Program-made: the position numbers and the translations under genes
Source: Alphaproteobacteria bacterium
Lineage (GTDB): Bacteria > Pseudomonadota > Alphaproteobacteria > CACIAM-22H2
Direction: 5' to 3'
Assembly: GCA_016793165.1 (NCBI GenBank)
Contig: JAEULA010000089.1
Coordinates: 186,001 to 250,000 of the forward strand
Length of the DNA: 64,000 nt
Shown: in pieces, positions 1-64,000 of the stretch
How the letters are laid out: each line of letters begins with the position of its first letter
Numbering within the stretch: the stretch's first letter is position 1
Notes under the pieces: generated by a model
The model's input: the letters and a program-made list of their open reading frames with translations, nothing else
What the model was told of the DNA's origin: nothing
The model's database searches: none

Positions 1-99
1 GCGAACCCGGATATCCGGAGCCCCGGTGTGGCCGATCACGTCGCGCTTGGCGGCACCGTCCCGGCCATGTCCCGGCTCGGGCCGGATACGGGCCGCCGC

Positions 100-873
100 T
101 CAGCCGGCGCGGCCGGGATAGCTCCTCGCCATGCCGTCGCGCACGTCCTGCTGAATGCCGTAGGGCGGGAAGGGATAGCGCAGCCCGTTCTTCGCCAGCG
201 CCGCCATGCCGTCCAGCGCGCGCTCGATGAACTCGGGCGGCGTCGCCATCAGCATCTCGTCGTCGAGCACGCCGCCGTAGCGGCGCTCGGCGAAGCAGGG
301 GATCGACAGCGAGGGCTGGCGCGTCTTGAGCGCGCGCCCCCAGCTGTCGGCGCAGGCGCTCTCGCCGACGATGCTCCAGTCGAAGCGCTTGTAGCCGGTC
401 CACTGCAGGCCGTTGATGAAATACATCATGGCGCCGGGCGTGGCGTAGAACAGCGCGATGTCCGGCGGCTCGAGCCGCCCTGCGGCGAGCGGCGATATCG
501 CCAGCGCCTCGTAGCGCCCGTCCTCGACGCAGGTCATCGCGCCCTGGTGCGCGCGAGCGTCCTCGCCGGTCGCGTACCACACGCCGACCATGTGCTGGCC
601 GGAGCGCCACGCCTCGTCCTTGGCATTGCCGAGGCCGACCACGGCGCGGCATTGCGCGCCGACGAGGTTCTCCGCCGTCACGCCGACGGTCCAGCCGAGT
701 CGCGCGACCTGGCCGACGAGCTGGTCGAGCGTATGGATCGCCTTCGGACGGCGAATGCGCGCGATCGCCTCCATGTCGGCGCGCCGTTCGAAGAGCTTCA
801 TGCCGAATGGAACGCTGCGGAGCTTGAGCACCGCTTCGAGCTTGGCGGCGAGTTCGGCGGTCGATGTGGCCAT
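100..873 (-). CDS. DUF169 family protein
   Basis: A 257-aa soluble protein resembling the DUF169 (COG2043) family, whose biochemical role is not established. Family-like features are the FGMKLF segment near the N-terminus, the ENLVGAQCRAVVGL block and the DIALFYATPGAMMYFINGLQ block. The ATG at 873 was chosen over an upstream in-frame start because GAGG precedes it by about 9 bases. No signal peptide or membrane segment is visible. It is the first complete gene in the window and is followed on the same strand by nothing recognisable in bases 1-99. The family assignment is from sequence memory; function is unknown. Confidence 0.8.
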   Translation of the reverse strand: MATSTAELAAKLEAVLKLRSVPFGMKLFERRADMEAIARIRRPKAIHTLDQLVGQVARLGWTVGVTAENLVGAQCRAVVGLGNAKDEAWRSGQHMVGVWYATGEDARAHQGAMTCVEDGRYEALAISPLAAGRLEPPDIALFYATPGAMMYFINGLQWTGYKRFDWSIVGESACADSWGRALKTRQPSLSIPCFAERRYGGVLDDEMLMATPPEFIERALDGMAALAKNGLRYPFPPYGIQQDVRDGMARSYPGRAG

Positions 874-956
874 GGCGGATCCTCGTGTGGCTGCGCGCGC
901 CGCAATCCGGGGGGCGCGCCGATGCACGCTATCAGGGACGGCGCATGCGCGGCGCG

Positions 957-2150
957 TCAGCGGCGGCTGCGACCGAAGATCGCATCGACGAGCACGCGGG
1001 TGAGAACGACAGCCGGCAAGGCCGCTGCGAGCACGTAACCGATGTCGCCGGTCAGCGAATAGGCGACCGTCGCGCTCCCGGCGCCGGCGAGGCCGGCGGC
1101 GAGCCAGGGCGCGAGACGGATCTGCGCGAGGCAGCCCAGGACCACGGCCGCGGCCGTCGCAGCCAGGACGATGGAGTCGTGTCGCGCGGCCGGTGGCGGC
1201 GCCGGCGGCGTCCGCGGCGCGGCACCGAGCTCCGCGGCGAGCGTGTCCATGGCGGTCGCGACGCGGGCGGCCAGCTCGGCGGTCGAATCGGACCGCGGCC
1301 GGATGCGGCGCCGTCCGTCCGGGGCGACGCGCGCGAAGCGATCCGGCGCCAGGTGCCGTTCGAGGCCGTAGCCGGCGGCGAAGGCGAGGCTGCGCGTATC
1401 GGCCTCGGCGACGATCACCGCCTCGTCGTGGCGTCCGGAGCTCCAGGCCGCACGCACGCGCACGGCGAAATCGCCGAGCCGCTCCGGCCGCGCATCCGCG
1501 ATCGTCAGGACCGAGGCCATGACGCCGGCATGACGGGCGATTGCCGCGCTCGCCTGCTGCAGCCGCGCCGTCGTCTCCGCATCGAGGATGCCGGCAAGGT
1601 CGACGACGGGCGCGCGGGCCGGGATCGCCGCGTCGGATCGTGGCGGCGCCTCGGGATCGAGCAGCGGGGCGTCGAAGCCGGCGAGGTCGCCGGCCTGGAC
1701 GCGAACGATGTGCTGCGCAAGCAGGTCGATGCCGGCGACGAGGTCGTCCTGGAAGACGAAGCGGCGCAGGTCCATCTGCATCGACTCGAGCACATGGCCG
1801 GGAATGCGGGTCGCGAGCGGGGGCGACAGCCGTACGCGCGCCGTCCGGTCGCGCAGCGCGATCGCGGCGACGAGCGCGGCGTCCGGAACGGCGGCGTCGG
1901 CCGCGGCGACGACGTCGTCGAGCGTGCGCGGCATCGCGGTGTCGAGGATGCGGATCGCGATACGCGGTCCGGAATCGCCGAGCACGCGGGCCAGGCTGGC
2001 CTCGATCGCCGAACGGCGGCCGGATCCGAGGATGTCCTGCGTGTCGAGGATCAGGAAATCGGCGGCGATCGCCGGCCGCGCGACCGTCACCGCGAGGAGC
2101 ACGGCCGCGACGACGGCCGAAGTCGGGGACGCGCGCGGGATCGTCGGCAC
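957..2150 (-). CDS. TPM-domain membrane protein (YgcG-like)
   Basis: A 397-aa exported protein. An N-terminal signal segment ends near the AxA before DFLILDTQ. The body contains a TPM-domain-like segment: the part from PVVDLAGILDAETTARL through ASVLTIADARPERLGDFAVR matches the usual TPM opening, in which a ...D.. ..L...... L ... pattern is followed by a beta strand and a helix ending in an R.W/GRHDEAVIV region. The C-terminus has two hydrophobic segments. TPM proteins are poorly defined; some act in photosystem or membrane-protein maintenance. The GTG at 2150 was chosen because it lies 14 bases after the stop of the upstream membrane gene and has a GGGG stretch in front. The open frame extends much further upstream, but that part overlaps the neighbour and looks like a shadow. 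Confidence 0.7.
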   Translation of the reverse strand: MPTIPRASPTSAVVAAVLLAVTVARPAIAADFLILDTQDILGSGRRSAIEASLARVLGDSGPRIAIRILDTAMPRTLDDVVAAADAAVPDAALVAAIALRDRTARVRLSPPLATRIPGHVLESMQMDLRRFVFQDDLVAGIDLLAQHIVRVQAGDLAGFDAPLLDPEAPPRSDAAIPARAPVVDLAGILDAETTARLQQASAAIARHAGVMASVLTIADARPERLGDFAVRVRAAWSSGRHDEAVIVAEADTRSLAFAAGYGLERHLAPDRFARVAPDGRRRIRPRSDSTAELAARVATAMDTLAAELGAAPRTPPAPPPAARHDSIVLAATAAAVVLGCLAQIRLAPWLAAGLAGAGSATVAYSLTGDIGYVLAAALPAVVLTRVLVDAIFGRSRR

Positions 2151-2164
2151 GGCGCGCCCCAGGC

Positions 2165-2701
2165 TCAGGCCCTGGGCACGCCCCGGCGCGCGGCGAGGAC
2201 GGCGCCGAGGATTCCGCCGATGGCGAGTCCCGGAAGGAAGAAGAGGAAGGCGACGAAATAGCCGGCGCCGCCTTCGAAGCTGCTGATCCGGAAGACGTCG
2301 ACGGCGATCATCCCGAGGACGCCGCCGAGGATCGCGCCGAGCGGTGCGCCGATCACGGCGCCGACGGCGGCGCGGGCGCGCCGCAGACGCGGGCTCGCGG
2401 GATCGCTGGCGCGCTCGTTGCGGAGCCAGTCGCGCAGCGCCGCGGTGGCGAAGGCCCAGGCCGCGGGCGCCACCGCAAGCAGGGGCAGTGCCTCCCAGGC
2501 GCGCATCGCGTCCTCGGGGAGCGGCTCCAGGAAGGACAGGCCGATCTTGACCGCCACCAGCAGGACGATGCCGCCGATGCGCTGGCCGCGCGATCCGGCG
2601 AACCAGCCGACCGCGATCGCCGGCACGAAGGTGATCGGCGAGACGAGATCGAACAGGACGACCTGGACGATGACCTCGAGCACTTGCATGGCGGCCAGCA
2701 T
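2165..2701 (-). CDS. Small multi-pass membrane protein
   Basis: A 178-aa hydrophobic protein of unknown function. Predicted membrane segments lie near residues 5-22, 30-47, 58-77, 105-130 and 140-165, with a glycine-rich stretch (GAPLGAILGGVLGMIAV) in the fourth. The ATG at 2701 or the ATG at 2689 could be the start; neither has a strong ribosome binding site, so the exact N-terminus is uncertain. It ends 14 bases before the TPM-domain gene on the same strand, so the two are probably co-transcribed and may work together in the membrane. No family was recognised. Confidence 0.65.
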   Translation of the reverse strand: MLAAMQVLEVIVQVVLFDLVSPITFVPAIAVGWFAGSRGQRIGGIVLLVAVKIGLSFLEPLPEDAMRAWEALPLLAVAPAAWAFATAALRDWLRNERASDPASPRLRRARAAVGAVIGAPLGAILGGVLGMIAVDVFRISSFEGGAGYFVAFLFFLPGLAIGGILGAVLAARRGVPRA

Positions 2702-2830
2702 GCAGATGCGGCGACGGGAAAGCGAGCCCGCCGGGCGTCGGCGCGATCGCCGCGGGGCGCGCGCGCGGCTTGCGCCCGGTGGCGCCGCTGGCGTTCCATG
2801 CACCGTCGGACTTCACGAGGGGAGAGCGCG

Positions 2831-3292
2831 ATGACGCCGGAAGAGAAGATCAAGTCGATGGGCCTGGTGCTGCCCGAGACCCCGAAGCCGCTGGCGAACT
2901 ACGTGCCGTTCAAGCTCGACGGCAGGACCATCTATCTCGCGGGCCAGGGGCCGCGGAAGCCGGACGGCAGCATGTTCACCGGCAAGGTCGGCCGCGACGT
3001 CACGGTCGAGCAGGCGTACGAGCACGCCAAGCTGACCGGCCTATGGCTGCTGGCGGCCGCGCGGGCCGCGGCCGGCGGCCAGCTCGCGCGCGTCGAGGTG
3101 CTGAAGGTCTTCGGCATGGTCAACGGCGTGCCGGAGTTCGGCGACCAGCCGAAGGTCATCAACGGCTGCTCCGACCTGTTCGTCGCCGTGCTCGGCGAGC
3201 GTGGCAAGCATGCGCGCTCCGCCGTCGGCATGGGCTCGCTGCCGATGAACATCAGCGTGGAGATCGAGGCGGTGATGCGCCTGGTCGACTGA
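2831..3292 (+). CDS. RidA / YjgF family protein
   Basis: A 153-aa protein of the RidA (YjgF/YER057c/UK114) superfamily, whose archetype hydrolyses reactive enamine/imine intermediates. Seen: the family block YLAGQGPRKPDG near residues 36-47, a V...QAYEHAKLTGLWLLAAARAA helix, the VLKVFGMVN strand and the C-terminal ARSAVGMGSLPMNISVEIEAV block. At about 150 residues it belongs to the longer subgroup often called the Atu1372/UK114 type, so imine deaminase activity is not assured. A purine-rich AGGGGAGA stretch lies ahead of the ATG at 2831. It stands alone, divergent from the membrane-protein pair and convergent with the propeller gene. Confidence 0.88.
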   Translation: MTPEEKIKSMGLVLPETPKPLANYVPFKLDGRTIYLAGQGPRKPDGSMFTGKVGRDVTVEQAYEHAKLTGLWLLAAARAAAGGQLARVEVLKVFGMVNGVPEFGDQPKVINGCSDLFVAVLGERGKHARSAVGMGSLPMNISVEIEAVMRLVD

Positions 3293-3323
3293 CGGCTCGC
3301 GCCGCCGGTTCCCGCGACGCGTC

Positions 3324-4397
3324 TCAGGCGAAGCGCAGGCAGGCGATCGGCGGCAGATTGCCGGCGACGAGTTGCCAGTGCTCGCCGGCATCCTGGGACA
3401 TCCAGAGATGGCCGGTCGTCGAGCCCATCGCGAGGCAGGTGCCGGTGTTGTCGACGGCGAGGCCGTGCCGATAGACGAGGTCGAAGGCGTCGCGCTGCGG
3501 CAGGCCGGCGCGCAGCACGTCGAAGGACTCGCCGCCGTCGCGCGTGCGCGCGACGACGAGCGCGCCGTCGACGGGGATGCGGCACTCGTCCTTGACCGCG
3601 GGCACGAACCACGCGGTCCGCGGATCCCGCGGATGCACCGCCAGCGCGAAGCCGAACTTGGCGGGACGGATCGCCGTGATCGTCGACCAGGAGGCGGCGC
3701 GATCGGACGAGCGGAAGACCCCGTTGTGGTGCTGGACCCAGAGCGTGTCGGGGGCGGCCGGGCACTGCTCGACGCGATGGACGTCCTGGACCAGCGGATC
3801 GTCCGCCCGCTCGGGCGGCATGTACTCCGCGTGCATGCCGCGGCCGTGCAGACGCCAGGTGGCGCCGGCGTCGTCGCTGAGCCAGATGCCGCCGGTCGAG
3901 ACGCCGACCAGCAGGCGGCGCGAGTCGCGCGGATCGACGCAGATCGAATGGATTCCCGGCTGGTCGTAACCGCCGCCGACCCATTCGCGACGCTCCGCGC
4001 GGTCCCACAGCGACTCGACGAGCGTCCAGCTCTCGCCGCGATCGCGCGAGTGGAACAGGCCGCCGGGAATCGTGCCGGCCCACAGGGCGCCGGGCCGGTC
4101 GGCACCGGCGCTCTCGAGGCTCCAGAGCAGGTGCACGCTCGCGGCCTGGGCGTCGGCGGTCTTGGGATAGGCGGGCGCGGCGACCTCCTGCCAGGCGCCG
4201 CCGGTATCGGCGCGATGGAGCTTCACGCCGAAATGCCCCAGCGCGAGAGCGGCATAGAGGGACCCGTCGCGCGGATCGGGCAGCACCATGGACACGGGCT
4301 CGCCCGGGAAGGCGCGGGCCGCAATCTCCCAGGCCGCACCGCGCGGTCTGAACTCGAACAGCCCCTTGCGGGTGCCGACCACCAGTCGTGCGCTCAT
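3324..4397 (-). CDS. Asp-box (BNR/sialidase-type) beta-propeller protein
   Basis: A 357-aa protein, probably cytoplasmic because no signal peptide is visible. It begins SARLVVGTRKGLFEF and contains five Asp-box motifs: SRDRGESW, SDDAGATW, SSDRAASW, RTRDGGESF and SQDAGEHW. Such repeats form blades of sialidase-like or YCF48-like beta-propellers. Databases often label this family exo-alpha-sialidase, but the arginine triad of true sialidases was not identified, so a binding or scaffold role is as likely. The ATG at 4397 has AAGGGGAG in front. It lies 16 bases after the MoaD-like gene, whose stop codon overlaps its leader, so the two are almost certainly one operon. Confidence 0.8.
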   Translation of the reverse strand: MSARLVVGTRKGLFEFRPRGAAWEIAARAFPGEPVSMVLPDPRDGSLYAALALGHFGVKLHRADTGGAWQEVAAPAYPKTADAQAASVHLLWSLESAGADRPGALWAGTIPGGLFHSRDRGESWTLVESLWDRAERREWVGGGYDQPGIHSICVDPRDSRRLLVGVSTGGIWLSDDAGATWRLHGRGMHAEYMPPERADDPLVQDVHRVEQCPAAPDTLWVQHHNGVFRSSDRAASWSTITAIRPAKFGFALAVHPRDPRTAWFVPAVKDECRIPVDGALVVARTRDGGESFDVLRAGLPQRDAFDLVYRHGLAVDNTGTCLAMGSTTGHLWMSQDAGEHWQLVAGNLPPIACLRFA

Positions 4398-4413
4398 CCG
4401 CTTCTCCCCTTCC

Positions 4414-4680
4414 TCAGCCCCCGGAAAGGGCCTGGAAAACGTATATCTCGTCCTGGCGGCCGACCTCGTCGTCAAGCGCGGCGCGCGCCGCCTGTGCACC
4501 GTTGCGATAGATCGCGACGTGGCGCCGGATCTCGCCCTGGTCGTCGAGGATGTAGCCGCGCAGGCGCGGATGGGCGGCGAAGACGGCGTCGAGCGCGCCG
4601 CGAACGGTCGTGGCCTCGACATCGAGCGTCGGCGTGGCGACGTGACGTTGCAGATTGGCGGTGAAACTGACGCGCGGCAT
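4414..4680 (-). CDS. MoaD/ThiS family ubiquitin-like sulfur carrier
   Basis: An 88-aa beta-grasp protein of the MoaD/ThiS superfamily. It ends in ALSGG, the exposed Gly-Gly tail that E1-like enzymes adenylate before thiocarboxylation. Other family signs are VSFTANLQRHV at the N-terminus, the VRGALDAVFAAHPRL helix and the near C-terminal DEIYVFQALSGG. The ATG at 4680 was chosen because the conserved beta strand starts right after it; an upstream in-frame start exists but adds non-conserved residues. It is the first gene of a pair with the Asp-box propeller. No MoeB/ThiF-type activating enzyme or JAMM peptidase lies in the window, so its partner and substrate are unknown. Confidence 0.8.
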   Translation of the reverse strand: MPRVSFTANLQRHVATPTLDVEATTVRGALDAVFAAHPRLRGYILDDQGEIRRHVAIYRNGAQAARAALDDEVGRQDEIYVFQALSGG

Positions 4681-4849
4681 CGGCGGCAGTCGAGCACAGG
4701 GCGCCGGGCGCGCCAACCCGACGTCGTTCGGGGACTTGTTGCTCCGCGTGCCGCGCTTCGGCCGGCGGCTGCGGCCGCGCTATCTCCGGTTCGTCGGCCG
4801 CGAATGGGCTACAGTCGCGCGACCGAACGATGACCGCGGGAGATCGCCG

Positions 4850-5878
4850 ATGAAACTGCGCCTATTCGCCGCCGCCGGCCTGACGGCGGCTCTGCTGATC
4901 GCCGCGCCGCAAGCCCGGGCGCAGACGGGCCTCACCGTCTACTGCTCGGTCCTCGCCGACTGGTGCCAGCTGATGGCCGTCGAGTTCGAAAAGCAGAGCG
5001 GCATCCGGGTGAATGTCGCCCAGAAGGGTTCGGGCGAGACGCTCGCCCAGATCCGCGCCGAGGCGGCCAATCCGCGCGGCGACGTGTGGTGGGGCGGGAC
5101 CGGGGATCCGCATCTCCAGGCGGGCGAGCTCGGCCTGACCGACGTCTACCGCTCGCCGAAGCTCGAGGAGCTGCATCCCTGGGCGCGTCGCCAGGCCGAG
5201 CAGTCGGGCTACCGCACCGTGGGCATCTATGCCGGCGCGCTCGGCATCGCGGTCAACACCGAGCAGCTCGCACGCAAGAAGCTGACGGCGCCGCGCTGCT
5301 GGAAGGATCTGCTCGGCGCGTCGTTCCGCGACGAGGTGCAGATGTCGAACCCGTCGTCGTCGGGCACGGCCTACACCGCGATCGCGACCTTCGTGCAGGT
5401 GTTCGGCGAGGATGGCGGCTTCGACTACCTGAAGCAGCTGCATCGCAACGTCAGCCAGTACACGCGCTCCGGGCCCGCGCCGGCGCGCAACACCGCGCGC
5501 GGCGAAACGATGCTCGGCATCATGTTCCTGCACGACGCCGTGGCCGAGGCGGTCGAGGGATTCCCGGTCGCCGTGGTCAGCCCCTGCGAGGGCACCGGCT
5601 ACGAGATCGGCTCGATGTCGATCATCAAGGGCGCGCGCAATCCCGACGCCGCGAAGCGCTGGTACGAGTTCGCGCTGACGCCCGAGGCGCAAGCGCTCGC
5701 CGCGCGCGCCAAGTCCTACCAGACGCCGTCGCATCCCAAGGCCGCGGTGCCGGCCCAGGCGCCGAAGCTCTCGGAGATGAAGCTGATCGACTACGACTTC
5801 GCCAAGTACGGCTCGTCGGCCGAGCGCAAGCGGCTGATCGAGAAATGGGAGAAGGAGGTCGGGTCGCAGCCGAAGTGA
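4850..5878 (+). CDS. Periplasmic solute-binding protein (Fe3+/phosphonate-type)
   Basis: A 342-aa exported protein of the type 2 solute-binding family related to FbpA-like iron and 2-aminoethylphosphonate receptors. A signal peptide runs to about residue 24 (LLIAAPQARA|Q). The mature start, LTVYCSVLADWCQLMAVEFEKQ, and the following segments RVNVAQKGSGET and RGDVWWGGTGD are typical of this group. Near the C-terminus is SMSIIKGARNPDAAKRWYEF. The ligand cannot be read from sequence. The ATG at 4850 follows GGGAGA. No permease or ATPase gene is adjacent; the next gene is an MFS transporter 82 bases downstream. Confidence 0.83.
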   Translation: MKLRLFAAAGLTAALLIAAPQARAQTGLTVYCSVLADWCQLMAVEFEKQSGIRVNVAQKGSGETLAQIRAEAANPRGDVWWGGTGDPHLQAGELGLTDVYRSPKLEELHPWARRQAEQSGYRTVGIYAGALGIAVNTEQLARKKLTAPRCWKDLLGASFRDEVQMSNPSSSGTAYTAIATFVQVFGEDGGFDYLKQLHRNVSQYTRSGPAPARNTARGETMLGIMFLHDAVAEAVEGFPVAVVSPCEGTGYEIGSMSIIKGARNPDAAKRWYEFALTPEAQALAARAKSYQTPSHPKAAVPAQAPKLSEMKLIDYDFAKYGSSAERKRLIEKWEKEVGSQPK

Positions 5879-5960
5879 CGCGCCGCGTGGCGCCGTCGAT
5901 GCGATGCGGGCGCCGTCCGCCCACCGCGCGGGCCGTGGCCGGCTCGCCGGGGCCGGGGGC

Positions 5961-7139
5961 ATGACGTCCGATACCGTCGCCGCGCCGGCGCCGTCGCGCC
6001 GCCGCACGCTGGCCGTCTGCGGCGGCGCGCATGCGCTGCATGACGGCTACACGGACCTGCTCGGGATCCTGCTGCCCCTGCTGCAGGCGCAGTTCGCATT
6101 GAGCTACACGGCCGTCGGGGCCTTGCGCACGATCTACGCGTTCGGCATGGCGGGCGGGCAGATCCCGGCCGGGCTGGTCGCCGAGCGCGTCGGCGGGCGC
6201 TTCGTGCTCGCGCTCGGCACCGCGCTGTCCGCGCTCGGCTACCTCGTCGCCGGCCTCGGCGGCGGCCTCGCGGGCGCCGTTCTCGGCATCGCGCTCAGCG
6301 GCCTCGGCTCGAGCACGCAGCATCCGATCGCCTCGAGCCTGGTCGCCGCCGCGCATGACGACACCAGCTCGCGCACGGCGATCGGCACCTACAACTTCGC
6401 CGGCGACGTCGGCAAGGTCGTGATCCCCGCGAGCTTCGCGCTGCTTGCCTCGCTCGTCCCGTGGCAAAGCGGGCTGCTCGCGGTGGCCGGCCTCGGTCTC
6501 GCCGCCGCGCTGATGCTGCCCGTGCTGATCCCGCCGGCCCTCGACCGCACGCTGATCCGCAAGCGCGATGCGGCGGCGGCCAGCGGCGCCGTCCCGACCG
6601 GCCCGTTCCGGCTGCTGCTCGCGATCGGCATGACGGATTCGATGGTGCGTGCGGGCTTCCTCACCTTCCTGCCGTTCCTGCTCGCGAGCAAAGGGGCGTC
6701 GCTGTCGCTGCTCGGCCTCGCGCTCAGCCTGCTCTTCGCCGGCGGGGCCGCGGGCAAGCTCGTCTGCGGCTGGCTCGGCCACCGCTTCGGCATGCTGCCC
6801 GTCGTCATCGGCACCGAGGCGCTCACGGCGCTGACCCTGCTGGCGGCGCTGCCGTTGCCGCTGGAGGTGCTGCTCGTCCTGCTGCCGATCCTCGGCATCG
6901 CGCTCAACGGCACCTCGTCCGTGCTCTACGGCACCGTGCCCGAGCTCGTCGCGCCGGAGCGGCGCGCGCGCGCCTTCGCGGTTTTCTACACCGCCGGCTC
7001 GCTCGCGGGTGGGCTCGGCCCGCTGGTCGGCGGCGCGCTCGGCGACACGCTGGGGCTTGCGACGATGATCGCGCTGCTCGCGCTCTGCGCGCTCGCCACG
7101 ATCCCGCTCGCCGTCCGGCTGCGGCCGTCGCTGGGCTGA
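5961..7139 (+). CDS. MFS transporter, fosmidomycin-resistance (Fsr)-like
   Basis: A 392-aa 12-helix major facilitator. The N-terminal CGGAHALHDGYTDLLGILLPLL block is close to the Fsr/fosmidomycin resistance type, and GLGSSTQHPIASSLVA in the fourth to fifth helices is also typical. The cytoplasmic loop motif after the second helix reads GLVAERVGGRF. Efflux of a small anionic or drug-like compound is a reasonable guess, but the substrate is not known. The start at 5961 has a GGGG-rich stretch just upstream. It ends 6 bases before the convergent TauD gene. Confidence 0.82.
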   Translation: MTSDTVAAPAPSRRRTLAVCGGAHALHDGYTDLLGILLPLLQAQFALSYTAVGALRTIYAFGMAGGQIPAGLVAERVGGRFVLALGTALSALGYLVAGLGGGLAGAVLGIALSGLGSSTQHPIASSLVAAAHDDTSSRTAIGTYNFAGDVGKVVIPASFALLASLVPWQSGLLAVAGLGLAAALMLPVLIPPALDRTLIRKRDAAAASGAVPTGPFRLLLAIGMTDSMVRAGFLTFLPFLLASKGASLSLLGLALSLLFAGGAAGKLVCGWLGHRFGMLPVVIGTEALTALTLLAALPLPLEVLLVLLPILGIALNGTSSVLYGTVPELVAPERRARAFAVFYTAGSLAGGLGPLVGGALGDTLGLATMIALLALCALATIPLAVRLRPSLG

Positions 7140-7145
7140 GGCGCG

Positions 7146-8204
7146 TCAGCCCGTCTGCGCGATTCCGCCGCGGCGCGCGCCCGCCGCCACGTCGCGCCAC
7201 AGCACGGCATGATCCTCGGGCAGCGCGCGGCTGTTCGGCATCGACAGCCAGAGCCGCAGCAGCAGCCGGTCGCGGCCGCTCGCGGCATCGTCCTCGAATT
7301 CCGTGCGGCCGTGATAGGTGACATGGCTGTTGATGAACTGCAGGTCCCCGGGCTCGAGCGTCATCTCGAAGCAGAGCTCCTCGGCGAGCGTCATCAGCAT
7401 CTCGATCGCCTCGCGCTGCGCGGAGGTCAGCTTCGGCACGCCCTCGACCAGCTGGGCCGCCTCGATGTAGGTGAGCGAGTAGTGGCTCGTGAAGCGGCCG
7501 TCGCGCTGGCCGAAGATCGGCAGCGGGTAGACGTCCTCGGCGCGATCGGACTCCTCGCCGAGGCGGCTGCGCCAGATCGGCGCGCGCAGCAGCGTCGCGA
7601 GGTCGGGTCGGCGCGCCTGCATCGCGTTGTGGACCGCTGCCGAGCTGCAGAGCTTGCTCACGCCGCCGGCGCGCGCCTGGCGCACGCAGAGCAGCGAGAC
7701 GACGTCGGTGCGATCGGTATGGAAGCGCAGCCGGCCGTTGCTGAGCGTGCGCGCGTAGGACGACAGGAACGTGCCGCCTTCGCCGGTCTTCACCTGGCCG
7801 TAGCGCGCGCCGAGGTCGCCGCCCTCGTCGCGGATCGCGCGCATCAGCTCGCCGCGGCGGTTCTGGAAGACCGGCGTGCCGACATGGCGGCCGAGGCCGA
7901 AATAGAGCAGGCGCAGCGCGTCGAGGCTCTTGCCGGCGACCGGCACGCCCGAGAGCTTGAGGATGCCGCTGCCGTTCTCGAGCTCGTCGCGGATGTCGGC
8001 GACGAGCGGCGCGAGCTCCGGCAGCGGGAAGGTCCGGGCGGTCAGCGACTTCCAGTTCTCGCCGCGTCGCTGCGCGTCGGCCAGCGCCCGCTCGAGCGCC
8101 GCGACCTGGGCGGGATCGAGGGCGCGTCGCCAGCGCGGCGAGCCGGCCATGTCGGCGCCGCGCCAGACGCAGGTGCCGGAGATCGCGGAGTTCGCTTCGG
8201 TCAT
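7146..8204 (-). CDS. TauD/TfdA-family Fe(II)/2-oxoglutarate dioxygenase
   Basis: A 352-aa oxygenase. The iron-binding facial triad is visible: His162 and Asp164 in RFHTDRTD, and distal His298 in TYHGRTEF, with the 2-oxoglutarate-binding arginine in LLLRLWLSMPN. It is clearly paralogous to the enzyme at 34141-35229: both share YFGLG.HVGTP / YYGLGVHIGVP, an AVHN motif and the same C-terminal HGRT..E pattern. The natural substrate is unknown; taurine specificity is not implied. The ATG at 8204 has only a weak ribosome binding site. It is the last gene of a minus-strand run and lies 61 bases after the glutamine amidotransferase gene. Confidence 0.88.
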   Translation of the reverse strand: MTEANSAISGTCVWRGADMAGSPRWRRALDPAQVAALERALADAQRRGENWKSLTARTFPLPELAPLVADIRDELENGSGILKLSGVPVAGKSLDALRLLYFGLGRHVGTPVFQNRRGELMRAIRDEGGDLGARYGQVKTGEGGTFLSSYARTLSNGRLRFHTDRTDVVSLLCVRQARAGGVSKLCSSAAVHNAMQARRPDLATLLRAPIWRSRLGEESDRAEDVYPLPIFGQRDGRFTSHYSLTYIEAAQLVEGVPKLTSAQREAIEMLMTLAEELCFEMTLEPGDLQFINSHVTYHGRTEFEDDAASGRDRLLLRLWLSMPNSRALPEDHAVLWRDVAAGARRGGIAQTG

Positions 8205-8265
8205 GGCGTCGTCTCGTGGTTGTCGTTGCGCCGGGCGCGGCTCTCGGCCGCCCGCCGCGCCGGCC

Positions 8266-8997
8266 TCACCCGCGGCGCGCCAGCGTGTCGAGCCAGCGCA
8301 GCGGCTCGAGCGCCAGCGCGTCGTCGTTCGGCAGCGTGTCGACGCTGGGCTCGGGACGGAAGGCCCGGCCCATGCTCGCGAATTCTGCGCACGAATATTC
8401 CGGATGGTACTGCACGCCCATGAAGGTCGCGCCCTCCGCGGCGACGCGCAGCGCCTGGATGCGCGACCGGCCGTTGGTCGCCAGCACGACGGCGCCGGCG
8501 GGCGGCTCGACCACGGCGTCGAGATGCCAGGCGTGCGAGTCGAACGTCGCCGGGCGGTGGCGCAGCACCGGATCCGCACGGCCGGCTTCGGACAGGGCGA
8601 CGTCGCGTGCGAGCCCGATCTCCGGCCCCTCGGGATCCGGCATGACGCGGCCGCCGAGCGCGACGCAGCCGATCTGCAGTCCCCAGCACAGCCCGAACAC
8701 CGGCGTGCCGGCCTGGAGGAGCGCGCGAACCAGGCGCGCCTGGCCCGCGACGTCGCGCGTGTCGTCGTAGGCGTGCAGCACCGAGCCGGTGAAGATCGCG
8801 CCGTCGTATCGGGTCAGGTCGGCCGGCGACGCCGCGCCGTCGCAGGGATAGTGCACGTCCAGCTGGAGCCCCGGCCGGCGCGGCGCGAGCGTGCGCGACA
8901 GCTGCACGGCGAGGTCGCCGTCGATCGGCACCGCGAGCCGCGCGCGGTCCGCCGCGGGATTGCCGTCGACCACGAGGATCCGCAGCGGCGGGCTCAC
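8266..8997 (-). CDS. Class I glutamine amidotransferase-like protein
   Basis: A 243-aa stand-alone class I glutamine amidotransferase domain. The nucleophile is Cys104 in FGLCWGLQIG, and the catalytic His-Glu pair is in VQYHPEYSCAE. This resembles GuaA-like GATases and the YfeJ/GMP-synthase-like family, which hydrolyse glutamine or gamma-glutamyl compounds. The GTG start at 8997 overlaps the stop of the upstream coiled-coil gene by four bases (GTGA), which points to translational coupling. No synthetase domain is attached, so it may act as a gamma-glutamyl hydrolase or serve a partner elsewhere. Confidence 0.85.
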   Translation of the reverse strand: MSPPLRILVVDGNPAADRARLAVPIDGDLAVQLSRTLAPRRPGLQLDVHYPCDGAASPADLTRYDGAIFTGSVLHAYDDTRDVAGQARLVRALLQAGTPVFGLCWGLQIGCVALGGRVMPDPEGPEIGLARDVALSEAGRADPVLRHRPATFDSHAWHLDAVVEPPAGAVVLATNGRSRIQALRVAAEGATFMGVQYHPEYSCAEFASMGRAFRPEPSVDTLPNDDALALEPLRWLDTLARRG

Positions 8998-9734
8998 GGA
9001 TACTTGCAGCTGTCGGAGGTCACCGTGACGAAGCCGCGGGCGTCGCCCTGCGTGACGACGAAGCGGTGCTCGAGATCGTTGACGACGACGGAGTGGTTGA
9101 TCGGCAGCACGCCCTTGGCCACGGTCTCCGCACCGCCGATGCGCGTGAAGACGACGGTCAGCGGCTTGCCCGGGTCGAACCACGCCTGCGGCCGGCCCTC
9201 GGCATCAAGGGTGATCTCGCCCGTGGCGCTGACCGTGATCGTGCGATCGGCGAAGGAGACGGTGTCGTTCACGGCGGGCGCGCGCGGTCCGGCCTTGACG
9301 AGGAACCGCTTGCTTGTCGGCTTGTCGTCGCAGCGCCGCGCATTCTCGACCGCTGCCAGGACGCCCGCGATCCGCTCCGGAGTCACGCCCGCGGAGAGCT
9401 TCTCGCGCGCGAGCCTCAGGATCTCGGAAATGGCGCCCGTCGGCACGTCGGACTCGTAGCGCTTGCGCAGTTCCTCGGCCCGCGCGCTGGTCGTGGCAAG
9501 GTCGCGCTGCAGCTGGTCCTTGTCGCGCTGCAGGGTCTGGGTCGCGGTGGTCAGCTCCGCGACCTGCCGGCGCAGCTCGATCGTGTCGCGCTGCGCGATC
9601 CGCGTCCCCGTCTCGTGCGCGTAGTAGCCGATCGCGCCGAAGATCGCGAGCAGCACCGCCCATTTCGCGATGCCGAGAAGGATGCGGCCGCGCCGGCGGG
9701 TGCGGGCGCGCGCTTCATGGAATCCGTGTCGCAT
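8994..9734 (-). CDS. Single-pass membrane protein with coiled coil
   Basis: A 246-aa protein of unknown function. An arginine-rich cytoplasmic tail (residues 1-17) is followed by one membrane helix near 19-42 and a coiled coil at about 50-95 (rich in QL, DL and EELRK heptads). A globular C-terminal part near 145-246 is rich in beta strands and ends with CKYP. The ATG at 9734 is a clear start but lacks a strong ribosome binding site. It overlaps the amidotransferase start by four bases. The layout suggests an inner-membrane anchored periplasmic protein. No family was recognised. Confidence 0.72.
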   Translation of the reverse strand: MRHGFHEARARTRRRGRILLGIAKWAVLLAIFGAIGYYAHETGTRIAQRDTIELRRQVAELTTATQTLQRDKDQLQRDLATTSARAEELRKRYESDVPTGAISEILRLAREKLSAGVTPERIAGVLAAVENARRCDDKPTSKRFLVKAGPRAPAVNDTVSFADRTITVSATGEITLDAEGRPQAWFDPGKPLTVVFTRIGGAETVAKGVLPINHSVVVNDLEHRFVVTQGDARGFVTVTSDSCKYP

Positions 9735-9797
9735 GATGCAAGCGTATCTCCTGTTCCGCGTCGCGGCTCAACGTCGAATCGTGGGACGTCGGCATGC

Positions 9798-9823
9798 GCG
9801 GCGGGCGCCGCGGCGCCCGCCGC
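9798..9823. terminator. 26-bp perfect palindrome, strong GC hairpin
   Basis: Thirteen-base arms meet with no spacer, giving a perfect GC-only inverted repeat. It lies 52 bases beyond the stop of the SMP-30 gene and 64 bases before the start of the coiled-coil membrane gene. A second small palindrome, ggccgg-ttg-ccggcc, lies at 9852-9866, nearer the SMP-30 stop. There is no T-run, so if it ends transcription it does so without the classical U-tract. It could also protect the 3' end of the SMP-30 mRNA. Confidence 0.45.
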
Positions 9824-9874
9824 CGCGGATCTCGCGTGGAGATTGCGCGGCGGCCGGTTGCCGGCCGGGCGGGA

Positions 9875-10813
9875 TCAGCCGCCCGCGACGCCCTGGGTGT
9901 TCACGTAGACGGCGTAGAGCGACTTGCTCGCGGCCATGAACAGGCGGTCGCGATTCGCCCCGCCGAAGCACACGTTGGCGCAGCGCTCGGGCAGGTGGAT
10001 ATGGCCGATGGGCTTGCCCTCGGGCGAGAAGATGCGCACGCCGTCGAGTTCCGGCGTGCCCATGCCCCAACCGCACCACAGGTTCCCGTCGGTGTCGACG
10101 CGGAATCCGTCGGGCGTGCCCGGGCCGGCGTCGATGAAGGTGCGCTTGTTGGCGATCGACTTGCCGCCGTCCACGACGTCGTAGGCGAGGATCAGGCGGT
10201 TGGGCGTCGCGCGCGACTCCACGACGTAGAGGGTCTTCTCGTCGGGAGAGAAGGCGAGGCCGTTGGGCCCGCGCAACGCCTCGGCGACCACGGTCGCCTT
10301 GCCGGTCGCCGGATCGAGGCGATAGACGTTGAGCGGCAGCTCGGGTTCGGCCTTGTGCCCCTCGTAGGTGCCGAGGATCCCGAACATGGGATCGGTGAAC
10401 CAGATCGAACCGTCGGACTTCACGACGACGTCGTTGGGCGAGTTGAGCCGCTTGCCCTCGAAGCGGTCCAGCAGGACCGTGATCGAGCCGTCGTACTCGG
10501 TACGCGTCACGCGCCGGCCGTGCTCGCAGGTGACGAGGCGGCCCTGGCGGTCGCGCGTATTGCCGTTGGCGAAGTTTGACGGCTTGCGGAACACGCTGAC
10601 CGCGCCCGTCTCCTCCTCCCATTTGAGGATCCGGTTGTTGGGGATGTCGGACCACAGCACGTACCGGCCGTCGCCGAACCACACCGGGCCCTCGGCCCAG
10701 CGGCAGCCTTCCCACAGCTTCTCCACCGAGGCGGAGAAGATGCGGTACTTCATGAAGCTCGGATCGAGCACCTCGATCGCGGGATCGGGATAGCGCGTGC
10801 TGGGCTGCCACAT
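9875..10813 (-). CDS. SMP-30/gluconolactonase-family protein
   Basis: A 312-aa six-bladed propeller of the SMP-30/gluconolaconase/LRE family, which hydrolyses sugar or aromatic lactones with one divalent metal. Diagnostic segments are WAEGPVWFGDGRYVLWSDI (metal-binding Glu), SPNDVVVKSDGSIWFTDP (Asn and Asp), LRGPNGLAFSPDEKTLYV and DGFRVDTDGNLWCGWG. No signal peptide is seen. The ATG at 10813 has AGGAGGA in front, one of the strongest ribosome binding sites in the window. It follows the flavin reductase gene by 42 bases, so the two may form an oxidation-hydrolysis module. Confidence 0.9.
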   Translation of the reverse strand: MWQPSTRYPDPAIEVLDPSFMKYRIFSASVEKLWEGCRWAEGPVWFGDGRYVLWSDIPNNRILKWEEETGAVSVFRKPSNFANGNTRDRQGRLVTCEHGRRVTRTEYDGSITVLLDRFEGKRLNSPNDVVVKSDGSIWFTDPMFGILGTYEGHKAEPELPLNVYRLDPATGKATVVAEALRGPNGLAFSPDEKTLYVVESRATPNRLILAYDVVDGGKSIANKRTFIDAGPGTPDGFRVDTDGNLWCGWGMGTPELDGVRIFSPEGKPIGHIHLPERCANVCFGGANRDRLFMAASKSLYAVYVNTQGVAGG

Positions 10814-10855
10814 GCGGGTCGTTCCTCCTGTCGATGGTCGCGCGATCGGCCGGTC

Positions 10856-11476
10856 TCAGGGCCAGCCCGGTCTTTCCAGCGCGAAGACGCCGGCGATACG
10901 CGTGTAGTCCATGTATCCGAGGCGCCCGATCGCATCGAGGCGATCGTAGTCGATCATGCCGTCGACGATGACGTGCTCGGCGATATGGACGCCGAGGACC
11001 TCGCCGATGACCAGCGAGTTCGGGCTCCGCGGATCGCCGGTGAGCAGCGGCACGACCTGCACCAGGCGGCATTCGAGATGCACCGGGCTCTCGGCGACCC
11101 GCGGCGGCTTGACGAGCCGCGCCGGCGCCGGCGTGAGGCCGGCCAGCGTGAACTCGTCGATCGCGCGCGGGGCGGGCGCCGAGCTGCGGTTCATCGGCTC
11201 GCGCAGCGCGTAGGTCGCGAGGTTGACGACGAACTCCTTCGTGGCCTGGACGTTCGCGAGCGTGTCCTTCAGGCCGCCTTCGGTCGCATGCCGGCCCGTG
11301 ACTGCGAAGATGACCTGCGGCGGCGTGTAGGCGACGGCGTTGAAGAACGAGTAGGGGGCGAGATTGACCACGCCGTCGACGTCGACCGACGAGATCCAGC
11401 CGATCGGTCGCGGCACGACGATCGCGTTGAACGGATTGTGCTTGAGCCCGTGCGGCTCGCCGGCCTTGTAGAACAT
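10856..11476 (-). CDS. Flavin reductase-like, FMN-binding split barrel protein
   Basis: A 206-aa protein of the flavin reductase/flavoredoxin family. Family blocks are NAIVVPRPIGWISSVD.DG..NLAPYSFFNAVAYTPP near the N-terminus, TKEFVVNLATYALREPMN in the middle, and SPVHLECRL with the IGEVLGVHI strand. The PRPIGWIS segment typifies the DIM6/NTAB (COG1853) subgroup, which binds FMN and may supply reduced flavin to an oxygenase. No two-component oxygenase is adjacent. The start is ATG at 11476. Confidence 0.9.
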   Translation of the reverse strand: MFYKAGEPHGLKHNPFNAIVVPRPIGWISSVDVDGVVNLAPYSFFNAVAYTPPQVIFAVTGRHATEGGLKDTLANVQATKEFVVNLATYALREPMNRSSAPAPRAIDEFTLAGLTPAPARLVKPPRVAESPVHLECRLVQVVPLLTGDPRSPNSLVIGEVLGVHIAEHVIVDGMIDYDRLDAIGRLGYMDYTRIAGVFALERPGWP

Positions 11477-11524
11477 TCGGCGAAGGGAGCCGTTTTCGCC
11501 GCCGCTTTCAACGACAAAGATCGC

Positions 11525-11971
11525 TCAGAGCGCAGCGCAAACCTCGGTGTCGACGCGCAGCACGGCATCCTGCCGGAAGCGGGTCTTGTAGGCGTCGACG
11601 ATGGCGGCGAACGCCGGCTCCTGCGCGGCATCCGGCTTGCGCAGCCGCTGCAGCACGCGACTCGGCTCGCGGATCGTCTGGCCGGTCTGCGCGGAGCGCC
11701 ACGCGCCCTCGGCGCCGATCACCGTGAATCCCTCAGGCAGGCGCGGCGCGACCTCGCGGTTGACGAAGTCCCGCCACTGCGACTCGGAGATCACGCCTTG
11801 CGGCCAGTTCAGGCCGAAATAGAGCTCCGTGCGGATCCATCTCTCCAGCCCGGCGGGGCAGGCTGCGGCGGCGGGCGGCGACTGCGTCTGCGGTGGCGCC
11901 GACGCCGCGCAGCCGGCGAGCGCGAGGGCGAGAAGCGGCGCGATCGTCCGGTGCGTCCAGCATGCGGTCAT
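11525..11971 (-). CDS. DUF3574 lipoprotein
   Basis: A 148-aa predicted lipoprotein. The signal peptide ends in the lipobox LAGC, with Cys21 as the lipidated residue. The body matches DUF3574: WIRTELYFGLNWPQG, then SQWRDFVNREVAPRLPEGFTV and a C-terminal VDAYKTRFRQDAVLRVDTEVC. It probably sits in the inner or outer membrane facing the periplasm. DUF3574 has no assigned function. The gene is 34 bases from the CoA-transferase stop and 48 bases ahead of the flavin reductase, so co-transcription is possible. Confidence 0.85.
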   Translation of the reverse strand: MTACWTHRTIAPLLALALAGCAASAPPQTQSPPAAAACPAGLERWIRTELYFGLNWPQGVISESQWRDFVNREVAPRLPEGFTVIGAEGAWRSAQTGQTIREPSRVLQRLRKPDAAQEPAFAAIVDAYKTRFRQDAVLRVDTEVCAAL

Positions 11972-12005
11972 CGACGATCCCCTGTGCGTGTTGGTCCTGC
12001 CGAGC

Positions 12006-13415
12006 TTAGTCGAACGGCCGCTCGAGCCAAGCCGCGGGATGCGATCCCAGGGGCATCGCCGGCAGGGCCCAATGCGCCGGCGTGGCCGAGAGGCGCGCCG
12101 CGTGGCGCACCGCGGTCAGCAAGCCGAACCCCGACGGCGTCTCCTCGAGGAGGTCGCGTACCGCGTCGAGATCGGGATCGGATGTTTCGAGGCCGCGGTC
12201 GAGGCGCCCAAGCCGGCGCAGCCACAGGCCGGTGCGCGCGAGCGAGGCGTGGACATGCCAGCTGCCGCCCTCGGTCGCGCGGCGGCGCAGCGCCGCCAGG
12301 GCGCCGAGCGCCAGCAGGTATCCCGTGGCGTGGTCGAGCGCCTGGCAGGGCAGCGGCTTCGGCGTGTCGCTGCCCGCGGCGGCCGCCTCCTCGGCGTTGA
12401 AGCCGCTGGCGGTCTGGACCAGCGAGTCGAAGCCGCGGCGGCCGGTCCAGGGGCCGGCGTCGCCATAGGCCGAGAGCGAGACGCAGACGATTCCGGGCCG
12501 CAATGCCGCGAGCGCCCCCGGCCCGAATCCCAGGGCCGCGACGCCGCCGGGGCGATAGCCCTGGACGAAGACGTCGGCCTCGCGCACGAGGGCGCGGAGC
12601 CGATCGGCATCTGCGGGATCGCGCAGGTGCAGAGTCGTGGTTCGCTTGCCGCGCCCGGTGTCGATCACCAGGGGCGCGACCGCCGGCAGATGCGGGCTGG
12701 TCACGAGCAGGACGTCCGCGCCGTGGGCCGCCAGGGTGCGGCCGCAGACCGGCCCGGCGATGATTCGCGTGAGGTCCAGCACGCGGATCCCGGAGAGCGG
12801 CCGCGCGGCGCGCGAATCGCCGGGCATTCCCGGCGGCGCGTCGCCGATCCGCTCGATCGCGACCAGCGGCTGTCGCGCGATCGCCGCGGCCTGCGGTGTG
12901 GCGTCCCAGTGCGCGACGTCGCGCAACATCGCGACGACGAGCCCGCGCTCGGCGGCCGCTTCCTCGAACGCCGCGGCGCACCAGCCCTGCAGCGCCGCCG
13001 CGACGGCCTCGCGCGCATGGGCGCAGCCGAGCAGGGCCAGCACGCCGTCGCGGTGATGCGGGAAGTTCGTGTGCAGGCGCACCCAGCCGCCGTCGCCGCA
13101 GCGATAGACGCCGGCGATGCGGTCCCAGAGCTCGGGCGCCGGCGCCCCGCCGACGCGCAGATAGCGCTCGCTGCGGAACTCGGCGGCGGCGTGGCGCATG
13201 TCGACGCCGATGCGCTGCCGACGGCCGGTGCGCAGCGCGTCGAAGTCGGCGGCCGCGAGCGCGGCGGCGGCGATCGCCGCCTGCGCCGCGGCGCCGACGC
13301 GGAACGACGACGGCAGGGCGGGCTCCGCGCCGACGAGATCGACGGCCGCGAGCGCGGCGGGCTCGCCGCCCGTCAGGGCCCAGAGGTCGTGCAGGATCTC
13401 GTGCGGCGTCTTCAT
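12006..13415 (-). CDS. CaiB/BaiF-family CoA-transferase
   Basis: A 469-aa class III CoA-transferase, somewhat longer than the usual 400 residues. The conserved part starts near residue 208 at PLSGIRVLDLTRIIAGPVCGRTLAAHGADVL and continues through RPGIVCVSLSAYG. The catalytic aspartate is likely the one in CQALDHATGYLLALGAL. The first 200 residues look like a second, degenerate CoA-transferase half (DFDALRTGRRQRIGVDMRHAAAEFRSERYL), a known split arrangement. The enzyme would move CoA between carboxylates; substrates are unknown. The ATG at 13415 was chosen where the family homology starts; an upstream in-frame start would overlap the SnoaL-like gene. Confidence 0.85.
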   Translation of the reverse strand: MKTPHEILHDLWALTGGEPAALAAVDLVGAEPALPSSFRVGAAAQAAIAAAALAAADFDALRTGRRQRIGVDMRHAAAEFRSERYLRVGGAPAPELWDRIAGVYRCGDGGWVRLHTNFPHHRDGVLALLGCAHAREAVAAALQGWCAAAFEEAAAERGLVVAMLRDVAHWDATPQAAAIARQPLVAIERIGDAPPGMPGDSRAARPLSGIRVLDLTRIIAGPVCGRTLAAHGADVLLVTSPHLPAVAPLVIDTGRGKRTTTLHLRDPADADRLRALVREADVFVQGYRPGGVAALGFGPGALAALRPGIVCVSLSAYGDAGPWTGRRGFDSLVQTASGFNAEEAAAAGSDTPKPLPCQALDHATGYLLALGALAALRRRATEGGSWHVHASLARTGLWLRRLGRLDRGLETSDPDLDAVRDLLEETPSGFGLLTAVRHAARLSATPAHWALPAMPLGSHPAAWLERPFD

Positions 13416-13470
13416 CCGCCCGACGCTAACGGGGATCTCGCCGGCCGCAAGCCTCGGGTCGCGCCCGCCC

Positions 13471-13929
13471 TCAGCCCTCCTTCTCGCGCGTCGTGAACAG
13501 CGCCGCGATGCGCCAGCCCGCGTCGGTGCGCACGCAGAGCATGCTGACCAGGAATCGGTAGGTGTCGGCACGCGGCGCGCTCTCGCCCAGGGTCAGGGCG
13601 AGCGGCAGGTGGAGATAGGCGCTGTCGGCATTCAGCTCGACCGCCGTCGCCCGATCGAGCTCGGGCGCGACGCGCCAGACGGCGTATTCCTGGAAGCTCG
13701 CCATGCGCGCCAGCACCGCGTCGCGCCCCCAAACGGATTGCCCGTCGCTGACCCAGAGGAAGCGCGGCGAGTCGAGGAACAGGGCACGGACCGTGGCGAG
13801 ATCGCGCGCGTTTTGGGCGGCGTAGAATCGCTCGTAGAGGCCGCGGGCGTCGTCGGCCGGCGCCGCACGCGTGGCGGTGCCGAGCAGGAGTTCCGCGGCG
13901 AGCGCGATGGCGGCGAGCAGAGGGCGCAT
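13471..13929 (-). CDS. Secreted SnoaL/NTF2-like protein (DUF4440-like)
   Basis: A 152-aa protein with a signal peptide (PLLAAIALAAELLLGTATRAA) and a cone-shaped NTF2-like domain: GLYERFYAAQNARDLATVRALFLDSPRFLWV is the usual first two helices. Near the C-terminus is YRFLVSMLCVRTDAGWRIAALF, the typical last two strands. Such domains bind small hydrophobic molecules or act as isomerase-like enzymes, so function is open. The ATG at 13929 was preferred to one 21 bases upstream because the signal peptide begins there. Confidence 0.78.
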   Translation of the reverse strand: MRPLLAAIALAAELLLGTATRAAPADDARGLYERFYAAQNARDLATVRALFLDSPRFLWVSDGQSVWGRDAVLARMASFQEYAVWRVAPELDRATAVELNADSAYLHLPLALTLGESAPRADTYRFLVSMLCVRTDAGWRIAALFTTREKEG

Positions 13930-14047
13930 GGTCGTCTCCCGTGGTGGCATCGAGCGCAGGATGCCCGGGAGCGCCGTCGGGCTTGAAATGCCGACGGCCG
14001 ATCGAATCGATGCCCCGCGCCTATCGGGCCGGACGGGCGTCGTCCGC

Positions 14048-14554
14048 TCAGGCGTCCGAACCTGGACGGCGATGCCCCGCCATCGGATAGGGCATGTAGC
14101 CGACGAAGCCGGTCAGCCGCCACCTGCCTTCGCGCCGCGCGCAGAAATAGAGCGTCTGCCAGTTGAGGACGTCGATGCCCCCGTCGGCGCGGCGAATGGT
14201 ACCGTCGAACTTCTTGTGGGCCACGGCCACGTCGCCGGCGACGTCGATGTCGCGGAGGTTCGTCGCCCGGAAGATCGCGGCGCGCAGCGGCTCGGCGAAG
14301 CGCACCGACGCGGTCTCGCGCGCCTGGCGCAGCCACTCGTCGCGATAGGCCTCGAGCGTCGGGAAGGCGACGCGCCAGGAATCCGGGTTGCCGGAGCCGT
14401 GGGCGTGCAGGCCGAGGAATCCGTCGCGGATGAAGTCGCCGTCGACCATCGACCAGTCCGCGGCGATGAAGGCGTCGATGTCCCTCTGGACAAGCATCGT
14501 CCAGATCGCGCTGCGATCGCGGTCGTGGGGAAACGGATTGACGGTGGGGTCCAT
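14048..14554 (-). CDS. SnoaL-like protein
   Basis: A 168-aa cytoplasmic protein with an NTF2-like fold, judged from the opening DRSAIWTMLVQRDIDAFIAADWSMVDGDFI and the final WQTLYFCARREGRWRLTGFVGYMPYPM. No signal peptide is present. GAGG lies 10-13 bases before the ATG at 14554. It is 23 bases from the stop of the short-chain dehydrogenase gene, which itself is 11 bases from the TauD gene, so the three probably form one unit. A small-molecule-binding or isomerase-like role is possible. It belongs to a different subgroup from the neighbouring secreted SnoaL protein. Confidence 0.75.
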   Translation of the reverse strand: MDPTVNPFPHDRDRSAIWTMLVQRDIDAFIAADWSMVDGDFIRDGFLGLHAHGSGNPDSWRVAFPTLEAYRDEWLRQARETASVRFAEPLRAAIFRATNLRDIDVAGDVAVAHKKFDGTIRRADGGIDVLNWQTLYFCARREGRWRLTGFVGYMPYPMAGHRRPGSDA

Positions 14555-14577
14555 GGCGCAGTCCTCGTCGCGGCGCG

Positions 14578-15333
14578 TCAGCGCCCGAGCACGGTGTCGA
14601 TGAAGGCGATGTTCCCGGCAGTCAGGCCGGCGTCGACCGGCAGCGCGACGCCGGTGATCCCGCTGGCGAGCGGCGAGGCGAGGAAGAGCACCGCTTGCGC
14701 CACTTCCGCCGGCTCGACCAGGCGCCCCATCGGATAGAACTGCGTCGTCCGCGCGACGACGCCCGGGTCCTGCGCGATGCGGTGGTCCCAGGCGGGGGTC
14801 CGAACCGACCCCGGGCACACCGCGTTGGCGCGGATGCCGTGGCGCGCGGCCTCGACGGCGACGGCACGGCAATAGGCCTGCAACCCGGCCTTGGCGGCCG
14901 AATAGGCCGGGTTGCCGAAATGCGCGAGGCCGTTGACCGAGCTCACGAACACGATCGCGCCGCCGCCGCGCGTCGCCATCTCGGGCAGCAGCGCATGGGT
15001 GAGGCGCACGGTGGCGGTGAGGTTGATCCCGATCTCCTCCGCGATCTGCGCGTCGGTCGTGGTGTCCAGGGTCTCGCCGCGGCTGTATCCGGCGTTGTTG
15101 ACCAGGATGTCGGGCGCGCCGTGCGCGGCGCAGATCCGCCGGGCGACGGCGACGAGGTCGTCGCCGCCGAGGTCGAAGACCTCGCGACCGGCGAGATCGA
15201 GGTCCGCCATCGCCGTCGCCGTGCGATCGCAGCCGATGACCCGCGCGCCGGCTTGCGCAAAGGCCGTCACCAGGGCGCGCCCGATGCCGCCGCCGGCGCC
15301 CGTGACGATCGCGCGCTTGCCGTCGAGGCGCAC
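14578..15333 (-). CDS. Short-chain dehydrogenase/reductase
   Basis: A 251-aa classical SDR. The cofactor motif TGAGGGIG is at residues 11-18, the NNAG motif at 79-82, and the catalytic Tyr144-xxx-Lys148 in YSAAK with Ser131/132 in VFVSSVNG. An acidic residue near D36 (GCDRT) favours NAD over NADP. The C-terminus has the usual PVDAGLTAG segment. The GTG at 15333 begins the conserved first strand; it lies 11 bases after the dioxygenase stop. The enzyme would oxidise or reduce an alcohol/ketone, perhaps the product of the adjoining dioxygenase (inference). Confidence 0.9.
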   Translation of the reverse strand: MRLDGKRAIVTGAGGGIGRALVTAFAQAGARVIGCDRTATAMADLDLAGREVFDLGGDDLVAVARRICAAHGAPDILVNNAGYSRGETLDTTTDAQIAEEIGINLTATVRLTHALLPEMATRGGGAIVFVSSVNGLAHFGNPAYSAAKAGLQAYCRAVAVEAARHGIRANAVCPGSVRTPAWDHRIAQDPGVVARTTQFYPMGRLVEPAEVAQAVLFLASPLASGITGVALPVDAGLTAGNIAFIDTVLGR

Positions 15334-15344
15334 GCCCGGCGCGC

Positions 15345-16229
15345 TCAGGCGACCTGCGCGATCGTCGGCCCGTCGCCGGCGATGGTGGTGCGGCGCATGT
15401 CCCGCACGTCGCGCGTGTCGTCGAAGCGCCGGACCCGATGCATCGTCTGGCGGTTGTCCCATATCACGAGGTCGTATTGCCGCCAGCGATGGGCGTGGAC
15501 GAATTCCCGCTGCGTGGCGTGCTCGGTGAGGTCGCGCAGAAAGTCGCGCGCCTCGGGAATCTCCCAGCCGATGATGCGGCCGATATGCGAGGACAGGAAC
15601 AGCGACTTGCGGCCGGTCACCGGATGGGTGCGCACGAGACGCTGGCGCACCGGGCGGAACATCCGACGCTCCTCCTCCGACAGCTCGGTGAAGCCCATGG
15701 AGCCGCGCGAGTAGATCAGCGAGTGCTCGCACACGAGGTCTTCGATCGCGGCCTTCGTCCGGGCGTCGAGCGCGTCGTAGGCGGCGCGCATGTCCGCGAA
15801 CTCCGTGTTGCCGCCTTCCGCCGGCACGATGCGGCCGGACAGCAGCGAGTACTTCGCCGGCACGGCGCGGAACGAGCTGTCGGAATGCCAGAGCCGGTTG
15901 CCGAGATTGAACATGCGATTGCGGTCGTTGCGCGCGAGCAGCTTGTTGTCGCGATCGAGATTCGAGACGTCGGCGAAGTTCAGGCTCAGGCGCTTCTCGT
16001 TCTCCTTGGTCAGGTTGCCCGCGACCGCCAGCTCGATCTCGCCGAAGTTCCGGCTGAAGGCGACCTGCTGGTCGTCCGTGAATTGCTGGTCGTGGAAGAC
16101 GAGGACGGCGTGCTGGTCCATGCCCGCTTCGATCGCCGCGACCTCGTCGTGCGACAGCGGCCGGGTGAGGTCGACCCCCGACACGTCGCCGACGAACGTC
16201 GGATGGATCTGGCGGATCGTGATCGTCAT
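15345..16229 (-). CDS. TfdA/TauD-type Fe(II)/2-oxoglutarate dioxygenase
   Basis: A 294-aa oxygenase. Iron ligands are His115 and Asp117 in LWHSDSSF and His264 in NRQTMHRV; the 2-oxoglutarate arginine is in RRTTIAG near 279-280. The WDNRQTMHR..F segment and the overall length of about 290 resemble the TfdA (2,4-D dioxygenase) and alkylsulfatase group more than TauD itself. The ATG at 16229 begins TITIRQIHPTFVGDVSGVDL, the normal family start. It leads a likely operon with the SDR and SnoaL genes and is divergent from the DHP-decarboxylase-like gene, sharing a 197-bp intergenic region. Confidence 0.9.
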   Translation of the reverse strand: MTITIRQIHPTFVGDVSGVDLTRPLSHDEVAAIEAGMDQHAVLVFHDQQFTDDQQVAFSRNFGEIELAVAGNLTKENEKRLSLNFADVSNLDRDNKLLARNDRNRMFNLGNRLWHSDSSFRAVPAKYSLLSGRIVPAEGGNTEFADMRAAYDALDARTKAAIEDLVCEHSLIYSRGSMGFTELSEEERRMFRPVRQRLVRTHPVTGRKSLFLSSHIGRIIGWEIPEARDFLRDLTEHATQREFVHAHRWRQYDLVIWDNRQTMHRVRRFDDTRDVRDMRRTTIAGDGPTIAQVA

Positions 16230-16426
16230 GGCGGTCTCCGGAGCCGGCGCACGGGTGCCCGGCAATCAGTAGCGCGAGCGGAGGCCGGGTGTCAGCCGGC
16301 ACGGGCATCGGGCCTGATCTGCGCGATTCCGGGCTCTGGCCCGCGGCGCGGCGCGGTGGAGCGGCTTGGCCCGCCGGCGGGCGCGTGCGAGCCTCGCCGT
16401 CGTTCATGCCGACGAGGGGGATCGCG

Positions 16427-17389
16427 ATGGTCGTTTCGCTGACGCTGACGTTTCCGGACTATGCGCGGCTGGTGCCGATCGTGCTGGGCGACGTGAAGCC
16501 CGAGGGTATCGATCTCACCTGGATCCGCGGGCCGCGGGTGCAGATGCTGTCGCGTGCGCTGAACGACCCGGCGGTGCAGGGCGGCGAGCATTCGCTGGCA
16601 CAGCACCTCTACCGCATCGCCGCCGGCGACCGTTCGCACGTCGCCATCCCGGTCTTCCCGCTGCGCAACTTCGGCGCCCGCGACATCTTCGTGCGTCGCG
16701 ACGGCGGCCTTGCGGCGGCGCGCGACCTGATCGGCAAGCGCGTGGGCATGTACAGCTGGAGCGCCAGCGGCTCGGTCTGGTACCGGCATCTCCTCGAGCA
16801 TCTCGCGGTGCCGGTCGACGCCCTGCGCTGGACCATCGGGCCGATCGACGAGCCGGCGCCGGCGACGCCGACGAAGCTTCCCGCGGGCGTCGTCGCGGCG
16901 CCGGCAGGTCGTGCGCTGAGCGACATGCTGCGCGACGGCGATCTCGACGCCATCGTCTCGCCGCTGCGCCCCCGCGGCTTCGGCGGGCCGGACGGTCCGC
17001 TGGTGCGGCTGATGCCGAACTTTCGCGCCGTCGAGCAGGAATACTACCGTGCGACCCGCTGCTACCCGCCGCAGCATGTCGTGATCCTGCGCCGTGCCGT
17101 GGTCGAGAAGTCGCCGAAAATCCTCCCGGCGCTGCAGTCGATGTTCGACGCGGCCGAGCGACATTTCATCGCCGGCCAGCGCTACTTCCCCTACGCCTCG
17201 CCATGGCTCGAGGCCGACATCGACGAGACCGACGCGCTGATCGGCGAGCAGCCGCACGCGCACGGACTCGAGGCGAACCGGGCGACGCTCGAGGCCTTCT
17301 GCGACCAGGCCTCGAGGTCCGGCCTGGTTGCGCGGAAGGTCGCCGTCGACGAGCTGTTCGAGGAGTACCTGCGCGCGGCCGGGCGCTGA
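16427..17389 (+). CDS. 4,5-dihydroxyphthalate decarboxylase-like protein (SBP fold)
   Basis: A 320-aa protein similar to Pht5-type 4,5-dihydroxyphthalate decarboxylases, which share the periplasmic-binding-protein fold. The start SLTLTFPDYARLVPIVLGDVKPEGIDL is diagnostic. Further blocks are AGDRSHVAIPVFPLRNFGARDIFV, LIGKRVGMYSWSASGSVWYRHLL and GDLDAIVSPLRPRGF. The lack of a signal peptide agrees with a cytoplasmic enzyme, but many homologues are called ABC substrate-binding proteins and decarboxylase activity is unproven here. The ATG at 16427 follows GAGGGGG at a good distance. Divergent pairing with a TfdA-like dioxygenase hints at aromatic acid catabolism. Confidence 0.78.
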   Translation: MVVSLTLTFPDYARLVPIVLGDVKPEGIDLTWIRGPRVQMLSRALNDPAVQGGEHSLAQHLYRIAAGDRSHVAIPVFPLRNFGARDIFVRRDGGLAAARDLIGKRVGMYSWSASGSVWYRHLLEHLAVPVDALRWTIGPIDEPAPATPTKLPAGVVAAPAGRALSDMLRDGDLDAIVSPLRPRGFGGPDGPLVRLMPNFRAVEQEYYRATRCYPPQHVVILRRAVVEKSPKILPALQSMFDAAERHFIAGQRYFPYASPWLEADIDETDALIGEQPHAHGLEANRATLEAFCDQASRSGLVARKVAVDELFEEYLRAAGR

Positions 17390-17395
17390 GCGCTG

Positions 17396-18265
17396 CTATT
17401 TCCCGCCGAGCGGCTTGGGCGGCAGCGTGCGCAGGAAGGCGACGATCGCGCTCATGTCGGCCTCGTCGATGCGCGCGTAGTAGTCGAACGCCATCGGCGG
17501 CTTGAGCGCGCTGCCGTCGCGGCTGGTGCCGGTGCGGATGGCGCGGACGATCTCGGCGTCGGTCCAGCGGCCGAGTCCGCTCTCGTGCGGCGTAAGGTTG
17601 CGCGCGACCGAGACGCCCCAGGGCCCGGCGAAAGGCTGGCCGCCGGCGCCGGCCGCGCTCATGTCGCGCGAGCCGTCCTTGTTCATCGGCGTGTGGCACT
17701 CCAGGCAATGCCCGAGCGGCCCGGCGAGATAGGCGCCGTGGCGCAGCGTGTCGCTGCGCGCCGGCGCGCGGACCGGCACCGCGAGCGGCGGCCCCCAGGC
17801 GGGCGGCAGGGGAAACTTGTACTCCGAGCGCGCGACGGCATTGCGCACGGGCGGCAGCTGGCGGAGATAGGCGATGATGGCGGCCACATCCTCGTCGGCA
17901 ATGTCGCGGTAGAACGGAAAAGGCATCGGCGGGCCGAGCACGCGGCCGTCGGGCCGCACGCCTTCGCGGATGGCCCGCGCGATCTCGGCATCGGTCCAGC
18001 GCCCGATCCCCGTCTCGGGATCGGGCGTGAGGTTCGAGGCGCGCGCGACGAAGAGCCCGTCCTCGACGATCTCGGTGCCGCCCGCGAGCTCGCGGCCGGC
18101 GATCGGCATGCCGCCGGGGCCGCGCGGCGTGTGGCAATTGCCGCAGGCGACGACGGAGTTCATGAGGTAACGGCCACGCTCGAGCGGTGTCTCGGCGGCC
18201 GCTTGGGTCGCGATCAGCAGCGCGGCGACGGACGCGAGCCGTGACAAGGCCGACAGACTGGTCAT
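17396..18265 (-). CDS. Exported dihaem cytochrome c
   Basis: A 289-aa periplasmic dihaem cytochrome. The signal peptide ends near ATQAAAE. Haem-binding motifs are CGNCH at residues 41-45 and CLECH at 187-191. Possible distal Met ligands sit in GPPMPFPFY and KPPMAFDYY, the repeated elements of the two halves; each half also has NLTP...G.GRWTDAEI.RAIR. It resembles the cytochrome subunits of alcohol, aldehyde or sorbosone dehydrogenases, but no dehydrogenase is next to it. Nine consecutive C residues lie between the start codon and the GGAG ribosome binding site. It ends 6 bases from the convergent DHP-decarboxylase-like gene. Confidence 0.9.
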   Translation of the reverse strand: MTSLSALSRLASVAALLIATQAAAETPLERGRYLMNSVVACGNCHTPRGPGGMPIAGRELAGGTEIVEDGLFVARASNLTPDPETGIGRWTDAEIARAIREGVRPDGRVLGPPMPFPFYRDIADEDVAAIIAYLRQLPPVRNAVARSEYKFPLPPAWGPPLAVPVRAPARSDTLRHGAYLAGPLGHCLECHTPMNKDGSRDMSAAGAGGQPFAGPWGVSVARNLTPHESGLGRWTDAEIVRAIRTGTSRDGSALKPPMAFDYYARIDEADMSAIVAFLRTLPPKPLGGK

Positions 18266-18266
18266 C

Positions 18267-18275
18267 GGGGGGGGG
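18267..18275. promoter_or_regulatory. G9/C9 homopolymer between ribosome binding site and start of cytochrome gene
   Basis: On the coding (minus) strand the order is GGAG, ATT, nine C, G, ATG. The tract therefore sets the distance between the Shine-Dalgarno and the start codon of the dihaem cytochrome at about 13 bases, longer than usual. Loss or gain of C residues would change that distance without touching the coding frame. Confidence 0.4.
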
Positions 18276-18491
18276 AATCTCCGGGAAGCGGCGGTCCCCG
18301 GCGGGTGCCGAGGCTCGAGTGTTCTACCTGCACGGACATGGCGCCGCAGTGGCGTCCGTCACTTCCCAGGGGCGCGCATGCGGCGCGGAGGATGGCCGCC
18401 GCCCCCGGCATTGACCTACGATCGCGGCGACGTCGGTCGGCCTGCGCCCGCGCGGTGCCGGCGGCGACGCGACACTCCCGGGAGGCGAAGC

Positions 18492-19511
18492 ATGCGGCCT
18501 TTGGACGACTCGACGGCGCTTGCAGGCGATGGCGCGGCGCTCGGCGCGCGCATGGCGCGCGACGGCTATCTCCTGGTGCGTGGTCTGCTGCCCGTCGAAG
18601 CCGTTGCCGAAGTCCAGGCGCAGGTCGGCACGTTCGTCCGCGAGGCGGGCTGGCTGCGGCGCGATCGCCCGGTGACCGACGCGGTCGCCGATCTCGACGG
18701 ATTCTGCGTCGATCCCGATCCGACCTACCTGGCCACGCTGCGCCGCATCAATCGGCTCGAGGCCTATCATGCGCTCAAACATCATCCGGCGCTGGTCGAC
18801 CTGCTGGAGCGCATGCTCGGCGGCGCGGTGTTTCCGCATCCGCGGGTCCTCATGCGCAACATCTTTCCGGCACGCGAGGAGTATACGACCAAGGCGCACC
18901 AGGATTACCCGAACGTGCAGGGCTCCACCGAGGTGTACACGGCGTGGATCCCGCTGATCGACTGCCCGCTCGAGGTCGGCCCGCTGCAGGTCGCGGTCGG
19001 CAGCCATCGCGCCGGCGTCTACGACTTCGACATCGGCGCGGGCGCCGGCGGCATCGAGATCGTCGATCCGCTCGTGGGACGGTGGGCCGGAAGCCCGATG
19101 CGCGTCGGCGACGTGCTGTTCTTCCACAGCATGACCGTGCACAAGGGCCTGCCCAACCGCAGCACGCGGCTGCGAATGTCGATGGACGTCCGCTACCAGC
19201 GCGTCGACGAGCCGTTCAATTTCGACAACGCCAATCCCGACGGTCAGCCGCTGTCGTGGGAGGAGGTCTATGCCGGATGGGCCTCGGACGCGCTGAAGTA
19301 CTACTGGACGCGGCTGCCGCTCACGCCCAAGCCCTTCGACCGGACCTGGTTCGACAAGCGCGACGCGTTGGCCTTCGCGCTCGGCGAGCGTGGCGACGCG
19401 CGGGCGCGCTCGGTCCTGCAGCGCATCGTCGCGCGCGACGCCGATGCGGCCAAGCGCGAGCGCGCGCAGCGCCTGCTCGACGCGCTCGCGGCGCCTGCGG
19501 CGCGCGCCTGA
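18492..19511 (+). CDS. Phytanoyl-CoA dioxygenase (PhyH)-family protein
   Basis: A 339-aa Fe(II)/2-oxoglutarate oxygenase of the PhyH superfamily. The metal triad appears as His136 and Asp138 in KAHQDYP and His217 in TVHKGLPNRS, with Arg226 in STRLRMS as the likely co-substrate ligand. The N-terminus has the typical RMARDGYLLVRGLLPVEAV opening. The ATG at 18492 follows GGGAGGC. It is divergent from the cytochrome gene, and only two bases separate it from the C39-like gene. Substrates of bacterial PhyH enzymes vary (ectoine, phosphonates, natural products), so none is proposed. Confidence 0.88.
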   Translation: MRPLDDSTALAGDGAALGARMARDGYLLVRGLLPVEAVAEVQAQVGTFVREAGWLRRDRPVTDAVADLDGFCVDPDPTYLATLRRINRLEAYHALKHHPALVDLLERMLGGAVFPHPRVLMRNIFPAREEYTTKAHQDYPNVQGSTEVYTAWIPLIDCPLEVGPLQVAVGSHRAGVYDFDIGAGAGGIEIVDPLVGRWAGSPMRVGDVLFFHSMTVHKGLPNRSTRLRMSMDVRYQRVDEPFNFDNANPDGQPLSWEEVYAGWASDALKYYWTRLPLTPKPFDRTWFDKRDALAFALGERGDARARSVLQRIVARDADAAKRERAQRLLDALAAPAARA

Positions 19512-19513
19512 GC

Positions 19514-20116
19514 GTGCCGCACGTCCCGTTCTTCTCGCAGTTCGAGACGCCGGCGCTGACCGCGCGCATCGCGGCGGGCACGTTCGACCTGCGCGAGGAT
19601 CCGGCCTGGGCGGCTTCCGGCGCGGCGGATCCGGAGGAATACGCGCGCTGGTCGATGCACGCCTGCGGCATGGCGTGCCTGAGGATGATCCTCGCGGCGA
19701 CCCGCGGCGAGGCGCCGCCGACGCTCGTGCTGCTGCGCGCGAGCCTGCCCTACGGCTGCTATGTCGAGGATGGTGCCGCGATCAAGGGGCTGATCTACGC
19801 GCCCTTCGTGCGCTACGTCGCCGCCGAGTTCGGCCTCGCGGCGGAGGTCGTCACCGGCGTCGAGGCCGGGGACCTGCCGGCGTTGCTGTCGCGCGCGCCG
19901 TTCTTCATCGCCTCCGTCCATCCCTGGATCCGCTGGCCGGCGCGCGAGCCGCCGCGCCGCGGCGGGCATCTCGTGCTCGTGCATCGCGCGGACGGGGCCG
20001 AGGTGATGTTCAACAATCCGTCGGGCGACGTGCCGGCGTCCCAAGGCGATGCCGTCCTCGGCCTGCGCGACTTCGCGCGCTACTTCGCGGGTCGCGGCAT
20101 CCTGGTGCGCGCCTGA
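19514..20116 (+). CDS. C39-like cysteine peptidase family protein
   Basis: A 200-aa papain-fold protein resembling Peptidase_C39_2/YvpB-type domains. The nucleophile region is HACGMACLRMILA, the histidine is in RRGGHLVLVHRADG, and FNNPSGD supplies the usual Asn-Asp. No signal peptide or ABC transporter is linked, unlike bacteriocin-processing C39 proteases. The GTG at 19514 lies two bases after the PhyH stop, so the two genes are almost surely co-translated. The family includes transglutaminase-like and peptidase activities; the substrate is unknown. Confidence 0.75.
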   Translation: MPHVPFFSQFETPALTARIAAGTFDLREDPAWAASGAADPEEYARWSMHACGMACLRMILAATRGEAPPTLVLLRASLPYGCYVEDGAAIKGLIYAPFVRYVAAEFGLAAEVVTGVEAGDLPALLSRAPFFIASVHPWIRWPAREPPRRGGHLVLVHRADGAEVMFNNPSGDVPASQGDAVLGLRDFARYFAGRGILVRA

Positions 20117-20129
20117 CGCGCGCGGCGGC

Positions 20130-21572
20130 CTACCACTGGCGCTCGGCGTGCTTCTTGCGGATCCGGCGCAGCAGGAACCACACGACCAGGAAGACGATCG
20201 GCACGGCGACGGCGGTCAGGAAGTTGGAATCCAGGTTGATCGGCATGCCGAGGCGCTCGCCGACCTTGAGCAGCAGCTTGTCGCCGGCAATACCCTGGAA
20301 CACGAACTGGACCAGCGCCACGAAGTAGTAGCTCACCGCGGCGAGCGCGACGAACTCGATGACGTGCTGCAGCCGCAGCTGCAGGCGCGAGCGCTCGGTC
20401 ATCGCCGTCATCAGGTCGCGGTTCTGGTGCTCGATCTGCACGTTGGTCCGCGTGCGCAGCAGCTCCGTCGCGCGGTCGAGACGCTCGGCGAGCGTCTTCA
20501 TCCGCTCCTCGATGATCTGGCAGCTCAGCATCGGCGGCCCGAGCCGGCGCGCCAGCAGCGCCGCGAAGGTGGGGAAGCCCGGGACGGTCTGCTCGCCGAG
20601 CGACTCCAGGCGCTGCTGCACCATCTTGTCGTAGGCGCGCGTGGCGCCGAAGCGATGCGCGCTGTTGGTCGATTCCTGCTCGAGCGTGGCGGCGAGCCCG
20701 GTGATCTCCTCCAGCAGACCGCGGTCGGCGTTCGGGCCGCGGACCTGGGTCATCGACTGCGTGATGCGCGTGAGCGCGTTCTCGGCCGACTTGACGATCG
20801 GATCGAGCCGCTGCGCCTCGGGCGGGCCGAGCAGGGCCAGGGCGCGATAGGTCTCGATCTCCAGCAGCCGCTGCACGATCGCGCCCGCGCGCGCCGGCGA
20901 GAGGTTGGCGTGGCTGATGAGGATGCGGACGAAGCCTTCCTCGTCGGGCCGGAAGTCGGTGGCGACGATCGCCGCGCCGCCCTCGAGTCGCGACACCGCG
21001 ACCTGCGTGCCGCCGAAGATCTGGTCGAGCTGGATGCCCGCGGCGCCCGGCATGACGTGCAGGTCGATCGACACGAGCAGGGCGCCCGGGCGCTCGACGA
21101 GGCGCATCGCCGAGCTGCGTGCGCCGGCAGAGGTCGAGAACGGCGAGCCCACGCCCGCCACCTCCCAGGTGTACGCGGTGAACTCGTTCTGCTGCTCCCA
21201 GTGCAGACGCGCGTCGCCGAGGTCGACCTGGTGATGCTTGAGGTCGGGGCGCGGCGTCGGCTGCCCGAGGCTGATGCACAGCGCCTCGAGCCTCGCGCGA
21301 TCGGCGGCCGCGGCGTCGGCCGAGGTCGCGAAGCCGAAATGCAGCAGGCGGCGCGGCCCCGCGATCGGCCCGAAGAGCTGCGACTCGCCCTCGCCGACGA
21401 TCGCCATCGGCATCGACTGCGTCGCGACGGCGCGGCTCGCGGACTCCGTCCTTCCGGGGCCTCGGTTCTTCGCCGTCGCGGATGCGACGAGACCGGCCTG
21501 CGCGATCAGACTCTGCTGCGTGGAAGAAGGCTTGTTCAGATTGGCAATGCCGCCGGCCGTTGGACCTGTCAC
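20130..21572 (-). CDS. DUF3422 family membrane protein
   Basis: A 480-aa protein with two membrane helices near the C-terminus (about 417-440 and 450-472), flanked by basic residues (RRIRKKH). The large N-terminal part is cytoplasmic, with a coiled-coil-prone region at roughly 360-410 just before the first helix. Family-like blocks are LHWEQQNEFTAYTWEV and SCQIIEERMKTLAERLDRATELLRTRTNVQIE. The start is GTG at 21572, with GGGGAG at a good distance. DUF3422 has no assigned role. It is convergent with the C39-like gene (13 bases apart) and divergent from the ThDP enzyme. Confidence 0.85.
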   Translation of the reverse strand: MTGPTAGGIANLNKPSSTQQSLIAQAGLVASATAKNRGPGRTESASRAVATQSMPMAIVGEGESQLFGPIAGPRRLLHFGFATSADAAAADRARLEALCISLGQPTPRPDLKHHQVDLGDARLHWEQQNEFTAYTWEVAGVGSPFSTSAGARSSAMRLVERPGALLVSIDLHVMPGAAGIQLDQIFGGTQVAVSRLEGGAAIVATDFRPDEEGFVRILISHANLSPARAGAIVQRLLEIETYRALALLGPPEAQRLDPIVKSAENALTRITQSMTQVRGPNADRGLLEEITGLAATLEQESTNSAHRFGATRAYDKMVQQRLESLGEQTVPGFPTFAALLARRLGPPMLSCQIIEERMKTLAERLDRATELLRTRTNVQIEHQNRDLMTAMTERSRLQLRLQHVIEFVALAAVSYYFVALVQFVFQGIAGDKLLLKVGERLGMPINLDSNFLTAVAVPIVFLVVWFLLRRIRKKHAERQW

Positions 21573-21826
21573 GAGAGACCGCTCCCCGCTCGTATTTCAA
21601 CCCATGATGGTTCCGACCGCATCGCCGACGATGTGCCCGTCGACGATCGCCTCGCGGCGGAATTCACCATGATCAGTAGCATCGCCTTCAGGCGAACAGA
21701 AATGCTCGGCCCGATTGCATCCGGGCGCGGCGCTGCTGCCTGCGCGCGACGCCGCGACCGGGAGATTCCGTTGCCGGGCGCCGCGGCCGGACTGCTAGGT
21801 TGCGGAAAGGCTTCAGGGGGAGGGAC

Positions 21827-23458
21827 ATGGCTAAGACCGCGGATGCGATCGCCGAGATCCTGCGTCGCGAAGGTGTCGAGTGGGTGATCGGATATCCGGT
21901 GAACCATGTGCTCGAACGCGGTGCCGCCGTAGGGTTGCGGCCCATCATCGTCCGCCAGGAGCGCACCGGGTTGCACATGGCGGACGCCATCAGCCGCGTC
22001 ACCTCCGGGCGCAAGCTCGGCGTGTTCTGCATGCAGCACGGACCCGGCACCGAGAACGCCTATGGCGGCGTGGCTCAGGCATTCAGCGAGTCCGTACCAA
22101 TCCTCGTGATGCCGATGGGGTATGCGCGGCGCCTCGCATGGGTGCAGCGGAATTACAACGCCAGCTTGCAGATGCAGGGAATCACGAAGTCGGCCGAGCC
22201 GATCACCTCGGCCCGGGAGATCCCGGCGATCTTCCGCCGCGCTTTCACGCGCCTTCGCTCGGGCCGCGGCGGACCGGTGTTGATCGAGATTCCGGTCGAC
22301 GTGTGGAACGAGGAGATCGACGTCATCGATTACGCGCCGCCGCGCGCGCTGCGCAGCGGTCCCGATCCCGAAGCGATCCGCGAGGCGGCGTCGCTGCTGC
22401 TCAAGGCGCGACGCCCGGTGATCTACGCGGGCCAGGGCGTGCATTGGGCCGAGGCTTGGGACGAGCTCCGGCGGCTCGCCGAGCTGCTCGCGATCCCCGT
22501 CTGCACGAGTCTCGAGGGGAAGAGCGCCTTCCCGGAGACCCATCCGCTCGCGCTCGGGTCCGGCGGGCTCGCGATGCCGGGCAGCGTGCACCACTTCCTG
22601 CACCAGTCCGACGTGATCCTCGGGATCGGCTGCAGCTTCACCGAGACGAATTTCGGCGTGGCGATGCCGAAGGGGAAGACGATCATCCACGCCACGCTCG
22701 ACCCGATGGACGTGAACAAGGACGTGCCCTGCGCGCTCGCCGTGCTCGGCGACGCCAAACTCGTGCTCGCCGCCCTGATCGCCGAGGTCGAGCGGCAGCA
22801 CGGCCGGACGCCGCGCGACTCGGGCGCGGTCGCCCACGAGATCGCCGAGGTGCATGGCGCGTGGCTGGCGAAATGGATGCCCAAGCTCACGGACGACCGC
22901 GCGCCGCTGTCGCCGTATCGCGTGCTGTGGGACCTGCAGCACAGCGTCGACATCGCCAACACGATCATCACCCACGACGCCGGCAGCCCGCGCGACCAGC
23001 TGTCGCCGTTCTGGCGCTGCACGACGCCGCTGTCCTATGTCGGCTGGGGCAAGAGCACGCAGCTCGGCTACGGCCTCGGCCTCGCCATGGGCGCCAAGCT
23101 CGCGAAGCCCGACAAGCTCTGCATCAACGTCTGGGGCGACGCGGCCATCGGGTTCACGGGTATGGACTTCGAGACCGCGGTGCGCGAGCGCATCCCGATC
23201 CTGTCGATCCTGCTGAACAACTTCTGCATGGCGATCGAGCTGAAGGTGATGCCGGTGTCGACCGACAGGTACCGCTCGACCGACATCTCGGGCGATTACG
23301 CCGCCTTCGCGCGCGCGCTCGGCGGCCACGGCGAGCGGATCGAGCGGCCCGAGGACATCGGTCCCGCGATCCGGCGCGGCATCGCCGCGACCGAGCGCGG
23401 CCAGCCGGCCCTGCTCGAGTTCATCACCACCAAGGAGGTCGAGGTCTCGCGGTTCTAG
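21827..23458 (+). CDS. Thiamine diphosphate-dependent enzyme (acetolactate synthase-like)
   Basis: A 543-aa ThDP enzyme with the three-domain plan of acetolactate synthase, benzoylformate decarboxylase and related lyases. The catalytic glutamate is Glu45 in RQERTGLHMADA. The cofactor motif begins GDAAIGFTGMDFETAV and closes with ILLNN about 25 residues later. GPGTENAYGGVAQAF and GQGVHWAEAWDEL mark the first and middle domains. The ATG at 21827 has AGGGGGAGGG in front. It precedes a D-2-hydroxyacid dehydrogenase gene by 73 bases, fitting a route that makes and then reduces a 2-oxo acid. The true substrate is unknown. Confidence 0.88.
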   Translation: MAKTADAIAEILRREGVEWVIGYPVNHVLERGAAVGLRPIIVRQERTGLHMADAISRVTSGRKLGVFCMQHGPGTENAYGGVAQAFSESVPILVMPMGYARRLAWVQRNYNASLQMQGITKSAEPITSAREIPAIFRRAFTRLRSGRGGPVLIEIPVDVWNEEIDVIDYAPPRALRSGPDPEAIREAASLLLKARRPVIYAGQGVHWAEAWDELRRLAELLAIPVCTSLEGKSAFPETHPLALGSGGLAMPGSVHHFLHQSDVILGIGCSFTETNFGVAMPKGKTIIHATLDPMDVNKDVPCALAVLGDAKLVLAALIAEVERQHGRTPRDSGAVAHEIAEVHGAWLAKWMPKLTDDRAPLSPYRVLWDLQHSVDIANTIITHDAGSPRDQLSPFWRCTTPLSYVGWGKSTQLGYGLGLAMGAKLAKPDKLCINVWGDAAIGFTGMDFETAVRERIPILSILLNNFCMAIELKVMPVSTDRYRSTDISGDYAAFARALGGHGERIERPEDIGPAIRRGIAATERGQPALLEFITTKEVEVSRF

Positions 23459-23531
23459 ACTGGCGAACGGCGAGCCGAGCACCATGCGACCGCCGCCAGG
23501 GCGGACGGACGGATACACGGAGAGATCGACG

Positions 23532-24560
23532 ATGAGCGACGGGACATTCAAGGTCGGGGTGACGCGCGATGCGCTGCTGGAGAACGGCCAGCCCTTCTTC
23601 GACAAGGCGGCGCTGAGGCTGCTCGACGGGACGCCGGGGTTGAGCTGGGAATACCTGCCGCAGGGCGGCAAGTGGCTGACCGCCGACGACTGTGCGCGCT
23701 ACGACGCGATCTGCGCCGTCGGCGTCGGCGTCAAGGCCGAGGCGCTGGGGCGCGCCGACCTGCGTCTGAAGCTGCTCGCCGGGTTCGGAGCTGGCTACGA
23801 CACGCGCGACGTCGCGGCACTGACCGCGGCGGGCGTGCTGCTGACCAACAATCCCGACGCCGTCCGGCGGCCGATGGCGACGACGCAGCTCTGCTTCCTG
23901 CTCGCACTCGCGCACAAGCTGATGGACAAGGACCGGATCACCCGACAGGGGCGCTGGACCGAGCAGCGCAGCTACTACGGCACCGGCCTTGTCGGCCGCA
24001 CGCTGGGTTCGCTCGGCATCGGCAATATCGGCAAGGAGCTGTTCCGCATCGCGAAGCCGCTCGACATGCGCTTCATCGCGCACGATCCCTTCGTGAAACA
24101 GGCCGACGTCGCGGATCTCGGCGTGACGCTGGTCGACATCGACACGCTGTTCCGCGAGTCCGACTTCCTCGTCACCAACGTCCTGCTCAACGACGCCACG
24201 CGCCGGATCGTGAATGCGCAGCGGCTCGGCCAGATGAAGCCGTCGGCCTACCTGATCAGCGCCTCGCGCGGGCCGGTGGTCGACGAGAAGGCGCTCTACG
24301 ACGTGCTGTCGGCGCGGCGCATCGCCGGGGCGGCGATGGACGTCTTCGAAGTCGAGCCGACGCCGGCCGACAATCCGATCCTCAAGCTCGACAACGTGAT
24401 CGTCGCGCCGCATTCGTTGTGCCACACGGACGAGTGCAACCGCCTGCTCGCCGAGGGCTCGTTCCGGGCGGCATCCGCCTACGCCGCGCGGAACCGGCCG
24501 CCCAACCTGATCAACCCCGCCGCTCTGGCGCATGCGCGCCAGGCCGGTCGCATCTGCTGA
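23532..24560 (+). CDS. D-isomer 2-hydroxyacid dehydrogenase family protein
   Basis: A 342-aa NAD(P)-dependent dehydrogenase. The nucleotide-binding motif is GSLGIGNIGKEL, and the catalytic residues are Arg in SASRGPVVDEKAL, Glu in VFEVEPTPADN and His in APHSLCHTDE. The substrate loop LLAGFGAGYDTRDV replaces the usual GVGVDHVDV form. Members reduce glyoxylate, hydroxypyruvate or longer 2-oxo acids. The ATG at 23532 was chosen because the first conserved strand, KVGVTRDAL, follows it closely. It lies downstream of the ThDP enzyme and upstream of the O-methyltransferase on the same strand. Confidence 0.9.
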   Translation: MSDGTFKVGVTRDALLENGQPFFDKAALRLLDGTPGLSWEYLPQGGKWLTADDCARYDAICAVGVGVKAEALGRADLRLKLLAGFGAGYDTRDVAALTAAGVLLTNNPDAVRRPMATTQLCFLLALAHKLMDKDRITRQGRWTEQRSYYGTGLVGRTLGSLGIGNIGKELFRIAKPLDMRFIAHDPFVKQADVADLGVTLVDIDTLFRESDFLVTNVLLNDATRRIVNAQRLGQMKPSAYLISASRGPVVDEKALYDVLSARRIAGAAMDVFEVEPTPADNPILKLDNVIVAPHSLCHTDECNRLLAEGSFRAASAYAARNRPPNLINPAALAHARQAGRIC

Positions 24561-24620
24561 CCGGCGAGGGAAAATCGCGGGCGGCCGCAGCGAGGCCGCC
24601 GGCAAGACGGGAGGATTGTC

Positions 24621-25643
24621 ATGGCCGAGCTGAATCCGTCCCACATCATGCAGGTCGGCATGGGGTTCTTCGCGTCGAAGACCCTGCTCTCCGCCGTCGA
24701 GCTCGGGCTCTTCACCGCGCTGGCCCGACGACGCATGACCGCGACCGAGATCGCCGAGGCGCTCGGCCTCAGCGCCCGCGCCGTGCCCGACCTCCCGGAT
24801 GCGCTGGTCGCGCTCAAGCTTCTCGAGCGCGAGGGCGACGGCGCGGCGGCGATCTACGGCAACACGCCCGAGGGCGCGGTGTTCCTCGACCGCGAGAGCC
24901 CGGACTACATCGGCGGCATCCTCGAGATGGCGAACGCGCGGCTCTACCGGTTCTGGGCGGACCTGACCGAGGCGCTGCGGACCGGGCGGCCGCAGAACGA
25001 GACCAAGCACGACGGCGAGCCCGTCTTCGCGAAGCTCTATGCGGTGCCGGAGCGCCTCGAGCAGTTCATGAACGCGATGTCCGGCATCTCCGCCGGCAAC
25101 TTCCGCGCCTTCGCGTCGAAGTTCGACTTCAGCCGCTATCGCACCCTGTGCGACGTCGGCGGCGCGACCGGGCAGCTCGCCTGCATGGTCGCGGCGGCCC
25201 ATGGCCACATGCGCTGCACGAGTCTCGACCTGCCCAACGTCGTGCCGATCGCGCAGCGCAGGATCGCACAGGCGGGGCTCGCCGACCGGGTCGCCGCGGC
25301 CGCCGGCGACTTCTTCGCCGACGATCTGCCGAAGGCGGACGTGATCACCATGGGCATGATCCTGCACGACTGGAATCTCGAGAAGAAGATGGTGCTGATC
25401 CGCAAGGCCTACGACGCGCTGCCCGACGGCGGCGCGTTCGTCGTGATCGAGGCGCTGATCGACGATGCGCGCCGCGAGAACGTCTTCGGGCTGATGATGT
25501 CGCTGAACATGCTGATCGAGTTCGGCGACGCCTTCGACTACTCGGGCGCCGACTTCGTCGGATGGTGCCGCGAGGCGGGATTCCGGAGGTTCGAGGTCAT
25601 TCCGCTCGCCGGCCCGTCGAGCGCGGCGGTCGCCTACAAGTAG
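24621..25643 (+). CDS. Class I SAM-dependent O-methyltransferase (acetylserotonin/hydroxyindole type)
   Basis: A 340-aa methyltransferase with an N-terminal winged-helix dimerisation domain (residues 1-105: MGFFASKTLLSAVELGLFTALA) and a C-terminal Rossmann domain. The SAM motif is CDVGGATGQLA near 176-186; the post-I acidic segment is TSLDLPNV, and motif IV is MGMILHDWN, where the His-Asp pair is the usual catalytic base region. The ATG at 24621 follows GGGAGGA. Members methylate phenolic or carboxylic oxygens of secondary metabolites. It is the last of three plus-strand genes that begin with the ThDP enzyme. Confidence 0.88.
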   Translation: MAELNPSHIMQVGMGFFASKTLLSAVELGLFTALARRRMTATEIAEALGLSARAVPDLPDALVALKLLEREGDGAAAIYGNTPEGAVFLDRESPDYIGGILEMANARLYRFWADLTEALRTGRPQNETKHDGEPVFAKLYAVPERLEQFMNAMSGISAGNFRAFASKFDFSRYRTLCDVGGATGQLACMVAAAHGHMRCTSLDLPNVVPIAQRRIAQAGLADRVAAAAGDFFADDLPKADVITMGMILHDWNLEKKMVLIRKAYDALPDGGAFVVIEALIDDARRENVFGLMMSLNMLIEFGDAFDYSGADFVGWCREAGFRRFEVIPLAGPSSAAVAYK

Positions 25644-25661
25644 CGCGGCGTCGCCGCGCGC

Positions 25662-27197
25662 TCAGCTCGCGATGTCGGCGGCGAGGCGGCCGCGGACGAC
25701 CTTTCCCATCTGGTTGCGCGGCAAGTCGGCGACGAAGCGGACCTCCTTGGGCGCCTTGTAGCGGGACAGCCGCTGCCGGCACATCTCGATCAGCGTCTCC
25801 GCGTCGACGTTCATTCCCGCGCGCAGCACGACGAAGGCCGTGACCGCCTCGCCCCAGTAGGGATGCGGGATGCCGACGACCGCGCAGGCGGCCACGGCCT
25901 CGTGCGCGCCGATGACGTGCTCGAGCTCCTTCGGATAGATGTTCTCGCCGCCCGAGATGATCATGTCGTTCTTGCGGCCGACCAGGTAGAGGAAGCCCTC
26001 CTCGTCGATGCGGCCGATGTCGCCCGTGATGAACCAGTCGCCCTGGCGCACGCGCCGCGTTTCCTCGGGCAGATTGAGGTAGCCCGCGAAGAGATAAGGC
26101 GAGGCGACGCGGACCTCGCCCGCCTCGCCGGGCTTCGCGGGCCGGCCGTCGGGCGCGAAGGGCTGGACCCGGGTCAGCGGCAGCGGCTGGCCGACGCATT
26201 CGATCTTGCGGAGCTGGTCGCGGGGCCGCAGGCAGGTGATCACGCCGCCCTCGGTCGAGCCGTAGCGCTCGTAGAGCTTCCCGTCGCCGAAATACGCGAC
26301 GACCTTCTCCTTCGCGCTCTGGCTGAGCGGCGAGGTGCCCGACATCACGGCCTTGAGCGATCCGGTTCGGTAGCGCCGGGCCCGCTCGCCGAGTTCGATC
26401 AGTGCGGAGAAATGAGAGGGGATCATGTAGGTGCTGGTCGCCGCGAAGTCCTCGATCGACTGCAGCAGCTGCTCGATGTCGAACTTCTGCAGCAGCCGGA
26501 CGCTGGCGCCGAAGAACAGCGGCGTCAGCGTCGCCAGCAGCCCCGCGCCGTGGAAAAGCGGCGTGATCGCGATCGCGCGATCGTCGGGCGAGTAGCAGCC
26601 GTGCTCGGCCGCGGTCGCGCAGGCGGCGCGGACGCGGCCGCGATGCGTGAGCAGCACACCCTTCGCGCGGCCGGTGGATCCGGAGGTGTAGGGGATGCAG
26701 AAGACGTCGGACTCGTCGACGGTCACCGGGCACAGCGTGTCGGCGGCCCCGGCGAGCAGACCCTCGTAGCGCGGGCCGAACGGGATGATCCGGGAGACGC
26801 GAGCGCCCGCATGGGCGCGCACCAGCTCCTCGAGCTCGGGGTCGACGAGCAGCGCCTGCACGTCGGCGTCCTCGGCGATGAACGCGATCTCGGCGCCCGA
26901 GGCGGCCGGGCCGATCGTGGTGACGGCGACGCCGGCCGAGGAGGCGCCGCACACGACCTCGATGTATTCGAGCCGGTTGGCCGCGACGATGCCGATGTTC
27001 CGGCCCGGCGGGATCCCGAGGCCGGAATGGACGAGGTTCGAGAACCGGTCGATGCGCGCGATCAGGGAGGCGAAGGTGAGTCCGCGGTCGCCGATGCTCA
27101 GTGCGGTCTTACCGGGCGATCGCGCGGCGGCGGCGCGTATGCCGTCGGCGAAGACGATGCTCGTGGAATTGCCCTTCCGCACCCCGACGTCGTTCAT
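25662..27197 (-). CDS. AMP-dependent acyl-CoA synthetase
   Basis: A 511-aa adenylate-forming ligase. The ATP-binding P-loop is YTSGSTGRAKGVLL, the A5 motif reads YGSTEGG, and the hinge region is GRKNDMIISGGENIYPKELE. The acylation lysine is in RNQMGKVVRG. It would activate a carboxylic acid to acyl-AMP and then acyl-CoA. An ATG at 27197 and a GTG two codons upstream (27203) share an AAGGG; spacing is about 10 and 4 bases, so either could be used. It faces the O-methyltransferase gene and may act with the CoA-transferase or amidohydrolase paths, but that is inference. Confidence 0.9.
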   Translation of the reverse strand: MNDVGVRKGNSTSIVFADGIRAAAARSPGKTALSIGDRGLTFASLIARIDRFSNLVHSGLGIPPGRNIGIVAANRLEYIEVVCGASSAGVAVTTIGPAASGAEIAFIAEDADVQALLVDPELEELVRAHAGARVSRIIPFGPRYEGLLAGAADTLCPVTVDESDVFCIPYTSGSTGRAKGVLLTHRGRVRAACATAAEHGCYSPDDRAIAITPLFHGAGLLATLTPLFFGASVRLLQKFDIEQLLQSIEDFAATSTYMIPSHFSALIELGERARRYRTGSLKAVMSGTSPLSQSAKEKVVAYFGDGKLYERYGSTEGGVITCLRPRDQLRKIECVGQPLPLTRVQPFAPDGRPAKPGEAGEVRVASPYLFAGYLNLPEETRRVRQGDWFITGDIGRIDEEGFLYLVGRKNDMIISGGENIYPKELEHVIGAHEAVAACAVVGIPHPYWGEAVTAFVVLRAGMNVDAETLIEMCRQRLSRYKAPKEVRFVADLPRNQMGKVVRGRLAADIAS

Positions 27198-27333
27198 CGT
27201 CACGAGACCCTTGCGCGCACCAAGCCGTCGCCCGTCACTCTGCCGTCGCGAGGCGCGACGATCAATGCGAGCGCGCCGCTCGTCCAGGTGCCGCGCGACG
27301 GGAACGGACGGCGAGCCGCGACGCCGTCCACCG

Positions 27334-28320
27334 CTATCGCTGATCGATGTTGGCGTCCTTCACGATCGCCTGCCATTTGACGATCTCGTCGCGGAAGAAC
27401 TGGCGGAAGTCCTCGCCGACCAGCGTGCCCGGCACGCCGCCGCGCTTGCTCAGCTCCGCCTTGAACGACTCGTCCTGGCCGACCGCGACCAGATGGTCCT
27501 GCAGGATCTTGCGGATGTCCTCGGGCAGCTTCTTCGGCGCGAACAGGCCGTACCACGCGGCCGCCTCGAACTTCATGCCGGCCTCCTGCGTCGTGGGCAC
27601 ATCCGGCATCACCGCGAGTCGCTGCGGCGCCGCGACGGCGAGGGCGCGGATGTTCCCGCCCTGGACGCCGGCGAGCACGCCCGAGTTGTCGACGACGTAG
27701 AACTGGACCTGGTTGCTGATCAGCGCCGGCACGACGGCCGGACTCCCCGGATAGGGCACATGGACCATGTCGAGGCCCGCCGTCTTGAGGAAGAGCAGCG
27801 CATTGAGGTGCACCGCGCCGCCGATGCCGCCGACCGAGGCGTAGTTGAGCTGGCCCGGCCGCTCCTTCGCATAGGCGATGAACTCGGCGAGCGTCTTGGG
27901 CGGAAGCGCGCTCGGGATGACGACGGCCATCGGGGAACTGACCATCATCATGAGCGGGGTCAGATCCTCGGGGTCGAAGTTCGGCCGGTTCTTGCGGATG
28001 GCGAATGCCGTGCCGAGCGAGACGCTGCCGACCAGCAGGGTGTGGCCGTCCGGGGCCGCATTCCCGACGAACACCTCGGTCGCCGTCATCCCGGCTGCTC
28101 CCGGCCGGTTCTCGACGACGACCGGCTTGCCGATGCGCTTCGACAGCCGCTCGCCGACCGAGCGCGCCAGAACGTCGTTCGGCGATCCCGGCGGCAGCCC
28201 GACGATGATGGTGATCGGCTTCTCGGGAAACGCGGCCCGCGCCTGGCCGACGAGCCCGGCAACCAGCGCGAGCGTCGCCATGAGGAACCAGAGGGGGTGA
28301 CGTGACGTGCCGTGGCGCAT
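27334..28320 (-). CDS. Bug/TctC-family tripartite transporter receptor
   Basis: A 328-aa periplasmic binding protein of the Bug family. The signal peptide ends near GQARAA. Diagnostic segments are FPEKPITIIVGLPPGSPNDVLAR, VVVENRPGAAGMTATE and NYASVGGIGGAVHL. Family members bind carboxylates such as citrate, tartrate or nicotinate through the loop around the PGG-like turn. It is divergent from tctB-tctA with a 160-bp shared region, so all three probably answer one regulator. The ATG at 28320 is unambiguous. Confidence 0.92.
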   Translation of the reverse strand: MRHGTSRHPLWFLMATLALVAGLVGQARAAFPEKPITIIVGLPPGSPNDVLARSVGERLSKRIGKPVVVENRPGAAGMTATEVFVGNAAPDGHTLLVGSVSLGTAFAIRKNRPNFDPEDLTPLMMMVSSPMAVVIPSALPPKTLAEFIAYAKERPGQLNYASVGGIGGAVHLNALLFLKTAGLDMVHVPYPGSPAVVPALISNQVQFYVVDNSGVLAGVQGGNIRALAVAAPQRLAVMPDVPTTQEAGMKFEAAAWYGLFAPKKLPEDIRKILQDHLVAVGQDESFKAELSKRGGVPGTLVGEDFRQFFRDEIVKWQAIVKDANIDQR

Positions 28321-28371
28321 TTGAGCCTCTTCTTCCGGGACCAGCGAGCGTGCGGACAGTTCAGCATGCGG

Positions 28372-28383
28372 CGGCGATCGCCG
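28372..28383. promoter_or_regulatory. Palindrome in divergent tct promoter region
   Basis: The perfect 12-bp palindrome cggcgatcgccg lies in the 160-bp gap between the Bug receptor gene and tctB. It is a candidate operator, although such GC palindromes arise often at this base composition. No clear -10/-35 elements were recognised. Confidence 0.25.
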
Positions 28384-28480
28384 GCCATCGATTTGTCGGG
28401 ATCTGGCAGCGCCTTGCGATTGCCTCTAGAAGTGGCGGGCAGAAATCTCGCGCCCGGCCAGGATGTCGGTGAGGCATTCG

Positions 28481-28933
28481 ATGCGGTTCACGGTGAAGAG
28501 TTCATCCGACTTCGGAGCCGGCGCGTTGCTGACCGGCGCCTCCCTGTATTTCCTGATCCTCGGCCGGAACCTGGAGCGGGGCACCGCCTTCCAGATGGGG
28601 CCGGGATTCTTCCCGACGGCCACGGCGGTCCTGACCTTGGTCGTTGGCCTGATCCTGATCGTGAAGGCATTGCGCATCGCCGGTCCGCCGGCGGCTCCGG
28701 TGCGGATCCTCCCGGCCGCCCTGGTGCTGGCCTCGATCCTCGCGTTCACCGCGCTGATCGAGGTCCTCGGGCTCGTCGTGACGGGCACGATCACGATGTT
28801 CATTGCCGGCGCCGCGGCCGCCCGGTCGAACCGGATCCGCATGCTGGCCGTCTGCCTCGCCGTCAGCCTGGGGGCCGGGCTGCTGTTCGTGAAGGCGCTC
28901 GGCGTCTCGATGCCGCTCTGGCCGGCGCTGTAG
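28481..28933 (+). CDS. tctB: TctB-like small membrane subunit of tripartite tricarboxylate transporter
   Basis: A 150-aa membrane protein with four hydrophobic segments, matching TctB. The FQMGPGFFPTATAVLTLVVGLILI block is diagnostic. The ATG at 28481 has GAGG seven bases ahead and is preferred to an ATG 18 bases upstream, which has its purines too close. The tctA gene begins 3 bases after its stop, so the pair is co-translated. TctB has an uncertain structural role in proton-coupled or sodium-coupled uptake. Confidence 0.85.
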   Translation: MRFTVKSSSDFGAGALLTGASLYFLILGRNLERGTAFQMGPGFFPTATAVLTLVVGLILIVKALRIAGPPAAPVRILPAALVLASILAFTALIEVLGLVVTGTITMFIAGAAAARSNRIRMLAVCLAVSLGAGLLFVKALGVSMPLWPAL

Positions 28934-28936
28934 GCG

Positions 28937-30445
28937 ATGTCCGTCCTCGACAACTTGTCGCTCGGATTCGCGACGGCCCTCACGCTGCAGAACCTGACGA
29001 TGGCGGCCGTCGGATGCACCGTCGGCACGCTGGTCGGCGTGCTGCCCGGCATCGGGCCGCTCGCGACGATCGCGATGCTGCTGCCGCTCACATACTATTT
29101 CCCGCCCGAGACGGCGCTCATCATGCTCGCGGGCATGTACTACGGGGCCCAGTACGGCGGCTCGACCTCGGCGATCCTGGTCAACCTGCCCGGCGAGAGC
29201 TCCTCGGCCGTCACGTGCATCGACGGCCATCAGATGGCCATCAACGGTCGCGGCGGGGCGGCGCTGGCGACGGCCGCGCTGGCCTCGTTCGTCGCCGGCA
29301 CGCTGTCGACCTTCGTCGTCGCCTTCTTCGCGGCGCCGCTCGCCTACGTCGCCGTCCGGTTCACGGCCGCCGACTATTTCTCGCTGATGCTTTTCGGGGC
29401 CGTCGGCGCCGTCGCCCTCTCGAGCGGCTCGCCGCTGAAGTCCGTCGGCATGGTGCTGCTGGGCATCATGCTCGGGGGCGTTGGCACCGATCTCTACACG
29501 GGCACCGAGCGCTACGCGCTGGGCGTCAGGAAGCTCGTCGACGGCATCGACTTCGTGCCGCTGGCGATCGGCCTGTTCGGGGTCGCGGACATCATGGCGA
29601 ACCTGATGCGCGACGAGGCCAAGGCCTTCATCGTCTCCTCGCGCCTGTCGGAGCTGCTGCCGAGCCGGGCGGAGTTCCGGGCCGGCTTTCCCGCCGCCTT
29701 GCGCGGCTCCGTGATCGGCTCGATCCTTGGCATCCTCCCGGGCGGCGGCGCGACGCTCGCCTCGTTCGCGTCCTACGGCGTGGAGAAGAAGCTGTCCGCG
29801 AGCCCGGAACGCTTCGGGCGCGGCGCGATCGAGGGTGTCGCGGGACCGGAGGCGGCGAACAATGCCGGTGCGCAGACCTCGTTCATCCCGATGCTCACGT
29901 TGGGGATCCCCTCGAACCCGGTCATGGCCGTCATCATCGGTGCGCTGCTCATCCAGGGGATCGTGCCGGGACCGGACGTCCTGGCGCAGCGCCCGAGCCT
30001 CGTCTGGGGGCTCATCGCGAGCATGTGGATCGGCAACGTCATGCTCGTGATCATCAACCTGCCGCTGATCGGGATCTGGATCCGGCTCCTGCGTATCCCC
30101 TACGACATCCTGTTCCCCGCGATCATCCTGTTCTGCTGCATCGGCGCCTACAGCCTGACGCTGAGCAGCGCCGACATCTTCATCGCCATCTTCTTCGCCG
30201 TCCTGGGGCTGGCGCTGAGCCGCTTCGACTGCCCGCCCGCGCCGCTGGCACTCGGCTTCATCATCGGCCCGATGATGGAGGAGCATTTCCGCCGCGCGAT
30301 GCTGCTGTCGCGCGGCAGCCTCGGCATCCTCGTCACGAGCCCGATCAGCCTCGTGCTGCTGCTCGCGACCCTGGCGCTGGCAATCAGCATGGCGGTGCCG
30401 TCGCTGGCGGCGCTGCGCAAGACCGCGTTCGAGAGCGAGGACTGA
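28937..30445 (+). CDS. tctA: TctA-like large membrane subunit of tripartite tricarboxylate transporter
   Basis: A 502-aa transporter with about 11-12 membrane helices. Family signatures are VGVLPGIGPLATIAMLLPLTYY, GMYYGAQYGGSTSAIL(V)NLPGE and, in the second half, the repeat ILPGGGATLASFASYGVEKK with PEAANNAGAQTSFIPMLTLGIPSN. These are the two inverted repeats that form the substrate site. It works with TctB and the divergent Bug receptor; the transported carboxylate is unknown. The start is ATG at 28937, three bases after tctB. Confidence 0.93.
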   Translation: MSVLDNLSLGFATALTLQNLTMAAVGCTVGTLVGVLPGIGPLATIAMLLPLTYYFPPETALIMLAGMYYGAQYGGSTSAILVNLPGESSSAVTCIDGHQMAINGRGGAALATAALASFVAGTLSTFVVAFFAAPLAYVAVRFTAADYFSLMLFGAVGAVALSSGSPLKSVGMVLLGIMLGGVGTDLYTGTERYALGVRKLVDGIDFVPLAIGLFGVADIMANLMRDEAKAFIVSSRLSELLPSRAEFRAGFPAALRGSVIGSILGILPGGGATLASFASYGVEKKLSASPERFGRGAIEGVAGPEAANNAGAQTSFIPMLTLGIPSNPVMAVIIGALLIQGIVPGPDVLAQRPSLVWGLIASMWIGNVMLVIINLPLIGIWIRLLRIPYDILFPAIILFCCIGAYSLTLSSADIFIAIFFAVLGLALSRFDCPPAPLALGFIIGPMMEEHFRRAMLLSRGSLGILVTSPISLVLLLATLALAISMAVPSLAALRKTAFESED

Positions 30446-30472
30446 CGAGCGAGGCGGCGATCGGCCGCGGCG

Positions 30473-31375
30473 CTATCCCTCGATTTTGAAGACCTTCAGC
30501 GCATTGTCGCGCAGCATCTTGCGCTCCGGGATCGGCCGGAACTTGATCTCGGCGATGTCGTTCATCGCGCGCTCCGGATCGATCACCCACCAGTCGCTGC
30601 CGAACAGGAACTTATCCTGACCGTAGGTGTTGATGTAGTGGTAGACGTTCGCGCCCCAGTGCTTCGGCGCGTAGGCGTCGCCGGCCATGTAGACGTTGGC
30701 GTGCTTCTGGCAGACCGCGATCATCTCCTCGGTCCAGGGATAGCCGAGATGGATTCCGATGATCGTCAGCTCCGGGAAGTCGATCGCGATGCGGTCGAGC
30801 GTCATCGGCTTGGCAACGGTCGCGAGGCGGTTGTCCGCGCGGTACACGAGACACTGGCCGACCTGCATCATGATCGGAATGCCGAGCTCGGCGCAGCGGG
30901 CGTAGTAGGGATAGTAGATCGCGGCGTCGGGCGCCTGGCCGAACCAGTGCGGATAGAGATGCGCACCGACGAAGCCGAGCTCCTTCACCGCGTGGTCGAG
31001 CTCCTTGAGTCCGGCGATGCCGCGCAGGGGATCGATGCCGGCGAGGCCGGCATAGCGATGCGGATACTTCTGCACCGCCGCGTGGACCATCTCGTAGGGG
31101 ATCTCGACCGAGGTGCTCATGCGCCGGTCGCCGCAGCGCATGGCGATCAGCAGCGAGCGCTCGATCCCGGCGCGATCCATCTTCTCGATGTATTCCTCGT
31201 GCGTGAGGCCGCGGCGGTGGTCGCCCTTCACGCGCACCTTGTCGCGGAAATTCTCGTCCGTCGGCACGCGCTTCTGCGCGATGACCTCGGGCGTGTACAT
31301 GTTCACGACGATATCGATCGCGCCGTAGCCGACCCTCGTCTTCGTGGCATCGAACGCGTATCGCTGACCGGTCAT
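30473..31375 (-). CDS. Amidohydrolase-2 family protein with altered metal site
   Basis: A 300-aa TIM-barrel protein of the amidohydrolase-2 group (decarboxylase/hydrolase family). Seen: YAGLAGIDPLRGIAGLKEL, GFVGAHLYPHWFGQAPDAA, a strand ending TIIGIHLGYPWTEEM, and KFLFGSDWWV with the usual Asp near the C-terminus. The N-terminal metal motif, normally HxH after the first strand, reads AIDIVVNMYTPEV and has no histidine; the middle His position reads MMQVGQ. The metal site is thus incomplete and activity uncertain. The ATG at 31375 begins the protein. It is convergent with tctA and follows no obvious operon partner. Confidence 0.82.
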   Translation of the reverse strand: MTGQRYAFDATKTRVGYGAIDIVVNMYTPEVIAQKRVPTDENFRDKVRVKGDHRRGLTHEEYIEKMDRAGIERSLLIAMRCGDRRMSTSVEIPYEMVHAAVQKYPHRYAGLAGIDPLRGIAGLKELDHAVKELGFVGAHLYPHWFGQAPDAAIYYPYYARCAELGIPIMMQVGQCLVYRADNRLATVAKPMTLDRIAIDFPELTIIGIHLGYPWTEEMIAVCQKHANVYMAGDAYAPKHWGANVYHYINTYGQDKFLFGSDWWVIDPERAMNDIAEIKFRPIPERKMLRDNALKVFKIEG

Positions 31376-31485
31376 CGCTCCGCTCCCTGAGAACCATGCG
31401 CCTCGCGGCCGCCGCGCGCGCCGCGAACGGGACTAGTCGCCGCGATCGGGCGTGTCAATCTCGCACGCGACGTGCGGGGCCGGCC

Positions 31486-32433
31486 TCACAGAGCCTGAAG
31501 CAGCGCGCCGAGCCGGTCGAAGAAGCCGTCCGCGTCCACGTCGACCAGGATCTCCGCGTTCGGCTCGCGGTCGGTGAGGTTCCACCAGTCGGCGAGGGTC
31601 TGGCCGAAGGCCGGGCCCGCGTCGTGGCAGATCTCGACATGCGCGCTTCGCGCGGTGAAGAGCTCGGGCTGCAGCAGGTAGAGGATCGTGCACGGATCGT
31701 GCAGTGGCCCGCCCATCGAGCCGTAGCGGTCCGGGTCCCTGCGGTCGAAGAAGTCCAGCAGGTCGGCGACCGCGACGGCGTACCGGCCGCCGAGCGCGCG
31801 CAGCTTCGCCACGCGGGCCGGGGTGGCCATGGCGCGCTGCGTCACGTCGAGCGGCGCCATGACGATCGGCGCGCCCGATCCGAGCACGATCGCCGCGGCG
31901 TGCGGGTCGGCGAGGATGTTGAACTCGGCCGCCGGCGTGCGGTTGCCGCCGGTACGGAAGCCGCCGCCCATCAGGACGATGCGGTCGATCCCCGCGACGA
32001 CCGCCGGATCCTGCGCGATCGCGAGTGCGAGATTCGTCAGCGGCCCGATCGCGCAGATCGTCAGGCGCCGCGCGCCGGGTCGCGCCGCCTCGCGCAGGCT
32101 GCGGACGAGGAAGGCGACCGCGTGTTCGGGGTCGGGTGCGCGGTTCGCGGGCGGAAGCGCCAGCGGCCCCATGCCCGAGGGGCCGTGGTACTTGCCGCGC
32201 AGGATCGATCGCAACAGCGGCCGGGTCGCGCCGGCATGCACCGGCACGTCGCGGCCGGCGAAGGCGAGGAGCCCGCCGGCGTTCGCCACGCCCGTCTCGA
32301 GCGCGGCGTTGCCGCTGACCACCGTGAGCGCGCGCAGGTCGAGCGCGGGCGCCGCGAGCGCCGCGAGGATCGCGATCGCGTCGTCGACGCCGGGATCGGT
32401 GTCGATGACGAGCGGCAGACGGTCAGCGCGCAC
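31486..32433 (-). CDS. Inosine-uridine preferring nucleoside hydrolase family protein
   Basis: A 315-aa N-glycosidase family protein. The calcium-binding aspartate cluster DTDPGVDDA is at residues 11-19, and the distal Asp is in PLHDPCTILYLL. Strand blocks are ICAIGPLTNLALA and IVLMGGGF, with FNILADPHAA following, all typical. The enzyme would cleave ribonucleosides, or act on related ribosides, in the cytoplasm. The GTG at 32433 overlaps the stop region of the binding-protein gene by 11 bases, so the two are coupled. A nucleoside or nucleotide-like ligand for that binding protein is possible but not shown. Confidence 0.9.
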   Translation of the reverse strand: MRADRLPLVIDTDPGVDDAIAILAALAAPALDLRALTVVSGNAALETGVANAGGLLAFAGRDVPVHAGATRPLLRSILRGKYHGPSGMGPLALPPANRAPDPEHAVAFLVRSLREAARPGARRLTICAIGPLTNLALAIAQDPAVVAGIDRIVLMGGGFRTGGNRTPAAEFNILADPHAAAIVLGSGAPIVMAPLDVTQRAMATPARVAKLRALGGRYAVAVADLLDFFDRRDPDRYGSMGGPLHDPCTILYLLQPELFTARSAHVEICHDAGPAFGQTLADWWNLTDREPNAEILVDVDADGFFDRLGALLQAL

Positions 32434-33991
32434 GCAGCAGGTTCTCGGCGAGGGTGTAGCCGTCCGAGCGGGCGCGGTACTCGAAACCCTCGCGCGTCGC
32501 CCAGGTGTTGGCGAGGAAGAACAGCGGGATCACGCCGAGGTCGTCGATGGCGAGGCGGGTCGCGTCCTGCAGCAGCTTCTCGCGCGCGCCGGCGTCGACG
32601 CTCGCCAGCGCCTGGTCGAGCAGGGCGTCGAAGCGCGCATTCGACCAGCGGCCGCGATTGCCGGTGCCGGTCCCCTTGCCCGCGTCGAAGGTCTTGAGGA
32701 GGGGATTGAGGACCCCGGAGGCTTCGCCGGTCTCCGCCGCCGCGCCGCCGAGGATGAACGAGAACTCCAGCGCGGACGCGCGCGTGAAATATGTCGCCGC
32801 CGGCAGCGTCACGACCGCCGTCTCGATGCCCGCGCGCGTGAGCATCGCCGCGATCGCCTGCGCCTGCTGCTCGTCGTTCGGGTAGCGGTCGTTCGGCGCG
32901 TGAAAGGTGAGCTTGAAGCCGTTGGGAAGGCCCGCCTCGGCAAGCAGGCGCCGCGACGTCTCGCGGTCCGCGGCCGGCGGCGCGAGGCCCGGGACGTGGC
33001 CGAAATAGCCTTCGGGCACGAGCTGGATCGTCGCCGTGCCCTCTCCGTCCATCACGCGCTCCACCAGGGCGCGCCGGTCGATCGCCGTGGAGATCGCCTG
33101 GCGGACCTTGAGCTCGCGCAGATGATTGGGCGTCGGGTTGCCGGCGCGGTCGCGCACGAAGGGCGACTCGGCACGTGCCGTGTCGAGATGGATGTACATC
33201 ACGCGATTGCTGGTCGCGCGCGCGAGGCGCACGCGGGGCTCCTGGCGCAGGCGGCCGAGATTGACGCTCGGCACGTTCTCGATCGCGTCGACGTCGCCGG
33301 CAAGGAGGGCGGCCACGCGCGCCGCGTCGTTGGGCAGGATCCGGAACTCGACGCGTGCGAAGCGCGGCGCCTCGCCCCAATACGCCTCGTTGCGGGTCAG
33401 GACGATCCTCTCGCCGGGCCGGTACTCGGCGAGGCGGTAGGGACCGGTGCCGGCGGCCGCGCGCAGCTGGTTGAAGTCGTCGGTCGTGGCCGCCTCCAGG
33501 CCCTTGGGCAGGATCGCGATACGGCTGAGATTGTTCGCGAGCAGCGGCGTCGGGCCGCTGGTGCGGATCCGGATCCGGTGGGGATCGACGATGTCGACGC
33601 CAGCGATCGCGCGCACGAAGGGCATGAAGGACGACGGGCTGTTCTTGACCGTCGGGATCCGGCGCAGCGAGGCCGCCACGTCCTCGGCCGTGAAGGCGCT
33701 GCCGTCGTGGAACCGCACGCCCTGACGCAACTCGAACTCCCAGGTGGTGGCGTCGACGGCGGTCCAGCGCGTCGCGAGGCCGGGCACGAGCTGCTGGCGG
33801 TCGTCCTGGTTGACGAGCGCGTCGAACACGTTGCGCGCGAGCGCCGAGTTCGACCCGATCACGTAGAATTGCGGGTCGACCGATGTCACCGCCGAGCTGA
33901 GCCCGATCCGCGCGTCCTGCGCCGCGGCCATTCCCGACATGAAAAGCGCGAACACGGCGGCGAGCCGGGCGAGTCGGGCGGATCGGGACAT
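32423..33991 (-). CDS. Peptide/solute-binding protein, family 5 (DppA/OppA-like)
   Basis: A 522-aa periplasmic binding protein. The signal peptide (residues 1-24, ending GMAAAQ) has AARLAR-type basic residues. Family 5 motifs are GLATRWTAVDATTWEFELRQGVRFHDGSAFTAEDV, FELRQGV..HDG, and the LKVRQAISTAIDRRALVERVMDGEG block. The C-terminal part, RFDALLDQALASVDAGAREKLLQDATRL, is usual too. No dpp-type permease or ATPase is adjacent. The ATG at 33991 follows GTGGAG. It is coupled to the downstream nucleoside hydrolase. Confidence 0.9.
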   Translation of the reverse strand: MSRSARLARLAAVFALFMSGMAAAQDARIGLSSAVTSVDPQFYVIGSNSALARNVFDALVNQDDRQQLVPGLATRWTAVDATTWEFELRQGVRFHDGSAFTAEDVAASLRRIPTVKNSPSSFMPFVRAIAGVDIVDPHRIRIRTSGPTPLLANNLSRIAILPKGLEAATTDDFNQLRAAAGTGPYRLAEYRPGERIVLTRNEAYWGEAPRFARVEFRILPNDAARVAALLAGDVDAIENVPSVNLGRLRQEPRVRLARATSNRVMYIHLDTARAESPFVRDRAGNPTPNHLRELKVRQAISTAIDRRALVERVMDGEGTATIQLVPEGYFGHVPGLAPPAADRETSRRLLAEAGLPNGFKLTFHAPNDRYPNDEQQAQAIAAMLTRAGIETAVVTLPAATYFTRASALEFSFILGGAAAETGEASGVLNPLLKTFDAGKGTGTGNRGRWSNARFDALLDQALASVDAGAREKLLQDATRLAIDDLGVIPLFFLANTWATREGFEYRARSDGYTLAENLLRAR

Positions 33992-34140
33992 GGTCGGCTC
34001 CACGGGCGATTTTCGGACCGCGACTGACACAGAATCCGGTGTCCTTGGCAAGCGTCGGGACGGCGCGGCAGCTCGACGCGCGTATCCATTGCCATCCGGC
34101 CGCGGCCGCGGCCACCATGGCGCATCAAGGGAGCCGAAGG

Positions 34141-35229
34141 ATGGGCGCGGAACCTCGTGTGATCGACACGCCGGCGGCGTGGAAGGGGCCGGAGATCGAC
34201 TGGCGGCGGGAAGGCCTGCACGTCCTGACCGCCGCGGAGATCGACGAGGTCGACGCGGCACTGCGACATCTCCGCGGCCTCGGCGATCTCGATCTGCCGG
34301 CGATCACGCCCGCGACATTCCCGCTGCCGACGCTCGGAGCCGTGCTGGCGCGCTACCGCGACGACCTGCGCTTCGGGCGCGGCTTCAAGCTGCTGCGCGG
34401 CCTGCCGCGCGAGCGCTGGTCGGCCGACGACATCGCGCGCCTCTACTACGGCCTCGGCGTGCATATCGGCGTGCCGATGACGCAGTCGCGCCAGGGCGAG
34501 CGGCTCGGCCACGTCATCGACATCAGCGACGTCGATCGGACGGTGCGGGGCTACCAGTTCGGCGGCGGCCAGCTGATGCACACCGATTCCTGCGACATCA
34601 TCGGGTTGATGTGCCTTCGGGCCGCAAAGAGCGGCGGCGCGAGCCGCATCGTCAGCTCGGTGGCCGTGCATAACGAGCTGGTGCGCCGACGCCCAGATCT
34701 CGCGCGCCTGCATTACGCCGGCTTCACGTATCGTCGCAACGAGCTCGACGCCAAGCTCGGGCGCGGCGTCGTGGTGCCGCCGGTGCCGATCGCGAGCTAC
34801 AGCCTCGAGACCGGCGAGTTCTCCAGCTATCTCGGCACCAACTACGCGATGATGGCGGCGAAGGCCGGCGACGCCGTCTTGACCGATCTTCAGCGCGAGG
34901 CCTTCGACGAGCTGCACCGCATCGCCTCGTCCCCCGAGTTCTATCTCGACATGCAGATCGGCGAGGGCGACATCCAGTTCCTCAACAACCGGCTGATGCT
35001 GCACGGCCGCACCGCCTACGAGGACCATCCGGAACTGCAGCGGAGGCGGCACATGATCCGGCTCTGGCTGCAGATCCCGCAATGGCCGGCGCTGCCCGAG
35101 CGCCAGACCGTGCACACCGCCGAGGATCGCGACCTGTGGAGCCGGTTCCGCACCCCGCGCATGGAGCTGCCGTCGCATTTCTTCGCCGATGTCGAGCGGC
35201 GCCGCGCGGCGGCGGTCGCGATCGCCTGA
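34141..35229 (+). CDS. TauD/TfdA-family Fe(II)/2-oxoglutarate dioxygenase
   Basis: A 362-aa oxygenase, paralogous to the enzyme at 7146-8204. Iron ligands are His147 and Asp149 in LMHTDSCD and His288 in LMLHGRTAYED, with the co-substrate Arg in MIRLWLQIP. Shared features of the two are the YYGLGVHIG and SVAVHNEL segments. The ATG at 34141 has AAGGGAG seven bases ahead and is preferred over an ATG 24 bases upstream. It is divergent from the peptide-binding gene (149 bp shared region) and 16 bases upstream of the DUF2161 gene. The substrate is unknown. Confidence 0.88.
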   Translation: MGAEPRVIDTPAAWKGPEIDWRREGLHVLTAAEIDEVDAALRHLRGLGDLDLPAITPATFPLPTLGAVLARYRDDLRFGRGFKLLRGLPRERWSADDIARLYYGLGVHIGVPMTQSRQGERLGHVIDISDVDRTVRGYQFGGGQLMHTDSCDIIGLMCLRAAKSGGASRIVSSVAVHNELVRRRPDLARLHYAGFTYRRNELDAKLGRGVVVPPVPIASYSLETGEFSSYLGTNYAMMAAKAGDAVLTDLQREAFDELHRIASSPEFYLDMQIGEGDIQFLNNRLMLHGRTAYEDHPELQRRRHMIRLWLQIPQWPALPERQTVHTAEDRDLWSRFRTPRMELPSHFFADVERRRAAAVAIA

Positions 35230-35245
35230 GCCGGCCGCGCGCGGC

Positions 35246-35941
35246 ATGAAGGCCGAGGCCGATCTCTACGCGCCGGTGAAGGCCTTCCTCGAGCGGCTCG
35301 GCTACGACGTGAAGGGCGAGATCCGCGGCTGCGATGTCGTCGGTACCCGCGGCCAGGAACCGCCGGTGATCGTCGAGCTCAAGCGCGCCTTCGGGCTCGG
35401 ACTCGTGCTGCAGGGCATCGATCGCCTCGCCCTGTCCGAGGTCGTGTATCTCGGCGTCGGCGCCTGGCCGAATCGGCTGAAGGACGTGCGCAAGCTGTGC
35501 CGCCGCGTCGGGCTCGGCCTGCTCGTGGTCGTGCACGGCCGCGTCGAGGTCGTGACCGATCCCGAGCCCTATGCGCCGCGACGCAACGCGAAGCGCCTGA
35601 AGCGCCTGCTCGGCGAGCACGCGCGGCGCGCCGGCGATCCCAATCGCGGTGGCACGACGCGCATCCCGATCATGACGGCCTATCGCCAGGAAGCGCTGCG
35701 CTGCGCCGAGCTCCTGGCACTGCACGGGCCGCTCGCGCTCGCCAGGCTGCGCGAGGCCGGCGACGTGCCGAATGCTGCGCGCATCCTGCAGCAGGACGTC
35801 TATGGCTGGTTCGAGCGCGTCTCGCGCGGAACCTACGCGGTCACCGACGGTGGTCGCGCGGGCCTCGAGCGATTCGGCTACGGCGGCGCAGACGGGAGGA
35901 TCGGTCGCGCCGCTTCCGAGGACGCGAAGCCCCAGGGATGA
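35246..35941 (+). CDS. DUF2161 protein, PD-(D/E)XK nuclease-like fold
   Basis: A 231-aa protein matching DUF2161. Residues 1-120 have the nuclease core: FLERLGYDVKGEIRGCDVVG, an acidic residue in that strand, then VIVELKRAF as the ExK element. The C-terminal part (about 145-215) looks like a winged helix: EALRCAELLALHGPLALARLREAG, then a wing ending in TYAVTDGGRAGL. A DNA-binding plus nuclease-like architecture fits, but activity is not shown. The ATG at 35246 lies 16 bases after the dioxygenase, so it may be co-transcribed. Confidence 0.82.
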   Translation: MKAEADLYAPVKAFLERLGYDVKGEIRGCDVVGTRGQEPPVIVELKRAFGLGLVLQGIDRLALSEVVYLGVGAWPNRLKDVRKLCRRVGLGLLVVVHGRVEVVTDPEPYAPRRNAKRLKRLLGEHARRAGDPNRGGTTRIPIMTAYRQEALRCAELLALHGPLALARLREAGDVPNAARILQQDVYGWFERVSRGTYAVTDGGRAGLERFGYGGADGRIGRAASEDAKPQG

Positions 35942-36223
35942 GCAAGAGGGCACGCACCGCAGGCCTCCCGACGCGCCGTCGCGTGACCGGAGGGGCGCGG
36001 ATCGTCGCCGCATCGGTGCGCGACCGGTGAAGCGCGGGATGCGTGGAGGGCGTCGCCGGGCTCGATGTCGACCGCATGCGACGCCTAGACTGCGATCCAT
36101 GACGACCTGCAACCCTGGACGGTCCGCACGCAGCCTTGCGGTCGATGACCGCGGTCGGACCGTCGCGCGGCCGGTCGTGACGCGCGGCGCGCGGTTCATC
36201 GGCGGGCCCGCCCGCTTGCGCCC

Positions 36224-36874
36224 ATGACCGGCGACGAGACGGCGTCTGCCTACGATCGCTGGGCGGCCGTGTACGAGACCGACCGCAATCGCACGCGCGA
36301 CCTCGACGGCGCGGTGCTGCGCGGCGCGGGACTGCCGTTGGCCGGGGCCGTCGTGGTCGAGATCGGCTGCGGCACCGGCCGCAACACCGAATTCCTGGCC
36401 GCGCATGCGGCGCGCGTCCTCGCTCTCGACTTCTCCGAGGGCATGTTGGCGAAGGCGCAAGCGCGCTGCGCCGGACGGCCGGTGCGCTTCGTAGCCCAGG
36501 ACATCCGCACGCGCTGGCCGGCGGAAGATGCCTCGATCGACGTCGCGGTGACCGATCTCGTGCTCGAGCACATCGAGGACCTCGCGCCGATCTTCGCCGA
36601 GGCGGCGCGGGTGCTGCGCCCCGGCGGCGTCTTCCACGTGAGCGAGCTGCATCCGGCGATGCAGCGCGACGGCAAGCAGGCGAACTTCACCGATCCGGCG
36701 ACCGGCGCCGAGGTGCGCGTCCCGGCCTTCCGCCACACGATCCCGGAATTCGTGAACACCGCCATCGCCGCGGGCCTGGTCTTGCGCCGCCTCGACGAGT
36801 GGTTCATCGACGAGGTCGACCGCACGGCCGGCAGACCGCGCCTGCTCACGCTGCTCCTCGAGCGCCACCGCTGA
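36224..36874 (+). CDS. Class I SAM-dependent methyltransferase
   Basis: A 216-aa Rossmann methyltransferase. Motif I is VVEIGCGTGRNTEFLA, motif II VLALDFSEGMLAKAQ, and motif IV is VTDLVLEHIEDL. The opening, SAYDRWAAVYETD, is common in UbiE/COQ5-like and arsenite-type methyltransferases. The acceptor is unknown. The start at 36224 has a poor ribosome binding site. The 282 bases between the DUF2161 stop and this gene show no convincing gene. Confidence 0.85.
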   Translation: MTGDETASAYDRWAAVYETDRNRTRDLDGAVLRGAGLPLAGAVVVEIGCGTGRNTEFLAAHAARVLALDFSEGMLAKAQARCAGRPVRFVAQDIRTRWPAEDASIDVAVTDLVLEHIEDLAPIFAEAARVLRPGGVFHVSELHPAMQRDGKQANFTDPATGAEVRVPAFRHTIPEFVNTAIAAGLVLRRLDEWFIDEVDRTAGRPRLLTLLLERHR

Positions 36875-36990
36875 GTCGGGCAAGGCGAGAGCCTGTCGGC
36901 TCGGTGTGGAACGCGTATGGCGAGCGCGATACGCTGCGACGAAGGCGGCGATGATCGCGTCGCCGGTCTGACGGAACCGGGGGATTGCCC

Positions 36991-37476
36991 ATGGGCGCGT
37001 TCACGGCGGAAGGCGGCTGCACCTGTCGTGCGGTCCGCTATCGCCTGACCGACAAGCCGATGTTCGTGAATTGCTGCCATTGCCGCTGGTGCCAGCGCGA
37101 GACCGGGGCGTCCTTCGCGCTCAACGCCATGATCGAGGCGGATCGCGTCGTGTTGCTTGCCGGACGACCCGAGGTGATCGACACGCCGTCGAACAGCGGC
37201 AAGGGTCAGCGGATCAGTCGCTGCCCGACCTGCCGCGTCGCCGTGTGGAGCAACTACGCCGGTGGCGGCGAGCGCATGCGCTTCGTGCGCGTCGGTACGC
37301 TCGACGAGCCTGACCGTTTGCCGCCCGACATCCACATCTTCACGATGTCGAAGCAGCCATGGATCATCCTGGATCCGGCCGTTCCGGCGATGCGCGAGTA
37401 CTACGATCCCGCCCGCCACTGGCCGCCGGAGAGCCTCGCGCGCCGGCGCGCGCTCTTCGCAGAGAATGCGCCGTGA
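36991..37476 (+). CDS. GFA family (glutathione-dependent formaldehyde-activating-like) zinc protein
   Basis: A 161-aa zinc-binding protein of the GFA family. Conserved cysteines are C10 and C12 in GCTCRAV, C29, C31 and C34 in CHCRWC, and C78 and C81 in CPTCR, the usual two-zinc arrangement. The family name comes from Gfa, but most members, including this one, have no proven formaldehyde-related role. The ATG at 36991 follows GGGGGA. Its TGA overlaps the GTG start of the next gene (GTGA), so the two are coupled. Confidence 0.88.
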   Translation: MGAFTAEGGCTCRAVRYRLTDKPMFVNCCHCRWCQRETGASFALNAMIEADRVVLLAGRPEVIDTPSNSGKGQRISRCPTCRVAVWSNYAGGGERMRFVRVGTLDEPDRLPPDIHIFTMSKQPWIILDPAVPAMREYYDPARHWPPESLARRRALFAENAP

Positions 37477-38054
37477 TCGCGGATCGACCGGTCTTCCGGC
37501 CGCTCACCATCGATCGCTGGGACGACCTCGTCGATCTGTTCGGGCCGGAGCGCGGAGCATGCGCCGGCTGCTGGTGCATGTGGCCGCGCATCCGCGGCGT
37601 CGAATTCAAGGCGCTGTCGCGCGCGGCGCGGCGCGCGCGGTTCCGCCGACTCGTCGCGCTCGGACCGGCGCCCGGGCTGCTCGCCTATGAGCGGGACACG
37701 GCCGTCGGCTGGGTCGCGGTCAGCCCGCGTCGCGCGGTCCATCGCTTCAACATCGCGCGCAAGTCGGCACCGACGACGCCGGACGAGGATCTCGATCGGA
37801 CGTGGGCGATCACGTGCTTCTACGTGCGCGCCAGCCATCGCGGTCGCGGCTTGACGCGGGCGCTCGCCGATGCCGCCATCGCCTACGCGCGGAGGAACAA
37901 GGCGCGACGCATCGACGTCTGCGCCGTCGAGCCGGAGAAGCGCCTGGGCTGGGGCGACGCCTTCGTCGGGGTCGCCTCGTCGCTCCGCCCGCTCGGCTTC
38001 ACGGAGATCGCGCGCCGCACGCCCCGGCGACCGCTCCTGAGAATCGAGCTTTAG
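37473..38054 (+). CDS. GNAT family N-acetyltransferase
   Basis: A 193-aa GNAT protein. The acetyl-CoA-binding segment is CFYVRASHRGRGLTRALADAAIAYARRN, with the RGRGL core. The N-terminus RPLTIDRWDDLVDLFG is followed by GCWCMWPRI, a cysteine-rich stretch typical of a group of GNATs found next to GFA-like genes. The GTG start at 37473 overlaps the GFA-like stop. The substrate is not known. Confidence 0.82.
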   Translation: MIADRPVFRPLTIDRWDDLVDLFGPERGACAGCWCMWPRIRGVEFKALSRAARRARFRRLVALGPAPGLLAYERDTAVGWVAVSPRRAVHRFNIARKSAPTTPDEDLDRTWAITCFYVRASHRGRGLTRALADAAIAYARRNKARRIDVCAVEPEKRLGWGDAFVGVASSLRPLGFTEIARRTPRRPLLRIEL

Positions 38055-38144
38055 GACGCGATCGGCTGCCTCGCGCGCGAGAAGCCGCGTGAACTCCGCG
38101 CGGCGATGGGCCACCATCGCCGGCGGGACCACGGGGGATACTGC

Positions 38145-39638
38145 ATGACCGACGATCGACCGGGACGCGCCGGCGCCAACAGCGATCCGTTCGCGCTGCT
38201 GGGCCTGCGCAGCTTCATCAACTGCTGCGGATCGCGGACGATCTTCGGCGGCAGCCGGATGCCGAAGGAGGTGCTCGAGGCGATGGTCGCGGCCTCGACG
38301 CGCTTCGTGAACGTGCCGCAGCTGCTCGACGCCGCGGGCAGGCGCATCGCCGAGCTGGTCGGCGCGCCGGCGGCGCTGGTGACGACGGGCGGTTCGGGCG
38401 CGCTGTTCGTCGGCGCGGCGGGCGCGGCCACGCGCGGCGATCCCGAGCGGCTCGTCAAGCTGCCGCAGATCGACTGGCCGCAGCGGCACATCGTCATGCC
38501 GCGCGGCTCGCGCTTCGGCTACGACCACGCGATGCGCGCGACCGGGCTCGAGATCGTCGAGGCGGGGACTCGCGAGGAGATGGCCGCGGCCCTCGACACC
38601 GCGGCAATGGTCGCGGTGCTCGGCACCGCGGATCCGACGGCGCCCCTGAAGCTCGAGGACTGCGTGGCCCTCGCCCGGCCGCGCGGCATCCCGGTACTCG
38701 TCGACGCGGCGTCCGAGTTCCTGCAGAAGAGCGATCCCTATCTCGCCCGCGGCGCCGACATGGTCGTCTATTCGGGCGGCAAGTACCTGCGCGGACCCCA
38801 GTCGACCGGGCTGCTGATCGGCGATCCGCGCTGGATCCGGGCGGCGTCGCTGACGACGGCTCCGCACAACGGCATCGGCCGTCAGCTCAAGGTGAGCAAG
38901 GAGGAGATCGCAGGTCTCGTCGCGGCGGTCGAGCTGTGGGCGAGCGGCCGCGATGCGGCGAGGGAGGAAGCCGCCCATATCGCCGAGCTGCGGCTTCTGG
39001 CGGTCGCCGCGGAGAAGTGCCCCGGCGTCAGCTGCGAGTTCCTCGACCGGACCTGGGTCGAGGAGCCGACGCCGCGGCTGCGCGTGCGCTGGGATCGCGC
39101 GCGGATCGGCATCGACGGCCCGAGCCTGCGTCAGCGTCTGATGGACGGCGATCCGAGCGTGCTGGTCGACGACCGCTTCGCCCATTCGGATTCGGTCACG
39201 ATCCTACCGCTCAACCTGCAGCCGGGCGAGGCGATGATCGTCGGCCAGCGCATCGCCGCCGAGCTCGGCTCGGCGCAGGCGGGTGCGGCGGATGCAGCGG
39301 TCGAGCCGGCGGCGATCAATGTCAGCGGACGCTGGATCGTCACGCTCGAGGCCGTGGGCGGCGAGATCGGTCACGCCTTCGAGCTGCAGCAGCAAGGCAA
39401 TGCGGTCACCGGCACGCATCACCTGCGCACGCGCGCCAACCCGATCCGCGGCACCGTCGCCGGTGATCGCATCCGCCTCGAGAGCGATCATCCGGCCGAG
39501 GGACTCGGGCTCTCCTACCGCTTCACCGGGCGACTGCAGGGGATGGACCTGGTCGGCACCGCGGAGCTCGGCACGACCGGCACGCCGGTCAATCGGCGCG
39601 AATACGGCGACGCCCCGTGGCGGGCACGACGCGCGTGA
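38145..39638 (+). CDS. SelA-like PLP-dependent enzyme with C-terminal beta domain
   Basis: A 497-aa fold-type I PLP protein. The Schiff-base lysine is probably Lys213 in YSGGKYLRGPQSTG, with the ring-binding Asp187 in VLVDAASEF. It resembles the SelA / D-glucosaminate-6-phosphate ammonia-lyase group, with TTGGSGALFVGAAGAA for the phosphate-binding turn. Residues from about 385 to 490 form an added strand-rich domain (ISVSGRWIV-like start, GNAVTGTHHLRTR, AGDRIRLES, TGRLQGMDLVGTAELG) of a lipocalin-like or periplasmic type. The ATG at 38145 is the clear start. The next gene overlaps its stop (GTGA), suggesting co-translation with a secreted hydrolase. Confidence 0.8.
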   Translation: MTDDRPGRAGANSDPFALLGLRSFINCCGSRTIFGGSRMPKEVLEAMVAASTRFVNVPQLLDAAGRRIAELVGAPAALVTTGGSGALFVGAAGAATRGDPERLVKLPQIDWPQRHIVMPRGSRFGYDHAMRATGLEIVEAGTREEMAAALDTAAMVAVLGTADPTAPLKLEDCVALARPRGIPVLVDAASEFLQKSDPYLARGADMVVYSGGKYLRGPQSTGLLIGDPRWIRAASLTTAPHNGIGRQLKVSKEEIAGLVAAVELWASGRDAAREEAAHIAELRLLAVAAEKCPGVSCEFLDRTWVEEPTPRLRVRWDRARIGIDGPSLRQRLMDGDPSVLVDDRFAHSDSVTILPLNLQPGEAMIVGQRIAAELGSAQAGAADAAVEPAAINVSGRWIVTLEAVGGEIGHAFELQQQGNAVTGTHHLRTRANPIRGTVAGDRIRLESDHPAEGLGLSYRFTGRLQGMDLVGTAELGTTGTPVNRREYGDAPWRARRA

Positions 39639-39640
39639 GG

Positions 39641-40441
39641 ATGTACGCGGCGGCGCTGCTGCTCGTCCTCGCCGGGCTGGCGGGCGGCGCGGCGCAGGCC
39701 GCGCCGTGCATCGGCGACGCCCCGACGCGCGTCACCGGCCAGCGCGAGTGCCTCGCCGTCCGCATGTTCCGCTCGGCCGAGATCTCGCCGGCGCCGGCGC
39801 TGGTCGTCGTCGTCCATGGCGACATCAACAACAGCGCCTCGGCGGCGGCGACGACCCATGTGCCGATCGCCGAAAGCCTCGCTGCCGACCATCGCAACCT
39901 CGTCGTCGCGGCGCTGTGGCGGCCGGGCTACCACGACGGCGCCGGCAACGCCTCGACGGGGGAGAGCCACGGCCACATCGACAACTACACCGCCGCGAAC
40001 GTCGACGAGGTCGCCGGCGCCGTCGCGGCGCTCAAGCGGCGGACCAACGCCTCGCGCACGATCTTCGTCGGCTTCTCGGGCGGCGGGGCCTTCGCCGCGC
40101 TCGTGATCGGACGGCACCCGGGGCTCGTCGACGGGGCGGCTGTCATCGCCTGTCCTTGCGACCTCGTCGCCTGGCGCCGGAACCGCAACGTGCGGCTCTG
40201 GACGCGCAGCGAATCGCCGAGCGACTACCTCGCGCGCGTGCCGACGACCACGCGGGTGGTTGCGATCGCCGGCGACCGCGACACGACCACGCCGGCCTAT
40301 CTCACCCGCGACTATGCCGAGCGGCTGGCCGCGCGCGGCGTGCCGGCCCGCGCCTGGATCATCCCCGCCGGCACGCATCTCAGCGTCTTCCGGCGGGACA
40401 TCGTCTCGCCGGTGGTCGGCGAACTGCTCGCGGCGCGGTGA
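39641..40441 (+). CDS. Secreted alpha/beta hydrolase (esterase/depolymerase-like)
   Basis: A 266-aa exported hydrolase. The signal peptide is MYAAALLLVLAGLAGGAAQA. The nucleophile elbow is GFSGGG, the acid is in AGDRDTTTPAYL, and the histidine in IPAGTHLSVF. It resembles PHB-depolymerase-like or dienelactone-type esterases. ATG at 39641 gives the cleanest signal peptide; the GTG at 39635 overlaps the preceding TGA and could also serve. The preceding PLP-enzyme gene suggests processing of an amino-sugar or hydroxy-acid compound, but that is speculation. Confidence 0.82.
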   Translation: MYAAALLLVLAGLAGGAAQAAPCIGDAPTRVTGQRECLAVRMFRSAEISPAPALVVVVHGDINNSASAAATTHVPIAESLAADHRNLVVAALWRPGYHDGAGNASTGESHGHIDNYTAANVDEVAGAVAALKRRTNASRTIFVGFSGGGAFAALVIGRHPGLVDGAAVIACPCDLVAWRRNRNVRLWTRSESPSDYLARVPTTTRVVAIAGDRDTTTPAYLTRDYAERLAARGVPARAWIIPAGTHLSVFRRDIVSPVVGELLAAR

Positions 40442-40493
40442 CGCCGACGGTCGCCGGGGTGTAGCCTTGCCGGCCATCGACCAGGGAGGCTTC

Positions 40494-40820
40494 ATGCGAA
40501 GGATCTTGACGGGTGGCTTGGCTCTCGGGCTCGTGCTCGTGGCGGCGGGCGCGCGGGCCGATGCGATCGACGGCGACTGGTGCTCCACCGACGGGCGATT
40601 CATGACCATCCGCGGCCCCGCGATCACGACGCCGGGCGGCGCGCAGATCGCCGGCGATTACGATCGCCACCACGCGGCCTATGTCGTGCCGCCGACCGAG
40701 CCCGGTGCGGGCCAGAAGGTCGCGATGACCCTGGTCAACGAGCAGACCGTCCATGCCAAGCGCGGCGCCGCCGAGGGCGCCCCCGAGGTCTGGAAGCGCT
40801 GCGCGCGCCCGACGAGCTGA
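40494..40820 (+). CDS. Small secreted protein of unknown function
   Basis: A 108-aa exported protein. The signal peptide runs to about residue 22 (GARAD), and the mature part begins AIDGDWCSTDGRFMTIRG. It carries two cysteines (near C30 and C103) that could form a disulfide. No family was recognised, although the IDGxWC...G.....I.G opening is seen in many short alphaproteobacterial periplasmic proteins. CAGGGAGG lies ahead of the ATG at 40494. It is 52 bases after the hydrolase and is followed by the double-hairpin repeat. Confidence 0.75.
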   Translation: MRRILTGGLALGLVLVAAGARADAIDGDWCSTDGRFMTIRGPAITTPGGAQIAGDYDRHHAAYVVPPTEPGAGQKVAMTLVNEQTVHAKRGAAEGAPEVWKRCARPTS

Positions 40821-40833
40821 GGCGCGCGCGGGA

Positions 40834-40881
40834 CTCTCCCCCTGGCCGCTTCGCGGCCTGTCGCCCTCATTCGAGGGGGAC
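40834..40881 (+). repeat. Double-hairpin repeat, copy A
   Basis: Two stem-loops separated by TGT: ggccgc-ttc-gcggcc and ccctc-attc-gaggg. It starts 13 bases after the stop of the small secreted protein. It is the near mirror of copy B at 40989-41039; the two arms are about 50 bases each and flank a 107-base centre, so the whole 40834-41039 unit could also fold as one long inverted repeat. Confidence 0.7.
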
Positions 40882-40988
40882 GTTTGGGCAGCGACCGCAT
40901 CGTCGGCGATCGTCCCGTTCGAAGGGCGGGACGCCGTCCTGTTGGGATCGCATCTTGAGCCGGGCGCCGAATTCGCGCGGTCCGACCA

Positions 40989-41039
40989 TCCCCCTCGAAT
41001 GAGGGGGACAGGCGCCGCGAAGCGACGCCAGGGGGAGAG
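40989..41039 (-). repeat. Double-hairpin repeat, copy B
   Basis: On the minus strand it reads ggcgtcgc-ttc-gcggcgcc, TGT, ccccctc-attc-gaggggg: the same two stem-loops as copy A. It starts 18 bases after the stop of the minus-strand NIPSNAP gene, in the same orientation as that gene. Together with copy A it fills the gap between two convergent genes. Confidence 0.7.
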
Positions 41040-41057
41040 CCGCCCGCGCCGCCGGTA

Positions 41058-41384
41058 TCACTTCACCGACGAGAACGCCGTCGGCTGCAGGATCATGTTC
41101 TCGAAATGGGTGATGATCGGGCCGTCCTTCTCGGTCTCGGCGCGCTTGGCGATCCACTCGGGGTCGCTCGCGAAGGCCGCCCACTTCTTCTCGCGCTCGG
41201 CGAGCGACTCCCAGGCGAGGAGGTAGTAAAGCGCCTGGTTCGACGGCCCGACCACGACGGTCCAGAAGCCGGCCTGGCGGATGCCGTGGCGCTCCCAGAT
41301 CTTCAGCGTGATCGTCTCGAAGCGCTTGAGCAGGGCGGGCAGGCGGCCCGGCGCGCAGTGGTAGATACGCATTTCATGGATCAT
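41058..41384 (-). CDS. NIPSNAP family protein
   Basis: A 108-aa ferredoxin-like (dimeric alpha/beta barrel) NIPSNAP protein. The opening IHEMRIYHCAPGRLPALLKRFE and the central KIWERHGIRQAGFWTVVVG are diagnostic, as is LLAWESLAEREKKWAAFASDPEW. Bacterial members are small cytoplasmic proteins often encoded near catabolic genes, with no agreed function. AGGGGAA precedes the ATG at 41384. It is divergent from the aminotransferase gene. Confidence 0.92.
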   Translation of the reverse strand: MIHEMRIYHCAPGRLPALLKRFETITLKIWERHGIRQAGFWTVVVGPSNQALYYLLAWESLAEREKKWAAFASDPEWIAKRAETEKDGPIITHFENMILQPTAFSSVK

Positions 41385-41554
41385 CGACGGTTCCCCTGAT
41401 GCGGTGAGGTCGGGGACTGTCGCGGAGGCGCGGGCCGCGATGCAAGCGCCGCGCTGCGCGCCGCCTGCAACGCAGCGCTGCGGCGTCGAAGGCCTCGACG
41501 CGGGGCCGCGCCTGGGTTGAACTGTCGGCCACGCAATCGGCGGGGGACCGACAG

Positions 41555-42946
41555 ATGACGACTGCGAACAAGAATTCGACGGGCGCGCGCGCCGCCGCGA
41601 GCCTGATCCACGGCTACGGCAATCTCGCCGCCCTCGAGGAAGCGCCGCCGCTGGTGATCGCCTCGGGCAAGGGCGTGCGCGTCTTCGACGAGGACGGCAA
41701 GAGCTACATCGAGGGCATCGCCGGCATGTGGTGCGCATCCTTCGGCTTCAGCGAGGAGGCGATCATTGAGGCGGCGATCAAGCAGCTGCGCAAGATGCCC
41801 TACTACCACACGCTGTTCGACAAGACGACGACCCAGGCCGGCGAGCTCGCCGAGAAGCTCAAGGCGCTCGCGCCCGCGCCGATGAGCCACGTCTACTTCA
41901 CCAACTCCGGCAGCGAGGCGAACGACACGATCGTCAAGCTGGTGCGCTACTACAACAACGCAATCGGCCGGCCGAAGAAGAAGAAGTTCATCGCCCGCCA
42001 TCTCGGCTTCCACGGGCTGACGCTCGCCTCGGCGTCGCTGACCGGCGTGCCGGTCATGCACACCGACTTCGACCTGCCGCTGCCGGGCTTCCTGCATACG
42101 GCCCTGCCGCACTACTGGCGCGAGGGGCGGCCGGGCGAGAGCGAGGAGCAGTTCGCCACGCGCCTCGCCGACGAGCTCGAGCAGCTGATCCTGCGCGAGG
42201 ACCCCGACACCGTCGCCGCCTTCATCGCCGAGCCTGTCATGGGGGCGGGCGGTGCGGTGACGCCGCCGCGGACCTATTTCGACAAGGTCCAGGCGGTGCT
42301 GCGCAAGTACGACGTGCTGATGGTCGCCGACGAGGTGATCTGCGGCTTCGGGCGCACCGGCAACATGTTCGGCTCGCACACCTACGGCATCAAGCCGGAC
42401 CTGATGTCGATGGCGAAGGGCATCGCCTCGGCCTACCAGCCGATCGCCGGCGTGATGATCAGCGAGAAGATCTACAAGGCGATGGTGGAGCAGAGCCGCA
42501 AGATCGGCATGTTCGCCCAGGCCTTCACGACCTCGGCGCATCCCGTCGCGGTCGCGGTGGCGAGCAAGGTCGTCGACCTGATGGCCGAGCGCGACATCCT
42601 CGGCCATGTACGCAAGGTCTCGAAGACCTTCCTCGAGCGCCTCAACGGCTTCGCCGCGCACCCGCTGGTCGGCACGACCCGCGGCGTGGGCCTGATCGGC
42701 GCCGTCGAGCTCGCCGCCGACAAGACGACGAAGCGCAAGTTCCCGCCGATCGTGAAGGAGGCCGTGCGCACGCTCTGCCAGGAACGCGGCCTGATCATCC
42801 GCGCGACAGGCGCCACCGACTCGCTGTGCTTCTCGCCGCCGCTGATCATCAACGAGGCGGAGATCAACGAGATGTTCGACATCTTCGGCAAGGCGCTCGA
42901 CGACGTCGCGGCGCGGGTGGAGCGGGAGGGGCTAAGGGCGGCGTGA
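41555..42946 (+). CDS. Class III omega-aminotransferase
   Basis: A 463-aa PLP-dependent transaminase. The Schiff-base lysine is Lys288 in SMAKGIASAY and the ring-binding Asp259 is in VADEVICGFGRTG; SGSEANDT at about 118-125 holds the phosphate. Length and the HLGFHGLTLAS and AEPVMGAGGA segments place it with the putrescine/beta-alanine/omega-amino acid to pyruvate group. The precise amine donor is not readable. The ATG at 41555 has GGGGGA about ten bases ahead. A short repeat-bearing gap and the convergent MFS gene follow it. Confidence 0.92.
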   Translation: MTTANKNSTGARAAASLIHGYGNLAALEEAPPLVIASGKGVRVFDEDGKSYIEGIAGMWCASFGFSEEAIIEAAIKQLRKMPYYHTLFDKTTTQAGELAEKLKALAPAPMSHVYFTNSGSEANDTIVKLVRYYNNAIGRPKKKKFIARHLGFHGLTLASASLTGVPVMHTDFDLPLPGFLHTALPHYWREGRPGESEEQFATRLADELEQLILREDPDTVAAFIAEPVMGAGGAVTPPRTYFDKVQAVLRKYDVLMVADEVICGFGRTGNMFGSHTYGIKPDLMSMAKGIASAYQPIAGVMISEKIYKAMVEQSRKIGMFAQAFTTSAHPVAVAVASKVVDLMAERDILGHVRKVSKTFLERLNGFAAHPLVGTTRGVGLIGAVELAADKTTKRKFPPIVKEAVRTLCQERGLIIRATGATDSLCFSPPLIINEAEINEMFDIFGKALDDVAARVEREGLRAA

Positions 42947-43019
42947 AGTCCAGATCGCGCCGGGGTCGGCCAAGCCCAAGCGCCGTCGATCCCGCGCCCC
43001 CCGTCCAATAAATCACCCC

Positions 43020-43046
43020 GGGTTTGATTTCGGGGTTTGGTTTCGG
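43020..43046. repeat. Tandem 14-bp repeat between convergent genes
   Basis: Two copies of gggtttg(a/g)tttcgg, sharing one base, lie in the 194-bp gap between the convergent aminotransferase and MFS genes. This is a T-rich spot in a very GC-rich region and may be part of a transcription end zone. No clear stem was seen. Confidence 0.3.
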
Positions 43047-43140
43047 CCTGCGGCCTCGATCCGGCAATGCAGCGCAGTCGCACGCTTCGGACCTGATCTC
43101 GGAAACACGCATGCGAGCCGGCCGGCATGCGCCACGGGCG

Positions 43141-44436
43141 TCACGCCGCCGACTTGCCGTCGGGTGTGGCGATCAGGTCGCGCGGCACGAGGAGGAGGAC
43201 GGGCAGGATGAGCGCGTAGGCGAAGGTGATCGCGGCGACGCAGATGCCGAAACCTCCGAAGTGGTCGTAGAGGATCGTGCCCAGGACGTCGCCGAGGCGG
43301 ACCGACATGAAATAGGCGCTGCCCGAGAGCATCAGCACGGTGCCCTGCAGCCCCGGCGGGCAGGCGCGGATGATCAGGTCGAGATACGCTGCCGTCGCCA
43401 CGCCGCCCATCAGGCCGATCGGCACCGCGGCGATCAGCGCGCTCGGGACGGAATCGATGAAGAGAAGCGGGACGAGTTGCGGCACCGCGACAATCGTGCC
43501 GCCCCAGAGCAGCGTGCGCAGCGCCACGCGGCGGCACAGCACGCCGAAGACGATGAAGGTCGGCACGAAGGACGCCGCGAAGATCGCGTTCCACAGCCCC
43601 CATTGGGCGTCGGTCGCACCGAGCGAGTCCTGCATGTGGTACTGCAGCGGCGTGACCGAGCCCGGGGCGAAGTTCCACAGCAGCCAGACGAGCAGCGCCG
43701 GATAGATCGGCCGATGCGCGCGCAGCCGCGCGATCGCCTGGCGGAGATCCGGCGGTGGCGCGCCCGTCGGTGCATCGTCGAACACCGCGCGCGGCCTCCA
43801 GATTCCGTAGAGCGCGACGACCGACATGACCGCCGCGCCTGCCAGGAACAGCCGTCGCATGGCCCGCTCCGCGTCGTGGGCCTCGAGCGCCTGGCTCAGG
43901 ATGCCGCCGAGCAGCAACGCCGCGACCGTGGGGACCGAGGCGAGGATGTTCCAGGCGGCGCTGACCTCGCCCGACATCGCGTGGCGCTGCGCGAGGGCGG
44001 ATGCCAGGCCGTGCTGCGCGCTCGACACCATCAGGAAGGTGACGGTGAGCAGGATCGTCGCCGCGAGGAGCGTGCCGTAGGACAGCGGCATGAATGCGAA
44101 AAGGGCGTAGAGCAGCGCGCTGGCGGCGCCGAACACGATCATGAAGCCGCGATCGCGGATGCGGAGGATGTCCCAGGAGTCGCGCAGGTATCCGAAGACG
44201 AATGACACGTAGAGCGGGGCCGCGGCGACGAGCCGGAAGGCGGCAAGCGCGTCGGCATCGAGCCCGAGCTTGTTCTTCAGGAGGAAGCCGAGCGGGATGT
44301 CGATGAAACCTCCATGCGGCGCACCGAAGGCCAGCAGCATGATCAGCATTCCCAGATAGGCGAGGATCCGTCGGCGCTGCGATCGGGGCGTCGGCATCGC
44401 CGGTCCCGCGCCGGAAATGCCGTCGATCGCGGTCAC
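43141..44436 (-). CDS. MFS transporter
   Basis: A 431-aa protein with about 12 membrane helices. An unusual opening segment, GMLIMLLAFGAPHGGFIDIPLGFLLKNKLGLDADALAAF, and SGYLRDSWDI-like loop (FGYLRDSWD) suggest the BCD/PUCC or AmpG-like branch of the superfamily rather than drug exporters. The GTG at 44436 overlaps the stop of a small upstream membrane gene (GTGA); ATG at 44397 is an alternative that starts at the first conserved segment. The substrate is unknown. Confidence 0.75.
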   Translation of the reverse strand: MTAIDGISGAGPAMPTPRSQRRRILAYLGMLIMLLAFGAPHGGFIDIPLGFLLKNKLGLDADALAAFRLVAAAPLYVSFVFGYLRDSWDILRIRDRGFMIVFGAASALLYALFAFMPLSYGTLLAATILLTVTFLMVSSAQHGLASALAQRHAMSGEVSAAWNILASVPTVAALLLGGILSQALEAHDAERAMRRLFLAGAAVMSVVALYGIWRPRAVFDDAPTGAPPPDLRQAIARLRAHRPIYPALLVWLLWNFAPGSVTPLQYHMQDSLGATDAQWGLWNAIFAASFVPTFIVFGVLCRRVALRTLLWGGTIVAVPQLVPLLFIDSVPSALIAAVPIGLMGGVATAAYLDLIIRACPPGLQGTVLMLSGSAYFMSVRLGDVLGTILYDHFGGFGICVAAITFAYALILPVLLLVPRDLIATPDGKSAA

Positions 44437-44660
44437 CGGGGGTTCCCGAAGGCACGGTCGCGCCCGGCGGGGAGGCGCAGCAGACGCGGGACCAGGAGGA
44501 GCAGCACGAGTCCGAGGGTCATCGCCGCCCCGATGATGACGAATGCGACCGGCGCCATCGGCATCCACGCGACGGCGATCGCCAGCGCGCCCGCAACCAA
44601 GGCGCGCCACCCGACGAGGGCGCTCCGACGACCTCGAACCCCGACGACGATCATGCGCAT
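44433..44660 (-). CDS. Small two-helix membrane protein
   Basis: A 75-aa product with two adjacent hydrophobic segments near residues 20-40 and 41-62. Positive residues flank both ends (RGRRSALVGWR and LLRLPAGRDR). Its stop overlaps the MFS start by four bases, which supports a real coupled gene. A start 45 bases upstream (44705) is also possible; neither has a strong ribosome binding site. Function is unknown. Confidence 0.5.
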   Translation of the reverse strand: MRMIVVGVRGRRSALVGWRALVAGALAIAVAWMPMAPVAFVIIGAAMTLGLVLLLLVPRLLRLPAGRDRAFGNPR

Positions 44661-44830
44661 CACCCGAAATCGACGCCCGATCCTGCCGGCGGTGAGTCGA
44701 GCCATGCAATCGGCGAAATCGGCCCAGCAAGTAGATCCCCGGCAGTCGATATCGGCGCCGTCGCCCCGGGCTGCCGGGCCTCCGGTACGACCGATCGGGG
44801 ACGCGCTCCCGACCGGGGACGGATCCAGGC

Positions 44831-46099
44831 TCAATCCGGGCTTCGTTCCCGGTTCGCCTCTCTCGTCATCAGCTCGCGCTGCCGGTCGACCACGTAGTCG
44901 CGGACGATCGGCGCGGCGTCGCGGCGGCGACTGAGCTGCATGTGGAAGACGAGCTGGCTGCCGGTTCGGAACATCATCTCGGCGCTGATCAGGTAGAACT
45001 CCCACATCCGGCAGAACCGCTCGTCGTACATCCTGGCGATCTCGGCGCGGTTGGCCTCGAAGCGTGCGTGCCAGTGCCTCAGCGTCTCCGCGTAGTGCAC
45101 GCGCAGGAACTCGAGATCGGCGACCCACAGGCTGTGCTGCTCGACCGCGGTGAACACCTCGGACAAGGCGGGCGAGTAGGCGCCGGGAAAGATGTACTTG
45201 CGCAGCCACGGGCTCGCCGTCCCCGGCGGGCTCATGTGGCCGATCGAGTGCAGCACCATCAGCCCGTCGTCCTTCATCAGCGCGTTCACCTTGGCGAAGA
45301 ACTCGCCGTAGTGGTGCACGCCGACGTGCTCGAACATTCCGACCGAGACGATCCGGTCGAAGCGCTCGTCGAGCTCGCGATAGTCGCGCAGCTCGATGCG
45401 CACGCGGCCCTCCAGCCCCGCCGCGCGCACGCGCTCGACCGCGAGCGCGTGCTGCTCCTTCGAGAGCGTGACGCCGACGACCTCGACCTCGGCGACCGAG
45501 GCGAGGTAGATCGCGAGCCCGCCCCAGCCGCAGCCGATGTCGAGGACCTTGAGGCCCGGCTTGAGCTCGAGCTTCGCGGCGAGCAGCCGGCACTTGTTGA
45601 TCTGTGCCGCTTCGAGCGTATCGCCGGGGTCGCGGAAATAGGCGCAGGAATAGAACAGGCCGTCGTCGAGGAAGAGCCGGTAGAACGCATTGCCGAGGTC
45701 GTAGTGATGCGCGACGTTCTGCTGCGCCTTGCCGACCGGATTGGATTGCTGGAACCGCTTGAGCGCGCGCGACACGCGGCGCAGCGCCTTCTGCAACGGA
45801 TAGGACCCCAGGGCGACGCGATTGATCGAGAACAGCGTCAGGAATTCGCGCAGGCTCGAGCCGGGAAAGCTCAGGCGCCCGTCCATGTAGGCCTCGCCCG
45901 CGTGCAGCTCCGGATTGAAGAAGAGCTTCCGGTAGAGCGACGGGTCGGCGAGCCGCATCGTGACCCGCGGACCGGCCGCCCCCTCGAAGACATGCTCTCG
46001 CCCGCGGGCATCGATCACCGTCAAGCGACCGATGCGCACGAACGATGCCAGCATGTGGGAGAGCGGGAACATCGTTCGGGCCTCCGAGGTCTTGATCAT
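44831..46099 (-). CDS. cfa: Cyclopropane-fatty-acyl-phospholipid synthase family protein
   Basis: A 422-aa SAM-dependent enzyme of the CFA synthase family. Motif I reads VLDIGCGWGG, and the lipid-methylation hallmark HHYDLGNAFYRLFLDDGLFYSCAYF is complete. The N-terminal domain, with GPRVTMRLADPSLYRKLFFNPELHAGEAYMDG, is the lipid-binding half. The enzyme adds methylene to cis double bonds of phospholipid acyl chains. The ATG at 46099 follows GGGAAG. It stands alone in the minus-strand run, separated from the small membrane gene by about 170 bases. Confidence 0.92.
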   Translation of the reverse strand: MIKTSEARTMFPLSHMLASFVRIGRLTVIDARGREHVFEGAAGPRVTMRLADPSLYRKLFFNPELHAGEAYMDGRLSFPGSSLREFLTLFSINRVALGSYPLQKALRRVSRALKRFQQSNPVGKAQQNVAHHYDLGNAFYRLFLDDGLFYSCAYFRDPGDTLEAAQINKCRLLAAKLELKPGLKVLDIGCGWGGLAIYLASVAEVEVVGVTLSKEQHALAVERVRAAGLEGRVRIELRDYRELDERFDRIVSVGMFEHVGVHHYGEFFAKVNALMKDDGLMVLHSIGHMSPPGTASPWLRKYIFPGAYSPALSEVFTAVEQHSLWVADLEFLRVHYAETLRHWHARFEANRAEIARMYDERFCRMWEFYLISAEMMFRTGSQLVFHMQLSRRRDAAPIVRDYVVDRQRELMTREANRERSPD

Positions 46100-46219
46100 G
46101 CTTCCCGCGCGGCGGCGCGGCGGTCAACATCGACGGCGTCGGAACTGAACCAGCGCGGATATTCACGCCCGCGAGGCATGCGGCCGGCCGGCGTCGGCGA
46201 CGACACGGAGCCGCGTGGG

Positions 46220-46264
46220 CTTCCCGCAGGCGCCGCTGTCGCGGCGCCTGTCCACCTCGCGGAA
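46220..46264 (+). repeat. Double-hairpin repeat, copy C
   Basis: A perfect 8-bp stem with loop tgtc (ggcgccgc-tgtc-gcggcgcc, 46229-46248) is followed by TGT and a degenerate second part. Outer bases cttcc and ggaag can extend the stem. It lies 56 bases beyond the stop of the first PEP-CTERM gene (minus strand), between it and the CFA synthase gene. Confidence 0.6.
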
Positions 46265-46319
46265 GCAACACCGGCGACGGAGCTCGGAATGATCTGGACT
46301 CCGTCGCCGGCTGCCGCGG

Positions 46320-46910
46320 TCACGCTGTCGACCGCGCCATCCGGCGTCTTGCGATGAAGCCGGCCGTCAGCGCCAGCAGCGAAATCGTGCTCGGGGCCGA
46401 TACTTCCCGCACCCATCGGCCATCGCCCGTCAGCACGTTGCCGCCAGGCCAGGAGGTCCCGGAAATATCGCGGATCAAGGTCGAGCCGGTCGGGCTGCTC
46501 CGAAGGTCGAAGGTGAAGTCGAGGGTGCCGTCGGCCACAAGGAAGCGCCCGTCGAGATAGTTCCGATCGGTCGAGACCTCGAAGGACCATCCGAGCTGAA
46601 AGACGAAGGACGTCGGAGTGCCGAACTCGCGATCGGGGCCGGGGAAGTATCCTCCCGGCCCCCACGGGCCCGAGAACCGGAAGCTGATGAGGTCGCTCGG
46701 CGTGGTTCCCGCATGGGTCTGCGCCATCGAGAACGATCCGGCCGAGAATGCCGCGTCGGAGATCTCGATCCGACCGGAGCTTGCCGGCTCGATGACCGAG
46801 GGATCCCCGTGGAACGGCGCGGATTCGCGCCACACGAAAACCACCGATGCGTGGGCGAGCGAGTTGACAAGAATTCCGGCTACGACGCCGAACAGGAGCC
46901 CCCTGAGCAT
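46320..46910 (-). CDS. PEP-CTERM-like secreted protein
   Basis: A 196-aa exported protein. A signal peptide covers MLRGLLFGVVAGILVNSLAHA. The mature body has strands (GGYFPGPDREFGTPTSF, WSFEVSTDRNYLDGRFL, GTLDFTFDLRSSPTG). The C-terminus VSAPSTISLLALTAGFIARRR fits a PEP-CTERM-type sorting signal: a proline-containing motif, one hydrophobic helix and a basic tail. Such proteins are cleaved by exosortase and displayed or secreted. GTGGAG precedes the ATG at 46910; upstream starts lack one. No exosortase gene lies in the window. Confidence 0.7.
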   Translation of the reverse strand: MLRGLLFGVVAGILVNSLAHASVVFVWRESAPFHGDPSVIEPASSGRIEISDAAFSAGSFSMAQTHAGTTPSDLISFRFSGPWGPGGYFPGPDREFGTPTSFVFQLGWSFEVSTDRNYLDGRFLVADGTLDFTFDLRSSPTGSTLIRDISGTSWPGGNVLTGDGRWVREVSAPSTISLLALTAGFIARRRMARSTA

Positions 46911-47004
46911 TTGCGATCTCCACATTTGAAATGTGCCGCGTTCGCGGAACGCCGTGGTCATATGGAGCGATCGTGAATCGAATTCCACCGGGCCGACGCT
47001 TCGC

Positions 47005-47050
47005 CTGGCGCCGCTGTCGCGTCGCCTGTGCCCCGCGTTCGAGCGGCACG
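47005..47050 (+). repeat. Double-hairpin repeat, copy D
   Basis: Stem ggcgccgc-tgtc-gcgtcgcc (one mismatch), then TGT, then gtgccccgc-gttc-gagcggcac (two mismatches). It lies 29 bases beyond the stop of the ABC_sub_bind gene and before the PEP-CTERM gene on the minus strand. Confidence 0.55.
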
Positions 47051-47078
47051 ATCGTCGTCCGGTCGGCGCAACGGTCGC

Positions 47079-48116
47079 TCACTCGATCAGTTCGTCGGCG
47101 CGCATGACGAGGACGTGAGGGATCTCCAGGCCGAGGCGTTTGGCCGTGCGCTGGTTGATGACGAACTCGATCGTTCGTGGAAGCTCGGCCGGGAGGTCAG
47201 CGGGGCTTGCGCCCTTGACGATGCGATCGACGAAATATCCGATTCGAAGGTTGGTGTCGGCGAGGCTCGGGCCGTAGCTCATCATCCCGCCTGCGACGCA
47301 GAAATTCCGCCACCCGAAGATCGAGGCCATGCGGCGCGTCACGGCGAAATCGGCGAGCTCGCGCGCGACGTCCGAGGTGAGCGCCTCCGGGAATGCCGTG
47401 AGCGCATCGCATCCCTCGCGCTCGACGGCCGCGAGCGCGGCGTCCACATCCGCGGCGTTGTCGATGCGTTGGTAGACGATCTCGAGCCCGAGGGTCTGCG
47501 CCGCCTCCACGGTGAGGCGCCGCTCGTTGCGCTCGCCGGCATGGCTCGGATTCGAGATCACGCCGACGCGCCGGATCGACGGCGCTGCCTCCTTTAGGAG
47601 CGACAGCCGCTTCGGCACCAGGTCGAAAGCCAGGAAGGAGATCCCGGTCACGTTGCCGCCCGGGCGGGCGAGGCTGCCGATGATCCCGGCATCGACGGGG
47701 TCTCCGCTCATGGCGAAGACGACGGGCACCTTGCGGCTCGCGAGCGGGGCGACGCGATGGGACGGGCCGCGGACCACCAGGATCGAGATTCCGGCAGCCA
47801 GCAGCTCGTCGAGCAGCGCCTCGAACCGATCGGATCTCCGCTCCGCATAGCGGATCTCGAGGACGTAGGTCCGCCCTTCCTCATGGCCGAAGCCGCGCAT
47901 TCCCACGCGGAACGCTTCGATGTCGCGATCCGGGGGCGAGACGAAGGAGAGGTAGCCGACGCGCGGCGGGCGACCGGATTGCCCGCGCGAGGGCGCGGAT
48001 CCGAGCGCGCCGACGGTCATGCTGCCGGCGGCGAGCGCTCGCCGGCGCCCCATCGGTCGAGCCGGCGCATGCATGGGGCGCGGATCGCGCGACGGCCCAG
48101 GTTCCGAGTGTCCCAT
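47079..48116 (-). CDS. ABC_sub_bind (TrpX-like) substrate-binding protein
   Basis: A 345-aa protein of the ABC transporter substrate-binding family seen in the TrpX/YxeM-like group. The N-terminus has GRRRALAAGSMTVGALGSA, a twin-arginine-like or Sec-like signal region. The core is RVGYLSFVSPPDRDIEAFRVGMRGFGHEEGRTYVLEIRYAERRSDR, then RPGGNVTGISFLAFDLVPKRLSLLKEAAPSIRRVGVISNP, which is diagnostic. The ligand could be an amino acid or aromatic compound. No permease is near. AAGGA precedes the ATG at 48116; internal ATGs at 48074 and 48053 would also fit. It sits between two PEP-CTERM genes. Confidence 0.85.
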   Translation of the reverse strand: MGHSEPGPSRDPRPMHAPARPMGRRRALAAGSMTVGALGSAPSRGQSGRPPRVGYLSFVSPPDRDIEAFRVGMRGFGHEEGRTYVLEIRYAERRSDRFEALLDELLAAGISILVVRGPSHRVAPLASRKVPVVFAMSGDPVDAGIIGSLARPGGNVTGISFLAFDLVPKRLSLLKEAAPSIRRVGVISNPSHAGERNERRLTVEAAQTLGLEIVYQRIDNAADVDAALAAVEREGCDALTAFPEALTSDVARELADFAVTRRMASIFGWRNFCVAGGMMSYGPSLADTNLRIGYFVDRIVKGASPADLPAELPRTIEFVINQRTAKRLGLEIPHVLVMRADELIE

Positions 48117-48233
48117 CTCCGGCCATCCTTCGCGTCGCGCATGCGACGACGGACGCTAGCACGAAGATGGCCAGCCGCTCCGGATATCTCGGCGGAGGCG
48201 CAACCGCGTGCGTCGCGCCGACGGCGGCCTCGG

Positions 48234-48936
48234 TCAGCGACGGCGCTTGCGGCCCGACAGGACCTCGGCGGCACGTGTCCGCCTCGAGCCGAGGACGGCC
48301 AGCATCGGCACGCTCGCCGCAAGCATGAGCGGCGTCGAGGGCTCGGGAACCGCGGTCGCGGGCCCTCCGGCCGTCGGGATCGACAGCGTGATGACGTGAT
48401 TGCCGGGCGAGACGATCGTGCCGACCTGGCGCGGCGGTCGAGCGTGCTGAAGTCGGCGGGCGGTCCCGCATCGACGGCGTGCGTCGAGGCCCATGCCGAG
48501 CCGTCGGCGTCGATCGCGGTCAGCGGCTCGTCGCCGATTCCGATGTAGTAGGTCCCGGGCGAGATCGCGATCGAGATGAGCGGGTCGAGGAGCGGACCCG
48601 AATTGTCGCCGGCGCGAAGGCCGCCGCCCGCCGCGTCGAACAGAAAGAGGCTGGGATTGAGCGCGCCGCCGCTCTCGCTCGCGCGGATCGTCAGCACGCC
48701 GCCGACGGAAAATACGAGCCTGAACGGATCGCCTCGTCGCCGCCGCTGATCGTGCCCTCGATCCGATCGACCCCGGGACCGACCGCTTCGGGGCCGGTGT
48801 CGCCGTCGAAGCGCAGCGACGCGCCGGCCTCGATGTGCGTGGCCGCCTGCGCGAACGAGCCCACGCCGGCGCCGAACGCCGGTGCAAGAGCGAGACGACC
48901 GAGAAACTCGCGCCGCACGCGTTCGAAGACGTTCAT
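48234..48936 (-). pseudogene. PEP-CTERM protein gene broken by two frameshifts
   Basis: Three reading frames join into one clear protein. Frame 1 (48936 down to about 48731) begins NVFERVRREFLGRLALAPAFG and includes GASLRFDGDTGPE. Frame 2 continues PFRLVFSVGGVLTIRASESG and SLFLFDAAGGGLRAGDN with ISPGTYYIGIGDEPL. Frame 3 resumes at about 48432 with VGTIVSPGNHVITLSIP and ends with the sorting signal VPEPSTPLMLAASVPML and a basic tail. Both switches are -1 shifts, each explained by one missing base, near 48729-48733 and 48428-48437. The repeat-containing body resembles the DVUA0089-type PEP-CTERM family. Either the gene is decayed or the sequence has two deletion errors. Confidence 0.8.
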
Positions 48937-49132
48937 CGGATCCCTCATCCTTGCAGTCGCCCGGCTCCGTCCCGTGTGTCTTGCCGCATCGGGATCTGAC
49001 CTTCGTTCGGCCCGGATGTTCAATCCTCCGCCTGATAACCGCACTCGAGCTTGAGGAGCGTGCGCCCTGCGCCGTGCGTCGTCGTGAAGGACGAGTGGCG
49101 GCGCTCCACACGGAGTGGTCGCGGGTCCAATT

Positions 49133-49180
49133 CCGGCGCCGCACGCGCGGCGCCTGTCCCTCTCATGCGCGGGGAACGGT
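49133..49180 (+). repeat. Double-hairpin repeat, copy E
   Basis: A perfect 8-bp stem ggcgccgc-acgc-gcggcgcc (49135-49154) is followed by TGT and tccctctc-atgc-gcgggga. It lies 19 bases beyond the stop of the MmcQ-like gene and between that gene and the broken PEP-CTERM gene. Confidence 0.6.
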
Positions 49181-49199
49181 CGGGAAGCGACGCTCGCGT

Positions 49200-49556
49200 T
49201 CAGGTCAGCCCCAGCTCGGCGCGCGCCTTCCTCGACAGGCCCTGCGCGACGAGCCGATGCGAGAGGCGCAGGTATTGCTTGAGGTCGCGGGCGGGCAGCC
49301 CGGGCTTGGCGTAATGCTGGATCCATTTGAGGCCGCGCGACGCGAGGTAGGGGGCGGGACGCAGGCCCGGCTGATCGCGGAGGATCTCGAAGCTGATCGG
49401 CGTGACCTTGAATGTGACGCCGGCGAGCGGCTCGTCCCAGGAGCCGATCGCGAAGACCTTGCCGCCGACCTTCCATACATGCGAGCCGCCCCACTGCGAC
49501 ACGTAGGTCGCGGCCGCCAGCGTGCGGCAGAAGGCGTTGAACGCGGCGGGCGTCAT
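49200..49556 (-). CDS. MmcQ/YjbR family protein
   Basis: A 118-aa protein of the MmcQ/YjbR family, a CyaY-like fold described as DNA-binding-like. Typical segments are TPAAFNAFCRTLAAATYVSQWGG, VWKVGGKVFAIGSWD and FKVTPISFEILRDQPGLRPAPYLA; WIQHY and DLKQYLRLSHRLVAQGL complete it. A precise role is unknown. The ATG at 49556 is the natural start; it is 70 bases from the stop of the radical SAM gene. Confidence 0.9.
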   Translation of the reverse strand: MTPAAFNAFCRTLAAATYVSQWGGSHVWKVGGKVFAIGSWDEPLAGVTFKVTPISFEILRDQPGLRPAPYLASRGLKWIQHYAKPGLPARDLKQYLRLSHRLVAQGLSRKARAELGLT

Positions 49557-49626
49557 GGCGGCAGGAACGTGCAAGGCACGGCGACCGCGCGTCGCGCGTC
49601 GCACGCCTGCCGGCGCGCCGGCCGGT

Positions 49627-51693
49627 TCAGGCCGGCGCCAGGGCTCGGGCGGCCTTGCAACCGCGGATCTGCGACTCGACCTTGATGCGGGTGACGAGCT
49701 TCGACAGGCCGCGCACATGCGTGGTCCAGGTCGCGAGCGAGCTCTCGAGCTCGCGCCGCCCGGCCTCGGACAGCTCGAAATCGAACGAGGTCGGCTCGGC
49801 GAGCCGGTAGGCCTCGGGATGCGCGAGCGCGTCCTCGCCGGCGGCAAGCCAGGCGGCGATGTCGTAGTGCAAAACGGCGGCGGCGGGCGCCAGGATTTCG
49901 GCCTCGGTCCGCCCCGTCGCGTGGATCAGCTCCACGTAGGTGTGGAAGTCGCGCCAGAATCGGTCGAAGTCCGGGATCGACGCGGCGATGCCGCGTTCCT
50001 CCAGGAGGCGGCGCGTCGCCGCCATGGCCGTCGCGCAGACCTCGCTCCAGATGTGGAAGGAGGCGATCGCGCGATAGCGGTACATGAGATTGTCGCCGAT
50101 CTCGCCGCGCTCGAGCTTCGCGAAGTTCTCCGGGCGCGCGCAGAATTCGGCACAGGACTCGCGCGTCGGAAAGAGCTCGCCCTTGGTCTCGCCCACGAAG
50201 CTGTCCAGGAAGTCGCGCATCGCCTGGCTGCCGTTCTCCATGGCAGGGAGCATCTGCGCCCACCATTCGGAATTCTTGATGCCGTGGGCGCGCATGAAGC
50301 GCACGACGGCCTCGAACCAGCCGTCGTTCCAGAACACGCTGCTCACCAGGTGCCACTTGCGGCAGGTGATGTAGTCCTCGAAGGGCAGCGTGTCGGTCGC
50401 GACGATGATCTCCTCGACGTCGAACACCTTGCGGTTCTCGAACACGCCGAAGTTCTTCGGCAGCACGCGGAAGCGCGTGTCGAAGCCGAACATCTCGCGG
50501 CAGGCCAGCGTCTCCATCTCGGAGCCCTTGAGGACCATGGCCTGGAAGTTGTGCATCTGGTGGATGTTCGAATCGAGGAGCGTGTGCAGCGCGCGCAGAT
50601 GGCTCTCGAGCGACTCCCCCGGCAGGCCGAGGATCAGGTCGGAGACCGAGCGCAGACCGCGCCCGCGCATGTGCACCTCGATCTGCTTGTAGGCGTCGAG
50701 CTTGATGTTCTGGCGCTTGACCTTGCGCAGCACGTCCTCGTCGAGCGACTGGACCGCCTGGTAGAGGACCAGGGCGCCGCTCACCTGCTCGACCGACTTG
50801 ATGATGCGCTCGGGGCGGTTCTTTCCGGTGGTCGCGTCGATGAACGTCGGCCAGCCGTAGTCGCGCTGCATCTGCCCGATGAAGCCGGAGATCTCGACGT
50901 CGCGCTCGAACATGCCGTAGTTCGAGTCCGCGATCCGCAGCGTTCCCATCTTCGGCGAGCGCTCCTTGATGCGCCGCGCGATGTAGTGGATCTCCTCCTT
51001 GATCTGCTCGATCGGGAAGTTGTGGACCTTCGTGTAGAACGAGGTCCCTTGGACGCAGAACGTGCACGTGAACGGGCAGCCGCGATTGGTCTCGATCATC
51101 GGCGCGAGCCGACCATCGAAGAACTCGTCCTGGATGCCGGTGAGCCAGGCCGAGGGAATCTGCTCGACGTCGCGATGGCGCGGCTTCGTCTTGTTGACGA
51201 CCACCTGGCCTTCGGGCGTGCGGTAGGCGATCGAGTCCATCCCTTTCGCGCCGAACCGCTTCACGGACATTCCGGCGTCCATGAAACCTTCGAGGATGTC
51301 GGTGGCCAGGAAGTCGGCTTCGCCCAGCGCATACACGTCGAGGGCCGGATGGCGATCGAGATAGGTCGCCTGGCGCTCGGCCTCGAGCGAGATGTTCGGC
51401 CCGCCCATCACCGTGAGGACGTTCGGGTTGAGCTGCTTGGCGATGCGGAAGAACTCGTGGCTCAGCTCCTCGTTCCAGACGTAGTTGCTGAGCATGAGGA
51501 CGTCGGGCGGCGACTCCTTCAGGGCTGCGAGGAGCCGATCGGGATAGACGAACAGGCGCGAGCCGACCGCATCGGCGCGATGCCTCTTGTCCATCACCGC
51601 CTTGATGTATGCGATGCCCAGCGGCATGCAGTCGCTCGCGAGGATGCCGCCATAGTTGTAGCGGAGATCGCCGATGAAGACGCGCGCTGCCAT
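49627..51693 (-). CDS. B12-binding-domain radical SAM protein
   Basis: A 688-aa radical SAM enzyme. Residues 1-170 resemble a cobalamin-binding domain: RVFIGDLRYNYGGILASDCMPLGIAYIKAVM, VLMLSNYVWNEELSHEFFRIAK, TVMGGPNISLEAERQ and DVYALGEADF. The 4Fe-4S site is Cys206-xxx-Cys210-xx-Cys213 in RGCPFTCTFC. The C-terminal 300 residues are an accessory region with DFELSEAGRRELESSL near the end. Such enzymes methylate or rearrange inert carbons or act on B12 substrates. The product of this subgroup is unknown. GTG at 51708 is an alternative to the ATG at 51693. Confidence 0.87.
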   Translation of the reverse strand: MAARVFIGDLRYNYGGILASDCMPLGIAYIKAVMDKRHRADAVGSRLFVYPDRLLAALKESPPDVLMLSNYVWNEELSHEFFRIAKQLNPNVLTVMGGPNISLEAERQATYLDRHPALDVYALGEADFLATDILEGFMDAGMSVKRFGAKGMDSIAYRTPEGQVVVNKTKPRHRDVEQIPSAWLTGIQDEFFDGRLAPMIETNRGCPFTCTFCVQGTSFYTKVHNFPIEQIKEEIHYIARRIKERSPKMGTLRIADSNYGMFERDVEISGFIGQMQRDYGWPTFIDATTGKNRPERIIKSVEQVSGALVLYQAVQSLDEDVLRKVKRQNIKLDAYKQIEVHMRGRGLRSVSDLILGLPGESLESHLRALHTLLDSNIHQMHNFQAMVLKGSEMETLACREMFGFDTRFRVLPKNFGVFENRKVFDVEEIIVATDTLPFEDYITCRKWHLVSSVFWNDGWFEAVVRFMRAHGIKNSEWWAQMLPAMENGSQAMRDFLDSFVGETKGELFPTRESCAEFCARPENFAKLERGEIGDNLMYRYRAIASFHIWSEVCATAMAATRRLLEERGIAASIPDFDRFWRDFHTYVELIHATGRTEAEILAPAAAVLHYDIAAWLAAGEDALAHPEAYRLAEPTSFDFELSEAGRRELESSLATWTTHVRGLSKLVTRIKVESQIRGCKAARALAPA

Positions 51694-52651
51694 GACCCCG
51701 ATCCCCACGACTGTGCTCGGTTGCGACCTGTCGGATTGCGAGTTCTGCTCTCGCTTGGATGCCGCATCACGCTATGGGATCCGCGTAGCGCTGTCGATGA
51801 AGCATCTCGGTTCGGGAGCCTTACGCGGTTTGGATAAGCGAGTCTCGGTTAGGTTGATCGGGTCGGGCGTCGACAGGCCTCGCTCCACCGCCCTCGACCG
51901 TCAGATTGATCGTGGCGTTCACCGTAGGGTGCGGACCGAGGCGGGGACGCGCGCAGGCGAGGCGGTGAAGGGGACGCTCGTCCGCCGGTGCACGCCTGCT
52001 CGGGCGCGAAGGAAAGCGGCGGCGTGATGGCGCTTTCAGCGCGAGGGCGCTCGACTCGGCAACGCGGTTGCGCACCGCATTCGCGGATTGCGGGCTTACT
52101 GCGCGGTTCGCTGCGTGGAGTGTGGTTAATGCGGGCGGTTGGCCGCCGGGATCGCGGATGGACGGATGGGAGCCGCGCTTGCCGACCTGCGGCGTTCGAT
52201 GCGGCGCACCAAATCAATTTGGTCGCGGCTCGACATTGCAGCGATGTCGCTGCACTCCGACCTGGAGTGTCCAAGATCGGTGCCTCGGTTGCGATCGGGA
52301 AACCCCACGCGGCGGCAAGGTGATCGCATCGATTGGAATCGCGCCGGACGTCCGAGGTCGAACTGCGAGCCGGCCCGGAGAGCGGCGACACCGCGGGATC
52401 GCGGCACCGCGGACAACCGGGCACCCGTCGTCGCGGCGACGAGCCTCGCGTTCGCGCGCACCCGCGCCGTTCCGATCGCGCCGCGCGGATCCGGGTCTCG
52501 TCGTGGCAGGAGACCGCCGGCGCCGCGCGGCACTGACGGTCGCGGCAGCAGATCGGGCTCCTTCGGCAGCGTCGATGAGCCGGGTCCGCGTTCCACGCCT
52601 CCCGTCGATGGACGACGGGAGGGGCGGAAGCCGGGTCTGGCGGGGCAGGTC
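51694..52651. other. 958-bp region without a convincing gene
   Basis: Open frames exist on both strands but none has codon-like residue use, a ribosome binding site or family similarity. It contains three close palindromes at 52208-52269 (listed separately) and a run of purine-rich segments near 52155-52170. It lies between the 5' end of the radical SAM gene and the 3' end of the IlvD/Edd gene, both on the minus strand. The region could carry a long leader, a small RNA or decayed sequence. Confidence 0.6.
52208..52269. promoter_or_regulatory. Cluster of three palindromes
   Basis: Site 1 (52208-52223) is accaaat-ca-atttggt, a 16-bp AT-rich palindrome in a GC-rich window. Site 2 (52237-52254) is tgcagcga-tg-tcgctgca. 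Site 3 (52253-52269) is cactcc-gacct-ggagtg. They lie about 515 bp upstream of the radical SAM start. They may be operator sites or the stems of a small structured RNA. Confidence 0.4.
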
Positions 52652-54520
52652 CTAGAACGCGCGATCGGTCGTCGGCCGATGCCGGTTCTTCGGCACGAAG
52701 CCGGAGCGCGTCGCGTTGCGCGGCTCGCGGACCCAGACCTCGCGGTTCGGGTGCAGGCCGCCGCCGCGCGTCGCGGGCACGGACGTGTGGCGCGCGCGAT
52801 GCAGCAGCCGCGTGTCGGCGATGCCGCAGTTCGGGTGGAGCCCGCCATTCGCGGCGACCACCTTGTCCCAGGCGGCCTTGCGTCCGGCGAAGGTCCCGGG
52901 GTCGGCGAGCGCCGTGCAGTTGAGCTCGTTCTTGTTGAGATCGGCGACGATCTCGTCGCCGTTCTCGATCAGCGCGATCGGACCGCCGAGGGCCGCCTCC
53001 GGGCCGACATGGCCGATGACGAGCCCGACCGAGCCGCCGGAGAAGCGCGCGTCGGTCATCAGCCCCACGACGATGCCGCGCTCTCGGCAGAGCGTGGTGA
53101 TGCGCGAGGTCGGGTCGAGCATCTCGGGCATGCCCGGTGCGCCGCTCGGCCCCTCGTAGCGCACGATGATCATGTCGTGGTTCTGGAAGAGCTGCGGGGT
53201 CTTGTCGAGCGCGGCGAGCAGGCCCTGCTCGCCCTCGAACACGCGCGCGCGGCCGCGGAAGACGTTGTTCTCGAGGCCGCCCTCGACGCCGGCGAGCTTG
53301 AGGATCGCCGAGAAGTCCGGCGAGAGGTTGCCGCCCAGCACGCGCAGGCCGCCGGTCGGCTTGTAGGGCTTCTCGACGGTCAGGATCACCTCGCCGTCGG
53401 GGCGCTTGGGCGCCAGCCGCGCGACCTGCTGGGCGAGCGTCTCGCCGGTGCAGGTCATGACGTCGCCGTTCAACAGGCCGGCGTCCAGCAGTTCGCGCAC
53501 GATCACCTGCACGCCGCCGACGCGGTCGATGTCGAGCATCGAGTACTTGCCGTAGGGCCGGGCGTTGGTCAGGACGGGCACGACGTGCTGCGACAGGTGG
53601 TTGAACTCCGCCGGCGTCATCACGTCCTTCCAGAAGTCGGCGTAGCCCGCGGCGCGCGCGATCTCGGGGGCGTGCAGCGTCACGTTGGTCGAGCCGCCGA
53701 CGGCCATCGCGACGATCATCGCGTTGCGCAGGGAGTCGCGTACGACGATGTCGCGCGGCTTCAGGCCGGACTTCATCAGGCGCGCGAGATGCTCGACGAG
53801 CTCGGCGGGGAACTCGTTCAGCCGGCGCGGATCGTCGGAGGCCGGCGCCACCATGTGCAGCGGCTGCATGCCGACGACGCCGATGAAGGTCTGCATCGTG
53901 TTGTAGGTGAACATGCCGCCGCAGCTGCCGATGCCCGGGCAGGCGTTGCAGGCGATGCGGTGGCGGAGCTCGGGATCGGGATGGCCGGCCACCTGGTAGG
54001 CGCTCACGATGTCCAGCGCCTCGCCCGTCGCCGGGTCCTTGCCGGGCCGGATCGTGCCGTCCGACATGATGATCGAGGGCTGGTTGTGCTCGAGCAGGGC
54101 GGCGAGCGTGCCGACCGGCGGCTTGTCGCAGGCGACCACCGCGATCGTGCCGGCGAGGCCGGTCGCCTCGAGATGCTCGCACAGCGCGTCGTTGGTCACC
54201 TCGCGGCCGATCAGCGAGTAGCGCATCTCGCGCGTGCCGTTGCGAATGCCGTCGGACGTCGCGATCGTGTATTCGGGCTGCACCAGGCGCAGCTTCAGCT
54301 GGCCCTCGCCCTTGCCGATGCGGTTCTTGAGCTTGTCGTGGATCGCATCGACCTTGGACAGCACGCCCAGATAGCACTGGCTGTCGCCCTTGGTGCCGAC
54401 CACGCCGACCGACGGCTCGTGGATCAGGTCGGGATCCGTGCCGAGCTCGCGCGCGAGTCCGATGGTCTGGGTCGAGCGACCCGGATGGCGGTCGATGAGG
54501 ACGATCTTGGCGTTCGACAC
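52652..54520 (-). CDS. IlvD/Edd family dehydratase (dihydroxy-acid dehydratase-like)
   Basis: A 622-aa Fe-S dehydratase. Cluster ligands are present: Cys49 in DSQCYLGV, Cys131 in ACDKPPVG with the Mg-binding Asp132 and Lys133, and Cys200 in GSCGGMFTYNTMQ. The first motif differs from the common PCN form, so it may be a sugar-acid or substituted dehydratase rather than the isoleucine-pathway enzyme. The last 40 residues (ATRGGGLHPNREVWVREPRN) are additional. The GTG at 54520 has AGAGG seven bases ahead; the ATG at 54547 lacks one. A T6/A6 run at 54592-54597 stands out upstream of this gene. Confidence 0.88.
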   Translation of the reverse strand: MSNAKIVLIDRHPGRSTQTIGLARELGTDPDLIHEPSVGVVGTKGDSQCYLGVLSKVDAIHDKLKNRIGKGEGQLKLRLVQPEYTIATSDGIRNGTREMRYSLIGREVTNDALCEHLEATGLAGTIAVVACDKPPVGTLAALLEHNQPSIIMSDGTIRPGKDPATGEALDIVSAYQVAGHPDPELRHRIACNACPGIGSCGGMFTYNTMQTFIGVVGMQPLHMVAPASDDPRRLNEFPAELVEHLARLMKSGLKPRDIVVRDSLRNAMIVAMAVGGSTNVTLHAPEIARAAGYADFWKDVMTPAEFNHLSQHVVPVLTNARPYGKYSMLDIDRVGGVQVIVRELLDAGLLNGDVMTCTGETLAQQVARLAPKRPDGEVILTVEKPYKPTGGLRVLGGNLSPDFSAILKLAGVEGGLENNVFRGRARVFEGEQGLLAALDKTPQLFQNHDMIIVRYEGPSGAPGMPEMLDPTSRITTLCRERGIVVGLMTDARFSGGSVGLVIGHVGPEAALGGPIALIENGDEIVADLNKNELNCTALADPGTFAGRKAAWDKVVAANGGLHPNCGIADTRLLHRARHTSVPATRGGGLHPNREVWVREPRNATRSGFVPKNRHRPTTDRAF

Positions 54521-54710
54521 GGGGGACCTCTGACTGGGATGGGGCATCGGGAAGCGGCGAACGCCGGTTCGGCCGACGATGCGGGTGAAGGTTTTTTATC
54601 CCGGGTTTGCCGGGTCGATGCAAGCCTGCGGCGGCCCCGCGGATCGCTCGCGAGAGCGCCGGTCGGCGCGGCGGCGCGCAAGGCGCCGATCGCCGCAGGG
54701 TCGCCCGGAC

Positions 54711-55157
54711 TCAGGCCTTGGGCCTGGCGACGAAGGCCTGCTTGTCGTGGCGGTCGAAGCCCGCGCCCTCGTAGAAGCGGAACACGGCCTCGTCCTTGCG
54801 GCCCGTCTGCAGCATCGCCTTGTAGCAGCCCTCGGCCCAGGCATGGGCGAGGGCGCCGGCCAGCACGGCCTTGCCCCAGCCCCTGTTCCGATGCGCCGCG
54901 TGGGTGACGACGTTCTCGATGACCGCGTAGGGGCGGCATCCGCGCGTCAGGTTGGGAATGACCATGATCGTGCAGCAAGCCACGAGCGCGTCGCCGTCAT
55001 AGCCGCCGAAATAGCGGCAACGGGGATTGGCCATCGCCTCGTCCCAGACCGTCCGGGCGGCCTCGGCGCTCGGCGGCGGCTCGTCGGCGCCGTGGAGGTG
55101 CACGTAGAGCGCGAGGACGGCGGGCAGCTCGTGCTTCCGGATCTGACGGACGTTCAT
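54711..55157 (-). CDS. GNAT family N-acetyltransferase
   Basis: A 148-aa GNAT domain. The acetyl-CoA loop is VTHAAHRNRGWGKAVLAGALAHAWAEGCYKAML, with RNRGWGK as the P-loop-like turn. The opening is MNVRQIRKHELPAVLALYVHLH, and the last strands are FRFYEGAGFDRHDKQAF. The substrate is not predicted. The ATG at 55157 is clear. It is divergent from the threonine-synthase-like gene with a 163-bp gap that contains a 10-bp tandem repeat. Confidence 0.86.
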   Translation of the reverse strand: MNVRQIRKHELPAVLALYVHLHGADEPPPSAEAARTVWDEAMANPRCRYFGGYDGDALVACCTIMVIPNLTRGCRPYAVIENVVTHAAHRNRGWGKAVLAGALAHAWAEGCYKAMLQTGRKDEAVFRFYEGAGFDRHDKQAFVARPKA

Positions 55158-55200
55158 CGTGCAAGCGTAGCGCGGCACCGGCTCGCAGGACACGGCCGCG

Positions 55201-55240
55201 CGCCGGCCGCCGCCGGCCGCCGCCGGCCGTCGCCGGGCGC
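55201..55240. repeat. 10-bp tandem repeat, four units
   Basis: Units cgccggccgc, cgccggccgc, cgccggccgt and cgccgggcgc lie between the divergent GNAT and threonine-synthase-like genes. Copy number may vary between strains. A role in promoter spacing is possible but not shown. Confidence 0.45.
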
Positions 55241-55320
55241 GCGCATCGGGTTGATCGCGACACGGTGTCGGTGGCATTCCCCTTCTGCTCGCGCGTCGGC
55301 GCGAGGAGGAGAGGCGTTTC

Positions 55321-56460
55321 ATGGAGTCCCGAATGCCAGCCGCGTACATCGATCCGGAGACCGCGAAGTCCTATCCGCTCGACGTGCCGCGCTGGCGGTC
55401 CGACGACGGCAATCCGCTGATGATCACGCCGCTGCCGGGGATCGCGCGCGCCGACATCGACACGTCGACGCGCTCGCTCTGGCGCTATCGCGCGGCGCTG
55501 CCGATGGACATCGCGCCCGTCAGCCTCGGTGAAGGCTGCACGCCGCTGGTCGCGCGCGACTGGGGCGGCGCGCGGATCCGCTTCAAGCTGGAATGGTTCG
55601 CGCCGACCGGCAGCTTCAAGGACCGCGGCGCCACGGTGATGGTCAGCTACCTACGGCAATGCGGGATCTGGTCGATCCTCGAGGACAGCTCGGGCAATGG
55701 CGGCGCCGCGATCTCGGCCTTCGGAGCGGCGGCAGCGATCAAGGTCAAGATCCTCTGCCCGGCGACGACGCAGCCGGCGAAGGTCGCGCAGATGCGCGCC
55801 TTCGGCGCGGCGGTCCAGCTCGTGCCGGGGCCGCGCGAGGAGTGCGAGTACGAGGCGATACGCCAGTCCGCGCAGACCTTCTACGCGAGCCACAACTGGC
55901 AGGCCTTCTTCCTGCAGGGCACGAAGACGCTCGCCTACGAGCTGTGGGAGGACCTCGGCTTCCGCGCGCCTGACAACGTCATCATCCCCGTCGGCGCGGG
56001 CTCCAACGTGCTCGGCTGCGATCTCGGCTTCGGCGAGCTGCTCGCCGCGCGCCAGATCGCCAGGCGGCCGCGGCTCTTCGCGGCCCAGCCGGTCAACTGC
56101 TCGCCGATCCATGCGACGTTCCGGTCGGGCGGCGAGGCGCTGGTCGCCGGCGACTGGAAGGCGACGGTCGCGGAAGGCACCGCGATCAAGAAGCCGGTGC
56201 GCCTCAAGCCCGTGCTCGACGCGCTGCGCCGCTCGGGCGGCGGCACGATCGCACTGACGGAGGACGAGATCGTTGACGCGACGAAGCGCCTCGCGGCGGG
56301 CGGGCTCTATGTCGAGCCGACCTGCGCGAGCGCCGCGATCGCGGCGGAGAAGCTCCTCGCCGCCGGTACCATCAAGCCCGAGGAGACGACCGTCGTCGTC
56401 CTCACGGGAACCGGCCTCAAGGCGACCGCGTTCATGACCGAACTCTTCGGCAAGGGGTGA
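55321..56460 (+). CDS. Threonine synthase-like PLP-dependent enzyme
   Basis: A 379-aa fold-type II PLP enzyme. The Schiff-base lysine is Lys100 in PTGSFKDRGA, and the phosphate-binding loop is SSGNGGAAISAFG, as in threonine synthase and related beta-replacement enzymes. SLGEGCTPLVARDWGG is the normal N-terminal block. The last 60 residues include VEPTCASAAIAAEKL. It may be a threonine synthase or a paralogue acting on other hydroxy-amino acids, since it lies alone with no thrB/thrA here. AGGAGGAGAGG precedes the ATG at 55321. Confidence 0.87.
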   Translation: MESRMPAAYIDPETAKSYPLDVPRWRSDDGNPLMITPLPGIARADIDTSTRSLWRYRAALPMDIAPVSLGEGCTPLVARDWGGARIRFKLEWFAPTGSFKDRGATVMVSYLRQCGIWSILEDSSGNGGAAISAFGAAAAIKVKILCPATTQPAKVAQMRAFGAAVQLVPGPREECEYEAIRQSAQTFYASHNWQAFFLQGTKTLAYELWEDLGFRAPDNVIIPVGAGSNVLGCDLGFGELLAARQIARRPRLFAAQPVNCSPIHATFRSGGEALVAGDWKATVAEGTAIKKPVRLKPVLDALRRSGGGTIALTEDEIVDATKRLAAGGLYVEPTCASAAIAAEKLLAAGTIKPEETTVVVLTGTGLKATAFMTELFGKG

Positions 56461-56614
56461 CGCGACGCGGGCGCGCGCCCCCGGCCCGGCGTCGCCGGCA
56501 TTCGGCGTCGTATTCGCCGCGACGCCATGAGACGATGGCGGTGCGTCGAGTCGTTCGCGCGGGCGGCACGGCGACGGCCGGCGCCGCCGGGGCCCGTCGG
56601 CAGGGAGTAATGCC

Positions 56615-57595
56615 ATGAAGTCGCGCCGCTTCGGACGCATGGGATGGTCGGTCTCCGAGCTCGTCATCGGCGGCGGCATTGTCGGCGGCATCCTGATCCT
56701 CAAGGACGAGGCGACGCGCCGCGCGGCGCTGGAGCGCGCGACCGCCGCGGGCATCAATTGGATCGACACCGCCGCGTCCTACGGCAACGGCGTGTCGGAG
56801 GAGACGATCGGCCGGCTGCGGCCCGACCTTTCGCCGCGGCCGATGATCTCCACCAAGTTCCGCCTCGCGCCCGGGGATCTCGGCGACATTCCTGCGGCCA
56901 TCGAGCGCGCGCTCGCGGCGAGCCTGCAGCGGCTGAGGATCGATCGCATCGAGCTCTATCAGCTCCACAACGCTCTCGGCGAGACGGCCGCCGAGGGGCG
57001 CCTGGCGCCCGAGCACGTGTTCGGGCCGCGCGGCGTCGTCGAGACCCTGGAGCGGCTGAAGGAGCAGGGCGTCATCAAGGCGATCGGCTTCACCGCCGTG
57101 GGCGAGAGCCGCGCCTGCCTGCGCGCGGTCGAGAGCGGCCGTTTCGACTCGGCGCAGGTCTACTACAACATCCTCAACCCCAGCGCGGCTTGGGAGCGCG
57201 CGCCCGCGGACTGGCCGGCGCAGGACTTCTCGGGGCTCCTCGCCGCCTGCGCGAGGCACGGCGTCGCGGCGATGAACATCCGCGTCTTCGCCGGCGGCGC
57301 GCTGACCGGCGCGATGCGCCACGGCCGCGAGGTCGCGATCACCGACGGCGCCGAGCCGGAGCGCGAGCTCGCGCGCGCCGACGCCGTCCATCGCGCGCTC
57401 GGCGATTCCCACGGCTCCCGTGCGCAGACCGCCTTGCGCTTCGCGCTGGCCGAGCCGCGCCTGGCCTGCATCGTCGTCGGCCTGCATGAGCTTGCGCATC
57501 TCGATGCCGCCCTCGCCGCGCAGGCGGCCGGGCCGTTGCCCGAGTCCGCATTGTCGAGGCTGCCGGCGCTCTGGGCGCGCGACTTCAGGGACTGA
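56615..57595 (+). CDS. Aldo/keto reductase
   Basis: A 326-aa NADPH-dependent TIM-barrel oxidoreductase. Catalytic tetrad residues are Asp51 and Tyr56 in IDTAASYGNG, Lys81 in STKFRL and His118 in YQLHNA. The VSEETIGRLRPDL and GVVETLERLKEQGVIKAIGF blocks are typical of this family. The C-terminal part departs from Ara1/Tas types, so the substrate is not assigned. The ATG at 56615 has GGGAG about nine bases ahead. A stem-loop follows the stop. Confidence 0.9.
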   Translation: MKSRRFGRMGWSVSELVIGGGIVGGILILKDEATRRAALERATAAGINWIDTAASYGNGVSEETIGRLRPDLSPRPMISTKFRLAPGDLGDIPAAIERALAASLQRLRIDRIELYQLHNALGETAAEGRLAPEHVFGPRGVVETLERLKEQGVIKAIGFTAVGESRACLRAVESGRFDSAQVYYNILNPSAAWERAPADWPAQDFSGLLAACARHGVAAMNIRVFAGGALTGAMRHGREVAITDGAEPERELARADAVHRALGDSHGSRAQTALRFALAEPRLACIVVGLHELAHLDAALAAQAAGPLPESALSRLPALWARDFRD

Positions 57596-57993
57596 GACAC
57601 GGCGGCGATCGCGGGACTTCCGCGCCGACGGAGCCGCCGCGATCGCGGTTGGCCTTCGGCGGCATCGCGCGGCGGGCGGCTTCCCATCCCCGGCCGAGGG
57701 CCGATACCCCCGTGCGCGTGCACGGCGGTTCGACGGCGCATGGGCGTCGCGGCCGGCAGCCGCCTGCCCGTGAGCCCTGAGAGGCGGACCGCGCCGGCGC
57801 GGTCGGTGCGGCACGACCGGGTGCGGAGGGCGGCGGCAGGGCCGGGTGCGAAGGGCGGCGGCAGCGGCTCCATGCTCGCGACACCGTCGCCTGGACGATG
57901 CCGGGCGCGCATCGATCCAAGGCCGCATCGGCATTTCCGCGATGAGCGGGAGAAGCCGAGGCTGGCGGCGCTGCAAACCGACCGGAGGCTCCG
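57596..57993. other. 398-bp region without a gene
   Basis: No convincing coding frame is visible on either strand. The first 50 bases hold the stem-loop listed separately; the rest is GC-rich and unremarkable. It is presumably the promoter region of the MFS gene at 57994. Confidence 0.55.
57605..57646 (+). terminator. Stem-loop after the aldo/keto reductase gene
   Basis: Ten-base arms gcgatcgcgg (57605-57614) and ccgcgatcgc (57637-57646) face each other across a 22-base loop, starting nine bases past the stop. No T-run follows, so the ending role is tentative. Confidence 0.35.
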
Positions 57994-59220
57994 ATGGACG
58001 AGACGGCATCTCGGACGAACACGCGCGCCGCCGCAGCGACGCGGCGCCACCGGCTGGTGATCGCGGCGATCGCGTTCCTCACGCTGGTCGATCTTTTCGC
58101 CACGCAGGCGATCCTGCCTTCCCTGGCCGTGCACTACGCCGTGAGTCCGGCCGCGATGGGCACGGCGGTGAACGCGAGCACCGTCGGGATGGCGATCGCC
58201 GGGCTGGCGGTCGGGCTGCTCGGCGGCCGTATCGACCGACGCCGCGGGGTCGTCGCGAGTCTCGCGCTGCTCGCGCTCCCGACCGCGCTGCTCGCCGTCG
58301 CGCCGGACCTCGTCGCCTTCACCGCGCTGCGCGTGCTGCAGGGTCTCTGCATGGCCGCGGCGTTCACGCTGACCCTGGCGCATCTCGCGGAGAACGCGAC
58401 GGGCGGCGTCGCCGCGAGCGCGGCCGCCGCCTACATCACCGGCAACGTCGCGAGCAATCTGCTGGGACGGATGATGGCCGCCGCCTCGGCGGAGTGGCTG
58501 GGCCTCGCCGACACGTTCCTCCTCTTCGCGATCCTCAACCTCGCCGGCGCGGTCCTCGCGTTCGCGGCGCTGCGCACGACGGTGCCGCTGGGCCGGCCGA
58601 TGCGATCGGGCGCGGCGCCGTGGCTCGCATTGCTGGGGCATCTGGCGACTCCGGCACTGCGCCGCGCCTTCGCGATCGGCTTCTGCATCCTGTTCGCCTT
58701 CATCGGGACGTTCACCTACGTGAACTTCGTGCTCGTGGCGCCGCCGCTCGGCCTGCCGGCGATGGCGCTGGGCCTCATCTATCTCGTGTTCCTGCCATCG
58801 ATCGTGACGACGCCCTTCGCGGGGAGGCTCGCCGAGCGCTTCGGCGCGCGCCGCGCGTTCTGGGGATCGATGGCCGTCGCGCTCGCCGGGCTGCCGTTGC
58901 TGCTGCTGCCGACGGTCGCAGGCGTGCTCGCGGGGCTCGTCCTCGTCGGTGCCGGCACGTTCCTCGGCCAGGCGATCGCAACGGGCTTCGTTGGTCGCGC
59001 GGCCGCGGGGGACCGCGCGTCGGCGAGCGGCCTCTATCTCGCGAGCTACTTCCTCGGCGGCCTCGCGGGAAGCGCCGTGCTCGGGCACCTCTTCGTCGCC
59101 GCCGGGTGGCCGGCCTGCGTGCTCGGCGTCGCGCTGGCGCTGTCGGCGGCCTGCGTGCTCGCGACGGGGCTGCGCAAGCACGCGCCCGGCGTCAGCCCAG
59201 CGGCATTCCGTCGAGCGTGA
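57994..59220 (+). CDS. MFS transporter (YnfM/CynX-like efflux group)
   Basis: A 408-aa 12-helix transporter. The opening FLTLVDLFATQAILPSLAVHYAVSPAAMGTAVNASTVGMAI is typical of the AraJ/YnfM exporters, and loop motifs are GLLGGRIDRRRG and FAGRLAERFGARR. The substrate is unknown. GGAGG lies ahead of the ATG at 57994. Its 3' end overlaps the convergent TauD gene by 29 bases. Confidence 0.83.
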   Translation: MDETASRTNTRAAAATRRHRLVIAAIAFLTLVDLFATQAILPSLAVHYAVSPAAMGTAVNASTVGMAIAGLAVGLLGGRIDRRRGVVASLALLALPTALLAVAPDLVAFTALRVLQGLCMAAAFTLTLAHLAENATGGVAASAAAAYITGNVASNLLGRMMAAASAEWLGLADTFLLFAILNLAGAVLAFAALRTTVPLGRPMRSGAAPWLALLGHLATPALRRAFAIGFCILFAFIGTFTYVNFVLVAPPLGLPAMALGLIYLVFLPSIVTTPFAGRLAERFGARRAFWGSMAVALAGLPLLLLPTVAGVLAGLVLVGAGTFLGQAIATGFVGRAAAGDRASASGLYLASYFLGGLAGSAVLGHLFVAAGWPACVLGVALALSAACVLATGLRKHAPGVSPAAFRRA

Positions 59221-60037
59221 TGCGGTGCATGAGCCGGCGCTGGCCCTGGTAGTCGTTGACCGCGTAGTGCCACGTGCAACGGTTGTCCCAGAAGGCGATC
59301 GATCCCGCGCGCCAGCGGAAGCGGCAGAGGAAGTCCGGCTGCACCGCGTGCCGGTAGAGGAAGTCGAGCAGCGCCTTGCTCTCTTCCGGATGCCAGCCCT
59401 CGATGCCGACCGTGAAGTTCGGATTCACGTAGAGCGCCTTGCGGCCGGTCTCCGGGTGCCGGATCACCACCGGATGCACGGCGTCCTGCGTCGCGAGCTC
59501 GGGATTGTGCAGGCGACCTTCGAGGTCGGTGCCGAAGTACCGCGCCTGCGGCCCGAAGATGTGGCGGCTGGAATGCACGGCGCGGAGCGACTCGAGCGTG
59601 CGCTTGAGCCCGTCCGAGAGCGACTCGTAGGCGAGGTACATGCTCGCGAACAGGGTGTCGCCGCCGTGATCGGGCACCTCGCGGGCCAGCAGCACCGAGC
59701 CCATCGCCGGGACCTGGTCGTAGCTGTGGTCGGTGTGCCACTGGCTGCCGATGTTCCTGGTCTGCTGCGGCTCCTTGCGCACCTCGGCGATCTGCGGATG
59801 GCCGGGAACGGCGGTGAAGAAGCGATTCACGTTGATCGGGGCGAAGCGCTCGGCGAAGGCGATGTGCTGCTCGGGCGTCAGAGTCTGATCGCGGAAGAAG
59901 ATCACGCCGTGATCGAGGAAGGCCTGCCGGATCTCGCGCACGCGGCCGTCGTCGAGCGGCCGCGACAGATCGATCCCGAGGATCTCCGCGCCGAGCGCGC
60001 CGGTCAGCGGCTGGATGTCGATGGTGCTGTTGCGCAT
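59192..60037 (-). CDS. TauD-family Fe(II)/2-oxoglutarate dioxygenase
   Basis: A 281-aa enzyme, the closest to true TauD length in the window. Iron ligands are His101 and Asp103 in QWHTDHSY and His257 in NRCTWHYAVNDY; the co-substrate arginine is in LMHRITLDG. The start IDIQPLTGALGAEILGIDLSRPL is the usual opening. GGGGGAGGCG precedes the ATG at 60037. It may use taurine, another sulfonate or an aryloxy-acid; no ABC importer for sulfonates is adjacent. It is convergent with the MFS gene and divergent from the small-protein/amidase pair. Confidence 0.92.
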   Translation of the reverse strand: MRNSTIDIQPLTGALGAEILGIDLSRPLDDGRVREIRQAFLDHGVIFFRDQTLTPEQHIAFAERFAPINVNRFFTAVPGHPQIAEVRKEPQQTRNIGSQWHTDHSYDQVPAMGSVLLAREVPDHGGDTLFASMYLAYESLSDGLKRTLESLRAVHSSRHIFGPQARYFGTDLEGRLHNPELATQDAVHPVVIRHPETGRKALYVNPNFTVGIEGWHPEESKALLDFLYRHAVQPDFLCRFRWRAGSIAFWDNRCTWHYAVNDYQGQRRLMHRITLDGMPLG

Positions 60038-60206
60038 GGCGTCGCCTCCCCCGAGGATCATGCCAGATTAGCGCAGGCGACGGCCGCGTCTCTTCCTTCT
60101 TGAGACCGCTGCCGGCGCAGGCCCCGGCCGCCAGCCATCCCGCTTTCGCGCAGGCGAAGGGGATGTACGATGGCCGGCAATCCGAACCGACGGGGGAATC
60201 TCGAAC

Positions 60207-60392
60207 ATGGCGACGAAGACGAAGAAGGCCCGGAGCAAGGCCAAGGCGCCGGCGAAGCGCGATCAGGCGCAGCTGGTCGCGGAATCCCAGGCCGCGCTGC
60301 GCGAGCTCGCGGCGCGGATCCCGCGGCGGTACGGCTACGGCGACGAGCCGGCGCTGACCTTCGATGCGCGCCAGGCGAGGATCGATCGATGA
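60207..60392 (+). CDS. Small basic protein coupled to an amidase (possible AtzG/GatC-like helper)
   Basis: A 61-aa protein with a Lys/Ala-rich N-terminus (ATKTKKARSKAKAPAK) followed by a likely helix (QLVAESQAALRELAARI) and a short C-terminal tail (PRRYGYGDEPALTFDARQ). Its stop overlaps the amidase start (ATGA), so it must be translated with it. GatC and AtzG are small partners of related amidases and end in extended tails that wrap the enzyme; the layout recalls them, but sequence similarity was not recognised. GGGGGAA lies about eight bases before the ATG at 60207. Confidence 0.7.
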   Translation: MATKTKKARSKAKAPAKRDQAQLVAESQAALRELAARIPRRYGYGDEPALTFDARQARIDR

Positions 60393-61783
60393 GCCGCGGC
60401 CCCCTGACGCTGGCCGCAGCCGGCAAGGCGCTCGATTCCGGACGGACCTCGGCGGCGGCGCTGCTCGAGGATTCGCTCGCGCGCATTGCCGCGCACGACA
60501 AGGATCTCAACAGCTTCGTGCTTCTGACGCAGGCGCGCGCGCGGCGTGCCGCGGCGGCGGCCGACGCCGCGATCAAGCGCGGCAGGCGGAGCGGCCCGCT
60601 GCACGGCGTGCCCTTCGCGTTGAAGGACATCTACTCGACGGCCGGCGTGCGCACGACCGCGCACTCGCGCGTGCTGATCGGCAACGTGCCCAGGCGCAAC
60701 GCGCCGACGGTGCAGCGACTGCTCGATGCCGGCGGGGTGATGGTCGGCAAGCTCGCGACGCATGAATTCGCGACCGGCGGCCCCGCCTATGACGGCCCGT
60801 TCCCGCCGGCGCGCAATCCGTGGGACATCGCCCACTTCACCGGCGGCTCCTCGAGCGGCTCGGCGGCCGCGGTGGCTGCCGGCCTCGTGCCGCTGGCGAT
60901 GGGCTCCGACACTTCGGGCTCGATCCGCGGGCCGGCGGCTTTCTGCGGCATTGCCGGCTTCAAGCCGACCTACGGGCTCGTGCCGCGGACCGGCGTCGTT
61001 CCGCTCGCCTTCTCGCTCGACCATTGCGGGCCGATGGCCTGGACGGTCGAGGACTGCGCGCTGGCGATGAACGTCCTCGCCGGCCCCGATGCCGGGGATC
61101 CGGCGAGCGTGCCGCATCCCGGAATCGATTTCGACAGGGCTTCGCGCGGGTCGGTCGCCGGCATGCGCATCGGCGTCGTGCGGCACTTCTGGGAGGAGGA
61201 CGTCGAGGGCGAACCCGAAGCCGTGGCGGCGATCGAGGACTCGCTCAAGGTGCTGCGCAAGCTCGGCGCCAGGCTCACGACGATCCGCCTGCCGCCGCAT
61301 GCCGACTGGGACGCATGCTGCCGCGTGCTGCTCTATGCCGAGGCCTATGCGATCCACGAGCACGACCTGAAGACCCAGCCGCAGAGCTATGCCGAGATCA
61401 CGCGAACGCGGCTCATGACCGGCGCGGCGCTCACCGGCGCCGACGTGATCCACGGCCTGCGGTGGCGCCGCCAGCTCAATCGCGCCTATGCCGAGGCGAC
61501 GGCGGGGGTCGATGCCGTCGTGACGGCATGCTCGCTCGCTCCGGCGCCGCTGCTCGATCCGCTGACGTCGCCGCCGTACTTCACCACGCGCGGCAAGCTG
61601 ATCATGACGCCGTTCAGCCTCACCGGCGCGCCGGCGCTGAGCGTCTGCGCGGGCTTCACGAACCAGGGCATGCCGCTGAGCCTGCAGATCGCCGGCAAGC
61701 CCTTCGACGATGCCAAGGTCCTGCGTGTCGGACGCGCCTACGAGCGCGCGACGCCATGGCGGGAGCGACGGCCCGCGCTCTGA
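60389..61783 (+). CDS. Amidase signature family protein
   Basis: A 464-aa amidase. The Ser-cisSer-Lys triad is complete: Lys in FALKDIYSTAG, cis-Ser in TGGSSSGSAAAVAAG and nucleophile in GSDTSGSIRGPAAFCGIAGFKPT. This family includes GatA, biuret hydrolase subunits and aryl-acyl amidases. The C-terminal end, TGAPALSVCAGFTNQGMPLSLQIAGKPFDD, is normal. The ATG at 60389 overlaps the small basic gene by four bases. The substrate amide is unknown. Confidence 0.92.
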   Translation: MSRGPLTLAAAGKALDSGRTSAAALLEDSLARIAAHDKDLNSFVLLTQARARRAAAAADAAIKRGRRSGPLHGVPFALKDIYSTAGVRTTAHSRVLIGNVPRRNAPTVQRLLDAGGVMVGKLATHEFATGGPAYDGPFPPARNPWDIAHFTGGSSSGSAAAVAAGLVPLAMGSDTSGSIRGPAAFCGIAGFKPTYGLVPRTGVVPLAFSLDHCGPMAWTVEDCALAMNVLAGPDAGDPASVPHPGIDFDRASRGSVAGMRIGVVRHFWEEDVEGEPEAVAAIEDSLKVLRKLGARLTTIRLPPHADWDACCRVLLYAEAYAIHEHDLKTQPQSYAEITRTRLMTGAALTGADVIHGLRWRRQLNRAYAEATAGVDAVVTACSLAPAPLLDPLTSPPYFTTRGKLIMTPFSLTGAPALSVCAGFTNQGMPLSLQIAGKPFDDAKVLRVGRAYERATPWRERRPAL

Positions 61784-62645
61784 GCGGCCCCGAGCGGCGG
61801 ATCAAGGGCGGGCGACGGCGACGTCGCTCGCTTCCGCTGCGGTATCGCCGCATCGCCCGGAGCCGGTGTTGACAGGAGCGTCGGCAGCGACGCGGCAATC
61901 GGGCCTGGCGGCGATCTCGAGCGGCCAGGCAACGAGGCGCACCGGATGCTGCGGTCGGAGTCCCGATCGAAGCGGACGACCGCTCCCGTCATCGTGAGCG
62001 GAACCGGCGGCCCCGTTGTCGACGTCGTGCGGCGCACGCATTCCCGGGCGCGACTGCGCGACCGGCGACCCGGCCGCTTCCGGAAGGGTGATCGAGGTTC
62101 GACCAGGCGCCGCCAGGGAGATTGCCGCCATCGCAAAGGCGGTCAACAGCAGCGCATGGCGGAGCTGGGTCAGCGCGACACGTTCGAAGCGCAGCCACCA
62201 GATCGGGCTGTGCCGGCGTCGCGACCTCGCGCGGGAGGCGGCCGGGCGATCCGATGCGGCCGCGGCGATGTCGCGCGGCGCTGGCGGGAGATCCGGGAGG
62301 CCGGCGTTCGGATCGCTCGGTTGCAGCGCAGCCAGCGGTTGCCGTGAAGTGCGGCTGCGGACAGATGCCTGTGCGCCGTGGGCGATGCGCGACATCGTGC
62401 AATGCATCCTTCCCCGTCCTCCGTGCGGCCGCGATGGCCGAGGCCCTGATGGGCGTTGCCGGAGATCGAGCAACATGCGTGCCACGCGGCGGGTCACGTC
62501 GCGCGTTGCGGCATAACGGTGATTTCGACTCTTCCACCGATCGGGTGGGGCCGATGGGGCAAATCACGCAGTGCTCCGCGGCGACTTCACCCAGTGCGAA
62601 GCCGGCCGCAGGCCGCGCCGACCTGACGTTGCGTCGCGACCGGCT
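61784..62645. other. 862-bp gap with one doubtful open frame
   Basis: Apart from the doubtful minus-strand frame at 61802-62407, no gene, repeat or clear promoter was seen. Bases 62408-62645 hold nothing recognisable. Confidence 0.5.
61802..62407 (-). CDS. Possible single-helix membrane protein, doubtful
   Basis: A 201-codon open frame with one plausible membrane segment (LRHALLLTAFAMAAISLAAPG near residues 80-100) and a preceding proline-rich stretch. A GGAGG...GGGGAAGG purine stretch lies upstream of the ATG at 62407. Residue use is rather Arg/Pro-rich, and no family was recognised, so it may be a chance open frame. It is the only candidate gene in the 862-base gap between the amidase and the hydrolase. 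Confidence 0.3.
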   Translation of the reverse strand: MHCTMSRIAHGAQASVRSRTSRQPLAALQPSDPNAGLPDLPPAPRDIAAAASDRPAASRARSRRRHSPIWWLRFERVALTQLRHALLLTAFAMAAISLAAPGRTSITLPEAAGSPVAQSRPGMRAPHDVDNGAAGSAHDDGSGRPLRSGLRPQHPVRLVAWPLEIAARPDCRVAADAPVNTGSGRCGDTAAEASDVAVARP

Positions 62646-63515
62646 TCACGCGACGTAGGTCGTAAGCTCCGGAAGGGCGAGGCGACCCGAGGCGGGACCG
62701 ATCGGCGGCATCGCGTGCAGGGCCGATCGCGCGAAGCCGGCGATGAGATCCGCGACGCCGCGCGGATCCTCCCAATGCGGCGCGTGTCCGGCACCGTCGA
62801 TCGTGATGCGCTCGGCGCCGGGCAGGAACGCCTGCAGGCGGCGCTGTTCGGCGGCATCGCTGAACGTGTCGCGGTCGCCGCGGATCAGGAGCGCCGGCAC
62901 CGCGATGCGCGCGAGCGAGCGGCTGAAGTCCTCGTCGAGCAGGCCGCGCAGGGTCTGCGTCCAGACGCGCGCCGGAAGCTTGAGGCTCTCGGTCACCACC
63001 GTGTCGAGGAAGGCTGCCGGAACCGGGCGGGCGAGCGTGCTCTCCTGGAACGCGCGCGACATCGCGGGATCGACGGGGTCGACCAGATCCGCGATCGTCT
63101 CGCGCCAGAACGCCTCGACGACGGCATTGCCGCGCAGCGCGGCGAAGCCGCCGATCAGCGCCAGGCCGGCGACGCGGTCGGGCCGGGTCAGGGCATAGCG
63201 CGTAGCGACGAGGCTTCCCATGGAATGACCGACGAGCACGGCGCGCGGCACCTCGAGCCGCTCCATGACCGCGGCGAGATCGTCGACGAGATCGTCGATG
63301 CGATAGCCCGTGCGCGGCTTGTCGGAATCGCCGTGGCCGCGATGGCTGAAGGCGATGCAGCGGCGATCCGGCGGCATGTGCGCGAGCATGGGGGCGAAGG
63401 CGCGCCGCGAGTCGGTGTAGCCGTGCAGGAAGACGATCGCGTCGCCGCTGCGCGGTCCATGCGCGACGGCATCGACGTGAAGGCCGGCGGCGGTGCGAAG
63501 GACGTGGTGGATCAT
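62646..63515 (-). CDS. Alpha/beta hydrolase
   Basis: A 289-aa hydrolase. The nucleophile Ser is in VLVGHSMGSLVATRYAL, the oxyanion region is AIVFLHGYTDSRRAF, the acid is in LIRGDRDTFSD and the histidine in GAGHAPHWEDP. It looks cytoplasmic. Such enzymes include haloalkane-, ester- and C-C-bond hydrolases, so the substrate is open. The ATG at 63515 is clear. It is 73 bases downstream of the truncated TPR-type gene on the same strand. Confidence 0.9.
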   Translation of the reverse strand: MIHHVLRTAAGLHVDAVAHGPRSGDAIVFLHGYTDSRRAFAPMLAHMPPDRRCIAFSHRGHGDSDKPRTGYRIDDLVDDLAAVMERLEVPRAVLVGHSMGSLVATRYALTRPDRVAGLALIGGFAALRGNAVVEAFWRETIADLVDPVDPAMSRAFQESTLARPVPAAFLDTVVTESLKLPARVWTQTLRGLLDEDFSRSLARIAVPALLIRGDRDTFSDAAEQRRLQAFLPGAERITIDGAGHAPHWEDPRGVADLIAGFARSALHAMPPIGPASGRLALPELTTYVA

Positions 63516-63588
63516 GGCTTCGTGCTCCCCGGTCTCGGCGTGCGGGCGGCGGGGCCCGGAGGCGCCGAGGACCTCCGGGCCCGTACCG

Positions 63589-64000
63589 TCAGGCGGCCTT
63601 GGCGCGGGCCATGGCGCGGTCGGCGAGCCAGCGGTTCCACGGGCTGGACGGCTTCACGGCCATGCGCTCGGCGGTGAGCGCCCGGGCGAGCGCGTCCTCG
63701 CCCGCGCGCAGCGCCGACTCGATCAGCGTGAGGTCGATCAGGTCGCGCTGGGCGTGGCTGCCGCCGAACCGGGCGGCGATGTTGCGCGCCGGGCGGAGCA
63801 GGCGGATGGCCGTCCCGTGGTCGCCGTCGCCGAATGCCCGGATCGCCTGCGTGACCGGCGCGCCGACCTCGCGGATGAACGCCGCATTGTCGTCGCCGTC
63901 GCGCTTCGGCGCCGCCTGCAGCGCGAGCACGGCATCGCCATCGGCGCGGCGGCCCGCGCCGACGAAGGCCATCATCGCGTGCGCGTCGTTGAACGCGTAG
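63589..64000 (-). CDS. TPR-type protein, C-terminal part (truncated by window edge)
   Basis: The last 137 codons of a larger gene that runs off the right end. The repeat-like helices VTQAIRAFGDGDHGTAIRLL and AQRDLIDLTLIESALRAGEDALARAL match the StaR-like/TTC38 tetratricopeptide family, whose ending near KPSSPWNRWLADRA is characteristic. The N-terminal half cannot be seen. Function is unknown, with protein binding likely. Confidence 0.65.
   Translation of the reverse strand, partial: YAFNDAHAMMAFVGAGRRADGDAVLALQAAPKRDGDDNAAFIREVGAPVTQAIRAFGDGDHGTAIRLLRPARNIAARFGGSHAQRDLIDLTLIESALRAGEDALARALTAERMAVKPSSPWNRWLADRAMARAKAA

Follow-up and report, generated by a model that had tools for sequence, protein, structure and literature searches.

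Several biosynthetic pathways, those of Moco, thiamin, cysteine, thiosugars and tRNA thiolation, were opened once the partner of a sulfur carrier had been found. MoaE, ThiG, CysM and BexX use the sulfur or the activated end of their carriers, and CysO is an example of a carrier with a dedicated acceptor enzyme (CysM, BexX). The CysO-CysM system of Mycobacterium and the CysO-BexX system of Amycolatopsis contain a Ubl of the same class as the one described here. In the CysO systems the E1 is common to several carriers, as is proposed here, and MoeZR sulfurates both MoaD and CysO, one E1 serving several carriers (PMC3227635). Unlike in the CysO systems, the partner in the present locus is a beta-propeller, and no third gene recurs by the pair. 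Another described relative of the carrier is SAMP1 of Haloferax volcanii, which is its best fold match, yet the Ubl stays under the cut-off of the SAMP1 model. The propeller belongs to the same family as 3B7F, deposited as 'glycosyl hydrolase, BNR repeat', a solved structure whose function is entered as 'Not known' (PMC2716378). GH33 sialidases, GH74 xyloglucanases, Ycf48/HCF136 and sortilin are Asp-box propellers too, with weak profile matches and far less structural similarity to this propeller than 3B7F. As far as the literature was searched, the carrier with a dedicated partner is a known kind of system and the propeller partner is new. No description of the pair was found among the first hits of the searches of open-licence PMC literature, and a term look-up in the main text of two prokaryotic Ubl surveys (PMC1779556 and PMC2948915) returned no mention of a propeller partner.

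The window, the whole stretch of 64,000 nucleotides that was analysed, carries the two genes one behind the other on the minus strand. The Ubl, a SAMP1/CysO-like beta-grasp carrier of 88 aa (4414..4680), ends in QALSGG and thus has a free C-terminal Gly-Gly. It is followed by a gap of 16 bases (4398..4413, minus strand, sequence read directly), which holds the Shine-Dalgarno-like leader of the propeller; this purine-rich leader, GGAAGGGGAG, lies immediately 3' of the TGA of the Ubl. The propeller, a seven-bladed, probably cytosolic Asp-box (BNR) protein of the 3B7F (Reut_B4987) family, spans 3324..4397 on the minus strand (357 aa). The initial annotation had placed an 88-aa Gly-Gly protein 16 bases from a propeller, and direct reading of the sequence together with the list of ORFs confirms both frames at these positions and the observation as a whole. 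By eye, the flanks on the plus strand encode a RidA-type protein-like product (2831-3292) and an ABC substrate-binding protein-like product (4851-5878), and neither moaE nor other molybdopterin genes were recognised among the ORFs of window positions 1-9000.

The family of the Ubl was read from its profile, fold and tail. It passes the curated cut-off of the Pfam ThiS model (PF02597; E 3.3e-6, 28 bits against 22.5), and to this extent the description as a MoaD/ThiS-like carrier stands. Its closest kin by profile and fold are SAMP1 and CysO, not MoaD or ThiS. SAMP1 is the nearest of the NCBIfam models (NF041918 equivalog; E 4.7e-15, 55.9 bits), and since this score is below the curated cut-off of 60, the protein is filed only as a SAMP1 relative. 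The same model matches 68/68 diverse paired Ubls at E <= 0.001. The AlphaFold2 model (pLDDT 84.7) has SAMP1 3po0 as its top fold match (33% identity, TM 0.79), with CysO of Amycolatopsis (4n6e_B) and the Mycobacterium carrier 3dwg_C at ranks 5 and 6. By profile these two chains are the closest solved ones, with SAMP1 also among the closest. The MoaD of molybdopterin synthase was considered as an identity for the Ubl and rejected: the genome has its moaD elsewhere (C72), beside a moaE-like ORF by eye.

The pairing of the two genes is kept far outside close relatives. With the window excluded, 277 distinct relatives of the propeller were compared. They come from at least seven phyla, and 245 of them have an adjoining Ubl on the same strand, a recurrence which makes the pairing more than chance. 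The median gap between the genes is 18 bp, and it stays within 250 bp in 243/245 cases (the other two are 263 and 771 bp). A Ubl neighbour on the opposite strand was seen neither in the 137-locus set nor in the 160 loci of Actinomycetota and Planctomycetota. No fusion of the two genes was noticed in the first 30 loci.

Several samples contribute to this count. Among the genomes of relatives, 34/143 have a propeller match; 30 loci read there comprise 26 with the Ubl (14 upstream, 12 downstream) and four without, two of these at contig edges. In a scan of the genome collection the best 80 of 583 relatives, a set which leans toward the subfamily with an upstream Ubl, show it upstream on the same strand in 78; locus L061 is without it and L083 is cut by a contig edge. 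The record titles of these 80 cover Pseudomonadota, Planctomycetota, Acidobacteriota, Verrucomicrobiota, Chloroflexota, Nitrospirota and Actinomycetota. The 137-locus set, which includes the window's own locus (L004) and leaves aside L001-L003, L114 and L116 as other Ubls or repeats, has a same-strand adjoining Ubl in 118 (99 upstream, 19 downstream) and none in 19, of which four are at contig edges and three, L033, L141 and L142, are remote homologues only (one of these likewise lies at an edge). When 398 genomes were sampled evenly across the window's phylum, 28 had a full-length propeller, and only 17 of these had an adjoining Ubl. At E <= 1e-20, some remote homologues included, the propeller was found in 88/296 sampled genomes of the phylum of L112 (titled Actinomycetes) and in 91/199 of that of L044 (titled Planctomycetota). 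The Ubl adjoins 57/70 of the actinomycetotal loci, the best of 98 places (29 upstream, 28 downstream, 13 none), and 84/90 of the planctomycetotal loci, taken from better-scoring places (60 upstream, 24 downstream, 6 none). This makes 141 of the 160 loci, a count that covers the better-scoring places of both phyla, the lower-scoring ones being in many cases partial or remote. Tandem propeller genes occur in four Planctomycetota loci (L308, L314, L315 and L317; genomes G918, G952, G1025 and G854), where the Ubl count covers the better-scoring copy. The pair was also found in Pseudomonas, Pandoraea, Paraburkholderia and Cupriavidus metallidurans. On plasmid pZYPA1927 of P. aeruginosa, a 'MoaD/ThiS family protein' and an 'exo-alpha-sialidase' are 20 bp apart. 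The Ubl is present in the plasmid records of P. aeruginosa and C. metallidurans and absent within 4-5 kb in those of Streptomyces, Marivivens and Halocatena, five records in all.

The arrangement of the pair is dynamic. A FastTree tree was built from 278 distinct propellers, after removal of those below 330 bits, five repeats, contig-edge misses and identical sequences. It holds 180 with the Ubl upstream (window counted), 66 with it downstream and 32 with none. On this one tree the gene order flips at least four times and the presence of the Ubl changes at least 12 times. Such changes of order without loss of the pair are counted as evidence for a two-gene functional unit. No third gene recurs in the 84 loci that were compared with flanks of up to 5-6 kb: every gene cluster present in more than 11 of these loci is the pair itself or an overlapping frame, and the largest other one (11/84) is by eye an ABC ATPase. 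This agrees with the earlier remark that no activator or cofactor genes are near. A bacterial E1-E2-JAB conjugation operon was considered and rejected, as no E1, E2 or JAB gene recurs beside the Ubl in the 84 loci or, by eye, stands among the neighbours in the window.

The charging of the Ubl would have to be provided from elsewhere in the genome. The genome of the window (93.19% complete, 7.84% contamination) has one E1 (PF00899) above the cut-off, which means that charging, if any, is shared. It has two further PF02597 genes, the moaD on C72 and one by a coxL-like ORF (by eye). The initial annotation had proposed a separate sulfur-carrier or protein-modifier system, and this reading stands in part: the two-gene unit is conserved widely, and separate activation is contradicted by the single E1. 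E1 is above the cut-off in 40/41 pair-holding genomes, the one without it being 84% complete and the match in G005 being partial; as E1 is nearly universal, its presence is weak evidence. The preferred reading is that of a two-gene functional unit, in which the housekeeping E1 would charge the carrier and the propeller would be the partner enzyme that it serves. The pairing itself is observed, and the chemistry attached to it is put forward tentatively, at somewhat less than an even chance. In the proposed sequence of events, the free Gly-Gly of the Ubl would be activated, probably thiocarboxylated, by a housekeeping E1 of the MoeB/ThiF type, and the charged Ubl would dock onto its cognate cytosolic propeller. 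There, Lys11, His207, Gln222, His224, Arg273 and Arg310 may form one pocket, which would take the SGG tail, a small acidic substrate or both, so that the propeller could use the sulfur or the activated acyl end of the carrier. This carrier-enzyme reading is favoured because of the free Gly-Gly, the kinship of the Ubl, the lack of a recurring E2 or JAMM gene alongside, the shared E1 and the precedent of MoeZR. That the propeller is the catalytic acceptor of the carrier in a sulfur- or acyl-transfer pathway that is both widespread and undescribed is possible, with doubt outweighing confidence.

In GH33 sialidases, catalysis depends on an Arg triad with Tyr/Glu and Asp, and it is with this enzyme class that the propeller is associated by name. 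Records of its relatives read 'exo-alpha-sialidase' or 'sialidase family protein', BNR_2 matches occur in 18/74 members of the family, and GH74 propellers are among the fold matches. A true sialidase or other glycosidase, with the Ubl as a chance neighbour, would explain these names. It is already disfavoured and highly improbable, given the Ubl that adjoins 245/277 of the propellers, and the label 'exo-alpha-sialidase' is not supported. One survey lists sialidases with six blades and GH74 enzymes with two tandem seven-bladed propellers (PMC2716378). The AlphaFold2 model of the window propeller (pLDDT 95.6) has seven blades as read from its strand list, with the C-terminal strand completing blade 1 as its inner strand, and membership in GH33 was rejected on this ground. 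The nearest structure, 3B7F (Reut_B4987 of Ralstonia eutropha JMP134), itself without a known activity in that source, superposes with Z 48.6 and an rmsd of 1.8 A over 347 residues at 37% identity. A phmmer comparison (E 1.6e-60, residues 5-354) indicates full-length homology. The next structural rows (GH74, lactonase-like and WD propellers) reach Z of at most 28.6, and matches to lactonase-type propellers and to thiocyanate dehydrogenase have the fold in common. The Pfam matches of the propeller are Sortilin-Vps10 and BNR. Five Asp-boxes had been claimed for it; four match the strict motif (SRDRGESW, SDDAGATW, TRDGGESF and SQDAGEHW), and the rest of the claim comes down to two more degenerate ones seen by eye. 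For the homologue 3b7f, the survey gives seven blades and five Asp-boxes (PMC2716378). Nor does the propeller resemble only periplasmic enzymes. In a crude scan a signal-peptide-like stretch precedes 0/245 of the Ubl-adjoined propellers (the start codon is uncertain in 49/245) and appears only upstream of two propellers that lack the Ubl, so the protein is probably cytosolic.

The conserved residues of the propeller narrow down its possible role. In 277 distinct propellers, Lys11 is kept in 275, Ser167 in 275, His207 in 277, Gln222 in 274, His224 in 276 and Arg310 in 277, while Arg273 is found in 255 with His in the remaining 22. Further polar positions kept in at least 90% of the 277 are His150 (268), Thr9 (264), Asp41 (256) and the Asp-box residues Ser117, Asp119 and Asp176. 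Asp41 is put on the opposite face by the strand reading; the other conserved polar residues, those of the Asp-boxes apart, are predicted by the model to sit within the D-A and B-C loops of one face or next to them. Blade and face assignments follow from the order of the strands and the usual build of propellers rather than from coordinates. In a 129-sequence alignment (propellers under 350 bits, L075 and contig-edge misses removed), positions conserved at 95% number 18/138 in the top loops, 10/80 in the bottom loops and 9/134 in the strands. The two faces are thus alike in the density of conserved positions, and the difference is in the kind of residue. The invariant polar residues favour an enzyme or a dedicated binder.

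Alternatively, the invariant Lys11 could be a site of conjugation. This belongs to the main rival of the carrier-enzyme reading, in which the Ubl would be a protein modifier in the manner of SAMP1/Urm1, attached to propeller lysines or, by way of the propeller, to those of other proteins, with the propeller as target or adaptor. The closest Ubl profile and fold are those of SAMP1, which in an archaeon is reported to be covalently linked to molybdopterin synthase (PMC4443979), and a single lysine is kept in 275/277 propellers. Set against these points are the lack of a recurring E2 or own E1 by the pair in 84 loci and the lack of a JAMM peptidase above the cut-off in six pair-holding genomes (that of the window, G025, G059, G098, G197 and G444), and the modifier reading is judged unlikely. 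The best JAMM score in the window's genome is 22 bits, under the cut-off of 25.

The distribution of JAMM peptidases also bears on a reading in which the propeller is a hydrolase acting on the Ubl, whose tail would thereby lose a product or partner, in place of Mec/QbsD, as the JAMM peptidases of this kind are named. The six of 34 pair-holding genomes without JAMM above the cut-off, that of the window included, would fit such a replacement, as would the invariant His, Lys and Arg residues. JAMM is present, however, in the other 28/34, including 21/21 actinomycetotal genomes with extended Ubl tails, and the propeller also occurs without this Ubl, which leaves the hydrolase very unlikely. All 24 Actinomycetota examined have JAMM (21 with extended tails, three with exact GG), so its presence does not separate the two kinds of tail there. 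Among the 245 paired Ubls, GG is terminal in 204, followed by an extension of at least one residue in 39, and absent in two; they were found with an alignment model that covers the tail and may favour GG-bearing Ubls. Trimming would be required for the 39 extended tails. In several Actinomycetota Ubls (L206, L212, L248, L250 and others) several residues follow GG and the genomes have a JAMM peptidase; these extended forms may be trimmed pro-forms.

The same tails can be set beside the propellers without an adjoining Ubl in a further reading, a non-covalent regulatory or assembly pair, in which the Ubl would be a small subunit or chaperone with an inherited, unused GG. Extension past GG in 39/245 Ubls and the existence of Ubl-less propellers speak for it. 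The retention of GG in 243/245, terminal in 204 (with the same possible bias of the search model), makes an unused tail hard to explain, and this arrangement appears quite unlikely. The 32 propellers of the 277 without an adjoining Ubl comprise 10 from family f23 of the window's class, at a guess Rhodobacterales, 13 from Actinomycetota, six from Planctomycetota and three others (L026, L061 and L126). Family f23 also provides 10 of the 11 misses in the even sample of the phylum. Since the Ubl-less propellers retain the same conserved residues, those residues are not necessarily there for this Ubl, which counts against a strict partnership of the two proteins. The pair-type Ubl is absent from 8/11 genomes of f23 and G392 taken together, with only weak matches in the other three, and the genomes of the 13 actinomycetotal loci contain two or three Ubl matches at other places, of which some have CysO-like surroundings (L349, L359, L365). 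Some ThiS/MoaD protein is encoded in 13/13 Ubl-less genomes examined. With the residues kept and the Ubl absent, such propellers either borrow another carrier or perform a chemistry which needs none. In one Planctomycetota genome (L347, G937) a pair-type Ubl lies ~7 kb from the Ubl-less propeller on the same contig.

The side-by-side conservation across very distant bacteria suggests an undescribed working pair. If the carrier-enzyme reading is true, a pathway common to distant phyla has been concealed by the name 'sialidase', and the propeller would be, to our knowledge, the first propeller enzyme to work on a Ubl thiocarboxylate. The linkage to the Ubl provides the first concrete, testable partner for a misnamed propeller family whose solved relative is without a function.

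Coupling between the two proteins was analysed by mean-field DCA of 244 pairs, in which the top inter-protein couplings fall at gap columns. On low-gap columns the top score is 5.75, a value that one of 12 re-paired controls surpasses (6.0), and the fifth-best score, 4.79, is higher than in any control (1.43 to 2.82). Each of the five top pairs links T16 of the Ubl with the run 196-200, and this concentration at one Ubl column looks like shared indels. The mirror-tree correlation between Ubl and propeller is 0.83, species relatedness uncorrected. A role in phage defence was rejected, as PADLOC gave one match at E 0.028 for the Ubl and none for the propeller.

Related Ubls also occur away from propellers, where their neighbours are by eye cysteine-synthase-like and threonine-synthase-like, ThiF, JAMM or YcaO-like genes. 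In the even sample of the window's phylum, 64 of the 95 Ubl-matching genomes are of family f143, and no adjoining propeller was seen in the loci read (five of 15 fetched, one of them from f162). By eye, the Ubl of these five loci is flanked by a threonine-synthase-like gene and a small NIL-like one; a cysteine-synthase gene comes next, and in L166 ThiF lies beyond it. In L182 (G155) a pair-type Ubl adjoins ThiF and a YcaO-like gene in what looks by eye like a peptide-modification cluster. Another small Ubl adjoins a coxL- or coxS-like molybdoenzyme gene, also by eye, in the window's genome (L002) and in f23 genomes (L183/L184). Within the propeller, residue 205, two before His207, varies with the position of the Ubl: it is Asp in 146/179 propellers with the Ubl upstream and mostly Cys where the Ubl is downstream (46/66) or missing (26/32).
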